NCBI RefSeq assembly: GCF_025753855.1
Contig: NZ_JAOWPT010000016.1
Coordinates: 1-64,000 of the forward strand
Source of the DNA: Mesorhizobium sp. ZC-5
GTDB lineage: Bacteria > Pseudomonadota > Alphaproteobacteria > Rhizobiales > Rhizobiaceae
Direction of reading: 5' to 3'
DNA: 64,000 nt
Positions 1-64,000 of the stretch are shown here, one piece after another. Under the pieces are notes generated by a model. The model was not told the origin of the DNA and ran no database searches. It saw only the letters and a program-made list of their open reading frames with translations. Positions within the stretch are counted from its first letter, which is position 1. Each line of letters opens with the position of its first letter. The position numbers were made by a program, and so were the translations under genes.

Positions 1-103
1 CCGGTTGGCTTTGTGCACGAGGTCGCTGTTGACCGCCGTTGCCAGCCAATCGCCCTCATAGTCAAGCGCGGCAAGCAGTTCGGCCAGCGTGGCGGCGGCA
101 ACC

Positions 104-3033
<2,930 letters not shown>

Positions 3034-3055
3034 TCAACTCCCGCAAAGCGCTTGC

Positions 3056-3150
3056 ACCGTCCCTACGCCAGTATGAACTGGATCAGGTTCAACGGGTCAC
3101 TGCGCCGCGAAAGCCAGCAGTATCTCAGCCCCTTGCCGGGACTCCCCTGG
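3056..3150 (-). promoter_or_regulatory. TPP riboswitch (THI element)
   Basis: On the minus strand the leader contains the conserved pyrimidine-sensor piece GGGGCTGAGA and the pyrophosphate-sensor piece GACCCGTTGAACCTGATC. They are enclosed by complementary GTCCC and GGGAC segments that can form P1. This is the standard TPP aptamer layout, and it lies directly upstream of thiC. It is expected to switch off thiCOS when thiamine pyrophosphate is plentiful. Confidence 0.95.
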
Positions 3151-3180
3151 TGAATGCGCTGAATTGAACTGGCTGGCGCC

Positions 3181-4120
3181 ATGTTGTCAAGCGCGTTCGG
3201 CCCGGGGGCAGTGTCTCAGTCGTCTAATTGGTCCGGCAGCGTCGATCACGGACATAAGCTGATTTGCAAGCATGGCGGATCATCCACTCCATCCACCAAC
3301 GTCTTCCGCTCCATCAACGGCAGCGAGCGCATCTATGTAGCGGGTATTATCTTCCCCGATCTGCTCTGGGATCGTCGGGCGCCGGTAGAACATACCCAAG
3401 CTTCATGCTTAGGAGAGCGTAAGATACAGATCTTGAAGTACGCCCATTGCCATCTGTAAATGGATGGGTCCACTTGAGGCGCCAACGCGCATCCCGGCCG
3501 AGGAACTCCGGCTTGGCTACCTGCGCCACATCTGGCCAGAAGCCCGGTATAAGCCGGGCCTTGGGAGGTCAAAGGGGAACACCGAAATCGGGAGGATCGA
3601 GCCCTTCGGCATCGCCAATTTTGCATCGCATTGCGACGCCTGCATGAAGCGACTTGAGTACCATCGTCCATGCGTTCCGCGATGGCGAACTCCTGTAGGG
3701 TCTAATGAGTCCACACGGCCTAAGTCGCGGGCGAGCGCCGTGGTAATCCTCTCTGGAATCTAGATGACCCACATGATGCGCAAGCGACAGGGCGGTATGC
3801 CTACAATCGCAGTCTGTTGATCGCCGAGCAGTTCAATATCCTCGCTGCCCGACGGCCAGTCCGAAAGAGCCGGTCAAAGTGGCACGAATTTTGGCTTGCT
3901 CGGGTACAAGGCAGTGAAGGCTTCCTTGTACGACCCGCATGGCTGAAATGAAGGAAAGTAGACAATATGATAGACCCAACAGGGTTCGTTATGGGCATAG
4001 TTCCTCCCCTCAACGTAGGCTGGCGCGTAGAGCGAGAGTTCAATCACTGTCGGCCAACTTTCCTGCCGATGAAGGTCGAGCGCGTTCTCGACGCCAGCCG
4101 CCCGCTCGAGCAGCGCGGCG
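3181..4120. other. About 940 bases without a convincing gene
   Basis: Open frames exist on both strands, but none has a recognisable product, a good ribosome-binding site or conserved motifs. The stretch separates the thiamine operon from decayed transporter remnants and probably consists of degenerate DNA. The putative thiC promoter should lie at its left end, just upstream of the riboswitch; I could not fix -35/-10 boxes. Confidence 0.4.
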
Positions 4121-4122
4121 TG

Positions 4123-4290
4123 GCATGATTTATGTCTCGCATCGTCTCGACGATATCTTCCGCATCGCCGACCGCGTCGCCGTGCTGCGCGACGGCAGGC
4201 TGGTCAACCAGAAGAAGGTCGCTGACACCAGGGCGGATGACCTGGTGGAAATGATCGTTGGCCGGCCAATCGATCGAAACCCGCGGCGAA
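4123..4290 (+). pseudogene. 3' remnant of a sugar ABC transporter ATPase (RbsA/XylG type)
   Basis: The frame reads MIYVSHRLDDIFRIADRVAV followed by LRDGRLV and EMIVGR. This is the end of a nucleotide-binding domain: the switch-region SHRLDDIF (H-loop) and the VLRDGR strand typical of sugar-transport ATPases. Nothing upstream encodes the Walker A, signature or Walker B parts, so only the tail survives. A short stretch after it (about 4364-4550, with GVGLLVAIGIAGYAQRKR in one frame) may be a permease remnant, which I could not confirm. Confidence 0.7.
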
Positions 4291-4574
4291 ATGGCGGCTT
4301 TGCCGTCGGGGCCTTTCTTGGCTCGACCACCATCAAGCCCGGGCGCGTCAATGTCTGGGCACGATGAACGGCATCATCATCGTTGCCGTTGGCACATTTC
4401 CTGCAGCCAGCAGTTTGGCGGGCTCGTTCCTTGTCGCCCCCTGTTCAACGGCGTGGGGCTGCTCGTCGCCATCGGCATCGCTGGCTACGCCCAGCGCAAG
4501 CGCGCCGTCGCCCGCAAGGCTGGGCCCCTGCGCAACCTTCGAAGTGACCAATAGAACACATCCTGGATTATGAT

Positions 4575-5507
4575 ATGAGCGATTACGAGATTCTGGACGA
4601 TCGGTTCCAAAAGTTGACGATCGGGCATGCCAAGCTCGAACGGCTGTGGACTGGTAGCCGTTGGGCGGAAGGACCGGTCTATATCCCGGCCGCAAGGCAT
4701 TTGCTGTGGTCGGACATCCCTAATGACCGGCTGCTGCGCTACGACGAAGGCGATGGCTCCGTTAGCGTCTTCGAGACGCACTGCAACAGCCAGAACGGCC
4801 ATACGCTCGATGCGGAAGGCCGCGTCGTGGCTTGCGAGCATAGCGCTCGACGCATTTCCCGGCTCGAGCATGATGGGCATTGGCGCTCCCTCATCGAAAC
4901 CGTCAACGGCAAGCGGCTCAATTCGCCGAACGATGTGGTGGTAAAATCCGACGGAACGATCTGGTTCACCGACCCTGTCTACGGCATCGATAGCCACTAC
5001 CAAGGCATGATTGCCAGACCAGAGATCGGCGGCTCCCATGTCTACCGGTTCGACGAGGCATCGGGAGCGGTGAGCGCCGTCATCACCGATCTGATTCAGC
5101 CCAACGGCCTGGCTTTCTCACCAGACGAGAGCATCCTGTATGTGTCGGATACCGGCGCAAGCCATGTTCAGGGGCTGCCGCGCGCGATCAAGATCTACGA
5201 TGTCGCCGAGGACGGCCGCTCTCTGCGCCCGCGCGGTACCCTGGCCGAATGCGAAGCAGGATTCTTCGACGGGTTCCGCGTCGATCGCGATGGCAACATC
5301 TGGGCCTCCAGCGCCGATGCGGTTCGCGTCTACTCTCCGGACGGGACGCTGATCGGGCGTATCCTGGTTCCCGAAATCGTCTCCAACCTGTGCTTCGGCG
5401 GTCCGAAGCGCAACCGCCTCTACATCACTGCCCAGACGTCGCTCTATTCCATCTATGTCAACGCGCATCCCGCCGGTCTGGGCCCGGTGGCCGGCATCAG
5501 TCAGTGA
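4575..5507 (+). CDS. SMP-30/gluconolactonase/LRE family protein
   Basis: A 310-residue six-bladed beta-propeller hydrolase. The metal-binding residues expected for the SMP-30 family are visible: Glu in WAEGPVY (about residue 33), Asn in SPNDVVV (about 119), Asn in QPNGLAFSPDES (about 175) and Asp in FFDGFRVD (about 230). It probably opens a sugar lactone. It is embedded among sugar-transport remnants, which suggests a former sugar-catabolic operon of which only this gene stays intact. The exact substrate cannot be read from the sequence. Confidence 0.88.
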   Translation: MSDYEILDDRFQKLTIGHAKLERLWTGSRWAEGPVYIPAARHLLWSDIPNDRLLRYDEGDGSVSVFETHCNSQNGHTLDAEGRVVACEHSARRISRLEHDGHWRSLIETVNGKRLNSPNDVVVKSDGTIWFTDPVYGIDSHYQGMIARPEIGGSHVYRFDEASGAVSAVITDLIQPNGLAFSPDESILYVSDTGASHVQGLPRAIKIYDVAEDGRSLRPRGTLAECEAGFFDGFRVDRDGNIWASSADAVRVYSPDGTLIGRILVPEIVSNLCFGGPKRNRLYITAQTSLYSIYVNAHPAGLGPVAGISQ

Positions 5508-5587
5508 CTTGGCGCCGGTGCAAAGCCCCGTGGAAGTCGAGTTCCGGAAGGCCATGCAATCTTTCTGAGCCCAAGGGAGGTACCAAG

Positions 5588-5755
5588 ATGCAACGCAGAG
5601 CATTCCAGAAATCTTCCGTCGCCCTGACGATCGCAATCACGGTACCGGCTCTGCTCTGCCGCCGGGCCAAAGGGACTCTGTTTTGCACGTCAAGCACTTC
5701 ACAACGCAGGCCCGGTCTAGCAATGAGCGGGACCTTGGGCTGTTCGACTTCCTGA
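5588..5755 (+). pseudogene. Truncated start of an exported (probably sugar-binding) protein
   Basis: A strong ribosome-binding site (GGGAGG seven bases before ATG) leads into MQRRAFQKSSVALTIAITVP, a clear signal peptide with a charged start and a hydrophobic core. After about 25 residues the reading frame loses any protein-like character and stops after 55 codons. It lies 80 bases after the SMP-30 gene in the same direction. It is therefore probably the 5' end of a periplasmic solute-binding gene whose body was lost; the identity of the missing part is inference. Confidence 0.55.
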
Positions 5756-5852
5756 ACCTTCGGCAGCGCAGCATGGTCGCATTTCGGACCTAGTGGGCAG
5801 TTGGAGGCGGGGTCCGTTCGCATCCCGTAGTGAAATCGCCGGCTTTTACGGT

Positions 5853-5868
5853 TGGCACAAGCGTTGCA
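5853..5868 (+). promoter_or_regulatory. Sigma-54 (RpoN) -24/-12 promoter
   Basis: The sequence TGGCACAAGCGTTGCA matches the RpoN consensus TGGCACG-N4-TTGCW at all invariant positions, with correct GG-N10-GC spacing. The predicted transcription start is near 5879, about 100 bases before the cytochrome gene. An upstream CGT-N10-ACA (5688-5703) is one base off the NifA site TGT-N10-ACA. The activator is therefore uncertain. Confidence 0.6.
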
Positions 5869-5980
5869 GAGCTGTTTGCAACGGCATTTCGCCAAATGGG
5901 AGAAACGCATGAATCGCTGGAGCAAGCTGGGCGACATCGGCCGCCCTCAATGTCTAAGGAGAGGACGGGGGAGTTCCTAC

Positions 5981-6358
5981 GTGAAATATCTGTTCGTTGG
6001 TGCCACAATAGTTTTGGCGTTACTGCCTCCGGTTGTGCGGGCCCAGGATATCGAGGGCGGCAAGGCGGTTTTCAAAAAGTGCGCTGCCTGTCACAACGCT
6101 GATACCGAAGCGAACAAAGTCGGGCCATCCTTGAAAGGCGTCGTGGGCCGGACAGCAGGGACCGCCCTTGGCTATTCTTATTCGAAAGCCATGAAGGATA
6201 TGGGCGCTGCGGGCCTCGTATGGGATGAGCCGAACCTGATGGAATATCTGGCCAACCCCAAGGCGAAAGTGCCGGCCAATAAAATGGGGTTCCCTGGCCT
6301 CAAGAATCCCGACGACGTCAAAAACGTCATCGCCTATCTCAAGAGTGTGTCAGGTTAG
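5981..6358 (+). CDS. Class I c-type cytochrome (exported, monohaem)
   Basis: A 125-residue protein beginning with GTG at 5981. I chose this start because GGGGGAG lies seven bases upstream and because it puts the signal peptide (KYLFVGATIVLALLPPVVRA) at the very N-terminus. The mature part contains one haem site KKCAACH and a downstream Met ligand in PANKMGFPG, as in cytochrome c2/c550-type electron carriers of the periplasm. It follows a sigma-54-type promoter and precedes moeA by about 50 bases, suggesting an anaerobic or symbiotic redox role. The partner oxidoreductase is unknown. Confidence 0.88.
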   Translation: MKYLFVGATIVLALLPPVVRAQDIEGGKAVFKKCAACHNADTEANKVGPSLKGVVGRTAGTALGYSYSKAMKDMGAAGLVWDEPNLMEYLANPKAKVPANKMGFPGLKNPDDVKNVIAYLKSVSG

Positions 6359-6405
6359 AAACATTAGGCCATGCGTTTTGAGCACAGCGCAAGGGAGGAG
6401 CGATC

Positions 6406-7683
6406 GTGTTTCACGCGCTTAAACCTGTTTTGAAAGCCGACTGTTCTGCCGGGCAGAGTGGCGAAGCTATCCCGTTCGAGACGGCGGTAGCCAAAGCCAT
6501 CGCGCTCGCCAAACCTGTTCGATACAGGGAAACGGTTTCGCTTGCCGGAGCATTGGGGCGGGTTTGCGCGGCCGATATACACTCGCCCATTCCGCTGCCT
6601 CCGTTCGACAATTCGGCCATGGACGGGTTTGCCGTTCGAACGGCGGATTTCGAGAGGGAAGGGCCTTGGAGCTTCCCTGTGGCTGAACGGGTGGTCGCCG
6701 GCGACGTACGCGCTCTTGAGAACCTCGACCCACGAATTGCACTTCGAATATTCACGGGAGCGCCCGTTCCGCCGAGCTTCGACGCTGTGGTCATGCAAGA
6801 GCACTGCGAGCAAATTGGCGATGTCGTGACGATATGCGAGCGGCCCCGTCGTGGCCGTCACATCCGTCTTGCTGGCGAGGACGTCGGCGTCGACATGGAA
6901 CTGGTAAGGCGGGGCAGGGGCCTATCAGCTAGGGATCTAACCTTGTTGGCAGCGGTGGGGATCGTCGACGTCCAGGTGCTTCGAAAGATCCGGATAGGAC
7001 TGCTCTCGACCGGAACCGAATTGAAAAACCCGGGTGAACCCCTCGAACACGGTCAGATTTACAACTCCAATCAGATCATGCTCAGTTCGTTGTTGGCGGG
7101 CTGTCCTTGGGCAGAGATCGTCGACTTCGGCATGGTCCCTGACAGGCTAGGTCTCCTCACGGACGTTGTCGCTCGCGCCGTCACGTCCTGTGACGCCTTG
7201 GTTACCAGAGGCGGGGTCTCGGCGGGCGAGGAAGACCATATGGTGGCGGCCGTTCAGGCTCATGGTGCCGACCTTGACGTCCTCAAGGTGGCGATGCGGC
7301 CGGGCAAGCCACTGAAAGTCGGAAGGATCGGGAACACGGTTTTTGCCGGGTTGCCGGGCAATCCGAACGCGGCGCTGATGGCGTTCCGGCAGATTGTCCT
7401 GCCCGCCCTGCGAAAGTTGGCCGGCCTTACAGAAACCCAGCCACAGTGGTTCTCGGCGGTGGCTGGCTTCAACCACAAAAAGGGGCAAGGCCGAACCGAG
7501 TTTGTGGCTGTCCGCATTTCCGGCCGCACCGAAACGGGTGAACCTGTGCTTGAGATGCTTGAACGTGGATCCCCGGCCAGTTTCATGGCCATTGCGCTGG
7601 CAGACGGGATTGCACTCCTGCCGCCTGAGGCCGCCGAAATCACAAACAGAATGCCGCTACGCTACGAGCCGTTTGGGGCCTAG
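6406..7683 (+). CDS. moeA: Molybdopterin molybdenumtransferase MoeA
   Basis: A 425-residue protein starting with GTG at 6406 behind an excellent AAGGGAGGAG. It shows the MoeA hallmarks: PLPPFDNSAMDGFAVR near residue 65, the GLLSTGTEL strand, and RGGVSAGEEDH with GLPGNPNA in the MoCF-like domain, then a C-terminal beta-domain. It inserts molybdate into molybdopterin in the cytoplasm. It is downstream of the cytochrome gene in the same direction, so it probably shares the sigma-54-type promoter. No other molybdenum-cofactor gene is in the window, so this is likely an accessory copy. Confidence 0.95.
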   Translation: MFHALKPVLKADCSAGQSGEAIPFETAVAKAIALAKPVRYRETVSLAGALGRVCAADIHSPIPLPPFDNSAMDGFAVRTADFEREGPWSFPVAERVVAGDVRALENLDPRIALRIFTGAPVPPSFDAVVMQEHCEQIGDVVTICERPRRGRHIRLAGEDVGVDMELVRRGRGLSARDLTLLAAVGIVDVQVLRKIRIGLLSTGTELKNPGEPLEHGQIYNSNQIMLSSLLAGCPWAEIVDFGMVPDRLGLLTDVVARAVTSCDALVTRGGVSAGEEDHMVAAVQAHGADLDVLKVAMRPGKPLKVGRIGNTVFAGLPGNPNAALMAFRQIVLPALRKLAGLTETQPQWFSAVAGFNHKKGQGRTEFVAVRISGRTETGEPVLEMLERGSPASFMAIALADGIALLPPEAAEITNRMPLRYEPFGA

Positions 7684-7698
7684 CATTTGGCGAGCCTG

Positions 7699-8036
7699 CA
7701 GGGAAGGTCAGCCTGCCCGCCGCAAATCCTGATGCCGCGCCCGAGCTGCGATGAGCAGGCAGGTCTCGTCGCTAAGTCCATCCTGGAAAAGTCGAACCAG
7801 GTCAGAGGCAACGTTCTCGGCTTCTGGAGACCCTGGCTGGATATGGCTCTCTTGGCAAAGCTGGTCGAAAACCGACTTCAGACTTTCCAAGTCGCTCGGA
7901 TAGAGGGCTGGGTCAAGGTTGAGACGATCAATCATCTGGGCCTCCCGCGGGCTGAGATCTTGAACGAAACAAAACGTGGCGACGAGGAACCCGCCGACAG
8001 GCGAAGATGACTCCGCCGAAAGGGATTGTCATCAAA
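7699..8036. repeat. Copy A of a ~340-bp dispersed direct repeat
   Basis: This segment recurs in the same orientation at 47602-47940 with scattered substitutions and a one-base length difference in the G/T run about 65 bases before the small-gene start. Both copies carry the same 75-codon minus-strand ORF. Both end near a gacTCCGCCGAAAGGGATTGTCA-like block followed by a run of seven A. The two copies are 40 kb apart and bracket the first effector, the IetAS-like operon and the hydrogenase genes. Confidence 0.85.
7708..7935 (-). CDS. 75-residue conserved hypothetical protein (copy A)
   Basis: It starts with ATG at 7935 (MIDRLNLDPALYPSDLESLK) five bases after GGGAGG. It is acidic, probably helical, and has no recognised domain. 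A paralogue of identical length at 47608-47835 differs at only about ten positions, mostly conservatively (N/D, I/V), which supports real coding selection. Sequence upstream of the ATG is not frame-conserved between the copies, which fixes the start. Function unknown; each copy sits in the neighbourhood of a C48-protease effector. Confidence 0.65.
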   Translation of the reverse strand: MIDRLNLDPALYPSDLESLKSVFDQLCQESHIQPGSPEAENVASDLVRLFQDGLSDETCLLIAARARHQDLRRAG

Positions 8037-8700
8037 AAAATCATCCACCCTGGATCGGTTGGCACGCTGCGTCGCCATGGCAAGAGCCACCCGAGACTGC
8101 GGCACAGACTGATTATTGCTCAAGCGGCTATTCGCCTTCGTTTATCTAATCCTGAAAGCGGGCAATCGTGCCGCGTAAACGATCAGTTGCCACGCCTGGC
8201 AAGTCTCGGAATGGTGAATGCGGTGCATATTGCCGATCTTCGTCGACGCGTCTGCCTCTGCCGAATGCGAGGCGCGCCAGATTACGGACCGGGACATCCG
8301 ATACGCTTGCTCTGGCTTGGCTGCGGTTAACATTTTTGCTGGGGCATTCGGGAACAAAATCACGTGAGGGGCAGCACGACATCTTCTGCCCAGCCCCCAG
8401 CGCCATCACCGCCGGGGCGTCAAAGCCCGCGAGCCTACATCAGTAAAGGACCAGCGCATTGCAATGTCCTTGTCTCGGCGGGTGCAAGTCAGGTGTATGT
8501 CAGCAACGGAGGCTATGTGCAGGATCAAAGCGCGTCCTCGCCAAGGATGACCGCGCTATGGGCGAAAGATCGATGGTGTCGTCCGTCGTTGAGGGTGACC
8601 CTATTGGATGCATTGGAATGAGCGGAGCGAGGTTGCCGAGGGGCACGTGCGGTTTGTGTTGTCATGCCGCGAACGCGAAGCTTCCAATTAAGTGGTCATC
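8037..8700. other. Non-coding stretch before the giant effector; possible group II intron RNA remnant
   Basis: No credible gene is seen here. The part from about 8450 to 8655 includes GGCGGGTGCAAGTC, a TGGTGTCGTCCGTCGTTGAG segment and GAATGAGCGGAGCGAGG followed by CACGTGCGGTTTG. These resemble pieces of bacterial group II intron RNA seen near RmInt1-type elements. No reverse-transcriptase reading frame follows, so it would be only a 5' remnant. The resemblance is from memory and is weak. No tts box was found in this stretch. Confidence 0.3.
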
Positions 8701-8711
8701 GGAGATGGATA

Positions 8712-11700
8712 GTGACAGGCATTGGCCGAGGCGGGAAGTCGCATATTAGGGATTCGAGAGCCGACAACGCGCGGGGATCGAGCAACTCACGCCCGGAATC
8801 AGGTTTTGCCCCTGGAACAGGCAGCCCATCGTTCGCTTCCATCGTGGCGCGGATGCGCTCTGAGCCTCAACATGAAGGGACGTCCTCCGTTCGCAGCCCG
8901 CCGCTTGCCGATGATGCCGTTCGAGACAGGCCTGCCAGCTCCTCAGTTGCCCCCCCTGTGATCCCTGGGGCTTTGCCGCGTGCGGTTGGGCGTCGTCGTC
9001 CATCTTCCTGGCTGCTGGAGGATGACGCGCCAGCCCCAGAAGAAAGCCCCTGGCATTCCGACGGCGAGCCCTGGCGCGGCGATCAGGCCGCCGGAGGCTC
9101 GCAAGCAGATGGGCGACCACCCCGTCGGCAAACCGTGTCCAACCTGAATGCAGGAGCAGGAAGGTGGCGTACCGATGATGTCTCGGCTCAAGGCAGCCAA
9201 AACGCAATCGCGCAAGAACAACTGAATGCCGCCTTGCATGAGATTAATGACGCCCGCGGCATCGTTCGATTTTCAACTGCGGTGGTGCAGCATGATAAGG
9301 CGCTGCAAAGAGCGGACGGCCCGAACCACGCGATATTTCTGAAAAAGGCGGCCGTCCGGTTCACGCGTGAATTGCTCCCAAACTTGGAGCAAGATATCGA
9401 CGCCTGGAAATCATGGGGGTATGCCACAACATGCAACGCAGTGAGCCGGGAGGCTGGAGGGCAGGAGGGTAAAGAAGCCTGCAGAGCCATGGCAGCTCGG
9501 GTGGCGCAGCTTGATCATGCGCTAATCAGCCAAGTCGACCCCAAGGCGCTTTCGCTCTTGTCATCATCGTTTGGCCGGCATTCCCCGATAGCGGAATGCC
9601 GCAATGGCATGATCAGAATCGCCAAAGTCTGCCGCGACGACAGAAGCATACTTCAAGAACTCAACAGTCAGAGCCTGGCGCTGCTGGTGAACGGTTTCAG
9701 CAAGTGGCCGGAGGATTGTCATGGCGCCATAGTTGCAATCGCCCGTGAGGTCCATCACCGCGCCGACCAGCTCTCTCGATCTAAACCGCAGGAATTGTCG
9801 ACGTTGGTGAACGGCCTCAGTAAATGGCCGCAAGAGGAGAACACGCGCCGAGCCGCGCTCGCAATCGCCCGTGAGGTCCTTCGCCGCACCAATCAGCTCT
9901 CTGGTTTTAATCCGCAGGAATTGGCGAACCTGGTGAACGGCTTCGCCAAATGGCCGGACGACTGTCGCCCCGCCATAGTTGCTATCGCCATCGAGATCAT
10001 TCACCGCCCCGGCCGCCCCGATGCGCGGCTCGCTGCGTCTACTTCGCAAGGATTGGCGCACCTGGTAAACGGTTTCAGCAAGTGGCCGGAGGATTGTCGT
10101 GGCGCCATAGTTGCAATCGCCCGTGAGGTCGGCCGCCGCGCCGGTCGTGCCGATGTCCGGCTGTCTGATTTTACTCGGCAGGATCTGGCGACCCTGGTGA
10201 ACGGTTTCAGCAAGTGGCCGCAGGACTGTCGCGGCGCCACAGTTGCAATCGCCCGTGAGGTCCATCACCGCGCCGACCAGCTGCCCCGTTTTAATGCGCA
10301 GGAATTGTCGACGTTGGTGAACGGCCTCAGTAAATGGCCGCAAGCGGAAGAGTGTCGCCAAGCCGCAGTCGTTATCGGCGGCGAGCTGCTTCGTCGCGAC
10401 CGGCTCTCTGATTTCAGCATTCAGAATCTTGCGATCCTGCTGAACGGCTTGGCCAAATGGCCGCAGGACTGTCGCGGCGCCATAGTTGCGATCGCCGGTG
10501 AGGTCGGCCGCCACGCCGGTCATGCCGATGTCCCGCTGTCTGGTTTTGTTTCGCAGGATCTGGCAACCCTGGTGAATGGCATTAGCAAGTGGCCGGAAGA
10601 GGCTGAGTGTCGCAAGGCCATAGCCGCGATCGCCGGTGAGGTTAGTCGGCGCGCCGACCAGCTGTCTGGTTTTAGCCCGCAGGTTTTGGCGACGCTGGTA
10701 AACGGCTTCGGCAAGTGGCCGGAAGCGGGGGATTGTCGCCGCGCCACCGCCGAAATCGCCGCTGAGGTCCATCGCCGCGCCACTGCCGAAATCGCCGGTG
10801 AGGTCCATCACCGCGCCGACCAGCTGCCCGGTTTTAATGCGCAGGAATTGTCGACGTTGGTGAACGGCTTCAGTAAATGGCCGCAAGAGGAGAACACGCG
10901 TCACGCCGCGCTCGCGATCGCCGGTGAGGTGCTTCGCCGCGCTAACAAGCTATCTGGCATTACTCCCCAGAACCTGTCGAACCTTGTGAACGGTTTCAGC
11001 AAATGGCCGGAACAGGCGGATTGTCGCGAGGCAACAGGCGCGATCGCCAGGGAGGTCCGCCGCCGCGCCGGCCGGCTCTCTGGCTTTAATCCGCAGGACA
11101 TGGCGAACCTGGTGAACGGTTTCAGCAAGTGGCCGCATGTGGAGAGCTCGCGCGATGCCACTGTCGTGATCGCCGATGAGGTCTGTCGCTGCGACGACCA
11201 GCTCTCTGGTTTCATTCCACAGGACTTGGCGACCTTGGTCAACGGCTTGAGCAAGTGGCCGGAAGAGGCGGAGTGTCGCGAGGCTATAGCCACGATCTCC
11301 GGTGAGGTCCTCCGCCGCGCCAACCAGCTCCCTGGTTTTAATCTGCAGAACCTGGCGAACCTGGTCAACGGCTTCAGCAAATGGCTCGACGGGACCCACT
11401 GTCGCGAAGCCACGGTCGCGATCGCCGGTGAGATGCTTCGCCGCGCCGACCAACTCTCTGAATTTACTCCCCAGGACATGGCGAACCTGTCAAACGGGTT
11501 CAGCAAGTGGCCGGAAGAGGCGGCGTGCCATCAGGCGATAATTGACATCGCGCACAGACTCGGCTCGGCAAGCCTCCGATTCGGAGTTTTTACCACAGCT
11601 GCGCTTGGCACTATCGCCAATGATTTGGCGCGGGGCGTCATGAAGGGAGAGGACGCCGGAGAGATTAATGAGACCGCTCTGCTGAAGGACCGGCTGCACA

Positions 11701-14700
11701 AGCTCGCCCACCACCTTCACTATGCCACTGATCGCCTGGAGCAGGCCAACGCTCTGACGATCACCAACATTTTCAAAGCGCTGGCGAAGGCCCGGCTGGT
11801 TGACGATCTCGGGTTGCTCGCACGCACGGGGTTGGATCGCCTTCAGGAACTGCATCGAGCGCCGGGATTTGCCGCCGAGAATAACCTGGAAACCGTGGGT
11901 AATCTCTGCGCCGCTCTGCTGCCGCTGGCGCGCAGCCCGCACAAGCAGCTGCGCTGGCACCGCAGGCAGGCACTCAACCTGCTCAACGATATCCAACCCG
12001 TTGTGGAGCAAAAGATCGAGGCGCACCTCAACGCAAGCGATGCCGAACGGGCCCGTGGACCGTGCTCGAGCCGTTGTCCCGCCCTGTCGATCTATCAAGT
12101 GTTGAAGACCCGTGCGGTCCTCGAGAGACTCTATAGACGCCCCTATGTCGAGGGCGACAGGTTCGTTTTGCGGAACAGGCAGCAGAAGTTGCAGCGGGAG
12201 ACCAGAGGCATCCTGGGCCGCACCCGCGATCTTATCGAGCGCGATCTTTCCAACATGAGCTGGAACGTGATCGCGGAAATCGAGGCCGATAACCCGCTGG
12301 ATGCGGTAGATTCATTCCTGGAGCAGAATGCGGCAACCGTCCACGCCCAGCATCCTGCATCGGTCTTCGACGTGCATCAGGTGTTGCGAACCATGGATCA
12401 CGAGCCCAGACCGCCGCAGGGTGACGCGGGACTGATGCAGTTGCCGGTGGTGGACATGCAGGGGCGACCAGTGGCCACGGAGGCCGAGACACGATATTCG
12501 ATTTTTCATCGCCTGACCTCGGGGGCGGTGAAGGTGGTCGCGGTGCAACTGCCAGGCAAGCCCAGCACATTCATGCTGACGCGCACGCTCACCGTCGAGG
12601 GTGTGCCGTACCGGATGGACCTGTTTGGCGGCAGCAAGTTGAAGCCGCCGAGATTGACGCTGGCGCAGATCGCGTCGCGTCAGCCAGGCGGGCGACTCGA
12701 GCCGTCCGGGGGGAAGCTGCTGGCCATTCCTTATAGTGACACGGCAGCGGGCACGGACTTCGAGAGGCTGTCGCGCGCCTGGGCTCCGTTCAAGGAGGCC
12801 TATTATTACACGCAGCGCCGGGGGTTTGCCGCGCCACCGGCCATCCAGGGTCTGGGGCCTCACGACTACGCCGTGGAAGGCGCCTTCAAACTGTTGCTGC
12901 TGCCGGACCGCCCGGCCAATGAACAGCATCCCTTCAAGCTGACCGGAAAGGCAGGTCCGATCGCCCTGCAGCCGCATGACGGCTGCGGCTTCATCAAGGC
13001 CTCGCTGGCCGCGCTCATGCCAGCTGTTCGCCGGGCCGGTCCCCGGAACGGCTCCGATCGGATGGCTGCCTTTGGTGAGGGAAGGAGATCGTCCTTTCCT
13101 GCCTCGGCACTGCAACATTATCCGCGCAGCGAACTGGTGGCGGATGAGGCGCGCGAGAAGGCCAGGACCTGGCTCGAGAGCCAGCAAGGGCGCGCGTTGA
13201 CGTCCGAAGAGCTGTTTCGCACCGTGACGACCGGACATATCGACGGTCCCGGCGCGGTCGCCGTGCCGTCCAGTGATGGCCGCGTCCACGTGCCGACGCT
13301 CAAGAGCGAGACGTTGACGGGCAGGGACGGCGTGCTGATCGGCCGCTCGCCCTATGACAAGCCGAACCTGCGCCCGTTTGCCGCCGGGCAGGTCAGGTCG
13401 GCGGTTGACGGGGACCCGACGGCAGGGTTCCTGGATCAGTGCGTGGCCATCCAATACAGCTTTAATGTCGCCCAGAAGTCGGGGGAGAAATTGGCCGCCG
13501 CCGATCCGACCTTCTTTGCCAAAGGCATTCTGATCGTGGTCCCCGACGAGATGTGGCCGGCCGACTATGCCGAGCGTGGGCTGGTGATGTCGGCCGAGGA
13601 CGTCAAGAGCCATTCGAGCTGGACCACGAGCAAGGACCGGGTCACGGTGGACACCTCGCTCGACTGCGTCGGCATCCTGCAGGCGACGGAGGTGTTTGCT
13701 CCGGGGTCGCTGGTTGCCGTGCCGACCGGTGAACAGAAAAAACTTGACGGCGACTTCGACGGCGACACCGTCATCATACTCGGCGACCGGCCGCGGCTTT
13801 ATGAGCATGTGCGCGAGTTCGATCAAAAGGAGCAGGCGCGCGGCCTGCGCTCGCTCAAGCCGCCGAAGTCGCACACTCCGGCCATCGACGGCGAGCGTTA
13901 CCAGTTCAGCCGCGCCAGCCAGATCCTGGCTGCCACGCAGAACGTCCTGGAAACCTATACCAGCCTGCAGCGAAACTTTCTGGCGCAGCCCCATGAGGCA
14001 CGACAATGGTTTGCCGAGCGTGCCATCTTTGGCACCTACGAGGGCGTCAACCCCGAGCTCAGGCACGGCCTTCGTGAGCTGTTAGACCAGGAACAGGCGA
14101 GCCGGCAGGATATCCAGGACAAACTCGACACTGCGAGACACGAGATCGAGGTTGCCAGACATCCGGTCGCCCGCGAAATGGCCGCTCTGCTCATTTCCGC
14201 CCTGGAGGCATGGGCGGTCAAGCCGGATGAGCAACGCCGGCCCGAAACAGTCGAAAGCGTGAACGACGCAAACCCAGGGCTCAGCGCTGCGCTGTGCGCC
14301 CTGTTCCCGGATCTGGCTGAGGCCTACCCGGCAACTCCCCAGCCACGCGAGCTCGTCCAGCTTTTGCTCAACCACTGTCCTGCGCGCATCGATCCCCGCC
14401 CGGATGGCTACAATCCCGACGACCTCGTCGAAAGCGCAAACAATCTCCTGAGCCTCGGCGTCAAGGTCGGCACCGACGCCTATAAATCCGACACTGGCGC
14501 CCGCCTGTTCATGAAGAAGAGCGAGGAGCTGCAGCGGCTGCTGCATCAGACGCCGGGCTTGAAGGCCGTGCCCTACGTCAAGGGTCTGGCTGCGACCCTC
14601 AACCGGGGCAGGCTCGATGTCGATGCGACCCTGGAGGACCTGAAGGACAATCCCACGCTGACGGCTTCAATCATGGAGACCTCGATCAAGCTCGCTGCGG

Positions 14701-16778
14701 AGCAGGGCATTTTGCCCAAACCGTCTGGCCTGCACCTTGGCACCGCGGACGGCGCGACGATGACGCTGAGCCGCGAGGAGGCATCCCGGCGCGCCAACAT
14801 TGAGGCTGCCCGCGCCAGGGAGGAAGAAGAGGCAATCACCGCGGCAGCGCTCGACGTGGCCACCAGCCTGGCAACAGCTGGCATCCAGGTGAACATGCCT
14901 CATATGAAGCTCCGCTTGAAGTCGGCAGCCTCCATGACAGCCCATCTCACCGGCATAAGCGCCCCGAGCAGCAGCGATGTACAGCTGCTCAGCAGCGCCG
15001 TGCGCCATGTCTTCGAAGTCCCTGACAAGGATTTTACGCGCGCCTTCAAGGCAGCCATGCTGGCCTTCGATGAGCGGGGCTACTCCGAACTCCAGACCAC
15101 CAACTGGTTCAGAACGCGGAATCCCAGTTTTGTCGGCATCCAGAGCGTGCTCACCACGCCGGATGGTTACCGCTTCCAGCTGGAGTTCCACACGCCAGGC
15201 AGTTACCAGGCCAAGATTGACAATCACGATACCTACAAGGAGCTTTTCGCGCTTCAGCAGCAAGCAGGCGGGGATGGACTGGAAAAGGCCAGTGAACTCG
15301 TCCAGCGCGTGCGAGGAGCCTGCAAGCAAGTTGCGACCCCCGATGGCGCCATGGACATCCCCCACTGGGGAACCGAAGAGGGGACAACGGGCGGAACCAG
15401 TCTCGCCAGCTTTGGGGTGCGCGCGGCCGAACAGCCAGGACCACCCCAGACCGCCAGGTCACCGGTCGCAAAGGAGATCTTTGCCGCCCTCAATGGACGG
15501 CCGGTCGTGCTGGTTGGCATGCCGAGTGCCGGAAAATCCAGCATCGGCCCGGCTCTCGCCAGGCGGCTGCGGCTGCCCTTCGTCGATACCGACAAGATAA
15601 TCCAGAAGCAGGCCGGCACCTCGATAACGCAGATTTTCGCTACCAATGGCGAGGCGTATTTCAGGGACATGGAGGCAGGTGTGATCGCAGATTTGCTCCA
15701 GAAAGGGCCTGCCGTGATCGCGACCGGTGGCGGCGCGTTCATGCGTGAGCAGAGCCGTCACCTGATCGGCGAGAAAGCGGTCTCGATCTGGCTCGACACC
15801 AGGCTCGACGTGATCGAAAAACGCACCAGGAACGATACCAGCCGCCCGCTGCTGCAAGGCCCCAACCCGGAGCAGAAGATCGCCAGACTGTTGAGCGAGC
15901 GCAGGCCGTTTTATGCACAAGCCGATATCACCGTCGTCCCACCCCACCAACAAGATAGAAAGAACGTCGATCCATGCGTGAGCGCCCTGCACGCCCACCT
16001 GTGCCCCGAGGCGGGCGTGGACCGCGGCCCTGCCAGACAGGAAGCCGATCGGATACATGTGCCAGGAGCGCAAACTGTCAACGGTGAGCCCACCTCCACG
16101 GCGCGGGAGCCGGACGGGCGCATTCTTCCCACCCCTCACGCTCGAGTTGCCCAGACGGATGAACCGGCCTCTGGCTCGGGCAGCGCACCGCAGGATCGGC
16201 CGGCGCTCGGCCCCACCGATTGGCTGACCGACGCCCATATCACTGCGGATTACGGGCTCCTGGGCCAGGAGTTGCAGGGACGTTCTCCGGATCTGGCTGC
16301 CCGGACGCGCCTCGTGGATCCCCTCATATCATATCAACTGCGCTTGATCCCCGAGCGCGATGCACTCGGCGAATTCCAGCGCATAGTCCATAATCAGAAT
16401 GAGGAGGATACGGCCGACTTCCTGTTCCTGCCAGTGAACGATGGCCGTGCTGGCGTTCCTGATAGTGGCAGCCACTGGTCGCTGCTGCTCGTTGATCGCC
16501 GCGACCGGGAAAACCCGGTCGGCTATCACTACGACTCGCTGGGAGAGTACCACCGCCCCATTGCAACGGAGTTCGCAGCAAGGCTGGGCGCCCGCCTGCG
16601 GCCAGTGCGCATGGCCAAACAGCACAACGGTTATGATTGCGGCGTCTTCATGCTGGAGGCCACGCGGGAGCTGGCTCGACGGTTGGCGCAAGAACCGCGG
16701 CTGCGGCGCGAGTCCCTGCACCTCGACAATCTGGTCGCCGATCGCCAGGCACTCCAGGAGCGGCTCGCGCGAATTTGA
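8712..16778 (+). CDS. Giant SKWP-repeat / DFDGD / shikimate-kinase-like / C48 protease effector
   Basis: Start chosen as GTG 8712, which has GGAG nine bases upstream; an ATG at 8664 in frame has no ribosome-binding site. From 8712 the protein is 2,688 residues. Residues 1-130 are Ser/Pro/Arg-rich and disordered, as in secreted effectors. Residues ~320-935 hold 15 helical repeats of about 42 residues with the core LVNGFSKWP, the hallmark of the SKWP (RipS-type) type III effectors. Residues 1681-1685 read DFDGD inside a beta-rich region. Residues ~2262-2412 form a shikimate-kinase-like domain (P-loop GMPSAGKSS, VDTDK, GGGAF). Residues ~2500-2688 are a C48 cysteine protease with His2588, Asp2608 and Cys2643 (NGYDCGVF). 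A rhizobial relative (Mesorhizobium loti Mlr6361) is a type III effector, from memory. Secretion and host targets are inferred. Confidence 0.85.
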   Translation: MTGIGRGGKSHIRDSRADNARGSSNSRPESGFAPGTGSPSFASIVARMRSEPQHEGTSSVRSPPLADDAVRDRPASSSVAPPVIPGALPRAVGRRRPSSWLLEDDAPAPEESPWHSDGEPWRGDQAAGGSQADGRPPRRQTVSNLNAGAGRWRTDDVSAQGSQNAIAQEQLNAALHEINDARGIVRFSTAVVQHDKALQRADGPNHAIFLKKAAVRFTRELLPNLEQDIDAWKSWGYATTCNAVSREAGGQEGKEACRAMAARVAQLDHALISQVDPKALSLLSSSFGRHSPIAECRNGMIRIAKVCRDDRSILQELNSQSLALLVNGFSKWPEDCHGAIVAIAREVHHRADQLSRSKPQELSTLVNGLSKWPQEENTRRAALAIAREVLRRTNQLSGFNPQELANLVNGFAKWPDDCRPAIVAIAIEIIHRPGRPDARLAASTSQGLAHLVNGFSKWPEDCRGAIVAIAREVGRRAGRADVRLSDFTRQDLATLVNGFSKWPQDCRGATVAIAREVHHRADQLPRFNAQELSTLVNGLSKWPQAEECRQAAVVIGGELLRRDRLSDFSIQNLAILLNGLAKWPQDCRGAIVAIAGEVGRHAGHADVPLSGFVSQDLATLVNGISKWPEEAECRKAIAAIAGEVSRRADQLSGFSPQVLATLVNGFGKWPEAGDCRRATAEIAAEVHRRATAEIAGEVHHRADQLPGFNAQELSTLVNGFSKWPQEENTRHAALAIAGEVLRRANKLSGITPQNLSNLVNGFSKWPEQADCREATGAIAREVRRRAGRLSGFNPQDMANLVNGFSKWPHVESSRDATVVIADEVCRCDDQLSGFIPQDLATLVNGLSKWPEEAECREAIATISGEVLRRANQLPGFNLQNLANLVNGFSKWLDGTHCREATVAIAGEMLRRADQLSEFTPQDMANLSNGFSKWPEEAACHQAIIDIAHRLGSASLRFGVFTTAALGTIANDLARGVMKGEDAGEINETALLKDRLHKLAHHLHYATDRLEQANALTITNIFKALAKARLVDDLGLLARTGLDRLQELHRAPGFAAENNLETVGNLCAALLPLARSPHKQLRWHRRQALNLLNDIQPVVEQKIEAHLNASDAERARGPCSSRCPALSIYQVLKTRAVLERLYRRPYVEGDRFVLRNRQQKLQRETRGILGRTRDLIERDLSNMSWNVIAEIEADNPLDAVDSFLEQNAATVHAQHPASVFDVHQVLRTMDHEPRPPQGDAGLMQLPVVDMQGRPVATEAETRYSIFHRLTSGAVKVVAVQLPGKPSTFMLTRTLTVEGVPYRMDLFGGSKLKPPRLTLAQIASRQPGGRLEPSGGKLLAIPYSDTAAGTDFERLSRAWAPFKEAYYYTQRRGFAAPPAIQGLGPHDYAVEGAFKLLLLPDRPANEQHPFKLTGKAGPIALQPHDGCGFIKASLAALMPAVRRAGPRNGSDRMAAFGEGRRSSFPASALQHYPRSELVADEAREKARTWLESQQGRALTSEELFRTVTTGHIDGPGAVAVPSSDGRVHVPTLKSETLTGRDGVLIGRSPYDKPNLRPFAAGQVRSAVDGDPTAGFLDQCVAIQYSFNVAQKSGEKLAAADPTFFAKGILIVVPDEMWPADYAERGLVMSAEDVKSHSSWTTSKDRVTVDTSLDCVGILQATEVFAPGSLVAVPTGEQKKLDGDFDGDTVIILGDRPRLYEHVREFDQKEQARGLRSLKPPKSHTPAIDGERYQFSRASQILAATQNVLETYTSLQRNFLAQPHEARQWFAERAIFGTYEGVNPELRHGLRELLDQEQASRQDIQDKLDTARHEIEVARHPVAREMAALLISALEAWAVKPDEQRRPETVESVNDANPGLSAALCALFPDLAEAYPATPQPRELVQLLLNHCPARIDPRPDGYNPDDLVESANNLLSLGVKVGTDAYKSDTGARLFMKKSEELQRLLHQTPGLKAVPYVKGLAATLNRGRLDVDATLEDLKDNPTLTASIMETSIKLAAEQGILPKPSGLHLGTADGATMTLSREEASRRANIEAARAREEEEAITAAALDVATSLATAGIQVNMPHMKLRLKSAASMTAHLTGISAPSSSDVQLLSSAVRHVFEVPDKDFTRAFKAAMLAFDERGYSELQTTNWFRTRNPSFVGIQSVLTTPDGYRFQLEFHTPGSYQAKIDNHDTYKELFALQQQAGGDGLEKASELVQRVRGACKQVATPDGAMDIPHWGTEEGTTGGTSLASFGVRAAEQPGPPQTARSPVAKEIFAALNGRPVVLVGMPSAGKSSIGPALARRLRLPFVDTDKIIQKQAGTSITQIFATNGEAYFRDMEAGVIADLLQKGPAVIATGGGAFMREQSRHLIGEKAVSIWLDTRLDVIEKRTRNDTSRPLLQGPNPEQKIARLLSERRPFYAQADITVVPPHQQDRKNVDPCVSALHAHLCPEAGVDRGPARQEADRIHVPGAQTVNGEPTSTAREPDGRILPTPHARVAQTDEPASGSGSAPQDRPALGPTDWLTDAHITADYGLLGQELQGRSPDLAARTRLVDPLISYQLRLIPERDALGEFQRIVHNQNEEDTADFLFLPVNDGRAGVPDSGSHWSLLLVDRRDRENPVGYHYDSLGEYHRPIATEFAARLGARLRPVRMAKQHNGYDCGVFMLEATRELARRLAQEPRLRRESLHLDNLVADRQALQERLARI

Positions 16779-16851
16779 TGACGCGCTCGGGCTGATGGAG
16801 CTGGCTGGGGCGCTCTCGCCGGCGGGGGATTGGATGTTTCGACGGATCGGC

Positions 16852-17160
16852 GTGCTGTTGCTAGCCGAGAGCGGGCGTACCGGCGAGGTTCGATATGTCG
16901 GAGAGATATCCTCCGATAGTGCGCCAGTACGCTGCCTCGTCCGTAAGCTCGGACGCCCGGGTGTACAATCGAAATTTTGCTATGAGGCTGGACCCACCGG
17001 ATACGGTCTGAAGCGGGAGATCGAGGCGCTTGGCTATGAGTGCGCCGTGATTGCTCCTTCTCTGATCCCGCGCAAGCCTGGCGATCGGGTCAAGACGAAC
17101 CTCCGCGATGCCGAGAAACTTGCCCGGCTGTTCCGTGCCGGTGAGCTGACGGAGATCTAG
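16852..17160 (+). pseudogene. IS110-family transposase fragment
   Basis: The frame reads GRTGEVRYVGEISSDSAPVR, then FCYEAGPTGYGL, then IAPSLIPRKPGDRVKTN and DAEKLARLFRAGELTEI, followed at once by a stop. These are the consecutive N-terminal DEDD-transposase motifs of the IS110 family. The first Asp motif and the whole C-terminal Ser region are missing. The fragment starts within about 80 bases of the effector stop codon, so insertion and decay happened right behind it. Confidence 0.85.
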
Positions 17161-17379
17161 ACACCGGACGCTGCTCATGAGGCTAGGTGCCTTGTGCTGT
17201 GGAAGGGATGCTTTCGGACATGTTGATGCCTTTCATTGGCCGATCTAGTCAGTCTCACCGCGCTTGGCCGAAGTCCCTGTACCCACAACGACACACCCCA
17301 AGGAATGAGACGACGCAGCCAAGCGCATTTTGAAACCGTCGGACGCGTGTTTGTGTTGATCTCTGATATTAGGAAACCC

Positions 17380-17411
17380 ATCAGATGATTGCCAATTTGC
17401 AATTATCTGAT
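17380..17411. promoter_or_regulatory. 13-bp inverted repeat, probable operator of the XRE gene
   Basis: ATCAGATGATTGC is repeated as the reverse complement GCAATTATCTGAT after a six-base spacer, with 12 of 13 positions paired. It ends 12 bases before the ATG at 17424. A TCTGATATT motif in its right edge also occurs just upstream at 17362-17370. Such a palindrome next to a HTH_XRE gene is the usual layout for autorepression; that role is inferred. Confidence 0.65.
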
Positions 17412-17423
17412 ATTCTTCTCCTT

Positions 17424-17780
17424 ATGTCCGTGATTGAATTCAATCCAATTGAGATCGCCACGCAGATCGACTCGGAGCGTCGGAAACGCAAGCTATCTTG
17501 CGCAGATTTGGCGCGTCAGTCGGGTGTGCATGTAAGCCAAGTCAGTCGAGTATGCCGTGGCCGTTTCCGCACGGTTAGTCAGAATACGATGCGAATTTGC
17601 AACGCGCTTGGCCTTGCAGTCAATCCCGACAGTTCCGCTAGCTGCCAGCATGGGAGGTTGCTCGCTGAGGCCATAATTGCTGTCTGGGACAAAACGCCAT
17701 CTGACGCGCAGAGATTGCTGCGATTTATTGAAAGTGTAGCGGCATTGCGGGAGAGCACCCATGGGCATTCGGATCAGTGA
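17424..17780 (+). CDS. XRE-family helix-turn-helix regulator
   Basis: A 118-residue protein (from ATG 17424). A frame starting at 17385 would overlap the palindrome, so the internal ATG is preferred, although its ribosome-binding site is weak. Residues ~18-65 form a lambda-repressor-like HTH (LSCADLARQSGVHVSQVSRV with SQNTMRICNALGL). The C-terminal half is helical. It lies 106 bases before the AAA ATPase gene in the same direction and probably controls the operon. Confidence 0.8.
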   Translation: MSVIEFNPIEIATQIDSERRKRKLSCADLARQSGVHVSQVSRVCRGRFRTVSQNTMRICNALGLAVNPDSSASCQHGRLLAEAIIAVWDKTPSDAQRLLRFIESVAALRESTHGHSDQ

Positions 17781-17886
17781 TTTCTTAAAAATTCTGTATC
17801 GACGAGCTTGGCCCTATCCGATGCAGGCCTAATATGGATAATTGGGCTAGGGCAATCTACGCTGCCAAGGCTGGCGGAGTGAGAAA

Positions 17887-18918
17887 ATGCGAAGCGATCT
17901 GATCTTAAATCTTGCCCACGCAGGCATTGCCGGAGACGGCCCAGGACTGAAGCGGACGGTTCGTGCGTTGGCTGAAGAAGCGGCCGCTAAACAGCAGCAT
18001 ACACTCGCAAAACGCTTTTCAAGTCTCATTGAGGGACGTGAAATGGGGTATGTCGGACAAAGCGCGCGCTTCTCAGTGCCGGACAATGTTCGCGGGCTGT
18101 TTCACCAGATCGAGCCGAAGCGCCGTTTTCGGGACCTGCTGTTGCCAACGGGCGTCGTGAGCGAACTGAATGATCTCGTGGAAGAGCACCGCCAACTCGA
18201 ACTGCTGCGCTCCTACTCCATAGAACCTCGGCACACCATGCTGCTCCAGGGGGCTCCAGGCACAGGTAAGACAAGTTTGGCCGAGGCGGTCGCAAGCGAA
18301 CTCGGCTTGACCCTGTTCGTTGTGCGGTACGATTCCATAGTTGGCAGCTATCTCGGTGAGACCGCAGCAAAGCTGAACGATCTCCTGGAATATGCGGCCA
18401 CAACTCCCTGCGTTCTTTTCTTTGACGAGTTCGACGCGATCGGCAAGGAGAGGGGGGATATCCATGAGACTGGGGAGATCAAGCGCGTCGTAAGTTCGCT
18501 GCTGCTGCAATTGGATTCGTTGCCACCCCACGTTTTTGTTATCTGTGCGACGAATCACCCGGAGCTTCTCGATCGGGCCGTCTGGAGGAGGTTCGAGATT
18601 CATTTCGAGCTGCCTCTGCCCAGCAAGGCGCAGGTCCAAAGATGGCTTAAGTCGTTTATTCGCGACATTGGGGCGGGTGAGGACGTTCCTGTTGAGAAAC
18701 TTGTTGCTGCATTTGCCGGAGTAAACTACTCAGATCTTGAGCTGTTCAGCCTTGACATAAAGCGTCGGCTTATTTTGACGAAAGATCCAAGTTATTCGAA
18801 AGTATTTGACCAGACAGTGCGGAAGTGGAGTGCGCGCCTGCGTGCTGCGAGGAGAGTCAATAAAGTAAATGGCAGCCAATCGACCGATTCTCCTGATCTC
18901 TTCCACCAGCACGATTAA
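17887..18918 (+). CDS. ietA: AAA+ ATPase, IetA-like
   Basis: A 343-residue single-domain AAA+ ATPase. Walker A is GAPGTGKTS (about residue 122), Walker B is LFFDEFDAIG (about 180), sensor 1 lies in VICATNHPELLD and the arginine-finger region is AVWRRFEIHF. ATG at 17887 has GGAG seven bases upstream. The C-terminus overlaps the subtilase gene by 50 bases. An AAA ATPase paired with a subtilisin-like protease is the architecture of IetAS, described on the Agrobacterium Ti plasmid as a toxin-antitoxin stability and incompatibility system and also reported among phage-defence loci. In that system the ATPase is the antitoxin. Orthology is inferred from architecture. Confidence 0.8.
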   Translation: MRSDLILNLAHAGIAGDGPGLKRTVRALAEEAAAKQQHTLAKRFSSLIEGREMGYVGQSARFSVPDNVRGLFHQIEPKRRFRDLLLPTGVVSELNDLVEEHRQLELLRSYSIEPRHTMLLQGAPGTGKTSLAEAVASELGLTLFVVRYDSIVGSYLGETAAKLNDLLEYAATTPCVLFFDEFDAIGKERGDIHETGEIKRVVSSLLLQLDSLPPHVFVICATNHPELLDRAVWRRFEIHFELPLPSKAQVQRWLKSFIRDIGAGEDVPVEKLVAAFAGVNYSDLELFSLDIKRRLILTKDPSYSKVFDQTVRKWSARLRAARRVNKVNGSQSTDSPDLFHQHD

Positions 18919-21475
18919 GCGGATACCCGGCACGGCAGACGGCCGCCAAAGGCCTTCCTATTCTCCAGAGCAGCAGCGAGGACGCCTTGGTGGCCGTTTC
19001 GAACGCATCCGCACGGTTTTGAGCGGCATCGCCGAGCAGGGCGGCTTTACATCGGACGCCACCGCTATTGCGCCTGATCGCGCGCTCGTCTTCGAACTGA
19101 AATCACCCCTTAAGGATTTCGAGCGCGAAGCTCGCCGTATAGGACTCACCTGGCTCACCGAAGAAATTGAGGATTCCGACGATCCGTTTGCGGAGGAAGA
19201 GGGGGAGGAAGACGGTCCGGAAGACGCAGCAACTCCCATCGAGGACACCCGCCTATATGTTTCGATGCCCAGCGTGGAATCCCTAGCGGAACTGTTGAAG
19301 TACTGGGACCTGTACCGCAGCGATGCAAGCGCTCCCTATGGATTCGGGGAATGGTGGAAAATATTCGACCGCTTGGAGAACATAAGGCCGTGGGGTGTGG
19401 AAGATCGCCTGGATGACCGGACGCTTGCGTATCTGCGAAAGCGTCTCGCAAGTCAGCCCAATGCAAATGTACTTCTGGAGCTTGATATCTGGTTCTCGTC
19501 GGATCCGCTGGTGCGGCAAGCACGGCAGCTTGCGATATCGCAACTTGTGCAAGCCCACTCCGGTACTGTCCAGGATGCATTTGACCTCGCGGAAACAGCA
19601 TATCACGCACTTCTGGTTGAAATGCCTGCGGTGCGCGTTCGTGAGATGACAGAACGCAGCGGTTTGCTCGCGCAAGCCCATCAGATCATGAGCATTAGGC
19701 CGCAATCGTTCGGAATCCAGCCAATTGTCGAGGAACGGGCCCCCCTTCCGATAGAGGATCTGCGGTATCTGGATCCAACGGACGCGCGCGCTCCAGTCGC
19801 TGCTCTGCTTGACGGTTTCCCTATCGAGAACCACGAACTGCTGGCGGACCGCATAGACGTGTTTCCGGTCGACATCGATCCGAGCATGGCCTCGATACGT
19901 CATCGCCATCACGGAACTCAGATGGCATCGCTCATTCTCCACGGAGATTTGGACGGTGGGGAACCAAGTCTCGGCAGGAGGCTGCTCGTCGTTCCGGTTC
20001 TTGCAACCGACCCAAATGGAGGCAACGAGCGAACCCCGCCCCTTCGTCTGCCAATCGGCGTCATTTACCGAGCAGTCCAGGCGATCAAGGAAGGGCTGCC
20101 GGGCCAACCTGCGCCCGGGCAGGAAGTGGTCGTGATAAATCACTCCCTTGGAGACGCAAACGCACCTTTCATCTCTCGTCCGAGCCATTGGGCAAAGCTG
20201 CTCGATCATCTCGCAGGCAAGCACAACCTGCTGTTCGTGGTGAGCGCGGGCAACGTCTATGAAGGCTTTGAGGTTCCTGATTTCACCGACATTCCCGCCT
20301 TTAGAGCTGCCAGGCCACAGCAACGACGCGACGCGTTGCTTACGGCCTTGGAAAGGTGGAAGAACCACAGGACGATGCTCAGCCCTGCGGAATCGATCAA
20401 TGCTCTCACCGTGGGTGCGCTTCACCATGACTGCTCGTCAGAACCATTTCCGCCAGGCGCCACCGATCCGTACGGTTCCTTCCGAATGGCGAATGTTGGG
20501 TCTGGGCTAGGCCTCGGGGTCGCCAGGTCTGTCAAACCAGATCTGGTATTTCCGGGCGGACGCCAAGCTGTCCGCCCGTCAGCCGGACCGCCGTTTAGAG
20601 TGTCAGGACAAGAGGTGGCGCAAGTCGGTCAACGGGCTGCGGCTCCCGACAAATTCGGAGCGCGGCGCGACCTGACGCAACGCTCTACTGGAACCAGCAA
20701 TGCCGCCGCATTGGCGACACGCGCAGCGATTCAGATAGTCGATGCTATCGAAGATATCATTCCACCGGCTTCGCCGGGGTTGTTGAGGTGCAAGCCGGCT
20801 ATCGTCAAGTGCCTTGTTGCCCATGGGTGCGGATGGGGCGAAATCGGCCGACATCTTGAAGGAATTTGTCCTCCCACGGAAGGGAATGCCTGGAGCCGTC
20901 GCCGATCCAATATTGCTCGGTTCATAGGATTCGGTGAAACGCAAGTCGACCGGATAATCGAGGGTTCTTCAAAGCGCGTCACAATGCTGGGCTTTGCCGA
21001 GATCAAACACGGCAGGAGAGACGTTTTTCGAATCCCGCTGCCAAGCGAGCTTGCGAGTAGAACGGACCTCCGACGCATCACTGCCACGCTGGCATGGGTT
21101 GCACCGATACGGCCAAAGGCACGCAACTATCGCGCCATTAAGCTTGAACTTACTGGACCGGATGGAGGCTTGAATCTTTGGTCCGGAGTGGCGCGCAAGG
21201 ACGTGCTGCAGCCGCCTTCAAGCACCGCTTCGAAGGGGACCCTTATCCATTCCATCTACGAGGGGGCTAGGGCAATTCCATTTGCCGTTGGCGAGGACCT
21301 CGAGATCGGTATTCAGTGTCAAGCGTCGGTATCCTCATTCAATCAGATAGAAGTCCCGTACGCTCTCGCAGTCACGATCGAAGTCGCCGACACGATCCGG
21401 TCAGATATCTATCAAGAAGCTCGTGCTGCCATTGCAAGCAGGGTACGTGCTCCACGTGTGAGGTTGAGGCAATGA
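18869..21475 (+). CDS. ietS: Subtilisin-like (S8) serine protease, IetS-like
   Basis: An 868-residue cytoplasmic subtilase with no signal peptide. The catalytic triad is visible: Asp in AALLDGFPIENHELL (about residue 313), His in RHHGTQMASL (about 350) and Ser in STGTSNAAALATR (about 610); Asn of the oxyanion hole is in VVSAGNVYEG. Residues ~90-125 are very acidic (EEEGEEDGPED). The N-terminal ~280 residues and the C-terminal ~230 are additional domains that I cannot name. It overlaps ietA by 50 bases and the next gene by four, so all three are translationally coupled. It is the expected toxin or effector of the pair. Confidence 0.82.
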   Translation: MAANRPILLISSTSTIKRIPGTADGRQRPSYSPEQQRGRLGGRFERIRTVLSGIAEQGGFTSDATAIAPDRALVFELKSPLKDFEREARRIGLTWLTEEIEDSDDPFAEEEGEEDGPEDAATPIEDTRLYVSMPSVESLAELLKYWDLYRSDASAPYGFGEWWKIFDRLENIRPWGVEDRLDDRTLAYLRKRLASQPNANVLLELDIWFSSDPLVRQARQLAISQLVQAHSGTVQDAFDLAETAYHALLVEMPAVRVREMTERSGLLAQAHQIMSIRPQSFGIQPIVEERAPLPIEDLRYLDPTDARAPVAALLDGFPIENHELLADRIDVFPVDIDPSMASIRHRHHGTQMASLILHGDLDGGEPSLGRRLLVVPVLATDPNGGNERTPPLRLPIGVIYRAVQAIKEGLPGQPAPGQEVVVINHSLGDANAPFISRPSHWAKLLDHLAGKHNLLFVVSAGNVYEGFEVPDFTDIPAFRAARPQQRRDALLTALERWKNHRTMLSPAESINALTVGALHHDCSSEPFPPGATDPYGSFRMANVGSGLGLGVARSVKPDLVFPGGRQAVRPSAGPPFRVSGQEVAQVGQRAAAPDKFGARRDLTQRSTGTSNAAALATRAAIQIVDAIEDIIPPASPGLLRCKPAIVKCLVAHGCGWGEIGRHLEGICPPTEGNAWSRRRSNIARFIGFGETQVDRIIEGSSKRVTMLGFAEIKHGRRDVFRIPLPSELASRTDLRRITATLAWVAPIRPKARNYRAIKLELTGPDGGLNLWSGVARKDVLQPPSSTASKGTLIHSIYEGARAIPFAVGEDLEIGIQCQASVSSFNQIEVPYALAVTIEVADTIRSDIYQEARAAIASRVRAPRVRLRQ

Positions 21476-22341
21476 CAGTGTTTTCTCCGGATTTGAGCTT
21501 GGGTAGCGAGACGCCCAACAACATCGCGGTGTATCTGTATGAAATTGAAGATCACGCTGCGGCGATGGCGATTTCCGGGAGCGGACCCGGGGGGCAGGGA
21601 TATATCTTCGATAGATATGTCTATCTTGGAACGGATGCGGTGTACGGGTTTCTCGAGCCTGGTTCGACAGATATTGTCCCCGTAAGCAGCGTCGAGGCGG
21701 ACGAAAGTCTCAAGGATGCCAAACTGAAGGTTACCCTGGATCGCTTCTTTGTCGAAAACTATCCGGGCGGAGGTGAGCACCGTATTCTCTGCGAGTTCGC
21801 CGGAAAGAACCAGGCTCAGGGTGTGGTCGAGGAACTTCGGTTCGCGACCACCTGTGTTGCGAGAGACCAGCAAGGGTCTTCAGTGTCGTCTCTGCCTGTC
21901 TTCTTAGGTGTAACAGCCGGGCAGAACGGGATTAGTTTTGAGGGGCGAACGGTTAACGTCCGTAGCTCGTATGATGACACTGTTCTCGAAGTGCTCGGAA
22001 GCGAAACGTTCAAGCAGGGGCTTTCCTTGCTCGATGCTGTTCAGCCTGCGATTAGGCCCTTCGCAAAACTGGCTGAAGGAGTCGTCAAAATGGCGGCCAG
22101 CCGAAACAAGAATCGGCAGGTTCACACCTTCTCGCTTGGTCTGGATTTTGGATCTAATTCGACGTCGGCAAGGCTGCGCTGCGGTTCTTACATTGTTGTG
22201 CAGTCGGGCTCCGTCTACAACTGGGACTGGTCCCTTTACAAATGGGATGCCAATACCAATCGGATTGTGGCCCGCATGGATAGTGGCGTGGCACCGCCAG
22301 CGTGGAACTACATGGTATTTGGCGTATCGCGGTACAGTTGA
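21472..22341 (+). CDS. Unknown third gene of the IetAS-like operon
   Basis: A 289-residue protein whose ATG overlaps the subtilase stop codon (ATGA). No known domain was recognised. The middle segment (LKVTLDRFFVENYPGGGEHR, residues ~80-100, then ILCEFAGKNQAQG) looks beta-rich and may be C2-like or carbohydrate-binding-like. Residues ~190-290 are also beta-rich (GLDFGSNSTSARLRCGSYIVVQ). There is no signal peptide or membrane segment. Because IetAS is described as two genes, this may be a target-recognition, inhibitor or second effector subunit; that is inference from the coupling only. Confidence 0.75.
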   Translation: MTVFSPDLSLGSETPNNIAVYLYEIEDHAAAMAISGSGPGGQGYIFDRYVYLGTDAVYGFLEPGSTDIVPVSSVEADESLKDAKLKVTLDRFFVENYPGGGEHRILCEFAGKNQAQGVVEELRFATTCVARDQQGSSVSSLPVFLGVTAGQNGISFEGRTVNVRSSYDDTVLEVLGSETFKQGLSLLDAVQPAIRPFAKLAEGVVKMAASRNKNRQVHTFSLGLDFGSNSTSARLRCGSYIVVQSGSVYNWDWSLYKWDANTNRIVARMDSGVAPPAWNYMVFGVSRYS

Positions 22342-23081
22342 GTCGGGGGCAAGCGGCGAATTACGGGATGGCAAGGTCTTGCTGCGGTTTTCGAGACGCG
22401 TCAACCATTTTTGAAGACCGAGTCCGCTGTCATGAAGTCCAGGAAGTAGGAGTCGTGGTCGCCTCGCATCTACCGCGACTGTGGCCATCTGACGAGGGTG
22501 TCGCAGACAAGGTCCATCGCTGCCCGCCTGCAAGGTCAATCCTTTAGCATTCGGAATGTTTTCCCTTAAGCTGATCGTAGCCTGGGTAATCCATGGCGAG
22601 GGAGCTATGATGATAGCATTGGCCTGTATGCCTGATGGAAATCTCTATCTCATGAAGGCTGGCGTCGCATCTGATTGGACGCGTCGGCGATCCAGGGAAG
22701 ATCCGAATCGTTTCGCGATGTCGTGCCAATGGTCTGCCACCTGCCGAGCGCCTCAGTCCCGACTTGAGTCGCTGGAAGCTGCTGTTGTATGATGGGGGAT
22801 TGATTGGAGGAAAGTACTTCCCGGCAATGGAGTGATTGCGCAACGGCGCAGGACGGGCCGTAGGTCGTAAAGTTGCGCACGACCCCCAACTCAAGACGCT
22901 GATAGACGGTTGCGTGCAATACGGCATCAGCAGGGACATCGCGGTCAGACGCCCCCCGACGCCAACCATGCACTCGTCGTGCATCATTCCCTCGCACGAT
23001 GGATAGAGGACCAGCACGCGGTGATCGATCTGCACGCGCGCGTCAGTGGGATCTCGGTTTCTATGGTGGCGAGCCGATTTG
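22342..23081. other. 740 bases without a supported gene
   Basis: The stretch lies between the convergent ends of the IetAS-like operon and hypX. Open frames are short and mutually overlapping on both strands. One minus-strand frame contains RVQIDHRVLVLYPSCEGMMH, which looks protein-like but breaks in both directions. It may be a decayed gene I do not recognise. Confidence 0.35.
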
Positions 23082-24767
23082 TCATCGCCTGTTCCTCCCG
23101 CGGTCAGCGCTGGCCCTCTTGTCGCGATGGACGGCAAGGGTAACCGGCGTGCGCGACTTGGGCGTCTTGTGGATGAAGTTGTGACGCGCGATGTGATAGC
23201 TGGGATCGAAACCGTAGAAGTTGTTTCGCATCCGCTGCAATTCCTCGACACGATAGGCAGCCAGCGGCTTTATCGCCTCGTCCCGGGCACGACGCAGCCG
23301 CTTTGCGGCGATTCGAGCGGCAATGTCGGGCGATCCCGCCAAGGCGGCGGCCTTGCGACGGATCTCCTCGCGGGCGATTTCCATCTCGCCGGGCAGGCGG
23401 CACGTGGCGAGTCCCAGTTCGAGCGCTTCATCGATGCCCATCGGCAGCCGCGCCTGGGTTACACGCTTGGTACGCTCTTCGCCGACGCGGGCTGGCAGCA
23501 GGTAGGTCCAGTATTCCGAGCCGTAGAGATTGCCCATGTCCTTGTAGTGCAGGTTGAGAACAACACCTTCGCGCATCCAGATCTCGTCGGCGGCAAGCGA
23601 CAGGAAGACGCCGCCCGCACCGGCATTACCGAGCACGGCGGCGATCACCAGACAATCGTTGCAATCGATGATTTCGCGCACGAGATCGTTCATTGCGTTG
23701 ATGTTGCGCCAAGATTCGTCCGCGGCGCTCTCGGTGTTTTCGATGATGCCAAGGTGGATACCGTTCGACCAGCAATCCGCATCGCCTTCCAGCACCATCA
23801 CCGGCAGCGCACGCGCCTTCGCTTCGACGATCGTTTCGCGCAGGGCAGCGCAATCCTCGGACGACATCGCACCATTGTAGAACTGGAATTCGAGGAAACC
23901 CACGCCGTTCTCCTCATGATAGCGGCAGGGGTGGGGGCCATCGATCACCGGCAGATGGCCCGCCTCGATTTCGAGAAGATGAAGCGCCGGCAGCTTCAAT
24001 TTGCTTGCTCCCGGCTGACGAAGATGGCCGATCCAGAGCGCGCCTTCACGGAAGGCCATTGCCACAGCCCGCCCCGAGCTGCCGATCAGCATGCCCGGTC
24101 GTTCGGAAAGTCCCGCCGCGACCGCCGCATCGAAGACCAGGAACGGTTGTCCGGCGATCGTCATCAGCGCGCCGGGATCACCGTCCGAGGCATCGATGAT
24201 CCTGAGTGCTTCTTCGGCGGTATGGAGCATCGGGTCGATGGTGCGGTCGGCTTTGCGGCAGGCGGGCCGGGTGGAGCCCTTGCCCCAGTTTGCCGGCAGC
24301 TGAGCGCCCATCTGCCCCTCAATGCGGCCGATCGCCTCCAGGACACAGCCGACTGCCGCTTCCGTCACTTCATGGCGGTAAAGGCTGGATTTTCGTGTCC
24401 GGCGCGTCGGAAATTCGCGCCACGCCCAGACCGGCCCCGCATCCATATCCTCGCGCGCCTCGATCAAAGTCACGCCCCACACGGCTTCCCCAAAGAGGAT
24501 CGCCCAGTCGAGCGCGCTCGGTCCCTTGTCGCCCCGGATGCCGGGATGGACGATCAGACAAAGCGTCTTGCGCCAGATATCGGCCGGAATCGGCCGCTTC
24601 AGGAACGGCGCGATCACCAGATCGGGGCAGAAGAGCGCGACTGCCTCCCGCGTCAGGTCGTCATGGATATCGAGCTCGACCGACACGTCATGCCCGGCTC
24701 TGCGCAAATCCACATGCAGGCGCTGGGACAGAGAATTGAAGCTATGGCAGAGGAGCAGGATGCGCAT
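23082..24767 (-). CDS. hypX: HypX/HoxX, CO-ligand synthesis for aerobic hydrogenase maturation
   Basis: A 561-residue two-domain protein. The N-terminal ~270 residues resemble formyl-tetrahydrofolate transferases (HPGIRGDKGPSALDWAI, GVTLIEAREDMDAGPVWA). The C-terminal part resembles enoyl-CoA hydratases (VLEGDADCWSNGIHLG, NAGAGGVFLSLAADE). HypX makes the CO ligand of the [NiFe] centre from formyl-THF under air. I chose ATG 24767 over the in-frame GTG at 24773 because GAGGAG lies five bases upstream. It is the last gene of the hyp operon and overlaps nothing downstream. Its presence fits a hydrogenase that works in microaerobic bacteroids. Confidence 0.93.
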   Translation of the reverse strand: MRILLLCHSFNSLSQRLHVDLRRAGHDVSVELDIHDDLTREAVALFCPDLVIAPFLKRPIPADIWRKTLCLIVHPGIRGDKGPSALDWAILFGEAVWGVTLIEAREDMDAGPVWAWREFPTRRTRKSSLYRHEVTEAAVGCVLEAIGRIEGQMGAQLPANWGKGSTRPACRKADRTIDPMLHTAEEALRIIDASDGDPGALMTIAGQPFLVFDAAVAAGLSERPGMLIGSSGRAVAMAFREGALWIGHLRQPGASKLKLPALHLLEIEAGHLPVIDGPHPCRYHEENGVGFLEFQFYNGAMSSEDCAALRETIVEAKARALPVMVLEGDADCWSNGIHLGIIENTESAADESWRNINAMNDLVREIIDCNDCLVIAAVLGNAGAGGVFLSLAADEIWMREGVVLNLHYKDMGNLYGSEYWTYLLPARVGEERTKRVTQARLPMGIDEALELGLATCRLPGEMEIAREEIRRKAAALAGSPDIAARIAAKRLRRARDEAIKPLAAYRVEELQRMRNNFYGFDPSYHIARHNFIHKTPKSRTPVTLAVHRDKRASADRGRNRR

Positions 24768-24776
24768 CGGCACTCC

Positions 24777-25820
24777 TCAGCAGATTCTGGGAAGCTGTTC
24801 GCCGGACAGCCAGTCAACGATGCGTCCGCCGCCGAATGACGTTGCCATTTGCACGAAGCAATCGTCGTCCGCCACGACATGGCCGACCAGCGCCGCTTCC
24901 CTGCCAAGCGGGTGAGCCCGCATGACGGCGAGCATTGCATCAGCGGCTTCGGGCGCCACGACTGCGACGAGCTTGCCCTCGTTGGCGACATTCAGCGGAT
25001 CGAGGCCGAGGAATTCGCAGGCCGCAGCCACCTCGGGCTTGATCGGAATGGCCTCCTCATCGATACGAAAACCAACCTTCGACGCATTGGCGATCTCGTT
25101 CAGCGTCGCTGCAAGGCCGCCGCGGGTCGGATCGCGCATCAGCCTGATCGCGGCTCCGGCAGCCTCGACCATGCCGGCCACCAGACCATGCAGTGCGGCG
25201 GAATCCGAGACGATACCTGTGTCGAATTCGAGGTTCTCTCGCTTCGACATCACCGCGACGCCGTGATCGCCGATCGAGCCGGACACGATAACCACATCGC
25301 CCGGACGGGCAGCATCGGAGCGGAGATCGAGCCCGGCCGGAACCATGCCGACGCCGGCGGTGGAGATGAACACGCCGTCGGCCTTGTCGCGTTCGACCAC
25401 TTTCGTATCGCCGGTGATGATCGGCACGCCCGTCTCGCGCGACGCGTCACCCATGGTTTGGGCGATGCGGTCGAGATCGGTTAGCGGAAAGCCTTCCTCG
25501 ATGATGAAGCTCGCCGAAAGATAAAGCGGCACCGCGCCCGCCATCGCAATATCGTTGATCGTGCCGTACACGGCTAGCGAGCCGATATTGCCGCCCGGGA
25601 AAAACAGCGGCGAAACAACGTAGCCGTCGGTGGTCATCACCATGCGGCCGCCCGGCACCATGAAGGCCGACTGGTCGTTGCCGGCCCGCAACCATTCATT
25701 GTCGAAAGCCTTGTGGAATATGTCCTCGATCAATTGGCCCATGGCGCGGCCACCAGCCCCATGGGACAGGTCGACGCGGCCATTTTTGAGGTCGAGCTTG
25801 CGCCTGTTGGCTTTTATCAT
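24777..25820 (-). CDS. hypE: HypE, thiocarbamate dehydratase forming the CN ligand
   Basis: A 347-residue AIR-synthase-like protein. The conserved DLSHGAGGRAMGQLI near the N-terminus, the ITGDTKVVERDKADG motif, the RDPTRGGLA motif and the C-terminal PRIC ending (the cysteine that takes the carbamoyl group from HypF) are all present. ATG 25820 gives the usual family length; an in-frame ATG at 25859 would overlap hypD. It follows hypD by 19 bases. Confidence 0.95.
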   Translation of the reverse strand: MIKANRRKLDLKNGRVDLSHGAGGRAMGQLIEDIFHKAFDNEWLRAGNDQSAFMVPGGRMVMTTDGYVVSPLFFPGGNIGSLAVYGTINDIAMAGAVPLYLSASFIIEEGFPLTDLDRIAQTMGDASRETGVPIITGDTKVVERDKADGVFISTAGVGMVPAGLDLRSDAARPGDVVIVSGSIGDHGVAVMSKRENLEFDTGIVSDSAALHGLVAGMVEAAGAAIRLMRDPTRGGLAATLNEIANASKVGFRIDEEAIPIKPEVAAACEFLGLDPLNVANEGKLVAVVAPEAADAMLAVMRAHPLGREAALVGHVVADDDCFVQMATSFGGGRIVDWLSGEQLPRIC

Positions 25821-25839
25821 AACGTCGTTTGACTGACCT

Positions 25840-26979
25840 TCATTCAAAGGCTTTGGCATGCTCGCGCAAGCGGCCGTAGGTCCAACGGGCGGCACAGGCA
25901 CCCTCGGGAGAGACCATGCAGGATCCCATCGGCGTGTCCGGCGTGCAAACGGTGCCGAACAAACTGCAGTTGGCCGGCTTCTTGACGCCGCGCAGGATAG
26001 CGCCGCATTCGCAGGCCGGGTCGTCCTTCGCGGCCGGCGTCACCATCGAGAAGCGCTTTTCCGCGTCGTGTTCGGCATATTGCGGCCTGAGCCGCAGCGC
26101 GCCATAAGGCACTTCGCCGAGCCCGCGCCATTCGAAGCTCTCGCGAAGTTCGAAGAAATTGGCGACCTGGGCCTGCGCCTTCTCGTTGCCGAACCTCGTG
26201 ACGGCGCGGATATACTGGTTCTCGACCTCATGGCGGCCGTCGTTCACCTGCCGGACCAGCATCAGGATCGCCTGGATGACATCGAGCGGTTCGAAACCCG
26301 CCACCACGACCGGTTTCTGGAATTCCTCGGCGAAAAATTCGTAGGGCTCGGTGCCGATCACGATGCTGACATGGGCAGGGCCGATGAAACCGTCGATCTT
26401 GACCGTGCCCAGTTTGCGGACATCCGGGCTTTCGAGAATATTCTGGATCGCCGCCGGTGTCAGCACGTGGTTGCAGAAGATCGAGAAATTCCTGAGCTCC
26501 TTGGCAATCGCGACCCTGAGCGCCAGCGCCGTCGGCGGCGTCGTGGTTTCGAAGCCGATGGCGAAGAACACCACTTCCCGATCCGGCTCGGCTTCGGCGA
26601 TCCGTAGCGCATCCAGTGTCGAATAGACCATGCGGATATCGGCGCCGGCGGCCCTGGCCTTGAGCAGGCTCGATTCGTTCGAGCCCGGCACGCGCATCAG
26701 GTCACCATAGGTGCAAAGCGTGATCTCCGGCCGCATGGCAAGCGCGATTGCCGCATCGATGCGGCCGATCGGCAGCACGCAGACGGGACAGCCAGGACCA
26801 TGGATCATCTGCACATTTTGCGGCAGAAGGTCTTCAAGGCCATAGCGGGAAATCGCATGCGTGTGGCCGCCGCAGAATTCCATGAAATGATAGGAACGCG
26901 CCGGATCGGCAAGCGCGGCGATTTGGCGGGCGATTTCCTTGGCGAGCCTGCCGTCGCGATGTTCGTCGATATATTTCAT
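25840..26979 (-). CDS. hypD: HypD, scaffold for assembly of Fe(CN)2CO
   Basis: A 379-residue iron-sulfur protein. It contains the CGGHTH motif (about residue 41), GPGCPVC (about 67) and the C-terminal cysteines CECGAI...C that ligate the 4Fe-4S cluster. The ATG overlaps the hypC stop by four bases, which fixes the start against a longer open frame to 27276. HypD forms the complex with HypC on which the iron ligands are put together. Confidence 0.96.
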   Translation of the reverse strand: MKYIDEHRDGRLAKEIARQIAALADPARSYHFMEFCGGHTHAISRYGLEDLLPQNVQMIHGPGCPVCVLPIGRIDAAIALAMRPEITLCTYGDLMRVPGSNESSLLKARAAGADIRMVYSTLDALRIAEAEPDREVVFFAIGFETTTPPTALALRVAIAKELRNFSIFCNHVLTPAAIQNILESPDVRKLGTVKIDGFIGPAHVSIVIGTEPYEFFAEEFQKPVVVAGFEPLDVIQAILMLVRQVNDGRHEVENQYIRAVTRFGNEKAQAQVANFFELRESFEWRGLGEVPYGALRLRPQYAEHDAEKRFSMVTPAAKDDPACECGAILRGVKKPANCSLFGTVCTPDTPMGSCMVSPEGACAARWTYGRLREHAKAFE

Positions 26980-27194
26980 GCCAAGGCAGCTTCGCGGATC
27001 AGGGCCAGTGTCCTTTCCGCCTCTTGCGGATCGATCTTGCCCAGGGCGTAGCCGACATGCAGCACGACATAGTCGCCCGCCTTGACGTCCTCGACAAGCG
27101 CGGTCGAAATGATCTTCGAGACGCCGTCGAGCGTCACCTTCGCCATGTTGTCTGGCAGCACGTCCTTTACCTTGACCGGTATGGCTAGGCACAT
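26976..27194 (-). CDS. hypC: HypC, hydrogenase maturation chaperone
   Basis: A 72-residue protein beginning MCLAIPVKV, where Cys2 binds the iron centre and the hydrogenase large subunit. It overlaps the end of hypF by ten bases and the start of hypD by four. Size and N-terminal motif are typical. HupF further upstream in the cluster is a second member of the family with a distinct role. Confidence 0.96.
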   Translation of the reverse strand: MCLAIPVKVKDVLPDNMAKVTLDGVSKIISTALVEDVKAGDYVVLHVGYALGKIDPQEAERTLALIREAALA

Positions 27195-29455
27195 TTCGGG
27201 TTGTCCACCTGGCCTCTATCGTTGTTGATGACCTGCCTTGCGAAGGCGGCCTGGCCAAGCGCAATGCCGCCGTCATTGGCGGGAATCATCCGCGGCAAAA
27301 GTGGCTCCAGGCCAAGATTGCGCAAGGCGTTCGCAAGGCCTTCAGCGAGGACGCTGTTCATGATGCAGCCGCCGCCGAGCATGATCTTGCTCGTGCCGGC
27401 TTGCGAGGCCCCGCACGCCGCCCAATCGGCAAGACCGGCGATCAGCGTGCCATGGAACAGGTTGGAGGCGCTGACGCCGCAAAGCTGCCGCTCGGCCAGA
27501 TGAACGATCAGCGGCCGGAAATCGAGCGTGTCGTCGACAATTCTGTAGCCTTCGGGAAGACAGCGCGGGCTCTCAGCCAGAGCCTCGAACTCCATCGCCG
27601 CCTGTCCCTCGTAGCTCTGCACGAGGCGCACTCCGCTGACCGCAGCTGCCGCATCGAAGAGCCTTCCCAGGCTCGACGTCCGGCTCGGCTGCATGCCACA
27701 CGCGAACATGGCTTCGAGATGCGCGACGCCGGGATGTCCCGGCCAGAGCTTTGGCGCAAGATCGATGCGGCCAGCGGCCCGCAGCGCGGCGACCCCCATG
27801 CGCCAGGGTTCGCGCGCAGCACGATCGCCGCCCGGCAGCGGCAGGGGCGAAAGCGATCCCAGCCGATGCCAGCGGTATCCGTCGACCATCAGCATCTCGC
27901 CGCCCCAGCTGCCGCCATCGGCGCCATAACCATGCCCGTCGAGCGCCAACCCGAGAACCGGTCCGGTGACGTGATGCTCGACGACGACAGCGGCAATATG
28001 GGCAAGGTGGTGCTGGACCGCAACGAGCGGCAGGCCCAGGCTCTCAGCCATCCGCACTGACCGGAAATCGGGATGCAGATCGCAGGCGGCATGGTCCGGC
28101 CTGATATCGAGAATGGAACTAAGATGCGCGACCGTCTCCTGCTGGAAGCGGATCGCTTCGGTATTGTCGAGGCCGCCGATATGCTGCGACAGGAACGCCT
28201 CCCGGCCGCGCGTGATGCAGACCGTGTTCTTGAGATCGGCGCCGGTGGCGATCACGCACGGACCGTCCTCGCCGAGATCGAGAGGCTCCGGCACGAAACC
28301 GCGTGCCCGCCTCAGGAAACTTGGAGCACCATCGATCACCTGCATGACCGAATCGTCGGCGCGAACGGCGATATCGCGATTGTGCGTGACGATGAGATCG
28401 GCAATCCCGGCAAGCCGGCGTTTGGCATCGTCATTGCTGGCCACCACCGGTTCGCCGCCCGGATTGGCGCTGGTTGCGATCAGCGCGGCGGGGCCATCTT
28501 GCGGACGCTGGGCAAGTGCGTCAAACAGCAGATGATGCAGCGGCGAATGGGCAAGCATCAGGCCAATCCGCTTGAGTCCGGGTGCGATGAGGTTGGAAAG
28601 CCCATCAAGACCCTTCACCAGCACGATCGGGCCGGCGGCGGACATGAGCAGCGCTTCTTCGACCCCCGTCAGATCCGCAAGAAGCCGCGCCGCCTCGATA
28701 TCCCGCACCATGACGGCCAACGGCTTTTGGTGGCGCGCCTTACGCAACCTGAGAAGGCGGATGGCGGCATCGTTGCGCGCATCGCACAGCAGGTGGAAGC
28801 CGCCTATCCCCTTGAGCGCGACGATTTTGCCTTTCAGCAACCGTGCAGCAATCTCCCCGACGGGGTGACTGAGTTGCGGACCGCAGGCCGGACAGGCGAC
28901 GGGTTGTGCATGGAAGCGCCGGCTTTCGGGGTCGGCATAGTCGGCGCGGCAGGACGGACACATCGGAAAGGCGGCCATCGAGGTCTGCCGACGGTCATAG
29001 GGCAGGGCGCCGGTGATGGTGAAGCGCGGGCCACAATGGGTGCAATTGACGAAGGGATAGCCGAAGAAGCGGCTCTGCGGATCGGTCAGCTCCCGCCGGC
29101 ATTCGGCGCAAGTTGCGGCATCGGCGCCGATGCGCGTCGCGCCGTGTCCGCCGACGCTTTCAAGTATCTTGAAGAGTTCTCCGCCGGCTGCGTCCATCTC
29201 CAGCACGTCGACGGAGTCTATTCGTGCCAAGGGCGGCGCCTGCATGCGCACAGCTTCGGCGAACCGGCCTGCACAAGTGCCTTCGACCTCGATCAGCACG
29301 CCGGCGCTGTCGTTAAGCACGAAGCCCGTCAGGCTCATCGTCCGCGCCAGCCGGTAGACGAACGGACGGAAACCGACGCCCTGCACGCAACCGCGCACCC
29401 GCAGCCGCAGCCGCTGGACCGGATCCTCTACTGCCGATGCCTGGCCGCGTGCCAT
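27185..29455 (-). CDS. hypF: HypF carbamoyltransferase
   Basis: A 756-residue protein. Order of domains: acylphosphatase-like (GCVQGVGFRPFVYRLAR, residues ~17-33), two zinc-finger-like CxxC pairs (CAECRRE, CTHCGPR, CPSCRAD, CPACGPQ, residues ~110-190), YrdC-like, and a Kae1-like domain with the metal motif HHLAHIAAVVVEHH. It makes the carbamoyl-adenylate that supplies CN ligands through HypE. ATG 29455 is chosen because it lies two bases after the hypB stop; the longer open frame to 29509 would overlap hypB. Confidence 0.96.
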   Translation of the reverse strand: MARGQASAVEDPVQRLRLRVRGCVQGVGFRPFVYRLARTMSLTGFVLNDSAGVLIEVEGTCAGRFAEAVRMQAPPLARIDSVDVLEMDAAGGELFKILESVGGHGATRIGADAATCAECRRELTDPQSRFFGYPFVNCTHCGPRFTITGALPYDRRQTSMAAFPMCPSCRADYADPESRRFHAQPVACPACGPQLSHPVGEIAARLLKGKIVALKGIGGFHLLCDARNDAAIRLLRLRKARHQKPLAVMVRDIEAARLLADLTGVEEALLMSAAGPIVLVKGLDGLSNLIAPGLKRIGLMLAHSPLHHLLFDALAQRPQDGPAALIATSANPGGEPVVASNDDAKRRLAGIADLIVTHNRDIAVRADDSVMQVIDGAPSFLRRARGFVPEPLDLGEDGPCVIATGADLKNTVCITRGREAFLSQHIGGLDNTEAIRFQQETVAHLSSILDIRPDHAACDLHPDFRSVRMAESLGLPLVAVQHHLAHIAAVVVEHHVTGPVLGLALDGHGYGADGGSWGGEMLMVDGYRWHRLGSLSPLPLPGGDRAAREPWRMGVAALRAAGRIDLAPKLWPGHPGVAHLEAMFACGMQPSRTSSLGRLFDAAAAVSGVRLVQSYEGQAAMEFEALAESPRCLPEGYRIVDDTLDFRPLIVHLAERQLCGVSASNLFHGTLIAGLADWAACGASQAGTSKIMLGGGCIMNSVLAEGLANALRNLGLEPLLPRMIPANDGGIALGQAAFARQVINNDRGQVDNPKCA

Positions 29456-29457
29456 GG

Positions 29458-30360
29458 TCAGGCCACCTTGGCGCGCCTCGCCAGCGTTGCGGCCGAGGCC
29501 TCCAGCCACGCGCAGAAGGACTCCATGCCTTGACCGCTGCGGGCGGAGACGACCAGCGTCCGCAGCCGCGGATTGACGCGCAGCGCATTGGCGATGCAGA
29601 GCCCGACATTGAAATCGAGATGCGGAAGCAGGTCCGACTTGTTGAGGATCATCAGATCGGAGGCGGCAAAGATGTCAGGATATTTGAGCGGCTTGTCTTC
29701 GCCTTCGGTAACCGACAGCACCACCACCTTGTGGGCCTCGCCGAGATCGAAGGCCGCCGGACAAACCAGGTTGCCGACATTCTCGATGAGCAGGATCGAG
29801 CCCGGCTCAGGCGCCAGGTCTTGCCTCGCGTGGCCAACCATGTGGGCATCTAGGTGGCAGCCCTTGCCAGTATTGATCTGGATGGCGCGGGCGCCGGTTT
29901 CGCGGATGCGGGCGGCGTCGTTGGACGTCTGCTGGTCACCCTCGATGACATTGATCACCACACGATCCCTGAGTTCGCGGATGGCGCGGACCAAAAGGCT
30001 CGTCTTTCCGGAGCCGGGGCTCGAGACGATATTCAACGCGAAAATACCGTTCTGCAGGAAGAAGGCCCGATTTTCTGCGGCATAGCCGTCGTTCTTGGAG
30101 AGAATATCCTTTTCCACCTGGATAATCCGATCCTGGCTCATGCCCGGCACATGCACGCCGGCAATGCCCTTGCCGCAGTGGACGCTGCCGTCCTCTGCGT
30201 GGTGGTGGTCATGCTGATCCGGGAAATGGTGGGCATCATGATCGTGATGATGGTGGTGATGATCCTGATCGTGACTATGCGCGCCGGCATGGCCAGGAGC
30301 CTCGGCCCTGCTTTTGTCACCTCCAATCACTGCCGTTGCGCAGCCGCATACCGTACACAT
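29458..30360 (-). CDS. hypB: HypB, nickel-binding GTPase
   Basis: A 300-residue protein. The N-terminus has MCTVCGC and a long histidine-rich stretch (residues ~25-60, about 18 His) that stores nickel, as in rhizobial HypB. The GTPase P-loop is [10 protein letters not shown] and the G4-like motif is LNKSDLL. It delivers nickel to the hydrogenase large subunit with HypA. The stop of hypA and the start of hypB are adjacent. Because hupE upstream is broken, the nickel store here may matter more than usual. Confidence 0.97.
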
Positions 30361-30702
30361 TCAGATGACCTCCATGTCCTTGATCTTCAATTCGTCGCCC
30401 GCCGTCATCTGCACCCGAAGCCGGCCGCAGTCCGGACAGGCTCCGAACCGCTCCTCGAGCGCCACCGTCTTTGTGCAATCGAGGCACCAGCCTTCGCCAG
30501 CGATGCGATTGATCTCAAGTGCCGCGTTTTCCGCGATCGTGCCATGCCGCACCGCTTCGTAGCAGAACACCAGCGCATCCGGACTGACATGGCTCAAGAC
30601 TCCGACATCAAGACGAACGGACTTGACCGTGCTCGCGCCGTTCTGCCGCGCCGTCTCGCAGACGATCTCGATCACACTCTCCATCAACGACATCTCATGC
30701 AT
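30361..30702 (-). CDS. hypA: HypA, nickel-delivery protein
   Basis: A 113-residue protein starting MHEMSLMES, where His2 binds nickel. A zinc site CLDC...CPDC lies near residues 72-95. I chose ATG 30702 because this N-terminus is invariant in the family; it overlaps the end of hupK by eight bases. It partners HypB in nickel insertion. Confidence 0.96.
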   Translation of the reverse strand: MHEMSLMESVIEIVCETARQNGASTVKSVRLDVGVLSHVSPDALVFCYEAVRHGTIAENAALEINRIAGEGWCLDCTKTVALEERFGACPDCGRLRVQMTAGDELKIKDMEVI

Positions 30703-31795
30703 GGGCAGCCTCGTGAACGCCGATCTCGAACGGCACGCAGGGATCAAACAACGTGGCCAGCCTGGATACCGACCGGGCGGCCGACTCTCCCACGCCGATC
30801 CGCGATGACAGCAGGGTTTCGACGAATGGACCTGCCGGATGAAAATTCCATTCGGTCGGAGCGAGTATGCGGTAGGCGCAAAGATGCCCGTCCATGCCGA
30901 TCTCGGCCAGGTGGTAGAGCCTGCCGCGCGCGCACTCCACGGCACCATAGCCCCCGGCGCCGGGCGTCGGTCCGCCGCCCATCAGAGAGGAACACGCATC
31001 CGTGTCCTGCTGGTCGAGATTAGAGAGCTGCTGCAGGCAAAGGCCAACGTCGTGAATGCGCGCCAGGAAGCGCTCGGCCAGATGCGGGCCTTCGGGCATG
31101 CGGCTCAGCCGGGCATAGGCCCCGGTCTCGGTCACCCGGCCGGCTAGATACGGCAGGCTGGCATAATCCGCCTCATGGCTGAGATGAGCGATAACCTCTG
31201 CATCGTCCGCAACCGTCAGCGGGTCGGGCCGCCGGCTGGCGAAAATCCGGTCACGTTCGATATCGCCGAGGATTGCTGCGTAGGCCGTATCCCACGGCGG
31301 CTTGCCTTCACCGTCGGGAATGCCAAGGGCGGCAGCCGCAGCGGAAAGCCGCGCCGCTGGTTCGGCCACGAATGCGCAATTGGCGATCTTTGCCTTCGCA
31401 CCAGCAATAATCGCCTGCGCAGCGGCCAGCGCCTCGCGCAGATATTTGCCTGCCAAGGCGACGATGCCGGCGGGTAGCGGCAAAGGCCAGTGCAGGATCA
31501 GTGCTCTCAATGTCTCGAAGATACGCTCCGCAAGCAATTTGGCGGTGGCAGCGAACCGCTCCTCGCCGCGCATCGGCCGGTCAGCCGCATTCAGCACCGC
31601 AAGCCGCGCTGCCACCGATTGCGCAACACCACAGAGCGAAAAAACCTGACCAGCAAGCACTGGCGCCTCTTCGGGGCGGCGGCCGACGAACAGGCGTGCC
31701 AGTCCCTGCGGGCGGTTGGACTTTATCTCCACGCAACAGGCCAGCGCCCGCGACACCGTCACGTCGATCCGGATCGAGCCCGCACCGAAGGTCAT
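30695..31795 (-). CDS. hupK: HupK, hydrogenase maturation scaffold
   Basis: A 366-residue protein that looks like a degenerate [NiFe] large subunit. It keeps an FSLCGVAQS block in place of the RICGVC motif and a FDPCVPFE block near the C-terminus in place of DPCxxC. HupK is thought to help build the iron centre together with HupF under oxic conditions. It overlaps hupJ by four bases and hypA by eight. Confidence 0.9.
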
Positions 31796-32295
31796 TGCGC
31801 CAACTCCTGCTGCTTGCGGAAATTCCCCCTCAGCAGGTCGCGGCGTTTGACATTGGTCGACGGGACCGACGCCGGCGTAAGTGCAGCCGGGTCGAAGAAG
31901 GCGCGGACGGCCTCCACCGCGGTCTCCAGCGCTGCTTCCATCGTCCCAAACGCGAAGACCGGCGAAAACAGCGAGCAGGAAGCGACCCGGCCGATCGCAT
32001 CGAGCTCACCGGCGATGAACTCGACCTCGGCTACGGGGAGACCGATGCGGACGGTCGTTCCTACGGCAACCGGAGCCGATTGCACACTACCGGGAATATC
32101 TGCCGCCACCAGGTTCATGAACCACGGCGTCGCAATGATCCCGAGGGCTCTTCCGCCATAAATTCGGAAGCCGGTCGCCTTGATGCGGAGGGCGGGATTG
32201 CAGCGCGGCACGTCCTGCATGGCGGTTGCATGAATGTAGCGATAGCACATCTCGGCCGGATTGATTTCCGTGCGTTCCGCCGCGTCAGCGTGCAT
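31792..32295 (-). CDS. hupJ: HupJ, hydrogenase accessory protein
   Basis: A 167-residue protein with the [NiFe]-hydrogenase assembly chaperone (HybE-like) composition: [11 protein letters not shown]..., then [20 protein letters not shown]-type core. HupJ/HybE proteins assist maturation of the small or large subunit. It overlaps the rubredoxin gene by about 11 bases and hupK by four. The exact step is not known for this family. Confidence 0.85.
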
Positions 32296-32500
32296 CGCCG
32301 AGCCTCATGAACTTCGATTGCAGGGCGTCACAGTTGGGACAGCGCCAGTCTTTGGGCAGGGCGGAAAACGGCACGCCGGGCGGGCTCTGCCAGACCGGGT
32401 CGCCTTGCGCGGGATCATAGACATGCCAGCAGATGCCGCACTCCATCTTGTCGTCATCGGACGCCGGATCGCACTTGCCGAAGTTCTCGAAGCTCGTCAT
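32285..32500 (-). CDS. hupI: HupI rubredoxin
   Basis: A 71-residue rubredoxin with the two iron-binding pairs CGICWHVYD and CPNCDAL. A longer open frame to 32680 is only out-of-frame hupH sequence; ATG 32500 overlaps the hupH stop by four bases and gives the family length. It is thought to donate electrons during hydrogenase assembly in the presence of oxygen. Confidence 0.95.
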
Positions 32501-33345
32501 TTGAAATAGGCCTCTTCGATGTCGCGCAGCCGGGCTTCCGAATCCCTGAAATCCTCTTCGGCAGCGATGACGACGGACGGGATGTCGGCAACCTCCAGCG
32601 TATCGAGAATGATCGTGTCCATGGCGTTGTAGAACTGCACCGACCAGACGTTGCGGACGCCGGCCGCCACGACCCGACATGTGCCATAGCCGCGCGAGGT
32701 GAACTTTACCGGCCCGGTGCCGAGCGTCGCCTGCAGGAAACCCATGTCCTGTGGGCTCATCGGAAAGAGCGAGAAGTTGATGATATCAGCAGGATCGCCG
32801 TCGCTATAGCGGCCGATGCGGTCGCCGATCTCGGTCAGCACCGGCATGACATTCATGGCGCCTGCCGGCGCCGGTCCGTGGGAAATCGATGCCGGCAGTG
32901 CCGAACAGGCCTGACGTACGGCTGCGGGAATCGACGCGACCTCGATATAGTCAGCAAGCAGCCGGCCATCCGGGTCGGTGAAACGGATGCGCCAGACGCC
33001 GGCCATCACCGCTTCCTGGATCTGCGCCAGGATGCCGGACGGCAGCGCGGCAATTCCCGCAACTTCGCCTTCGCCGAGGGTCTGGGTGATCAGCTCCCTT
33101 TCGTCATCCGGAAAATCGGTAATGTCGAACAGGCGGCCCGGCTGGTCAGCCTTCTGCACGGCGAGCGCATCGGCGAGTTGCGGCAGCAGCATCGCCGTCC
33201 GGCGACAGCAGCGGATCATCTCCTCGGCGCTGCTGGTCGCGAGATAATTGAGCTTGCGGGCGCTCTGCGGCGGCTCCGCGCCGATCGGCATGACCGTCAT
33301 CGCCGCATCGGCGCCCTCGGGGGCGACCCAGAAACCTGCTTTCAT
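32497..33345 (-). CDS. hupH: HupH, hydrogenase expression/formation protein
   Basis: A 282-residue protein with the HupH/HyaF repeat: two related halves containing VWRIRFTDPDGRLLADYIEV (residues ~138-157) and VWSVQFYNAMDTIILDTLEV (residues ~240-259). It is needed for correct small-subunit processing in Rhizobium. It overlaps hupG by four bases at the start and hupI by four at the end. Confidence 0.93.
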   Translation of the reverse strand: MKAGFWVAPEGADAAMTVMPIGAEPPQSARKLNYLATSSAEEMIRCCRRTAMLLPQLADALAVQKADQPGRLFDITDFPDDERELITQTLGEGEVAGIAALPSGILAQIQEAVMAGVWRIRFTDPDGRLLADYIEVASIPAAVRQACSALPASISHGPAPAGAMNVMPVLTEIGDRIGRYSDGDPADIINFSLFPMSPQDMGFLQATLGTGPVKFTSRGYGTCRVVAAGVRNVWSVQFYNAMDTIILDTLEVADIPSVVIAAEEDFRDSEARLRDIEEAYFK

Positions 33346-33791
33346 CGGGCGATCTGGTTGCCGGCATGGGTGATCTCGACCTTCGACCCGCCAGATGCCG
33401 CCATGACCGGCGCATCCGCAGATAGCCAGTTGCCGATCTTCTCCATATATTCCGACCAGTCGCGGATCTTGCCGATGACGCCAAGCGGCTGGGCTCCGCG
33501 CGTGACAACGAGGCTTGGCATGACCACGACATTGAACCGCGGCTTGAGCTTGTCTTCGGCGGCGCGGAGCACGATGGCGCCCCGCACCCGTCCCGGGAAC
33601 GCTCGTAGGAGTTCGGGAAGAACGACGGCGACGTCGTCGGCTTCAGGTCGCAGCGCAGGATCGCCGGTGAAAAACAGGATAGCATGTTCCGCTTCGTCCG
33701 CGGCCGGCGCCAGGAAGGTGTCGATGCTCGCTTCGTCGACGATGGGCAGTCGCATCTGCTCACGCAAGACGCGGACCAGGTAAGAGGGCAT
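33342..33791 (-). CDS. hupG: HupG/HyaE, thioredoxin-like hydrogenase chaperone
   Basis: A 149-residue protein of thioredoxin-like fold without a CxxC active site (HAILFFTGDPALRPEADDVA, then VVMPSLVVTRG). The family binds the Tat signal of the small subunit and proofreads export together with HupH. It follows hupF after a gap of 159 bases, the largest gap in the downstream hup genes, and overlaps hupH by four bases. Confidence 0.88.
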   Translation of the reverse strand: MPSYLVRVLREQMRLPIVDEASIDTFLAPAADEAEHAILFFTGDPALRPEADDVAVVLPELLRAFPGRVRGAIVLRAAEDKLKPRFNVVVMPSLVVTRGAQPLGVIGKIRDWSEYMEKIGNWLSADAPVMAASGGSKVEITHAGNQIAR

Positions 33792-33950
33792 TGTCTCCTC
33801 CAGAAATCAGCTTGCAGAACGTTCTTGGGAGTTGACCAGCAAGCGGTGTGCCAGATCCGGGGGGTCCATTGATCTGCAAGGAGAGTTTCCAGCTCGGTTG
33901 CTCGCGTCGAATTGCTGGAATCCCGGTTTCCAGATGCGGCCACTATTCTC

Positions 33951-34247
33951 TCACCCCTCACGCAGATGCGCGGGCAATTCCGGCTCGCGGGCGATGAGAT
34001 CGGCAAACAAGGCTTCGAAGGGCCGGCCTTCGACAGCTTCCGCCAGACCCGCAAGGGCATCATCGATGGCTTGCGCCTCATCACCCTCAAGGACGCGAAT
34101 GGCCGAGCCCAGATGGGTCAATAGATATGTGCCTGGCAGCTGCGCGCCGACCAACATCATCGACACGGAAGAAATCGTACCATGACGCTCGCATTCGGCC
34201 ACGCACTCGTCGCCGGTGACGACCCGCATCGGAAGACCTATGCACAT
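33951..34247 (-). CDS. hupF: HupF, HypC-like chaperone of the large subunit
   Basis: A 98-residue protein starting MCIGLPMRV, the HypC/HupF signature, with the C-terminal extension (ELPAHLREG) that separates HupF from HypC. In Rhizobium it protects and stabilises HupL at the oxygen levels of free-living growth. It directly follows the broken hupE. Confidence 0.93.
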   Translation of the reverse strand: MCIGLPMRVVTGDECVAECERHGTISSVSMMLVGAQLPGTYLLTHLGSAIRVLEGDEAQAIDDALAGLAEAVEGRPFEALFADLIAREPELPAHLREG

Positions 34248-34338
34248 GGCGTTGTCTCTTTTCTGTCATTCAAGCTACGAAATCGGGAACCGTGTGGACA
34301 GCGCCCACACGGCAGGCCTCCGCCTTGGGAGCGAAATA

Positions 34339-34899
34339 TCAAGCGGCCAGCAGCTCGGCCCCTGTTAGGGCGACGGCAGCTCCGGCAACCCGGCCAGACG
34401 CTCTGCCCGGGCCTTGCAGAAATCTAAGCGACGCGAGCGCGATGCCGCCCGCATGCAGCATGCGGCCGGGAAGCCCGTGACATAGCCCGCGGCATGCGAC
34501 ATGGCAGGCGTTTCTGAACCATGGGCATGACCCGTGGGAGAGTGCGCATATCCCACGATCCCCGCCACCGGCGCCCGAACCTTGACTTCGAAGGCGACGA
34601 GCAGGCCGAGCACCGCTACGGTGAGGGCAATCCCCGTTTCCACCATCGACAGCGGGACGCCCTAGATGCCTATCGCTCCGCCGATCGTCATGACGATGAC
34701 GAAGGCACAATCCAACTGTCCCTGTTGCCGAGCGTGCCGGGCCGGAAGCCGACCGCGACGGCGGCAAGGATATGGTGGAGGCCGCTCAAACGATGGCCGA
34801 GACCGGCAAGCGTGCCATCCGCATGAAGTCCGGTATGGGCATTGGCGACGCCCGGCACGCCAGGGCCGCGCATGCAGCCAATATTCTCCGAAACTTCAT
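34339..34899 (-). pseudogene. hupE: hupE, nickel permease gene broken by several frameshifts
   Basis: An ATG at 34899 behind GAGGAGG begins MKFRRILAACAALA, then the frame shifts. HupE blocks continue in different frames: NAHTGLHADGTLAGLGH and GGLHHILA-like LSGLHHILAAVAVGF, then a stop near 34690, an in-frame TAG near 34660 in the next frame (VMTIGGAIGI-stop), then MVETGIALTVAVLGLLVAFE, HAHGSETPAMSHAAGYVTGF, and after another shift LHAGGIALAS. HupE is a six-helix nickel transporter of the HupE/UreJ family. At least four lesions make it non-functional. It lies between hupD and hupF, its normal place. Confidence 0.88.
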
Positions 34900-34917
34900 G
34901 GGAGCCTCCTCAGGTGA

Positions 34918-35496
34918 TCAATGCGGCTGGCGCTGTTCGTAATTGTCAAAATCCAGATCGTTGCCGAGGAGCGAGGGGACGATGCCGCCGCTCCGCGCTC
35001 TTGCCTCGATGCCCCATCCCTTGAGAATGGCGACCGCCGTCCGGATCGCTTCGGGGATGACCGCCTTCACCGGCTCCGTCAGCGGCCCGCCCCAATCCTC
35101 GAGATCGACCGGCTGGCAGCCGATCAACGCCAGCTTTTCCGGATAATGGCCGAGCAGGTCGGCGGCGCTCAGCACTTCCTGGAATCCGGTCTGGTGCAGG
35201 CTCATCTTCCTGGCGCCGGTGAATTTCGGCACTTCGTCGTTTTCGACGATCTTCAGCGTGCCCGGGCTGAGCCCGTAGTCGATGGCATCGAAGACGATGA
35301 GATAATCGGTTTCCATCACGAACTGCACGAGATAGAGCCCTTGCGTCCCGCCGTCGAGGACGGTGACATTATCCGACACCGAATAGGATTGGTGAAAAGC
35401 TTCGACCACGCGTACGCCAAACCCCTCGTCGGCCCACAGGATGTTGCCGATGCCGAGGACCAGCACCCGGGGCCGTGTCGAAGACAGTTTGCGCAC
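34918..35496 (-). CDS. hupD: HupD, hydrogenase large-subunit endopeptidase
   Basis: A 192-residue maturation protease. GIGNILWADEGFGVRVVE carries the first nickel-binding acidic residue, VFDAIDYG the second, and KMSLHQTGFQEVL the histidine. It cuts the C-terminal tail of HupL after nickel insertion. It begins one base after the hupC stop. Confidence 0.96.
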   Translation of the reverse strand: MRKLSSTRPRVLVLGIGNILWADEGFGVRVVEAFHQSYSVSDNVTVLDGGTQGLYLVQFVMETDYLIVFDAIDYGLSPGTLKIVENDEVPKFTGARKMSLHQTGFQEVLSAADLLGHYPEKLALIGCQPVDLEDWGGPLTEPVKAVIPEAIRTAVAILKGWGIEARARSGGIVPSLLGNDLDFDNYEQRQPH

Positions 35497-36219
35497 CTAG
35501 TCCTCCAGGTCCTTGAACATGCGATCGCCCGAGATCATCGACGAGATGATGCTCTGCCGGCTCATGATGTCCTCACGCACAGCCACATAGATATGGACCA
35601 TTGTGAAAACCAGGATCACCCACATGCCGAGATGGTGGAAGGTGTGGACGTCCTGGCTGTTCGGCCAGATCGAGAACAACCAGCCGAACAGGCTGTATTC
35701 CCAGCTGTCGCGGCCAGTGCCCTCGCTGTAGAGCGCAAAGCCGGTGATGACCATGAACAACAGCGGCAGCGTGAACATCAGGAACATGGCGGACTGGGCA
35801 AGCGGTTTGTGACCGACATATTTTTTCGGCTTGCTGATCAGGAAGGCATACCAGCGCACTTCATGCACGCATTCCTTCCAGAACCGGCCGCTCCAGACCG
35901 GGACGTAGAAGATCTGTCGGGCATCGACATTGCCGACGAACACCCAGTAGATTCTCAGGATCAGGGCTATGGCCAGGATCTGTCCGGCGGCGAAATGGTT
36001 GAAGCGGATATATCCCATCAGAAAGTTGGCGCTGGCCTCCCCCGGCATCGACAGCAGTGGGCTGCCGATTAAGTAGCCGGTCAGCGCAAGCGTGAGGATG
36101 GAGAAGGCGTTGATCCAGTGCCAGAGACGCACCGGCGCCTCGTAGACATAGACGCTCTGGCGCTCCACGGCTCTTTCGCCGTGTGCGTCCAAGGTTGCAA
36201 GCGGGTCGAAAAGGCTCAT
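35497..36219 (-). CDS. hupC: HupC, cytochrome b subunit of the hydrogenase
   Basis: A 240-residue membrane protein of the HyaC/HupC family. Four hydrophobic segments are seen (about residues 32-50, 70-90, 140-160 and 195-215). Histidines such as those in LWHWIN, FNHFAAGQ and FHHLGMW are candidate haem ligands. It anchors HupSL in the membrane and passes electrons to quinone. Confidence 0.95.
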   Translation of the reverse strand: MSLFDPLATLDAHGERAVERQSVYVYEAPVRLWHWINAFSILTLALTGYLIGSPLLSMPGEASANFLMGYIRFNHFAAGQILAIALILRIYWVFVGNVDARQIFYVPVWSGRFWKECVHEVRWYAFLISKPKKYVGHKPLAQSAMFLMFTLPLLFMVITGFALYSEGTGRDSWEYSLFGWLFSIWPNSQDVHTFHHLGMWVILVFTMVHIYVAVREDIMSRQSIISSMISGDRMFKDLED

Positions 36220-36232
36220 CGCATATCCCTCC

Positions 36233-38023
36233 TCATCTCATCTGCACTTTTGCCATTTCCTGCCCGTCCGGGCTCATGACATGCGTGGAGCATGCAAGGC
36301 ACGGATCGAAGGAATGGATTATCCGGAGTATTTCCAGCGGCTGGGTGGGATCTGACATCGGGGTATCCACCAACGAGGCTTCGAACGCGCCGATACCGCC
36401 TTTCGGATCGCGAGGGCTGGCGTTCCAGGTGGTCGGCACGACGCATTGGTAGTTGTCGATCTTGCCGTCCTTGATCTTGATCCAGTGGGCGAGCGCGCCG
36501 CGCGGCGCTTCGGTGAAGCCGACGCCCTTGACTTCCTTCGGCCAGGTCTGCGGTTTCCATTTGTCGACGAAAGCGGTCGCGCTGTCGCCAGCCTTGATAT
36601 TGGCGACCAGCTTGTCGAAGAAATAGCGCATCTGGCGGCCCGCCCATTCGGAGTCTAGGGCGCGCGCCGCGGTGCGGCCGAGCGTGGAGAAGAGCGCCGA
36701 CATCGGAAGACCGAGATCTTTCAGCACCTTCTCGATCGGCTCCTTGAATTCAGGCTTGCCCTGCGCATAGCCGACGACCCAGCGGGCGAGGGGGCCTACC
36801 TCCATGGCGTGTCCGCGCCAGCGCGGCGCCTTGATCCATGAATATTTGCCACCTTCGTCCAGTTCCTGGATGTTGGTCTTGGTGCCCTTGGCATTGGGGC
36901 CTAGTTCGTAATGCGGCTCGGTGACGCCATCCCAGGGGTGCAGGCCCTTGGCCTCGTGCGGATACTTGTACCAGGAATGGATGACGAATTCCTGGATTTG
37001 CTCCGGATCGGCGAGGTCGATCGGCAGAATGTCGGCAAGATTACCGTTGATGATTGCGCCGCGCGGCAGTTTCAGGCTCGCTTCCGAATAATCGTTGGCA
37101 TGTTCCGGCACATCGCCATAGGCGAGCACGTTCTTGCCCGAAAGGCCGCCGCCAAAGAGCCAGTCCCTGTAGAATGAGCCGATCGCCATGACGTCGGGCA
37201 CATAGACCTTTTCGTTGAACTCGATCAGCTGGTCTATGATCGACGACACATGGTTTAGGCGCTCGATGTTGATCGCACCGACCGCGCCGGTTCCATCGAT
37301 GTTGATGGGACAGGGCAGGCCGCCGACCAGCCAGTTCGGATGTGGATTCTTGCCGCCGAAGATCGTATGGATCTTGACGATCTCCTTCTGGAAATCCAGC
37401 GCCTCGAGATAGTGCGCGACGGCCATCAGGTTGGCTTCCGGCGGCAGCTTATAGGAGGCGTTACCCCAATAGCCGTTCTTGAATGGACCGAGTTGGCCGG
37501 ATTCAACGAATTTCTTGAGCCGGGTCTGGATGTCCTTGAAATAGCCGGGCGAGGAGAGCGCCCAGTCGGACACCGACTGGGCCAGCTGAGACGTCGCCTT
37601 CGGATCGGCCTTGAGCGCGCAGACGACGTCCACCCAGTCAAGCGCATGCAGGTGATAGAAATGCACCACGTGGTCATGCACCTGCAGCGCAAGCTGCATC
37701 AGGTTGCGGATCGAATTGGCGTTTTCCGGGATGGTGATGCCAAGGGCATTCTCGACCGCGCGCACGGAGGTCAGCGCATGCGCGCCCGTGCAGACGCCGC
37801 AGATCCGCTCGGTGAAGGCCCAGGCGTCGCGCGGATCGCGGTTCTTGAGGATGACTTCGATGCCGCGCCACATCGTGCCAGTGGACACAGCGTTGCGGAT
37901 GACGTTGTTGGCGTCGACATTGACCTCGACCCGCATATGGCCTTCGATACGGGTGACCGGATCGACCACGATGCGTTTGCCGGAATTGTCGAGCGTGAAG
38001 CCGTTGGGCGTTTGGATTGACAT
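36233..38023 (-). CDS. hupL: HupL, large subunit of uptake [NiFe] hydrogenase
   Basis: A 596-residue catalytic subunit. The two nickel-iron motifs are complete: [10 protein letters not shown] (about residue 72) and DPCLACSTH (about 576). A 15-residue tail after the final His is removed by HupD. The protein oxidises H2 on the periplasmic side. It follows hupS by 21 bases and overlaps nothing. Confidence 0.98.
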
Positions 38024-38044
38024 AAGTGTTCCCTGCCCAGAGTT

Positions 38045-39127
38045 TTAAACGTCGGTTTTTTCGCGCTTGGTGGTGACGCGCTTGACGGCGGTGATCGCGG
38101 CGTGGGCCGCGATCGCTCCGCCGATGACGCCGGCTACCGTCATGCCGATCCGGTCGGCATTGGCCTCGATGCCGAACTGGTTGATCGTGGCCAGGCGGTC
38201 ATAGAAGCTGCCCTTGTCCCAGAACCCATCCTCGGAGCAGCCGATGCAGCCGTGACCGGACTGGATCGGGAAGGAGACGCCGCCGTTCCACCGCACCGTC
38301 GAGCAGGCATTGTAGGTGGTCGGGCCCCTGCAACCCATCTTGTAGAGACAGTAGCCGTTGCGTGCTCCCTCGTCGTCCCATTCCTCGACGAACTGGCCGG
38401 CGTCGAAATGCGGCCGGCGGTAGCATTTGTCGTGGATGCGCTGCGAATAGAACATCTTCGGCCGGCCCTGCCGATCGAGCTCGGGCAATCGGCCGAAGGT
38501 GGTGATGAAGGTGACGACGCCGGTCATCACTTCGGCGATCGGCGGACAGCCCGGGACCTTGATGATCGGCTTGTCGCGGATCACCTTGTCGATCGGCGTT
38601 GCCTGGGTCGGGTTGGGCTTTGCGGCCTGGACGCAGCCCCAGGAGGCGCAGGCGCCCCAGGCGATGATCGCCATGGCGTCTTCGGCCACATATTTGAGTT
38701 TCTCGACGAAGGGTCGGCCGCCGTCGATGCAGAACATGCCGTCCTCATTGAGCGGCGGATTGCCCTCGACGGCGAGGATGTACTTGCCCTTGTATTTCTG
38801 CTTGGTCTCTTCGAGGATGGCCTCTGCCTGATGGCCGGCTGCGACCATGATCGTGTCGTCATAATCGAGCGAGATCATCGAAAGGACCACGTCCTTGACC
38901 AGCGGATGGGCCGAGCGGATGAAGCTCTCCGAGCAGCAGGTGCATTCGAGGCCGTGCATCCAGATGACAGGAACCCGTTCCTTGGTTTCGAGTGCCTCGG
39001 CCATCGCCGTTTTCGCGTCCGGGCCAAAACCCAGGCTCGCCGCCGTCAGGCTACAGAATTTGATGAAGCTGCGTCGGGTAATCCCCTGACGGCGAATGAC
39101 ATCATAAAAGGTTTCTGTTTTGCGCAT
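38045..39127 (-). CDS. hupS: HupS, small subunit of uptake [NiFe] hydrogenase
   Basis: A 360-residue iron-sulfur subunit. The N-terminus has a Tat signal (RRSFIKF followed by a hydrophobic stretch to about residue 43). Cysteines of the three clusters are visible in [23 protein letters not shown]-following [10 protein letters not shown] and [10 protein letters not shown]-terminal hydrophobic helix (about residues 320-340) anchors it in the membrane. ATG 39127 has AGAGGAG four bases upstream. It is the first gene of the cluster. Confidence 0.98.
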
Positions 39128-39201
39128 CGTGCTCCTCTAGCGCTCCGTCCCCAGTCAACTCACCCGGATGAGATACCTAGGCAGGCATGATAGGGAGAGG
39201 T

Positions 39202-39218
39202 CGCAAGAAGCGGGCCAG
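39202..39218 (-). promoter_or_regulatory. Sigma-54 (RpoN) promoter of the hup operon
   Basis: On the minus strand TGGCCCGCTTCTTGC matches the RpoN consensus at the invariant GG and GC with correct ten-base spacing and a full TTGC. The predicted start is near 39191, 64 bases before hupS. A TGC-N10-ACA at 39333-39348, one base off a NifA site, lies about 145 bases upstream. In Rhizobium leguminosarum hupS is driven by NifA and sigma-54, so this is the expected control. Confidence 0.7.
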
Positions 39219-39343
39219 TTTGAAAGCCGGTGCCGAACTCCAAACTCAAGCTCGTTAAGCGCCAAATGTACGGCCGAGGAAAACTCGACCTACTCCAGGC
39301 GCGCGTCATCGGCGCTGCGTAGGAGCCAATTTTGCACGCCGAT

Positions 39344-39688
39344 TCACAGCTCCAAACACGAAACGCGGTCCGAAGGCAACAAACTCAGAAATTTGGACAA
39401 AAGACTGCCAGCCTGGAGGTCTTTTTTCGAGATCGGCAACGGACGCTTGGTGGATGTCCCTGAAGTCGTTAGCGACACGATGTTGCTTCCGCCCTTTAGG
39501 GTATTAACATAGTTTAGAAATGATTGCGATATAGGCGCCGTCGCGGTGATAAGTATGTCGTCGTCCCTAGCAAGCCATATCATTCTTTTTGCTTCCGCTG
39601 CATTATTCTGCAAATACTTGTCAGACAACGAGGGAACTGCTGTGGCCATGGCGTGGGAGCCAACATTTCCTAGTACTAACGCGGTCAT
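39344..39688 (-). pseudogene. Truncated pre-ATP-grasp domain (peptide-ligase-like)
   Basis: A 114-residue frame starting at ATG 39688, 11 bases after the racemase gene. The region AAEAKRMIWLARDDDILITA followed by FLNYVNTLKG resembles the N-terminal pre-ATP-grasp domain of PGM1-type amino-acid or peptide ligases. The ATP-grasp catalytic part that should follow is absent, so the gene is cut off. Recognition is from general family resemblance and moderate. Base composition is AT-richer than the surroundings. Confidence 0.5.
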
Positions 39689-39698
39689 CTTTTCTACA

Positions 39699-40481
39699 TT
39701 ATGATCGGCTGGCCAACGTGTCCGGAAGTGATTGGCTTTCTGCTACCCACCAGTCAATGCAGGCGTCAGCAAGGATATCAATCGGGTCGACAATATCATT
39801 GTCGTATGCGAGGTCACCGCAGATCGCTGATAGTTCACTGCAACCAAGAATAATTTTGTCAGGTTCGAAAGATCGCACGGCTTGAACAAGCCTCGTTAGA
39901 TTGTCCTGTGCATTTGCCATGTTGCCTGACTTGACGTCAGATATGATCTTGATGGTGTCTTTCTGAAGTTTCGGGTTGCTGCGATAAAATTCTTTGCCGA
40001 AGTCGCTCTCAGTTTGTCCGGCGTAAAGCCCGTTGTGCATTGACGCGCTCGTTCCGATGGAAATTGAGCGAAGGTTGCGTGCTTCGCTGCCACGCGAGTC
40101 CTCTATGGCTTGTCTTGTTATCTCTACCATATCAATCAATTTTACTGACAGCGCTTTTTTAATCTCTGTGGCCCAGAGATGTGCAGTATTGCAGGGGATA
40201 GCGATTGCTCCGCATCCAACTTTCTCTAGCCAATACGCGCGTTCCAAAATTTGCCGCAAGGGGGCGTCGCTGCCGACTAAAATTGCCTGCGAACGATCAG
40301 GGATATTGGGAACCGATAGACAAATAAACGGGATGTGATCCTGGTCTCTTTCAACGCGGCTTTTGCGAGCCAGAATCTCCAAGAATTTAGCAGTCGCAAA
40401 GCTTCCCATTCCGCCGACCACTCCAAGTGGTTTTCGTTGACCAAGTAGTCCGGGAGATGGGGGCGGGATGGCGTCGATCAT
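39699..40481 (-). CDS. Aspartate/glutamate racemase family protein
   Basis: A 260-residue protein from ATG 40481, preferred over the upstream GTG at 40514 because AGGA lies eight bases before it. The two catalytic cysteines of cofactor-independent Asp/Glu racemases are present in AIPCNTAHLW and ILGCSEL, and GVVGGMGSFAT is the usual N-terminal loop. It would make a D-amino acid in the cytoplasm. Coupled to an ATP-grasp-type remnant it suggests a lost small-peptide or amino-acid conjugate pathway. The DNA is AT-rich relative to neighbours, which points to transfer. Confidence 0.88.
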   Translation of the reverse strand: MIDAIPPPSPGLLGQRKPLGVVGGMGSFATAKFLEILARKSRVERDQDHIPFICLSVPNIPDRSQAILVGSDAPLRQILERAYWLEKVGCGAIAIPCNTAHLWATEIKKALSVKLIDMVEITRQAIEDSRGSEARNLRSISIGTSASMHNGLYAGQTESDFGKEFYRSNPKLQKDTIKIISDVKSGNMANAQDNLTRLVQAVRSFEPDKIILGCSELSAICGDLAYDNDIVDPIDILADACIDWWVAESQSLPDTLASRS

Positions 40482-41281
40482 CAAGAAATTCCTATTGTTG
40501 AGGTTTTGCGCCACCGATCGTCTGTGAGGCGGGGCATCCGCGGTCGCGTGTTCTCAAAGCGAAATGTTCTCTACCTGCTCCGCCGCCGTCTGCGGGATGC
40601 CCGGCATCGGTTTAGCTATAACGACGCGGATCCGACTTGTTGACGCACGACGAGCGCATCAAAAATCGTACCACCTTCGCAAAAATAGCCCTGGGTAAGT
40701 TTTGATATTAAGATCAGATAGTTAAGCCAGAGCGCGGACGAAATTGGGCCAAACGCCACTATGCCACTATGTAGCAGGCGCGACAAACCCGACAGGGCAT
40801 GTGGAGACAGCGCCAATGCCGGAATTTTTGCCTAGGACTCGGCAATTGAACCGGCCCGCAACGTGGCTTGCAGGAATGCTTCGATGTGCGCGCCTAAAAG
40901 GTGTACCTGGTGCCGTAGGGCATCTCCTTGCCACTCTGCCGGATCAACGCTCCCAGAAGCGCCGTTTTTGAATCTTCCCCAGTTCGCGTATTGGAAAGGA
41001 TATCGCATCGCTATTCTCGCGAATTGGATGGCTTTCCATTCTGGCATTCCGGGCGCGAGTAAATGTCGCGTGGCATTGTATGATTTTGTCGGACATCGAC
41101 ATGGCTGGTTCGCCCCGGGCCATGTTCTGAAACGATTTTTCTTTGGTACGCAATTTGCTCGTCGTCAGGAGAATGTCGAAAAGTCACGAAAACACATCCT
41201 GCCGGGAACTCGGTCCTACTCGTCGAAACGGTCGACACAGCCAAGCGCGAATGTTCGCAGGGCTCCAATGTCATTTTGGTT
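40482..41281. other. Intergenic stretch without a supported gene
   Basis: Short frames occur on both strands but none has a recognisable product. It separates the racemase gene from a truncated nucleotidyltransferase gene whose 3' part is missing, so the right part probably contains the breakpoint that removed it. Confidence 0.35.
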
Positions 41282-41491
41282 TCAGGTGCCCTGCTCGACA
41301 AAGGCCCAGAAGCGCTCCGCGAAGGCAGCGTCCAGCGCCTCGACGATTAGAACGATGTCAAGATCCTTGGTGGCACGGAAGTCTAGGCCGACCTCGTTCA
41401 TGATAAGCTCGCAGGCGGCACCACCGATCAGCACATATTGATGTTCTTGGCCCGCGAAATGCGCGCGGAAGCGGTCTACCCCGGTCACCAT
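41282..41491 (-). pseudogene. Truncated nucleotidyltransferase (AbiEii-like toxin family)
   Basis: A 69-residue frame starting with ATG 41491, overlapping the previous gene's stop region. It contains YVLIGGAACELIMNEVGL and TKDLDIVLI, the GG...D-x-D core of the AbiEii/DUF1814-type nucleotidyltransferase fold. Family members are usually 200 residues or more, so the 3' part is lost and the toxin is probably inactive. Confidence 0.6.
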
Positions 41492-42471
41492 TCAAACGTC
41501 TCCAATAATTGTTCCGCCGCTTGCGCAACACGTTCGTCCGGGCTCCCCCGAACACTGAGATACAGGGACAGCCGATCTATGACATTGTCCCGCGCGAGGA
41601 TCTGCGGGTCGTAGGTCCAGGTCTGAATTTCTATTCGGTCGTCATCGAACGCCGCGGCTGGGCTGAGTGCGAGCCTCTCCTTGAGGCGCATCCAATGCAT
41701 CGACAGAATGGCGCGCGTCTCGACCCGAGGGGCCGGCAGCATGGTGTAGTGGGCAAGCGCGCTCTCGCCGGCGAGCGGTGCGATATGGTTTTCTATCCGG
41801 CCGCTAACAAGGCGAACCTTGCGCACTGGGGACTGCAATCGCTCTTGGATTGCCTCCCATAGTTCGTGACCACCTAGGAGCATGTGAAGACGCCGTTGTC
41901 GGCCGACATGGCGAGCCTTTGCAAGTTGGAGTGCCTCAAGCTCATCTAGTGTTCGGCTTATGCTCATGATCGACACATGCAGTCGCTCGGCAAGGTCGGT
42001 GAGGTGTTCATCCTCAAGGGCGACACCCTGCAGGACCGCGAGGAGCACCAATTGCGTGGTAGGGCTGATCTGGTCAGAGGGAGGGATCGCGGCCGTCGGC
42101 GCGCGCTCGCGCAGGTCTAGCAAGGCTTCCGGGACATAAAGCTGCGCACCCGGCGCGATGAAGCCGATCTGCCGCTCCACCATCTGGCGTCGGATGGCGT
42201 TCGGCACATGGTCAAGTAGCAGCAGAATGAGATCGACGCCAAGTTGGCGGCGGACCAGATCGCGGTGCTTGAGATAATCCGTAGTAGGGCCTTGCCGGGG
42301 TTCGCGAATAGCCATGAGAATCAAAGTTCGACCGTCCAGCAACCCTTCCCACAACATGTAGCGGTCAAGCACGAAGTGCGGGACGTTTGCTGGCACTATA
42401 GGCGTGAGTTCGAGCCGCCGCCCGAAGGCGTGCTGGACATACACTTCTGCCGCCTGAGCGAGCGCTTTCAA
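41485..42471 (-). CDS. Winged-helix protein paired with a nucleotidyltransferase (antitoxin-like)
   Basis: A 328-residue frame whose first possible start is TTG 42471; a stop lies 11 codons upstream, so the 5' end may be damaged. Residues ~140-200 look like a MarR-type winged helix (LTDLAERLHVSIMSISRTLD followed by ELEALQLA). The gene overlaps the nucleotidyltransferase fragment in the same direction. A DNA-binding partner plus nucleotidyltransferase is the layout of AbiE-like systems. I cannot name the family more precisely. Confidence 0.6.
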   Translation of the reverse strand: MKALAQAAEVYVQHAFGRRLELTPIVPANVPHFVLDRYMLWEGLLDGRTLILMAIREPRQGPTTDYLKHRDLVRRQLGVDLILLLLDHVPNAIRRQMVERQIGFIAPGAQLYVPEALLDLRERAPTAAIPPSDQISPTTQLVLLAVLQGVALEDEHLTDLAERLHVSIMSISRTLDELEALQLAKARHVGRQRRLHMLLGGHELWEAIQERLQSPVRKVRLVSGRIENHIAPLAGESALAHYTMLPAPRVETRAILSMHWMRLKERLALSPAAAFDDDRIEIQTWTYDPQILARDNVIDRLSLYLSVRGSPDERVAQAAEQLLETFEW

Positions 42472-42766
42472 CCGTGCTGCAGGGATTGTTTCGGTGGCTC
42501 TCTACGTCCGTGCCTGTCCAGATCGCCTTTGCCCGTCAGCGAAAAGCCCCCGCCAGGCGGTTGCTGAACCGTCTATCCTGAGCCGATGTCGCCAGAAGCG
42601 GTGCGAAAGCGATTGGTTTTTTATGTGCGGATGGCTCGTAGAACCCTGAGTTCCGCTCTCCTTTCTCGGCAACCGCAAGCTGCCAGTCAGCTTTTCGGCC
42701 ACTCCAGCCATTCGCCATGTTGTCACTCATAACGTCTGCAATTGGCGCGATCCACATCCCGCTTGT

Positions 42767-43420
42767 TTGCCTGAGGCCCTGATCCGTGGCGAACGGAATG
42801 GCGACTTCCAAAGCGAGTTTCTTACATATTGGCAGCATGCAGGACGCCGACGGGTCCGGACCATCCGGTCGCTTATCGAACCCGCGCCGCCATCGCGGAT
42901 TGTCAGAATCTGGGAGAGCGCAAGAAGAACCATCATCGCCGACGATTACAAGAGGTTGCGCGATTGGCTTCGCAATTTCGCTCCGGCAAACCCCGCAGCC
43001 GAGCACCGCTTTAATAGCGGCTTGCTGGTCTGAACGGATGTCGTCCCGCTGCCAACCGAATACACCTCGTCGGCGAAGGATGGTTACGACATGGCTGCCC
43101 GCGCAGGCGTCGCTCACTGTCTCGACGAACTTGCCCGAGAGACACGTCAGCGGCAGATCGTGGTGCTGGGCGCAAGTACCGAGAACGGACCAGCGCTCGT
43201 AACCACAGTCGTCAATCGACCGAAGATCGTTCGTGGGTCGGATCCGTTGATCGCCGGGTTTCGCCCCTCGCGCGGGCTCGACAACATACTACACGCCCGA
43301 CTGTCCGGAAGAAATGCCGCCGACCGCACTTCGGTCGAACGCGCCGATCCGACATGGTCCATGGGCGCGACCACGATCCGCGGATTCCCACGTTGCGCGG
43401 GGCGACCGTTGCCATTCCGC
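42767..43420 (+). pseudogene. Remnant of an E2/ThiF-type (ubiquitin-like activating) protein
   Basis: In one frame: FLTYWQHAGRRRVRTIRSL, AEHRFNSGLLV, then an in-frame TGA at about 43031, then the frame continues (LDELARETRQRQIVVLGAST, PALVTTVVNRPK). In another frame HGRDHDPRIPTLRGATVAI follows, the usual entry into a ThiF Rossmann fold, but the GxGxxG loop is missing. It looks like a prokaryotic E2-ThiF protein broken by a stop, a frameshift and the adjoining recombinase fragment. Identification is tentative. Confidence 0.4.
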
Positions 43421-43427
43421 CGATCTC

Positions 43428-43785
43428 AAGGCTGTCTGGTCGGCGCCGACGACCGACGCGAGGCTCAAGAAGCGCATCGTGCGCACCGTCATCCACGAGG
43501 TGGTCGCCGATATCGATGAAGAAGCCTCAGAGATCGTTCTCTTGATCCATTGGATTGGCGGCGTCCACACCGAACCGTGCCTGCCGAGGAGGCGGCGCGG
43601 ACAGCGCAACAGCACTTCGGCCGACATCTTGGCCGCCGTCCGGCAACTGGTTCTCATCGCCAATGATGACCTTATTGCCGGCATCCTCAACCGGAACGGC
43701 CTGGTGACCGGCCACGGCAATCGCTGGACACGGGAGCGGGTCACGGCGCTCAGCGCCGCGGGACCTGTCACTTGGAACAGTCGCT
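43428..43785 (+). pseudogene. C-terminal remnant of a large serine recombinase
   Basis: The frame reads LKAVWSAPTTDARLKKRIVR, EVVADIDEEASEIVLLIHWI, RGQRNSTSADILAAVRQL and NRNGLVTGHGNRWTRERV. These blocks are typical of the C-terminal part of recombinase-family proteins of rhizobial mobile elements. The catalytic resolvase domain is absent. It abuts the E2/ThiF remnant, suggesting a deletion between the two. Confidence 0.75.
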
Positions 43786-44029
43786 TGAGGGCGGCAAGGT
43801 CGAGCCCCTCGTACTTGAGCGCGAAGGTCAGATGGCCTTCGAGGGTTGGATGTGGGGCATGGCGGGGCGTTATGATCCGCCAAGCGTTCCGCGATGGCGA
43901 ACGACTGGAGGCTCAGCGGTGCAAATACAGGAGATCGGCGGTCTCACATGAGCGCGCGCCGCCGCAAGGTGGCGGCTCTATCCACCTTGGGGCCTCGGAA
44001 GATTTCGGGGAGCCGATTCGAGCGAGGGA

Positions 44030-45382
44030 TCAGACTTCCTCGTAGTCGCCGCGATCGACGCGGATATAGCCGCCGGCGCCCAGCGCCTCGGGCGTCATGA
44101 CCTCGGGGGCGTCGACTTCAGGTAGGGTCTGGAAAGCACTCGCCCAGTCGTTCTCGAATATCTTGGTAAAATATGCGGCGATGCCCGGATGGGTCAGCCA
44201 GACACCTGCTTCGCGGTTTCTGGAGACTGCGGCGTCTGACCAGTTCTGCGAGCTGATGAGAATACTGTCGCCGTCGACGATCACCATCTTGTTGTGGCAG
44301 TGCACGAACTCGTCGGTGTTGATGTAGCGGATGTTTTCGGCGATGTTCAGACCGTAGTTGGCGGCGAGGTTTTCGAGGTTCTTCTTCTCCTTCGCGACGT
44401 CGCTCTTGCTAAACAGCTTCCCGAGCACGATTCGGACGTCGAGTTCGGGCGCCGCGTTGCGCGCCTCGGCGATTGCGGCAAGCAGCCTGGCGACCAGCGG
44501 CTGGGAGGATCTGATATACTGCTGTTCGATGAGGACGGATTTGCGGGCCTTCGCAATCAGACCGGGCACGACGTCCATGTAGTTGTCGGGACTCAGCACC
44601 GGTTGGATTGTGAGCGGCGCGTCGAGGTCGAAGGTTTCGCTTGTAAAGAGCTGCTCGGGTTTGCGTGCCGGCGCGCGCTCGACCAGGAAAAACTCGTCCT
44701 CGACCGGACGGCGCAGCATCTCAGGTACGGCATCGACAAGGGCCATGTCGGCTTCCAGAATGCCGGCAAAGAAACCGCTAAGCTCTCTCGATCTGATGGC
44801 AAGGCCCGTATCGCGGTTTCCCGGACGGAAGACCCCGCCGGAGGCACCATCCTCGACGTTCATCGGAATGCTGTTGACGCTGTAGTTTCCGCTTTGGACC
44901 AGGACCCATTCGTTGTCGATTACGATCACCTTCTCGTGCGAGGAACTGAACACATGGACGGTGGGATTGGCACAGGAGGGGGCCGAGACGCCGCGCGCGC
45001 CCATCTGCACCAGGCGGTCGAAAATGTCGCTCTCGGTCCTACTGTCGATGTCGAGCATCAGCGAGACCTTCACCTTGCGGGCCATCGCGGCAAGAAGCAG
45101 GTCCTCCATGTAGGATGCCGTAAAATCGTAGATGCCGACGAGGATCGATTCCTTCGCGGCGTCGATCAGTCGCTTCGTCACCGCGAAGGTCGAGTCCGGC
45201 GAGGCGTAGGCGATGATTTGCTCGCTGAGGTCGAAGGCTGGAACATCGCGCGCCTGGTAACCCTCGAGGTGACAGCTGCGGCCGACCATTTCGGGGACCG
45301 CGATCGCGATGGTCGGTTGAGTGCCGACGGCCTGTGCGGTGGCGAGCGTCGGGATGCGGGTCTTCAGAACATAGGTCGGCAT
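44030..45382 (-). CDS. Phospholipase D-like protein
   Basis: A 450-residue protein with two HKD motifs: HEKVIVIDNEWVLVQSGN (about residue 150) and HNKMVIVDGDSILISSQNW (about 357). No signal peptide is visible, so it probably acts in the cytoplasm as a phosphodiesterase or nuclease-like enzyme. ATG 45382 has AGGGGA upstream. It is the third gene of a minus-strand operon with a small protein and a trypsin-like protease, separated by short gaps. The substrate is unknown. Confidence 0.85.
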   Translation of the reverse strand: MPTYVLKTRIPTLATAQAVGTQPTIAIAVPEMVGRSCHLEGYQARDVPAFDLSEQIIAYASPDSTFAVTKRLIDAAKESILVGIYDFTASYMEDLLLAAMARKVKVSLMLDIDSRTESDIFDRLVQMGARGVSAPSCANPTVHVFSSSHEKVIVIDNEWVLVQSGNYSVNSIPMNVEDGASGGVFRPGNRDTGLAIRSRELSGFFAGILEADMALVDAVPEMLRRPVEDEFFLVERAPARKPEQLFTSETFDLDAPLTIQPVLSPDNYMDVVPGLIAKARKSVLIEQQYIRSSQPLVARLLAAIAEARNAAPELDVRIVLGKLFSKSDVAKEKKNLENLAANYGLNIAENIRYINTDEFVHCHNKMVIVDGDSILISSQNWSDAAVSRNREAGVWLTHPGIAAYFTKIFENDWASAFQTLPEVDAPEVMTPEALGAGGYIRVDRGDYEEV

Positions 45383-45399
45383 GAATTCCCCTTTTGCGG

Positions 45400-45645
45400 C
45401 TATTGCGGTTCGAACGGTTCGGCCTTCTGGACGACGAGCGGCACGTCGACGTCGTTTCCCTGGTGATTGATCGTCAGCGATTCAGGCAGCTTCACCGCCG
45501 CGCCGGGCTGCGTGTAGGCGACCACCACCCAACCCGACCGGCCGTATGGCTCGCCTTTTTCGACTCCGACCGCATGCGCGCCGATTTTTGCAAGACCATC
45601 GGCGTGCCTTTGTCGTGCGCTGTTGGCCTCGTCGAGCGTCGCCAC
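45400..45645 (-). CDS. Small protein between protease and PLD genes
   Basis: An 81-residue protein from GTG 45645 with GGAGG four bases upstream. It contains YGRSGWVVVAYTQPGAAVKL and ends EPFEPQ; a short beta-rich domain is likely. No family is recognised. It starts 10 bases after the protease stop and ends 17 bases before the PLD gene, so it is a fixed part of the operon, perhaps an adaptor or protease substrate. Confidence 0.65.
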   Translation of the reverse strand: MATLDEANSARQRHADGLAKIGAHAVGVEKGEPYGRSGWVVVAYTQPGAAVKLPESLTINHQGNDVDVPLVVQKAEPFEPQ

Positions 45646-45655
45646 GATGCCTCCG

Positions 45656-46630
45656 TCAGAATGCGAATTTCAGGGCGTCCAGCACGGTACGGATGGGCGT
45701 GAAGACGCTGCCCTTGGGCGATCCCGCGAAATGCAGGCCGACGATAGCGCCTGTGTCTGCCGCAACGACTAGCGCGCCGGAATCGCCGCCGCCGGTATAA
45801 GTGTCGCACAGGACCTGGCCAATGAAGCCGACGACACCGACGCCTTCATAGCGAACGAGCACCCGGAAATCGACGTCGCGTACGACCGATTGCGTATCCC
45901 CGGTCGTGCGGCCGCGCTTCTTGACCGCCATGTCGCGCATGGGTGTGGCCACCTTCAGCGGCGTCGCAGCGCCCCAGATTTCGTTGTCGATGTCCGCCAG
46001 ATGGTCGGGATCTATCTCTGCTAGTGCGGCATCAACGGTATTCGTGAAGCTATCGCCAACCGTGAAGGGCGAAAAGGCGCTCAACGTCGCGATGATATCG
46101 GCTGGCTCCGCCCCGCCATCAGCAGGTCCCGGATAGAGGATCGGATCTCCGGCGGCCGCCAGTCCCGACTTGGCCAGAACGTGCGAGTTGCTCAGCAGAA
46201 ACAGCTTGCGTTCCTTGCGCACGATCGCCCCAAGCGTCCCTGCTGTCACATCCTTGTGCCCTACGCTGAAACCACTCTGCAATGGCGATTGCTTAGCATT
46301 CTCCTGTGGAACGATGTCGCCGATTTCCACGATGTCGGTGTAGATCGCCCGGCCGTTCGCCGCCGCCATGACCGGCGGGAGGATCTGATCGGGGCGCAGG
46401 TCGCTCATTGCCAGCTTCTGCCGGACATAAAAGACGATCCCGAGGTCATCCCTGCGTTCGCCGTCCGTCACCTTCCGCGCGATGCCGGCGCCGACGACGT
46501 TGTCGTCCTCGAAAATCGTGCGGACGCGTTGATAATGCTGAAGCGTCGTAGGGCTCAGCGATTCCGGCTCCGCAATTTCGGGAGCGGTCACGCGATCCAG
46601 AATGTCGAGTAAGGTCCTCGGTGTCGCCAT
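45656..46630 (-). CDS. Trypsin-like serine protease, cytoplasmic
   Basis: A 324-residue protein from ATG 46630 (GGGGGG eight bases upstream; an in-frame GTG at 46636 is less well placed). The chymotrypsin-like triad is visible: His in LLSNSHVLAKSG (about residue 148), Asp in NTVDAALAEID (about 202) and Ser in YTGGGDSGALVVAA (about 285). There is no export signal. It resembles intracellular bacterial trypsin-like domains of conflict systems. First gene of the three-gene operon. Confidence 0.82.
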   Translation of the reverse strand: MATPRTLLDILDRVTAPEIAEPESLSPTTLQHYQRVRTIFEDDNVVGAGIARKVTDGERRDDLGIVFYVRQKLAMSDLRPDQILPPVMAAANGRAIYTDIVEIGDIVPQENAKQSPLQSGFSVGHKDVTAGTLGAIVRKERKLFLLSNSHVLAKSGLAAAGDPILYPGPADGGAEPADIIATLSAFSPFTVGDSFTNTVDAALAEIDPDHLADIDNEIWGAATPLKVATPMRDMAVKKRGRTTGDTQSVVRDVDFRVLVRYEGVGVVGFIGQVLCDTYTGGGDSGALVVAADTGAIVGLHFAGSPKGSVFTPIRTVLDALKFAF

Positions 46631-46636
46631 GCTCAC

Positions 46637-47454
46637 GTCCCCCCAAGCAAATGCATCTTATGCATGGATTTGTGTCACCCCGATGAATTTTTACCGCGCA
46701 GACCGTCGCGTTGCAGAGAAAATACTTCATTCGAACGGGAAGTTTATTGTAGCGCCCGGACTTGCAGTACCCGATCGCTTGATCAGCAAGCTCCCACAAG
46801 CTCCCAATGGGTGGTGGTACGATTGCTGATCCGCCTCGCGCGGCCCGACGTTTTCGGCTATTTCCTGACGCAGCTTTGGTCCTTTGATGAGACGGCGGCC
46901 GAGCGCGGTGACAAAGGCGTCGCGCAAACCTGAAACGGTTGCCGTATGGCGTCGATCCTCGGTCCTCGACTAATTGGCGGAGATGTACAGGGATTTCCTG
47001 AGGGCTTAATCTCGACCGCGCAAGACCGGCTGCGGCTGAGGAGGGGAGGGCGCTTGTCCCTGCGCTTTGGTACTGCCGCCCATCGGGGCCGGCGCGACGT
47101 CAAGTCCAAGGGCTTCCTGGGGCTTCCTCCCACGCGGTGCCGACCTTCTTCCCGAAGAGCCTCTTTGTCTGAAGACCGATGCGCGGGCATGGATGGATCA
47201 AGGCGTTGCGTCAGGACGACGCCCGGCAGGTGCGTGCGCGCATTGCCGAACTGGAGCGCGACCTCATCGCAACCACACCTCAGGGACGCCATCGACGTTT
47301 CGAAGCCGGACATGAGCTTCGCAATGCTAAGTTCCGCCTGGCACGTCTCGAGCAATGCATCGCCGAAATACCGGAGAAATGTAGGCGCTAGCGTTAAATT
47401 CGCCGCTACTCAATCCCTGCCGCGCGGTCGGCTGGGAACAGATGCAGACTGCAC
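46637..47454. other. Degenerate stretch without an intact gene
   Basis: A plus-strand frame near 47180-47390 reads ALRQDDARQVRARIAELERD and RFEAGHELRNAKFRLARLEQ, which looks protein-like and coiled, but no complete gene or family can be assigned. The promoter of the protease-PLD operon should lie at its left end. Confidence 0.35.
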
Positions 47455-47560
47455 GGTTAACTCGTCGCCGCGCGTCCGAAGCACATAGTGTGGGGCGTCG
47501 ATAGTCGCGCTCTTCCCGGCGCCTGAATTCCCGAAGATCACCGACAGTTTGCCGTCGCGC
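47455..47560 (-). pseudogene. P-loop ATPase remnant
   Basis: On the minus strand one frame reads DGKLSVIFGNSGAGKSATID and continues LRTRGDEL. This is a Walker A motif of the kind found at the start of AAA/SMC-like ATPases such as RloC-type nucleases (VIFGxNGAGKS). It has no continuation on either side, so it is only a scar. Confidence 0.4.
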
Positions 47561-47601
47561 GACGAGCCGTTTTGGACCTATCACTAAGCGCGAGACTGTG
47601 G

Positions 47602-47940
47602 GGAAGGTCAGCCCGCCCGCCGCAAATCCTGATGCCGCGTCCGAGCTGCGCTGAGCAGGCAGGTCTCGTCGCTAATTCCGTCCTGGAAAAGTCGAACCAG
47701 CTCAGAGGCAATGTTCTCGGCTTCCGGTGACCCTGGCTGGATATGGCTCTCTTGGCAAAGCTGGTCGAAAACCGACTTGAGGCTTTGCAAATCACTCGGA
47801 TAGAGGGCTGGGTCAAGGTTGGGACGATCGATCATCTGGGCCTCCCGCGGGCTGAGATCTTGAACGACACAGAGGGCGGCGACGAGGAAACCCGCCGACA
47901 CGCGAAAATGACCCCGCCGAAAGGGATTGTCATTAAAAAA
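47602..47940. repeat. Copy B of the ~340-bp dispersed direct repeat
   Basis: Nearly the same sequence as 7699-8036, in the same orientation, with roughly one difference every ten to fifteen bases. The similarity stops abruptly after a run of A residues at both copies. See copy A for content. Confidence 0.85.
47608..47835 (-). CDS. 75-residue conserved hypothetical protein (copy B)
   Basis: ATG 47835 with GGGAGG five bases upstream gives MIDRPNLDPALYPSDLQSLK..., matching the copy at 7708-7935 at most positions, including the C-terminal RHQDLRRAG. An upstream extension (to 47901) is open only in this copy because the other copy has a one-base length change, so the internal ATG is taken as start. 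Function unknown. Confidence 0.65.
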   Translation of the reverse strand: MIDRPNLDPALYPSDLQSLKSVFDQLCQESHIQPGSPEAENIASELVRLFQDGISDETCLLSAARTRHQDLRRAG

Positions 47941-48183
47941 AGTTGTCGGGTGACGGCTTGGTGCATTCTTGACATCCCGATGTAGGTGGCCACGGATGCC
48001 TGGTCCCGTCTGCGAGGAAACGCGGCACAGGTTCGCCGTTCACGAAACAGGGGAGGCTGCGGTCATCGAGACGTTCAACGCCTCCACCACGGCGGGGGCG
48101 GACCTGCACGACGCTTTTTGCGTGCGTTGTATTCTTTGAGGAGGATTACAAGTAGTTCGGATCCGCGCCCGATCGCAGCTCGT

Positions 48184-48657
48184 CTATGTCTTTGTAAGGA
48201 TGGCTTCTACCTTCTTTTGCATCGAGATTGTCGTGCTGTAATACGGCCAAATGTAAGGCCCGCCAGCGCCTTGATTCAGGTCTTGATTGATTGACGTATA
48301 TCCAGTGATGGCTGGCGGAGTGGACTGATTGGTTACAAGCAGTTGGAGGGCCGTGATAGGCTTATTGCCTGTTTCGCCGATTTTCCAGACCATGTAAATG
48401 TACTTCCCGCCTGCTCCTTGTTTGAGGTCTTGGCCCGTCCATTGCCAACCAGAAGGCGGATTCGATTGCTGTTCATTGTATGCAACGAAGTTGATCGATG
48501 TCACAGGATTGCTGTCGCCAAGAATATAACCGATGTAGATGTACTTCCCTCCCACGCCTGTATTCGTGTCGGTGGGCAGGAATTCCCAAGGCGGCTGGTA
48601 TTTTGGCCCAACACTGTCATCGACGTGATTCGTCAATTGCTGAATCGGCACGGCCAT
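48184..48657 (-). CDS. Small protein with three GGKYIY-type beta-prism repeats (MABP-like)
   Basis: A 157-residue protein from ATG 48657 (GGAG eight bases upstream; a GTG at 48666 lies too close to it). Three related blocks contain GVGGKYIYIGY, GAGGKYIYMVW and GAGGPYIWPYY, each preceded by a DLNQ/DLKQ-like stretch and followed by ITALQLL or VTSINFV strands. This threefold pattern resembles the MABP beta-prism domain, known to bind membranes in eukaryotic ESCRT proteins and to accompany some bacterial pore-forming proteins. No signal peptide is seen. A NifA-type site and a sigma-54 promoter lie directly upstream, so expression in nitrogen-fixing nodules is predicted. Confidence 0.75.
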   Translation of the reverse strand: MAVPIQQLTNHVDDSVGPKYQPPWEFLPTDTNTGVGGKYIYIGYILGDSNPVTSINFVAYNEQQSNPPSGWQWTGQDLKQGAGGKYIYMVWKIGETGNKPITALQLLVTNQSTPPAITGYTSINQDLNQGAGGPYIWPYYSTTISMQKKVEAILTKT

Positions 48658-48755
48658 TTTTGGCACTCCAGTTTGTTTTGAATAACGGGGGCAGAGCTTG
48701 ACCCTTCCGCTGGAGCATCACGGACCCTTGGTTCGCGCGAGAGCGACTGTCGATC

Positions 48756-48772
48756 AGCAAGTCTCACGCCAA
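48756..48772 (-). promoter_or_regulatory. Sigma-54 (RpoN) promoter of the GGKYIY-repeat gene
   Basis: Minus-strand TGGCGTGAGACTTGCT has the invariant GG and GC with ten bases between and a full TTGC. The predicted transcription start is near 48745, leaving a leader of about 88 bases. An AATCAAAACTATT segment just upstream (48771-48783, plus strand) is one base off an IHF site, which would bend the DNA between activator and promoter. Confidence 0.7.
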
Positions 48773-48815
48773 TCAAAACTATTATTCTGGAACAATGGGT
48801 TAACTCTGGGTGGCG

Positions 48816-48831
48816 TGTCCCATGTCGGACA
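48816..48831. promoter_or_regulatory. NifA upstream activator sequence
   Basis: TGTCCCATGTCGGACA is an exact TGT-N10-ACA site. Its centre is about 78 bases upstream of the predicted sigma-54 start near 48745, the distance usual for NifA-activated promoters. Confidence 0.7.
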
Positions 48832-49008
48832 TTGTCAAATATCCCACAGCTTGGGCCTTTGGTGCCGTTCACCCAATTCGACATAAGACGACTACGCCGC
48901 GATCTCCCAGAGATGCCTGCGGCCATCGGCCGTGCCAGCATGTCTGACCCCGTCGGCTTTCGACAACTGGTCGCTTCTTCCGGCCATATATATGGGCAGA
49001 AACCGACG

Positions 49009-52000
49009 TCAGCCCCTGAGTCGGTACTGGAGTGCCTGCCGGTCGGCGACGAGATTGTCGAGGTGCAGCACGGCTGGCTGGTATCCTTGCGCCAATCGTC
49101 TAACCAGAGCCCGCGTGCCGTCGACCATAAAGACGCCGCAATCATAACTGTTCGGCTGCTGGGCCATGCGGGCTGGTTCGAGGCGAGCGCCCAGCCTTGC
49201 TGCGAACTCTGCTGCGGGCTGGTCATTGTACCCGCGGGCGGAGTCGTAGTGATAGGCGACAGGGCTTTCCCGCACACGGCGGTCGACGAGCAACAGCGAC
49301 CAGTGGTCGCCGGGGCGATCAGCTTGGGCATTGCTTACTGGCATAAACAGGAAGTCAGCTGTATCGTTACCCCTCTGATCATGGACTATGCGCTGGAATG
49401 CGCGTAGCGCGAGGATCTCGGCGCCCAAGCGCAGATGATAAAGGGCTACGAGGGGATCCACGAGCCGCGTCCGCGCGGCGAGATCAGGATTGTCCCTCTG
49501 CAGATCCTGTGCCAGGAGCGCGTAATCCGCCAAGATATGCTTGTCGGCCAGCCACTCACTGGCGCCGAGCTCCAGCCCGCCGCCATCGTGGAGCGAGGCT
49601 GTCGGATGCAAAGCTCCGACCTGAGCGTCGGACGGTGGGCGCGGGAGCCCCGGCGCATAGTGAGCGTCATCCCGCAGCTCCTGCGGAGTGACCGGCAAAT
49701 GAACCAGAGAGTCAAGGCCGCCGTAGATGTCCGACTGAGCCCTCGGCGTTGCCGCTGACGCAGCTTCACTCATCGGCCCATGGACGAGCTGAACGTCGGA
49801 TGGTGGGCGCGGGAGCCCCGGCGCATAATGAGCGTCATCCCGCAGCTCCTGCGGAGTGACCGGCAAATGAACCAGAGAGTCAAGGCCGCCGTAGATGTCC
49901 GACTGAGCCCTCGGCGTTGCCGCTGACGCAGCTTCACTCATCGGTCCAACTTCGGCGTGATGGACGGGCTGACCGTCGGATGGTAGGGGCGGGAGCCCCG
50001 GCGCATAGTGGGCATCATCCCGCAGCTCCTGCGGAGTGACCGGCAAATGAACCAGAGAGTCAAGGCCGCCGTAGATGTCCGACGGAGCCCTCGGCGTGGC
50101 CGCGGGCGCAGCTTCACTCATCGGCCCGACTTCGGCGTGATGGACGAGCTGAACGTCGGATGGTAGGCGCGGGAGCCCCGGCGCATAGTGAGCATCATCC
50201 CGCAGCTCCTGCGGAGTGACCGGCAAATGAACCAGAGAGTCAAGGCCGCCGTAGATGTCCGACTGAGCCCTCGGCGTGGCCGCTGACGCAGCTTCACTCA
50301 TCGGCCCGACTTCGGCGTGATGGACGAGCTGTAGCTGAACGTCGGATGGTAGGCGCGGAAACCCCGGCGCATAGTGGGCATCATCCCGCAGCTCCTGCGG
50401 AGTGACCGGCAAATGAACCAGAGAGTCAAGGCCGCCGTAGATGTCCGACGGAGCCCTCGGCGTTGCCGCTGACGCAGCTTCACTCATCGGTCCAACTTCA
50501 GCGTGATGGACGAGCTGAACGTCATTCAGTCCTGCCGCCCCCTCAGCCCTTGCGGAAACCGCCCTGGGTGGTTCCATCGTCCGGTCGAACAGCTGTGGCC
50601 AGGTGGGATTCCCCGGCCGCGAGTTGGGCAGCGGAGCGGCTTCCGGTCGATATCTGAGGCGAATGGCAACGCCTCGCGGATTGAGTGGGGTTCTCGGCCT
50701 ACCCCCTAGCGGCAACCAACCCGCCGTGTAGCGCTCGCCATCAATCAAAAAGCTGGTCAGTTGAACCTCCTGGTTCGGCATGAGGTTGCTCCTGTCCAGC
50801 GCAGCGATCAACTCGTCTGGCGCGCGCTGGTGGGCGTGGCGCCAGTTCAAGTGACGAACGGCCTCTCCGAAATCCGGGGCCTGGGAATGGCGCGCGGTTG
50901 GCGCGAGGGAAGACGGTGGGCCAGCTTCTTCCAGCATCTCCCAAAGTTGATCCTGATCGTAACCTTCCCCGGGGAGGGCCACTGGAGATCCGGCAGCGCG
51001 CGGCACGGGGGCAATCTGGCGCTCAGGTTCCAACGCTTCGCTGCGCGGCAGTGACTTGCGAAGGTGAGCCAGTGCGATTCTGGCCCGTTTGTCGGTACTG
51101 GGATAGCGATTGACATCTTCATCCAGCGACTTGTCATGAAGCCGAGCAGCAATGCCCGGCATGTTGTTTTGACGCAGGTAGTGACCGAAACTGCTAAGGG
51201 CACTTGCGTAGTTCATGGCGGTATATGGACTGAGCCCGCTCGCAGGCGCTGCTGATTTGTACTCTTTGATGAGGGCCGCGTCGTCGGGATAAGGAGTCGG
51301 GACAGTACGTCCTATCGTTGGCGCGGGTGCGCCCGCCTGGTATGTCTTCAGATACTTGAGAGCCGGAACGATGGACGACGACCCCCCGTTTCTTTCGAGC
51401 TCCTTGACGTCGTCGTCCAGCGACTTGTCGTGAAGCCGAGGAGCAATGCCCTGCTTGTCGTTTTCAACGAGCCAACGACTGAAGTTGAGAAGACAATTCA
51501 CATGGAGCGTGACGGTGCCGTCCTTGGCCCCACGGGCGATGAGTGCCGCCCTGAGACCCTCCATGAGGGACGCATCTTCGGAATAAAGAGGACGCTTGTC
51601 GCCACCTACGCAAACCGTTGTTGAACGATCCGGCTGCAGCGCCGAGGCGCCTAAGATCGCCCCACCACCTCCGGCGTGCGGCGCTGGTATGTAATCTTGC
51701 CCGCTCCCCTGCATTATGGGCTGCGCTTCCCTTGACGACGAAGCCAGTTGATGGATGGGGGCCTGCAGCACGCGACCGCCTGAATTGCCGATCGCGCTCA
51801 GTTGCCGCTCAATGGCATCCCCTTGGGGATTGCTCAGCGTCCTCTGCCTCTTCGCTGGTCTCAACTGCTCCGGCTGATCCGCCCCTCGCAGAACCTCCTC
51901 TGGATTGACAGCCAGCCCCGGCGAGGGGAGGGCTGGGCTTGGCTGATCAACAGCGCCTGCCGGCGAATAGGGAGGTGAGGGCACACCTTGCCAAAAGTTC

Positions 52001-53010
52001 GCCGTGCCCCAACTGTCGGCTGGCAGCTGACCAGCTTGATCCACCCCCTCCCAAAGCTCCGCTGAATTGAAACTTGACCGCGAGCGGTCGGGTTGATCGT
52101 CCAACAGTCGCCGAAGCTCCTCTGGATTGACAGACAGCACTGGCGACTGGACGGCCTGTTCCTCCGCCTGCCGAGAGCCGTCCGCCCCGAAAGGACCCTT
52201 CCAGATGCTGCTGCGGCAATCACGAATGATATTCAACCCGGTGGCGGGTGTCGTCTCTGGGCGTCCGCCGACACGAGCCACATCATCGATGAGGCGCCCG
52301 CCTTCCATGGAGGGACCATTATGGGGAGGCCTGCGATCAGCTAAAGTACCGGGCTCACGATATTCACGAAGCACCGTCAGCGCGGCTCTCATTGCCTCCT
52401 TATCCCGGTCCCCGAATGACTTGACATGTGCGACCAAGGAATTGTGATCGAGTGCAGTAATCGTTTGGCCAGGGCCGAGAGATTTCGCCAATCTGCGAAG
52501 AGTCCTATCACACTGCCGGGCCGTGCTCGGTAGCCATCCCCGGCGCGCCGCCGCCGCCTTTACAGCCCCCTCGATGAGGTTCTTGTCTTCCACAGGGGGT
52601 TCATTGCGCAGACGTCCGCCAGCAGGAGCGCTGGGATCGCGGTGCTTACGAAGCACCGTCAACGCGGCCACCATTGTCCCGTCATGGGCAAAGAAACTTT
52701 TAGCGTAAGCAATCAAGGATTGGTGATCGAGCGCAGAAAGCGTCTTGCCTTGCGACCCGAGATCATCCGCTAATCTGCGAAGGGTCGCTGCATAACTCTT
52801 GGCCGTTTGCCCTTTCAGATCCCGGCGCGCAACCCCGGCTTTGACCGCCGCGTCGATGAGGCTCCGGTCTTTATCAGACAGACGAGGATAACAGCGGTCC
52901 CGAGGCGCATGGACCCCTGCGACGGGCGCGGCATCGGCTCGGCGCGCCTCGCGCAGCAAGTGCTGCTCAAAGCCATTGTGCCCGGCGTGTGCCGCCTGCT
53001 GCCGTTGCAT
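49009..53010 (-). CDS. C48-protease effector with five tandem 60-residue repeats (NopD-like)
   Basis: The open frame reaches 53151, but its first 20 codons are the tts box, so translation must begin later. ATG 53010 (GGGAG 12 bases upstream) gives 1,333 residues; TTG 53064 is the alternative. The N-terminal half has about four helical repeats resembling the SAM-like core-binding domain of phage integrases (LIDAAVKAGVARRD..., ALDHQSLIAYAKSF). RPAKRQRTL is a plausible nuclear localisation signal. Next come five near-identical repeats with GGLDSLVHLPVTPQELRDDA. The last ~200 residues are a C48 SUMO-protease domain (His in GDHWSLLL, Asp in YHYDSA, Cys in NSYDCGVF), closely similar to that of the first effector. 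NopD-type proteins cut SUMO conjugates in plant nuclei; that role is inferred. Confidence 0.85.
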   Translation of the reverse strand: MQRQQAAHAGHNGFEQHLLREARRADAAPVAGVHAPRDRCYPRLSDKDRSLIDAAVKAGVARRDLKGQTAKSYAATLRRLADDLGSQGKTLSALDHQSLIAYAKSFFAHDGTMVAALTVLRKHRDPSAPAGGRLRNEPPVEDKNLIEGAVKAAAARRGWLPSTARQCDRTLRRLAKSLGPGQTITALDHNSLVAHVKSFGDRDKEAMRAALTVLREYREPGTLADRRPPHNGPSMEGGRLIDDVARVGGRPETTPATGLNIIRDCRSSIWKGPFGADGSRQAEEQAVQSPVLSVNPEELRRLLDDQPDRSRSSFNSAELWEGVDQAGQLPADSWGTANFWQGVPSPPYSPAGAVDQPSPALPSPGLAVNPEEVLRGADQPEQLRPAKRQRTLSNPQGDAIERQLSAIGNSGGRVLQAPIHQLASSSREAQPIMQGSGQDYIPAPHAGGGGAILGASALQPDRSTTVCVGGDKRPLYSEDASLMEGLRAALIARGAKDGTVTLHVNCLLNFSRWLVENDKQGIAPRLHDKSLDDDVKELERNGGSSSIVPALKYLKTYQAGAPAPTIGRTVPTPYPDDAALIKEYKSAAPASGLSPYTAMNYASALSSFGHYLRQNNMPGIAARLHDKSLDEDVNRYPSTDKRARIALAHLRKSLPRSEALEPERQIAPVPRAAGSPVALPGEGYDQDQLWEMLEEAGPPSSLAPTARHSQAPDFGEAVRHLNWRHAHQRAPDELIAALDRSNLMPNQEVQLTSFLIDGERYTAGWLPLGGRPRTPLNPRGVAIRLRYRPEAAPLPNSRPGNPTWPQLFDRTMEPPRAVSARAEGAAGLNDVQLVHHAEVGPMSEAASAATPRAPSDIYGGLDSLVHLPVTPQELRDDAHYAPGFPRLPSDVQLQLVHHAEVGPMSEAASAATPRAQSDIYGGLDSLVHLPVTPQELRDDAHYAPGLPRLPSDVQLVHHAEVGPMSEAAPAATPRAPSDIYGGLDSLVHLPVTPQELRDDAHYAPGLPPLPSDGQPVHHAEVGPMSEAASAATPRAQSDIYGGLDSLVHLPVTPQELRDDAHYAPGLPRPPSDVQLVHGPMSEAASAATPRAQSDIYGGLDSLVHLPVTPQELRDDAHYAPGLPRPPSDAQVGALHPTASLHDGGGLELGASEWLADKHILADYALLAQDLQRDNPDLAARTRLVDPLVALYHLRLGAEILALRAFQRIVHDQRGNDTADFLFMPVSNAQADRPGDHWSLLLVDRRVRESPVAYHYDSARGYNDQPAAEFAARLGARLEPARMAQQPNSYDCGVFMVDGTRALVRRLAQGYQPAVLHLDNLVADRQALQYRLRG
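49615..50515. repeat. Five tandem DNA repeats of 165-185 bp inside the second effector gene
   Basis: The block beginning CCCGCAGCTCCTGCGGAGTG recurs at about 49670, 49835, 50014, 50194 and 50384 with very few differences. Unit length varies because short HHAEVGP/QLVH linkers are present or absent. Such near-identity implies recent expansion or gene conversion, and copy number may vary between strains. Confidence 0.9.
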
Positions 53011-53097
53011 GGCGTCGAACGTCTCCCGCCAAGCCGGATCCGTTGGATTGAAGTTAGGTAGGTCCAAGCTGGTCTCACGTTTATAGGTCACCGGAGG

Positions 53098-53133
53098 CTC
53101 AAAACTACTCGGGCAAGCTGTCGAGAAGCTGAC
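53098..53133 (-). promoter_or_regulatory. tts box (type III secretion promoter element)
   Basis: On the minus strand GTCAGCTTCTCGACAGCT, then 13 bases later AGTTTTGAG, matches the rhizobial tts-box pattern GTCAGCTTNTCGAAAGCT at all but one position. TtsI binds such boxes to switch on nodulation outer proteins after flavonoid induction. It lies 88 bases before ATG 53010 of the second effector. Confidence 0.85.
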
Positions 53134-53284
53134 AATCCTCGCCGTCTGCAAAGCGTCTCACGAACGCTCGAAGAGAACAGTCTGCGATCCGGTGTGGGCT
53201 GCTCACCCGAGGCCATGGGGATTCTACAACCAGGTTGCCGTTCGGCATCGCGTTGCAGATGCAGGCGCTGTCCATGCTGCTTGA

Positions 53285-53430
53285 TGCGCTCGAACACCCT
53301 CATCACCACGGCAGGCCTCAACGACGTCGACCCGAAAGCCTGGCTTGCCGACGTCCTGGCCCGCATAGCCGATCTTCCCGCCTCGCGTCTGCACGAACTA
53401 CTGCCCTGGGAATGGAAGCGTAGGCTGCCG
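53285..53430 (+). pseudogene. IS66-family transposase C-terminal fragment
   Basis: The frame reads SNTLITTAGLNDVDPKAWLA followed by DVLARIADLPASRLHELLPW. This is the conserved tail of IS66 TnpC proteins. The catalytic domain upstream is missing and the frame goes out of register beyond it. Confidence 0.85.
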
Positions 53431-53997
53431 AACGCGCCTGTCAGTGTGGAACGATGGGCACGATGGGTCACGTCGAGTGCCTTCTGACACCGCTGTCGCG
53501 CGATTGCGGAAATGGTCACCGTGATCGACGGTCACCGCGCGACCAAAGCCCGGATCGACGGTTTGAACGCCCATCCCGTCAAGGCGCTCGGCGCCACTTT
53601 GTCTGGGCAGTCGCTCATGGCAACCCGGTGCCGATCATCCTGGACGAGTCTCCGAGTTTGAGCACTGCCAGCGAAACGAAATAGGCTAATCGTCCGCGGC
53701 ATAGGAGTGCGGCTAGATTGGCAACGATGCCGCAGCTTTGCCTGCGTGCAATGTCATTGTCTCTGAGCCGACGGGGACCTTGATGCTTCCTTGCACGACC
53801 GAAACAAGCTCACGCGTGCCCTGGCTATGAACGTCCGAGCGATGAATGTGGCCTGCACAATCGTCGAGGACCAGATCTCGAACATGGAGCGGCCTGAGGT
53901 CGAGGCTTCCAGTCTCGCCGCGCTTCCATGCGTTGTTCTCTTAGAGTGTTGCGGGATTGGTCCGCTCAATTGCCACCGCGATGCAAGGTCAATCCCG
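53431..53997. other. Intergenic stretch without a supported gene
   Basis: Only short frames without motifs are present. It lies between the IS66 scar and the 3' end of the porin gene. Confidence 0.4.
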
Positions 53998-55158
53998 TCA
54001 GAATGAGCGTTCGAAACGGAGGATGCCGCCGACGCTGTTCTTTTTGTCGGCGTTAGTCCAGTTCACGTTGGAAGGGTCGACCATCGCAAGGGGGAAGTCG
54101 CCGTAGTGGTCAAAGTCGACTTCGGCTGTGATCGTGAAACCTGGAACGACCGTATAGGCGACGTTCGTAGCGAAACCATAGTTCTTGAGTTGGTCGCCCG
54201 AGAGCTGAACGTTGAACGAAGTTGTCTCGTTGTATTTGTATTTGGCGCCAGCCCAGAATGCCCAGTTGCCGCCCCAATGTTTGTAGAAGCCGCGACCATG
54301 AGCGTCGCTTGCGTTAGTGGAGTCATCGTTGAGCTTGCCATTGGAGCCGTAGCCGAACATTCCGAAAAGCGACAGTTCGTGGGTGACATTGACGTCGACA
54401 CGGACCTTGCTGGCCACAGAGTCGTAGTTGCTATCGTAAGCGACAACGCCGGTGATCGCGCCCCAGTGTTGTGTGTTTTTCACGCCGCCGACTACGTGCG
54501 GAACGTAGCCGTCGATGGTGCCGACCGCGTCCGAGCCTTCTTCGAGGGAAATCACGGCCGAAAAGCCATTGCCCGCGTCAAAATAGTACTGAACCACATT
54601 GGTATCGAAGGCGCCGTACGGAACAAGCATCTGATCGAACACGTCGCCCGCGCAGCCAATAAACATGTCGAAGGCCGACCAGTCCTTGCCAACTCGGAGG
54701 CCACCGAGCTGAATCCAGGCGTAAGTCAAGGTGATGCCTCCGTTGAAGGCATGATCATGAGGATTGTCCGGACCCGAAGGGTTGTGGTTACCGAAGTTCA
54801 TGCGGGTTTCGGTATAGGTCTTCAACGTGCCGAGTTCGGTCTCCTGGCCGGTCCAAGTTTGGAATGTGAAGCGCGTGTTGTTTTGCCATGTGCCCTGATC
54901 CTCGCCGGCCCCGACGGCCGAGGTTCTTGCGTGGTCATAGGATCCGACATCGCCGAGGCCGATGTCGTAACGGACATAGCCGCCGGTGCGCAGGCAGGTC
55001 TCGGTGCCGGGGATGTAGAAGTAGCCCGAGCCGTAGACGTCGCAGATCTTGATGTATTCAGCGACCTCTGGCTCGGCGACGACGATGGCGTCGGCGCGAG
55101 CGTCGGAAACGGCGATCATGGCCCCAACCGAGCCGAGGAGAAGGCTCCTAATGTTCAT
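53998..55158 (-). CDS. Outer-membrane porin (rhizobial RopA/Porin_2 family)
   Basis: A 386-residue protein. ATG 55158 with GGAG seven bases upstream begins a signal peptide (MNIRSLLLGSVGAMIAVSDA, cut near ARADA). The mature start KICDVYGSGYFYIPGTETCL with GGYVRYDIG is the hallmark of alphaproteobacterial porins, and the last residue is Phe (RFERSF) as needed for outer-membrane assembly. It forms a diffusion pore. Confidence 0.95.
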   Translation of the reverse strand: MNIRSLLLGSVGAMIAVSDARADAIVVAEPEVAEYIKICDVYGSGYFYIPGTETCLRTGGYVRYDIGLGDVGSYDHARTSAVGAGEDQGTWQNNTRFTFQTWTGQETELGTLKTYTETRMNFGNHNPSGPDNPHDHAFNGGITLTYAWIQLGGLRVGKDWSAFDMFIGCAGDVFDQMLVPYGAFDTNVVQYYFDAGNGFSAVISLEEGSDAVGTIDGYVPHVVGGVKNTQHWGAITGVVAYDSNYDSVASKVRVDVNVTHELSLFGMFGYGSNGKLNDDSTNASDAHGRGFYKHWGGNWAFWAGAKYKYNETTSFNVQLSGDQLKNYGFATNVAYTVVPGFTITAEVDFDHYGDFPLAMVDPSNVNWTNADKKNSVGGILRFERSF

Positions 55159-55348
55159 TCTTGATCTCCGTTCAAAGATTAAAAAGGGAAGGACGTCGAA
55201 CACGAATCCTTCCCTGTCCCACGATCCCAGGATCGATAACGGTGCGGATCGAGCTGCGCTTTTCGCCGTGTTCCCCACCTGTCACGATGGTGGTTCAAGA
55301 AAAAATGTGATGAATCGAAGCCATATACTTGCGCAATAGGCTGTTATT

Positions 55349-55690
55349 TCATGTTGTTTTCTCCGCTGGTTGTGAGCAGACCGTCACGGTTTCTAGATTT
55401 GACCGTGCAAGTGACGTGCCATCCTGACAACGTAGCTGCGCGCTGACACTCAAGTTTGCCGGCGGACCTTGGATAGCGCTTGCTTCTTTTTTGCCTTGAG
55501 GGTCAGGGCTGAGAACGAAAGCAAACGTCTCGAATATGGTTCGTCCGTTCGATAAGCGACAGTTTCGTTCAATGACGACAGCTTCTGTTTGTTGGAGCCT
55601 CGACATTGAGACATCATTCAGTGGCGCCTCTGGTGCGTCAGGCGAGATGCCCCACTGATGCGACATGATGGTCACGAGCGAGGCCGGCAT
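55349..55690 (-). CDS. Hypothetical protein, 113 residues
   Basis: The frame from ATG 55690 reads MPASLVTIMSHQWGISPDAP... and includes VVIERNCRLSNGRTIFETFA. It may be beta-rich. No ribosome-binding site is evident for the first ATG or for the one at 55666, and no family is recognised. It lies between the porin and an IS110-type transposase, so it could be a chance frame. Confidence 0.35.
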   Translation of the reverse strand: MPASLVTIMSHQWGISPDAPEAPLNDVSMSRLQQTEAVVIERNCRLSNGRTIFETFAFVLSPDPQGKKEASAIQGPPANLSVSAQLRCQDGTSLARSNLETVTVCSQPAEKTT

Positions 55691-55714
55691 GCATGGCCCG
55701 GTCAGTAAGCGTCA

Positions 55715-56680
55715 TCAACTCTGAGAAATGGCGGCGTCCCTTAGTCTTGCATTTAGGGTAACGATGATCTTTCGCATGACGGCAGCGATTGCCAGCATTG
55801 GCTTTTTGCCGTTGGTGACGAGGCGTTTGTAGAAGGGGGCGAATTCGCCCTTTCCAGCTGCGGCGCGCAGGGCCGGCATAAACAGCGCGGTTCTGACATC
55901 AGGGCGTCCGCCGCGGATTTTTCGGTAGCCTTGCTTTTGTCCGCTGTCGTTTGGGTGTGGTGCAAGGCCAGCAAGGGCTGCAGCTTTACGGCGTGTCATG
56001 GAGCCGAGTTCGGGCAGGATAGCCAAGAGCTTAGCCGCCACGATCGGGCCGAGACTGTCCATGGCTGTGCAGATGGCGGCTCGATGCTTAAGGGCGCTGC
56101 TGTTGGCGATCAGTTCGCGGATCTCGACATCGATGATTTGGAGCTGGCGCTCGACGACTTTGACCACGGCCTCGAAAGAGGTCGCGAGCTTGCGGCCGCC
56201 AGGTGCCTTGGCACGATTCTTCTCTGCGATTTTGATGGCAATGAGTTCCTGGCGGCGGCGAACCAGGGCGCGCAAGCGGGTCTCGTCGGGGTCCGGAGCT
56301 TGCCAAAGGGACAGTTTTGCCCAGCGTTCACGGCCGTAGGCTCTCAACATCGCGGCATCGATGGCATCGCTCTTGCCGTGCGTGCCGAAGGAGCGGATGT
56401 AGCTCTTGACCTTGAGCGTGTCGGCGCGATGGCAGGCAATGCCGGCGCGCAGGCACTCTTCGAGCAGCAGGCTTTCATGGCCGCCTGTCGGCTCGCACAC
56501 GACAAGGTCGATGTGTTTGTAGCTCTTCAGGAAAGCACGGACAGCTCTGCGCTGATTGAGGATGGTGCCGGTGGTAGTCCCGTCGGCGACGGTGACACCC
56601 GACGTCATCATGGTCCCTGCCGTCTTTGTCCGCCATCGCTTGGAGAGTTGATTGGCCGCTGGCTCGCGCCACGCCCGCAA
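55715..56680 (-). mobile_element. IS110-family transposase, probably lacking its 5' end
   Basis: A 321-residue frame with the IS110 signatures: LVVCEPTGGHESLLLEE, HGKSDAIDAAMLRAYGRERW (DEDD-type domain) and the Transposase_20 region LDSLGPIVAAKLLAILPELG, AALAGLAPHPNDSG and GGRPDVRTALFMPALRA with the catalytic Ser region. The N-terminal strand with the first Asp (GIDVSK-like) is replaced by unrelated sequence (GTMMTSGVTVADG), so the 5' end appears frameshifted or truncated. Ends of the element were not identified. Confidence 0.85.
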
Positions 56681-56864
56681 ACAATCCGAAGCCTTATCTT
56701 TCGGATCCCGAAAGATAGCGCTGCCGGCCTCAATGCTGTGGTCATTCCCGGGTAGAGCAGAATCCGGGTACTTCGAACGGCCCCTAAGGCAGCAACTAAA
56801 TTGGTCCTTCTTCAGGTTTACCTTCGAACGGCGTTCCAGGGATGTAGTGGCGTTTGCTACCTAA

Positions 56865-56991
56865 CCCGAAAAATTCAAGGTGGTTGGCGGGTGTGGTCTC
56901 CGGGAAATGATTCGGATCGGCTTTAGCAACCAAATCCTACGTCATTTCAACGGCTTGCGCCACATCCGCCAACCACCCTGAATTTTTCGGG
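56865..56991. mobile_element. MITE-like element, 127 bp with 32-bp terminal inverted repeats
   Basis: The left end CCCGAAAAATTCAAGGTGGT (56865 onwards, 32 bases in all) and the right end (56960-56991) are inverted copies with two mismatches. About 63 bases of non-coding sequence lie between them. CTA flanks the left end (one base away) and the right end directly, a possible target duplication. The right end abuts a truncated dioxygenase gene. Confidence 0.75.
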
Positions 56992-56999
56992 CTAGTAGG

Positions 57000-57225
57000 C
57001 TTTTCCAAGAGCGATTCCGCCAAACTCTACGAGGTGTTCCAGTCCTACGTCACTGCCCCGGAAAATACCGTGCGGTGGCGCTGGCAAGTAGGCGACGTCG
57101 CTATCTGGGACAACCGTGCTACCCAGCATCATGCGGTTAACACTATGGCGACCAGCACCGGGTCGTGCGTCGCGCCACGGTTGACGGTGACGTTCCGGTC
57201 GGCGTCGAGGTCGCCGCAGTATAAC
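57000..57225 (+). pseudogene. TauD/TfdA dioxygenase C-terminal remnant
   Basis: The frame reads VFQSYVTAPENTVRWRWQVG then DVAIWDNRATQHHAVN, the conserved C-terminal region of TauD-family dioxygenases with the second iron-binding His. After a frameshift the expected RVVRRATVDGDVPVGV follows in another frame. The N-terminal part is cut off at the MITE-like element. Confidence 0.85.
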
Positions 57226-57584
57226 CCATGTCAAGGCAGCCAAGCCGGCGGCGAAGGCAGCCTGACCGTCTGAACAGGGGAAAAGATCATGAAGCTTCGT
57301 GATCGCTGCGGCCATATCGCGCTGCTTATCCGCCCCACAACGCCTTATGCTTTCCGAGAAGCAAGGCGAGTTGCTGACTTGAGGCTTGGTCCGAAATCGA
57401 GGTCCTGCAGCGTGGCGCAGGGCTCGGGTCGCTGCTCATGGCCACGCTGCTGCGGTACAGGTCCATCGCCGCCCCACCATGTCGCCCGCCTGCAACTCGG
57501 CGCCAGAAACATGGGATTGTTTATGTATTTGAGCGACGCGAACGGCGTCTTGTGCCGCTCTGCCCATTTCCCCTGCGACAGCGA

Positions 57585-57821
57585 TCATTTCACCTGTGGA
57601 TCGCTAATGCAAAGGAGCCGAAGTATACAACTCCAGCTTTTCCAGCTTTCAACACCCCAGCTTTGGTCGGAGTAGTGCTTGTCAACGTCTAGGGTGACGG
57701 CTGGAGCTGGAGCGGTCATTACAATGGCCAACGCCGTGGCAGCAAGGATCGTTCGTGGCCAGCGAGACCGCAATTTCTGGAGCCTCGAGCGCCCCACAGC
57801 GTCTTTTTCTGAGGTAGGCAT
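57585..57821 (-). pseudogene. Truncated exported protein
   Basis: ATG 57821 behind AAAGGA starts a 78-residue frame with a signal-peptide-like stretch (RTILAATALAIVMTAPAPAV). The rest (VDKHYSDQSWGVESWKSWS) is short and ends in unrelated sequence. It could be the 5' end of a periplasmic protein gene. Confidence 0.4.
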
Positions 57822-58435
57822 GTTTCGTTTTCCTTTTGGATCATCACGGATTTGAAGAGGATCTGGTGTTATGTCCCGTTGGGACAGCCGGCGAAGCGGC
57901 CGATATTCATGTGGTCGAGTCATAAGTTCTCCTGAATGTTTGTTTTACGAGAACCCTTATGGCAGCCCCAGCTGACAACAGGCTGAAAGCGGTCTTCGGG
58001 ATGGCAATCCTGTCTGCCGATCGCAGCGAGATCCAACCGAGCTGGGGGGTCCCATGGGATGCGCAGCCTGTATTGCGTTCGGGCGAATGTCATGTGAACT
58101 CCTGGGCTAAAGACTGCGCGACGAGCCATGTCGGAACACGTATCATGGCTATGAATATGCAATTGGCGTGCCACCAAACGGGTTGTGAGCAGCGACCACA
58201 AATCGGAGGAGTCGCCCTCTGGCCGGCTTGATCCTAACCCCTAGGATGTCTGGATCTGAACACAGATTGTCGTCAATCGGACTCGGACAAAATGCTGTGA
58301 CCGGCTTCGGCACCGGCTGACGCTAGAGTCCTCGGTTGAGAATTGCGCGTCTGAGGGCGGATTGGGCAACAGGCGATCGCCGGGGCCGGTCGATTTGCGC
58401 AGCCGTGTGTTGCGGTTAGCGTGGCGGCATAGGGC
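57822..58435. other. Intergenic stretch without a supported gene
   Basis: Both strands contain only short frames with no ribosome-binding sites or recognised motifs. Confidence 0.35.
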
Positions 58436-58650
58436 CGTACGTGCGAGCCCGCCTCGTAGCAGAGGTGGATCCGATCGAACTTGGCGGCGATCCGTTAGAT
58501 AACGCGGCGCATGCTTGTGTCCGATGCATCGACCTCACCGAAGTAGAGAACCTCTCCTTCCCGGCCGGCTTCCGCAATCGTCGGGACGCACAGGCTCCGC
58601 CGTCAAAATCTCGAATGTTCGATGATGGCTCATACTGTCGCTCATAGGAT
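58436..58650 (-). pseudogene. IS110-family transposase N-terminal fragment
   Basis: On the minus strand IAEAGREGEVLYFGEVDASD then, after a frame change, RIAAKFDRIHLCYEAGSHVR can be read. These are the early motifs of the IS110 family, as in the fragment at 16852-17160 but from a different element. It is frameshifted and lacks the remainder. Confidence 0.7.
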
Positions 58651-58898
58651 TCTCCGCATGATTCATGCTGAAAATGAGCGATCAACCGCCTTCACACTAC
58701 GTGGGGACGCGGGGCGGTGTCTTTGGGAAGGTGATGGTGCGCTTGTCGCTGACGGCGAGGTGCTCATACCATCACCATCCAGCCAAAAGATTGCTGCGAA
58801 ATACAGGTTTTGTGAAGACGGAACGGACTGACATAGCGCAAAGACACAGGCGAGCGCGGTGGTAGGGATGACAGTTATCAGCATAGGAACGGTACCTG

Positions 58899-60230
58899 TT
58901 GCAAACCTCACTGACAAAATATCGCGAGGCCCGCCTGCCTTGGTACACCATCTATCCGACTGTGTCGGAGTTCTCTGGGGCGGTTGGAGCCGAGGCTTAT
59001 GAGGAATGGCTCAGGAACCTGCCGGCTGACGATCCGGTGTCACTCTATTTCCATGTTCCGTTCTGCCGATCAATGTGCTGGTATTGCGGCTTCCCCACCA
59101 CCATCACCCGCCATAATGCACCGATCCACAACTATCTGGCGGTGCTGCTTGACGAGATCCGTTTGGTCTCAGAACGAGCGCCGCAGGCGCTGCCTGTGAG
59201 CGACGTTCATTTCGGCGGCGGAACGCCGACTCTCATCGGGCCAGCTGATTTCCTCGCTCTGATGGGATTCCTGCGCCACCGCTTTGCGCTCACGAAAACA
59301 GCTACGGTCGCCGTCGAGATTGACCCACGCACGCTCACGGCCGAGATGGCCGATGCCTTAGGAGCAGCCGGCGTCAGCCGCGCGAGCCTCGGCGTGCAGA
59401 GCTTCGACCCCATTGTTCAAAAAGCGATCAACCGGGTCCAGAGTGAAGCACAAACGGTGGCCGCCGTCGAAATGCTGCGTCGCAACGGAATAAGCCGCAT
59501 CAACTTCGACCTCATCTTCGGTCTCCCGCATCAAACGGTGCAGTCTTGCGTCGAGACCGCGAGGACGGCGGTCGCCATGCGCCCCAGCCGGCTCGCGGTG
59601 TTCGGTTACTCGCACATTCCGTCCTTCATAAAGAATCAGCGCCTCATCGAGGACGCATCTCTTCCGGGCAGCGCTGCCCGCGCCGAACAGGAGGCGGCCG
59701 TGGCCGTGACGCTGATTGCCGCCGGCTACCGAGAGATCGGGCTTGACCATTTCGCCTTGCCGGATGACGAGCTCGCGCTGGCCCAGAAAACCGGTCGCCT
59801 GCGGCGCAACTCGCTGGGCTACTCGGGCGACACCTGCAAAACCCTGATCGGTTTCGGCGCGTCGGCTATCGGCCGTGTCGGCGAGGGGTACGTCCAGAAT
59901 GAGGTTACACGGGAGTCCTATATCGGACACGTCGCAGCTGGCCGTCTGGCGACGTCAAAGGGCTGCCGCCTTAGCGACGACGACCGCGTGCGAGCTGCAA
60001 TCATCGAGCGACTAATGTGCGATCTCGAGGCCGATGTGCCTGCAATCTGTGCCGCCCACGGATCTGATACGATCCGTTTGCTCGATTCAGCTAAAGGCTT
60101 GGCTATGCTGGCCGAGGACGGGATAGTGGACATCGAAAAGGGTTTTATCCGCGTGCGGCCGGAGCATCGATTTGTGGTTCGCTCTGTTGCTGCTGCATTC
60201 GATTCTTTTCTCGACCGGATTGTCCCGTAA
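58899..60230 (+). CDS. hemN: Oxygen-independent coproporphyrinogen III oxidase HemN
   Basis: A 443-residue radical-SAM enzyme. The cluster motif CRSMCWYCGF (about residue 53), the HFGGGTPTLI motif and the downstream GVQSFDP and FDLIFGLPHQT blocks are all intact. It makes protoporphyrinogen IX for haem without oxygen, as needed in nodules. The only start available after an upstream stop is TTG 58899, with AGGA about ten bases before it. No FNR box was found upstream. Confidence 0.95.
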   Translation: MQTSLTKYREARLPWYTIYPTVSEFSGAVGAEAYEEWLRNLPADDPVSLYFHVPFCRSMCWYCGFPTTITRHNAPIHNYLAVLLDEIRLVSERAPQALPVSDVHFGGGTPTLIGPADFLALMGFLRHRFALTKTATVAVEIDPRTLTAEMADALGAAGVSRASLGVQSFDPIVQKAINRVQSEAQTVAAVEMLRRNGISRINFDLIFGLPHQTVQSCVETARTAVAMRPSRLAVFGYSHIPSFIKNQRLIEDASLPGSAARAEQEAAVAVTLIAAGYREIGLDHFALPDDELALAQKTGRLRRNSLGYSGDTCKTLIGFGASAIGRVGEGYVQNEVTRESYIGHVAAGRLATSKGCRLSDDDRVRAAIIERLMCDLEADVPAICAAHGSDTIRLLDSAKGLAMLAEDGIVDIEKGFIRVRPEHRFVVRSVAAAFDSFLDRIVP

Positions 60231-60717
60231 CGGCGCGCCCTATGGGCGGACAGGTCTCCGGGCCGTTCTGCAGGGCGACGATACCTCGGCGTTGGCCGTT
60301 GCAGAAGGTAAGACCAGGGCGACTTCAACTAAACGGGGCGTTCCGCCTCCCGCCGATTTCGCGCGCGCGAATCTGGAAATCAAGCCCATACAGCGCCGGT
60401 GGCAGCCATTCAGTCGGACCGTGAGGGCGAGCGCACCCCGTGCGACCGCGATAGGCCGAGACCGCTGCTCCGCCCACGCCCCGAACAGTTCCATCTGCGC
60501 AGGGAATGGCAGCCGCTTCGGGACCGCGTGCTAGACCTCCTCCGTCCAACTACGGTGATTGCGCTTTAAGGGCGTACGCCTCGTGTGCGAGCTGCCGCAG
60601 CTGCCGTCCCCATTCGCGAGCCTCAGCCGTCTTGGTGCAGTTGAGGAGAGTGTGAGCATGCGGCTTCTCACAACACTGTGGATTGTCCAACGGCAACTTG
60701 GTGCTGGCGGTGCTTTC
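60231..60717. other. Intergenic stretch without a supported gene
   Basis: Short overlapping frames only; nothing recognisable between hemN and the outer-membrane-protein remnant. Confidence 0.4.
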
Positions 60718-61255
60718 TCAGTTGAACTTGAGGCCTGCCTGCACGAACACGCCATACCGCTCAGCCTCCCAATGCAGTTCCTTCGGCCTCCCCCCGAGCG
60801 GCGTCTCCTCGAAATGCGCGGTGCCAGTAGATGCCGCGCATTGGCAGCGGCCGATCTTGAACAAATTCGTGACCTTGTAGTTCAACACCGCCTCGAGCTG
60901 GACGCCATGCCCGTCGCCGTCGTCGGGAAGCGGGTTGATCCCGGGGCGCAGATGGTGGCGATCCTTGCCGTCAAGCCGCGTGAACCGAAACGCCACGTCG
61001 CCAGAGAGGCTGAGTCGTTCGGTGAGTTGCGTCTGCCGGCCAGGCCGAGTCGCAGCGATGCCAATCGTTGTCCTGGCTGATGATACCGACGTTGGTTGGG
61101 ATGGCTGGTACGCAAATCCGCTGCGCGCAACCGACGGCGTCGTAGCTCTTGCTCCAGAAATTGTAGCCCGACAAGAGCAGCGATGCGGTAGCGCGGCGTG
61201 TTCCAGAAATTGTAGCCGAGCCGCGAGACCAGCACCGTGCCGCTAGTGTAGAAAA
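60718..61255 (-). pseudogene. Frameshifted outer-membrane beta-barrel protein, C-terminal half
   Basis: The last frame reads VAFRFTRLDGKDRHHLRPGI, VLNYKVTNLFKIG and ends ERYGVFVQAGLKFN, with the terminal aromatic pattern of outer-membrane barrels. Further 5', LVSRLGYNFWNTPRYR and, in another frame, LLLSGYNFWSKSYDAVGC continue the barrel. At least two frameshifts break the gene and its N-terminus is absent. Confidence 0.65.
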
Positions 61256-61267
61256 GTCCTTCGATGC

Positions 61268-61505
61268 TTCGCCGCTATCCCTCGACGTCCGGTCGGGCGA
61301 ATGCCTGGTCATCACGGCGCCGGCGGCTCGTGCAAGACCATGCTGTCGCGCATTCTTGTCGGACTGGAGACCGCCGACAGCGGCCGTTGCGCCATCGACG
61401 GCAAACCGGTGCATGGGGTCTGCCGAACGCGCGCTGATCTTCCAGGAACCACGCCTGCTGCTCTGGCTGACAGTGCTCCGCAACGTCGCCGTCGCCGCGG
61501 TTGAG
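61268..61505 (+). pseudogene. ABC transporter ATPase fragment (SsuB/TauB type)
   Basis: Across shifting frames the sequence gives SGECLVIT, then LVGLETADSGRCAIDGKPVH, then AERALIFQEPRLLLWLTVLR. This is the first half of a nitrate/sulfonate/taurine ABC ATPase including the Q-loop; the Walker A lysine region is damaged. The second half is missing. Confidence 0.75.
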
Positions 61506-61690
61506 GCGGCGCGGCACGGTTGATGCTCCATCGCGTCTTGTGGCCAAATTGCTGCCAGAACGTGTCCGCTTTGCCTCCTAATTGCGACGTGGAACGCTCT
61601 CCGACACACGTAGGCGGACAGCACCAATTTGGCACCGCTGCGGCGAGCAGTTCGAAGTTCCATTCAATCGAAACCAAAGAGGAGGAGGCA

Positions 61691-63121
61691 GTGGCGAAGG
61701 CGAAAGGTTCGATGAAGACGGCCAAGACGGAGGGAAGCAATTCGGTTTCCGTATGGGAGGACGATCCTGGAACGGGGGTACTGGTTAGCCGACCCATTCC
61801 AGACCTTTCCAGGAAGCCTCTTGCCTTTGGGTTTCCCAAGCCTGCTCCAAAGCCAAGCGTATATCCTCCCGGAGCGGCCGATTTCAGGTATTGGACTGCA
61901 GCCGAAGCGTTGCGACGGGGCGCAGACTTCTGGTCGGCGCGCGTTCCGCTGACGAAGTGGCAGGTCGGTGCGACGCTGAAGGTCATCCTCGACGAAGGAG
62001 TCGATCTCAACGCCTATTATGATCGCACGGCGCTTAACTTCTTCCACGGCCACTCTCCAACGGGCACCGTCTATTCGGGAGAGAGCCCCGATGTGGTTTG
62101 CCACGAGATGGGACACGCGGTGTTGGACTCCTTCAAGCCGGAGTTGTGGGACGTAGGCAGCCAGGAAGTCGCGGCATTCCATGAATCTTTCGCGGACATC
62201 AGCGCCATCTTGTCGGCCATCCAGCTACCGTCGCTCCGCACCAGCATACTGGAGGATACATGCGGCCGCCTGTACAGGAACTCACGGCTTTCTCGCCTCG
62301 CTGAGCAGCTCGGAGCGGCCATCCGCGCGCGGCATCCGGACACTGTAGATGCGGACTGCCTGCGCAACGCAGTGAATTCCTTTGCGTACCAAGATCCGAG
62401 CACGCTCCCCAATTCCGCTCCGGCAGCACACCTTTCCTCCGAGCCGCACTCGTTCTCGCGAGTTTTTACAGGCGCGTTCTTCGAGTCGCTCGGTACGGCT
62501 CTTTCCGCCAAGGCGCAAAATCCGGCGATGCCGACGGAGGCTGAATTGCTATCAGTTGCAAGCGATCTGGCTGGCATTCTCATAACTGCGATCAAAGCTT
62601 CGCCGGTGGTGCCCAACTGGTACGCCCAAGTGGCCGCGAATATGGTGATCGCAGCTGGCTCGGTGGATGCCAGATACCCGCCGATCATCAAGGCAATCTA
62701 CGTGCGTCGTTTGATCCTCTCTCTGCACTCCGCAGCGAGTATTGCCCATGTGCCGCCGGCGCGAGCTGCCGTGGCTGCCCCCACTACCGCACAGGAAGAC
62801 CTGGCCGAGACAGCGTTGCCCGCAGACGACTACGGCATCAGCGGGGTGCTCTTCGTCAAGACGCCATCTCAGAGTTGCCATTTCGTCGCATTAAGCGCGG
62901 CCGGCGACTTGTCTTCGGTACAGCCTCTGGGCGCAGCGACCGCGGCTCAGATGTTCGTCGACGATCTGTTTTGCCGAGGTCGCGTGGACTATGGCAAGGT
63001 GGTCTTGCCTGAGGCTCGGCTGGATCACGGACATAACCTAAAGTCACATCGGCTGGTGATGGCCCCCGGCGGCGCGCGCTTGGATAGGCTGCTATTCGAT
63101 TGCGGCTGTAGATGCCAATGA
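61691..63121 (+). CDS. Zinc metalloprotease of the gluzincin (thermolysin-like) type
   Basis: From GTG 61691 (GGAGGAGG just upstream; ATG 61709 is an alternative) the protein has 476 residues. The zinc motif HEMGHAVLD (about residue 137) and the downstream glutamate in FHESFADIS (about 160) define a gluzincin. There is no signal peptide, so it is either cytoplasmic or secreted by another route. The C-terminal ~110 residues form an added domain (GVLFVKTPSQSCHFVAL..., ending in CGCRC). A small ORF follows directly. Physiological substrate unknown. Confidence 0.8.
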   Translation: MAKAKGSMKTAKTEGSNSVSVWEDDPGTGVLVSRPIPDLSRKPLAFGFPKPAPKPSVYPPGAADFRYWTAAEALRRGADFWSARVPLTKWQVGATLKVILDEGVDLNAYYDRTALNFFHGHSPTGTVYSGESPDVVCHEMGHAVLDSFKPELWDVGSQEVAAFHESFADISAILSAIQLPSLRTSILEDTCGRLYRNSRLSRLAEQLGAAIRARHPDTVDADCLRNAVNSFAYQDPSTLPNSAPAAHLSSEPHSFSRVFTGAFFESLGTALSAKAQNPAMPTEAELLSVASDLAGILITAIKASPVVPNWYAQVAANMVIAAGSVDARYPPIIKAIYVRRLILSLHSAASIAHVPPARAAVAAPTTAQEDLAETALPADDYGISGVLFVKTPSQSCHFVALSAAGDLSSVQPLGAATAAQMFVDDLFCRGRVDYGKVVLPEARLDHGHNLKSHRLVMAPGGARLDRLLFDCGCRCQ

Positions 63122-63147
63122 TAAGTTGGGCAATATGATAGTGGAAC

Positions 63148-63366
63148 TTGATTGAGAGAGCGAAGGTGCCATCTAAAAGGGAGGCCGATCTAATCGTCCC
63201 GGACGACGCCGAGAAAGCGGCGTTCGTACGAGGTTTGATCGAACGGGGCGAAGCCGTAGAGGCCAATCCCGACGGCTCTTTGCCTCCTGGGGCCACGCAT
63301 CTAATTGTCGGCAAGACAGAGAATGGGCTGCCGATCGTAATGCGTGCCAGGTTCAGCGCATTCTAG
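63148..63366 (+). CDS. Small protein downstream of the metalloprotease
   Basis: A 72-residue frame with TTG 63148 as first start and GTG 63166 as an alternative. It contains VPDDAEKAAFVRGLIERGEA and PPGATHLIVGKTENGLPIVM, a helix followed by strands. It begins 26 bases after the protease stop in the same direction. It could be an inhibitor or partner of the protease, in the way small emfourin genes sit next to M4 proteases, but it is shorter and I see no direct similarity. Confidence 0.55.
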   Translation: MIERAKVPSKREADLIVPDDAEKAAFVRGLIERGEAVEANPDGSLPPGATHLIVGKTENGLPIVMRARFSAF

Positions 63367-63592
63367 ACCCACCCACCACATCGTCCTGGAAGACTATGTC
63401 AAAGATCGGCAAAGCTGACCTCAACGACCGACTGCTGCGCAGAGCAGCTATTAGGTGAGAGCCTCAGGAAGTTCACCTATGAATCAGAGGCCGACAATCG
63501 GCTGGTGGGCCGCTGGTACGGCGCGCGCTAAGTTGCCGAAACTTCCGTTTGTCGCTTGAAGCCAACCTTGGCGAATTAACAAATGGCGTGCC

Positions 63593-64000
63593 CTACGATG
63601 CGGATGCTGCGACCTTGGAAGGCACACCGCGTCCGAACTCGACGTCCCAGCTTCGCTCCACGGGTGCGGCTTCGCCACTCAACCCGAGTTTGGGGAAAAG
63701 CAGTTCGGCGACGTTGAACGCCTCTTCCAGGTGCGGGTAGCCGGACGCGATGATCGTTTCGATGCCGATGTCCTGATACTCACGTATGCGCGCTGCAACA
63801 TTGTCGGGATTGCCGACCAGCGCCGTTCCCGCGCCGCCACGCACCAGCCCAGGTCCAGCCCACAGATGCGGACCGACAACCAGCCGGTCGCGCCGGCCCT
63901 GATGAAGTGCCGACATTCGCTTCTGCCCAACGGATTCCGAGATGTGGACAAATCCGTTCTGGGCTTCGGCGATCAGGTCGTCGGTGACGTGGCTGATCAG
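63593..64000 (-). CDS. ssuD: SsuD-like alkanesulfonate monooxygenase (partial, 3' part)
   Basis: The frame enters from the right edge and ends at 63593. It contains [38 protein letters not shown] and [17 protein letters not shown], the C-terminal blocks of FMNH2-dependent alkanesulfonate monooxygenases (LLM class). It would release sulfite from sulfonates. With the ABC-ATPase and TauD remnants nearby it belongs to a decayed sulfonate-use region. The N-terminus is outside the window. Confidence 0.9.

Follow-up and report, generated by a model that had tools for sequence, protein, structure and literature searches.

A third gene tied to one clade of IetAS-like ATPase-subtilase pairs, and its possible role as partner of the protease

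IetAS is linked to plasmid maintenance and phage defence, and is counted and scored by detectors as a two-gene system. In SgiAT, from Salmonella Genomic Island 1, the subtilase acts as toxin and the AAA protein as its antitoxin (PMC5006074). The pair described here lies in a 64,000-nucleotide stretch of DNA from Mesorhizobium sp. ZC-5 (hereafter, the window), where ietA (A) and ietS (S) are followed by a third gene, T, that escapes the detectors (Table 1).

Table 1. Features of the IetAS-like locus in the window
Feature	Coordinates	Strand	Remarks
Imperfect palindrome	17380-17411	.	Probable operator of the XRE gene
XRE-type regulator gene	17424-17780 (118 aa) or 17385-17780 (131 aa)	+	HTH_26, E 4e-07
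ietA-type AAA ATPase gene	17887-18918	+	343 aa
ietS-type subtilase gene	18869-21475	+	868 aa
Third gene, T	21472-22341	+	289 aa; family without database match

A preliminary description of this DNA had recognized the IetAS architecture in the ATPase-subtilase pair and had placed behind it a third gene of unrecognized family that overlaps the subtilase stop by four bases; these readings stand, including the length and position of the gene. The PADLOC models match the two proteins nearly end to end, IetA (PDLC04232) over residues 2-322 of 343 (E 1.1e-125) and IetS (PDLC04233) over residues 1-861 of 868 (E 3.1e-251). The ATPase has readable Walker A (GAPGTGKTS) and Walker B (FFDEFDAI) motifs and matches Pfam AAA at E 1.8e-33. 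The subtilase matches Pfam Peptidase_S8 at E 9.2e-17 and retains the catalytic Asp, His and Ser, a triad that aligned in 31 of 31 rows, and its gene overlaps ietA by 50 nt. Because the NCBIfam scores fall below their cut-offs (226.7 bits against 510 for IteA, NF042959, and 55.1 bits against 900 for IteS, NF042956), the pair is IetAS-like in the broad sense of PADLOC and lies outside the IteA/IteS equivalog.

The overlap of T with the ietS stop reads ATGA, and its product can be divided into an N-terminal part (residues ~1-70), a middle part (~77-190) and a C-terminal part (~200-289). No match to T was found in Pfam, PADLOC, NCBIfam or PHROGs. Nine members of the family, compared with family models up to E 10, returned isolated hits, each to one member only (Romo1, DUF5124, a CARF model at 0.033, StkA at 0.037 and others), that we attribute to chance, and the Pfam search found a metallo-beta-lactamase-type nuclease domain neither in T nor in the other eight members. 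With E up to 10, the T profile had three matches among PDB sequences. No gasdermin was among them in this sequence-level comparison, and the hits, one kinesin-like chain (E 0.0081 overall and 0.44 in the best stretch) and two racemases, are likewise ascribed to chance. T is a real gene, because its relatives share 35-57% identity (alignment A2, nine members) and dN/dS, computed for two pairs, is 0.017 and 0.09, ratios by which T is under purifying selection. It has not been split from S or A, since it has no similarity to either (BLAST E 1.9 or worse) and S is of similar length with T (845-890 aa) and without it (837-894 aa). A plain transmembrane protein is also a poor description, because the highest 19-residue hydropathy is at or below 1.23 for 10 of the 11 members and reaches 1.61 in the other, although insertion after cleavage is conceivable.

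Among the relatives found, intact T lies directly downstream of ietAS in 13 of 13 cases. Thus T is not a gene that occurs mostly without the AAA-S8 pair, and the earlier suggestion that a coupled third gene defines an extended IetAS variant is borne out. Two cases depart from this pattern: L004 has a broken T remnant but neither A nor S, and a cyanobacterial protein resembles T at its two ends only. At two loci, L007 and L116, a broken T is next to intact A and S. Broken T genes may be sequencing errors.

In a subtilase tree of 40 rows, picked from those fetched and omitting L121, L131 and L134, all 15 T-carrying rows form one clade with support 100/100, and T is present in 0 of the 25 other rows. 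The T clade had support of 96/100 in an earlier tree of 36 rows, 12 of them with T, and 100 SH-aLRT in a quick tree of 46 rows, where L121, L131 and L134 were labelled as lacking T although their sequence stops at most 7 nt past the aligned S and is uninformative on this point. None of the trees includes the S of G727, which is broken, or that of G929, which is partial. When members were sought by S, T was carried by 12 of 12 in the clade, two of these T genes being broken. The rule drawn from the clade, that T accompanies only the closest S, held again in a fresh sample of viral contigs: T was beside both S relatives at 40% identity and absent from the other 28, 6 of which have less than 700 nt past the aligned part of S. 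An earlier search of viral contigs with T's own patterns had found none, and is shown to be insensitive by the two that the S-based search later recovered. In phages, S had no match and the single match to T (E 0.8) is chance. Identity to the window S alone is no sharp predictor of T, since G1130 encodes an S that is 38.0% identical, yet has no T within 6.6 kb downstream; the tree groups this S with rows that lack T and not with the T clade.

Divergence within the operon is concordant. S-T distances correlate (r 0.89, p 0.0001), as do A-T distances (r 0.87), and the mean identities of T, A and S are 46.6, 49.9 and 45.3%, respectively. The S-T junction is a 4-nt overlap in 7 of 11 cases and a gap of 3-20 nt in 4 of 11. 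Purifying selection, together with divergence in step with A and S, marks T as a fixed component of a single branch of IetAS. On the evidence of these trees and neighbourhoods, one IetS clade gained T and every member found still has it, in two cases in broken form. T may be common to the clade merely through descent of a linked operon. The view that T is a passenger functionally unconnected to ietAS could draw on its limitation to one clade and on the fact that two-gene IetAS works elsewhere, but T has been kept in every clade row down to 37% S identity under purifying selection, and the 32 loci without T have no common gene downstream of S. We disfavour the passenger explanation as highly improbable.

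Ten positions are special to T-bearing S, two of which, H425 and N611, adjoin active-site segments; the history of the clade alone can explain such positions. The placement of these two residues, and the production of T straight after the protease from overlapping genes, would also suit an inhibitor or second antidote that restrains IetS jointly with IetA. However, the broken T genes beside intact ietAS at two loci argue against T as an essential antidote or inhibitor, the AAA protein alone counters the subtilase in SgiAT (PMC5006074), and no inhibitor family in Pfam was found among the nine T members up to E 10, where the two matches are both at chance level. We therefore consider an inhibitory role unlikely.

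The two ends of T recur in a different setting. A 178-aa protein of Tolypothrix matches the C-terminal part of T (63.6 bits) and, more weakly, the N-terminal part (13.5 bits versus 6.7 or less in 2000 shuffles). Its gene is on a plasmid locus (L008), the single cyanobacterial neighbourhood viewed (1 of 3 near-identical records), and directly precedes genes for a caspase and an FGE protein, each of which has EAD10 matches. Searching 299 genomes of the phylum for the C-terminal part, with E up to 1, yielded matches in 21; three are the known T genes, and the other 18, as candidates for a stand-alone C-terminal part, were short or contained stops, and those that were aligned looked like chance. 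With ends that match a protein encoded next to a caspase-like protease, T could be a portable partner for immune proteases. We tentatively suggest, at a probability well below even, that T founds, as its IetAS-linked member, a family of portable partners acted on or used by immune proteases (the subtilase in IetAS, a caspase in cyanobacteria), with the ends as the common core and the middle part fitted to the subtilase. If this is true, bacterial immunity would gain a new class of effector or adaptor, one licensed by proteases.

Recurrence beside a different protease type is also what a shared sensor could show, and the middle part, an extra in the IetAS form, could likewise belong to a T that recognizes an invader component and triggers the system by freeing IetS from IetA. 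However, direct sensors of invaders often vary faster, whereas T is conserved like A and S, and two-gene IetAS senses without T. A sensor or trigger thus seems improbable to us, and we return to T as a partner of the released protease after considering what lies upstream.

The XRE gene and the 13-bp palindrome that had been reported ahead of the pair are both present, but the proposal that the XRE protein is the system's own regulator is not supported. None of the 16 other loci that have T or its remnant yielded an XRE relative, and six plasmid relatives adjoin NADAR and PfkB genes, the stretches viewed there containing no ietAS. The start at 17424 is the likelier one, because the palindrome contains the first ATG and alignments to the plasmid relatives begin at residue 4-11 of the shorter form. 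By eye and in one computation the palindrome, the putative operator of this gene, has arms of 13 nt with a single mismatch around a 6-nt loop; another computation gives loop-free 16-nt arms that are 88% complementary. The palindrome is also picked up as a terminator-like stem. The pattern has a single occurrence in the window and none in 100 shuffles, a count that shows only that it is unrepeated, since it was derived from the same sequence. Within the region, promoter-like sites (3 vs 2.6) and terminator-like sites (3 vs 5.6) are no commoner than in shuffles. The XRE gene is on the same strand as A and 106 nt upstream of it, and another small HTH-like gene is ahead of ietA in 9 of the 16 T loci, as might be the case if XRE, palindrome, A, S and T formed one four-gene regulated system. 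However, the HTH-like genes before other ietA copies are of another family (BLAST E 0.07 across 20 residues), and with the XRE relatives distributed as above we regard such a system as very doubtful. By its distribution, the XRE gene looks like a local neighbour and not a conserved part of the module.

We propose a three-gene form of IetAS, to which we assign about an even chance. Hypothetically, the AAA protein restrains a toxic subtilase, as in SgiAT, and this restraint would be lifted by infection, by a competing element or by loss of A, after which the subtilase would act together with T. T is predicted to be soluble and cytoplasmic, shows no enzyme signature and is produced beside the protease, which most likely cuts T or reaches its target through it; this would make T an output or adaptor, and not an antidote. 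Against the proposal, the SgiAT protease is toxic with no third gene at all, so T is unnecessary for that toxicity. The two ends would be the module common to the caspase-linked cyanobacterial protein, the middle part would fit T to the IetAS subtilase, and the XRE gene and palindrome would be local control acquired by the window copy.

The T clade spans alpha- and betaproteobacteria and occurs on plasmids, prophage-like contigs and chromosomes. Because its sister clades work without T, the clade offers a clean natural comparison of what a protease-based immune module gains from a dedicated partner. In the literature searched we found no paper identifying the target of IetS, and if the protease cuts or uses T, this would be a first handle on it.

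Compared with IetAS as modelled in PADLOC, the window has both genes, their order, their overlap and near full-length model matches in common, but T follows and is matched by no PADLOC model. SgiAT and the IetAS of pTiC58 also combine an AAA protein with a subtilase, and are described as a two-gene operon in PMC5006074, whereas the window operon has T. The Tolypothrix caspase-EAD10 cassette resembles the T locus in placing a protein with the N- and C-terminal parts of T ahead of a protease gene; it differs in lacking the middle part, in a 14-kb stretch that is free of A and S matches, and in its protease fold. A protease-activated partner is common to trypsin-like and caspase systems in antiphage loci (PMC12799240). 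The canu partner described there is a metallo-beta-lactamase-fold nuclease, whereas T matches no Pfam nuclease family, but the canu/nuclease-protease pairs resemble our portable-partner reading of T in that one partner family is associated with several protease types.

The preliminary description had placed four genes and a palindrome here, all of which are present in the window at the positions tabulated below, and had assigned the ATPase and subtilase genes (A and S) to the IetAS type. The PADLOC profiles bear this assignment out, matching IetA at E 1.1e-125 and IetS at E 3.1e-251 over nearly the full length of both proteins. Scores against the NCBIfam equivalogs fall far under the cut-offs, at 226.7 bits vs 510 for the ATPase (IteA) and 55.1 vs 900 for the protease (IteS), which indicates that the window pair belongs to a divergent branch. 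The catalytic Asp, His, and Ser are kept in all aligned S proteins (31/31), and GC content is lower in the operon than in the flanking genes (0.54-0.58 vs 0.63).

The third gene, T, had been proposed as part of an extended variant of the pair, and its co-occurrence with AAA-S8 pairs is confirmed: in a single recount, intact T lies directly downstream of A and S in 13/13 loci. Searches starting from T gave five matches in plasmid records, four in a scan of genome contigs, three among 398 genomes of the phylum, and eight among 397 of the order; searches starting from S later contributed one more genome and two viral-contig loci, with T intact in one and broken in the other. T is broken in four further loci. 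It is frame-shifted in L007 and carries an in-frame stop in L116, with A and S intact in both; genome G727 has just the first part of T and S in pieces, and L004 has T fragments with no A or S within ~8 kb. By BLAST, three near-identical cyanobacterial plasmids have the C-terminal third of T only.

T is almost certainly a genuine component specific to one IetS clade. Strong IetS matches (>700 bits) number 10 among 297 genomes of the order, with T in six and absent in four, and none of the weaker IetS loci inspected showed T (some weak matches came without a locus). In one genus (99 genomes), three of six strong S matches have T. T was absent beside six further strong S matches from 385 genomes of the class, one of which has only ~270 nt downstream. 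Of the plasmid records, 77 have an IetS match, and tblastn detects T in two of them; among 30 S relatives on viral contigs, the two closest have it, six of the other 28 having <700 nt past the end of the S alignment. A tree built from 40 S proteins groups the 15 rows with T in one clade (support 100/100) with no T-less row within it, and, counting S-first finds alone, T is present in 12/12 intact clade members, broken in two of these. In 12 of 32 T-less loci, S is followed within 150 nt by an ORF of 80 aa or more, and no two of these ORFs are alike, so other IetAS clades have no third gene in common.

T is under selection and coupled to ietAS. In 11 loci, with starts chosen by rule, the A-S overlap measures 41-140 nt, and S and T either share 4 nt (7/11) or lie 3-20 nt apart (4/11). 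Distance-matrix correlations are 0.95 for A-S, 0.89 for S-T, and 0.87 for A-T, and dN/dS of T is similar to that of A and S (0.017 for genomes G034/G076, 0.09 for G142/G034). The patchy occurrence of the system, with strong S matches in 4/13 genomes of one genus, fits mobile cargo. Two T loci are plasmid-borne (L006, L007), and on two prophage-like contigs the three-gene module lies beside tape-measure, tail, and CI-like repressor genes (L117) or a baseplate and tail-fibre gene (L116). Such a position next to phage tail genes is expected of a cargo gene.

Window T alone matches no family in Pfam, PADLOC, NCBIfam, or PHROGs, and nine family members searched against the first three up to E 10 gave just chance-level single matches; no enzyme family was found for T in these searches. 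By hydropathy it is a soluble protein. The T profile matches a 178-aa Tolypothrix plasmid protein (L008) with 63.6 bits in the C part; the N part alone scores 13.5 bits, vs at most 6.7 in 2000 shuffles, and the middle part is absent. Judged by sequence comparison, T is modular. In the one inspected record of the three near-identical ones, the Tolypothrix gene stands directly ahead of a caspase-family gene and an FGE gene; Pfam detects EAD10 in the FGE product at E 4e-29 and, under its cut-off, in the caspase-family product at E 7e-4. This 14-kb stretch yielded no A or S relative, and a search of 299 genomes from the window's phylum yielded no additional T core. EAD10 is counted among the effector-recruiting domains of prokaryotic conflict systems in PMC7159879.

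The XRE gene had been read as the system's own regulator, a view that finds no support: none of the other 16 loci in which T or its remnant occurs has an XRE relative, and the gene is not a conserved component. It has six relatives on plasmids, at 33-42% identity, each of which adjoins a divergent NADAR gene that is followed by a PfkB gene, and no ietAS was seen in these six stretches. This cassette occurs in plasmids of Rhizobium, Sinorhizobium, Bosea, and Sphingomonas, with a HAD hydrolase annotated in 3/6; the genes after it vary (caspase family in L115; hypothetical, then zeta toxin in L111; opposite-strand exonuclease/helicase in L114). Since a TGCAAAT-type palindrome lies at the start codon in some of the XRE relatives, that of L111 resembling by eye the window's TTGCCAATTTGCAA, the window palindrome may be the operator of the XRE gene; the same script found no comparable repeat in three of the six. 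Where the XRE gene sits in the window, other T loci have a small HTH-like gene (~114-146 aa) outside XRE's family, which precedes ietA in 9/16 T loci with A (L004 excluded) and overlaps it by four bases in two of the nine. The L002 protein matches YdaS weakly (E 9e-4, under the Pfam cut-off). Among 80 loci >6 kb the family is found in eight T loci only, a 13-bit match in T-less L153 being doubtful. The HTH-like gene may be a fourth component of the module.

Elsewhere in the window, the 2704-aa ORF has the look of the injected effectors of plant-associated bacteria, and the genes between the hydrogenase subunit and the operon appear to be hydrogenase accessory genes.

Features of the window and, with L numbers, of related loci
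Feature	Location	Strand	Remarks
ORF, 2704 aa	8664-16778		repeated LVNGFSKWP-type motifs; shikimate kinase domain E 1e-43; Ulp1-type C48 protease domain at the C-terminus, E 1e-09
Possible IS110-family transposase piece (by eye)	16441-17160		between effector-like ORF and operon; no Pfam match
Palindrome	17380-17411
XRE gene	17424-17780	+
A	17887-18918	+
S	18869-21475	+
T	21472-22341	+	289 aa
NiFe hydrogenase large subunit	36233-38023	-	E 5e-232
Second long ORF, 1380 aa	49009-53151	-	C-terminal C48 protease domain E 1.4e-07
IS110-family transposase	55715-56680		Pfam
PfkB kinase, divergent NADAR gene, ~50 nt, XRE gene	L110-L115, around position 4500		recurring cassette
HTH-like gene	just upstream of ietA in L001, L002, L043-L046, L081, L082, L155
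T-core gene, EAD10-bearing caspase gene, EAD10-FGE gene	L008 6734-9683		Tolypothrix plasmid, consecutive

In SgiAT, the AAA-subtilase pair of Salmonella Genomic Island 1, the antitoxin role falls to the AAA protein and the toxin role to the subtilase, according to PMC5006074. T might serve as a further antidote; the two loci in which broken T stands beside intact A and S (sequencing error possible) suggest that cells can survive S without T, which speaks against that role. We favour a mechanism in which the freed protease would cut T or work through T. This preference draws on the roles in SgiAT, the kept catalytic residues of S, the solubility of T and its lack of an enzyme match, the same broken-T loci, and the precedent, in the nuclease-protease and caspase-nuclease loci of PMC12799240, of one partner family with different protease types. 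We give this explanation as a whole about an even chance. Open-licence literature on IetAS, SgiAT, and AAA-subtilase defence, mostly surveyed by listing, yielded no description of a third IetAS gene. What is new relative to the known IetAS module is T, its third gene.
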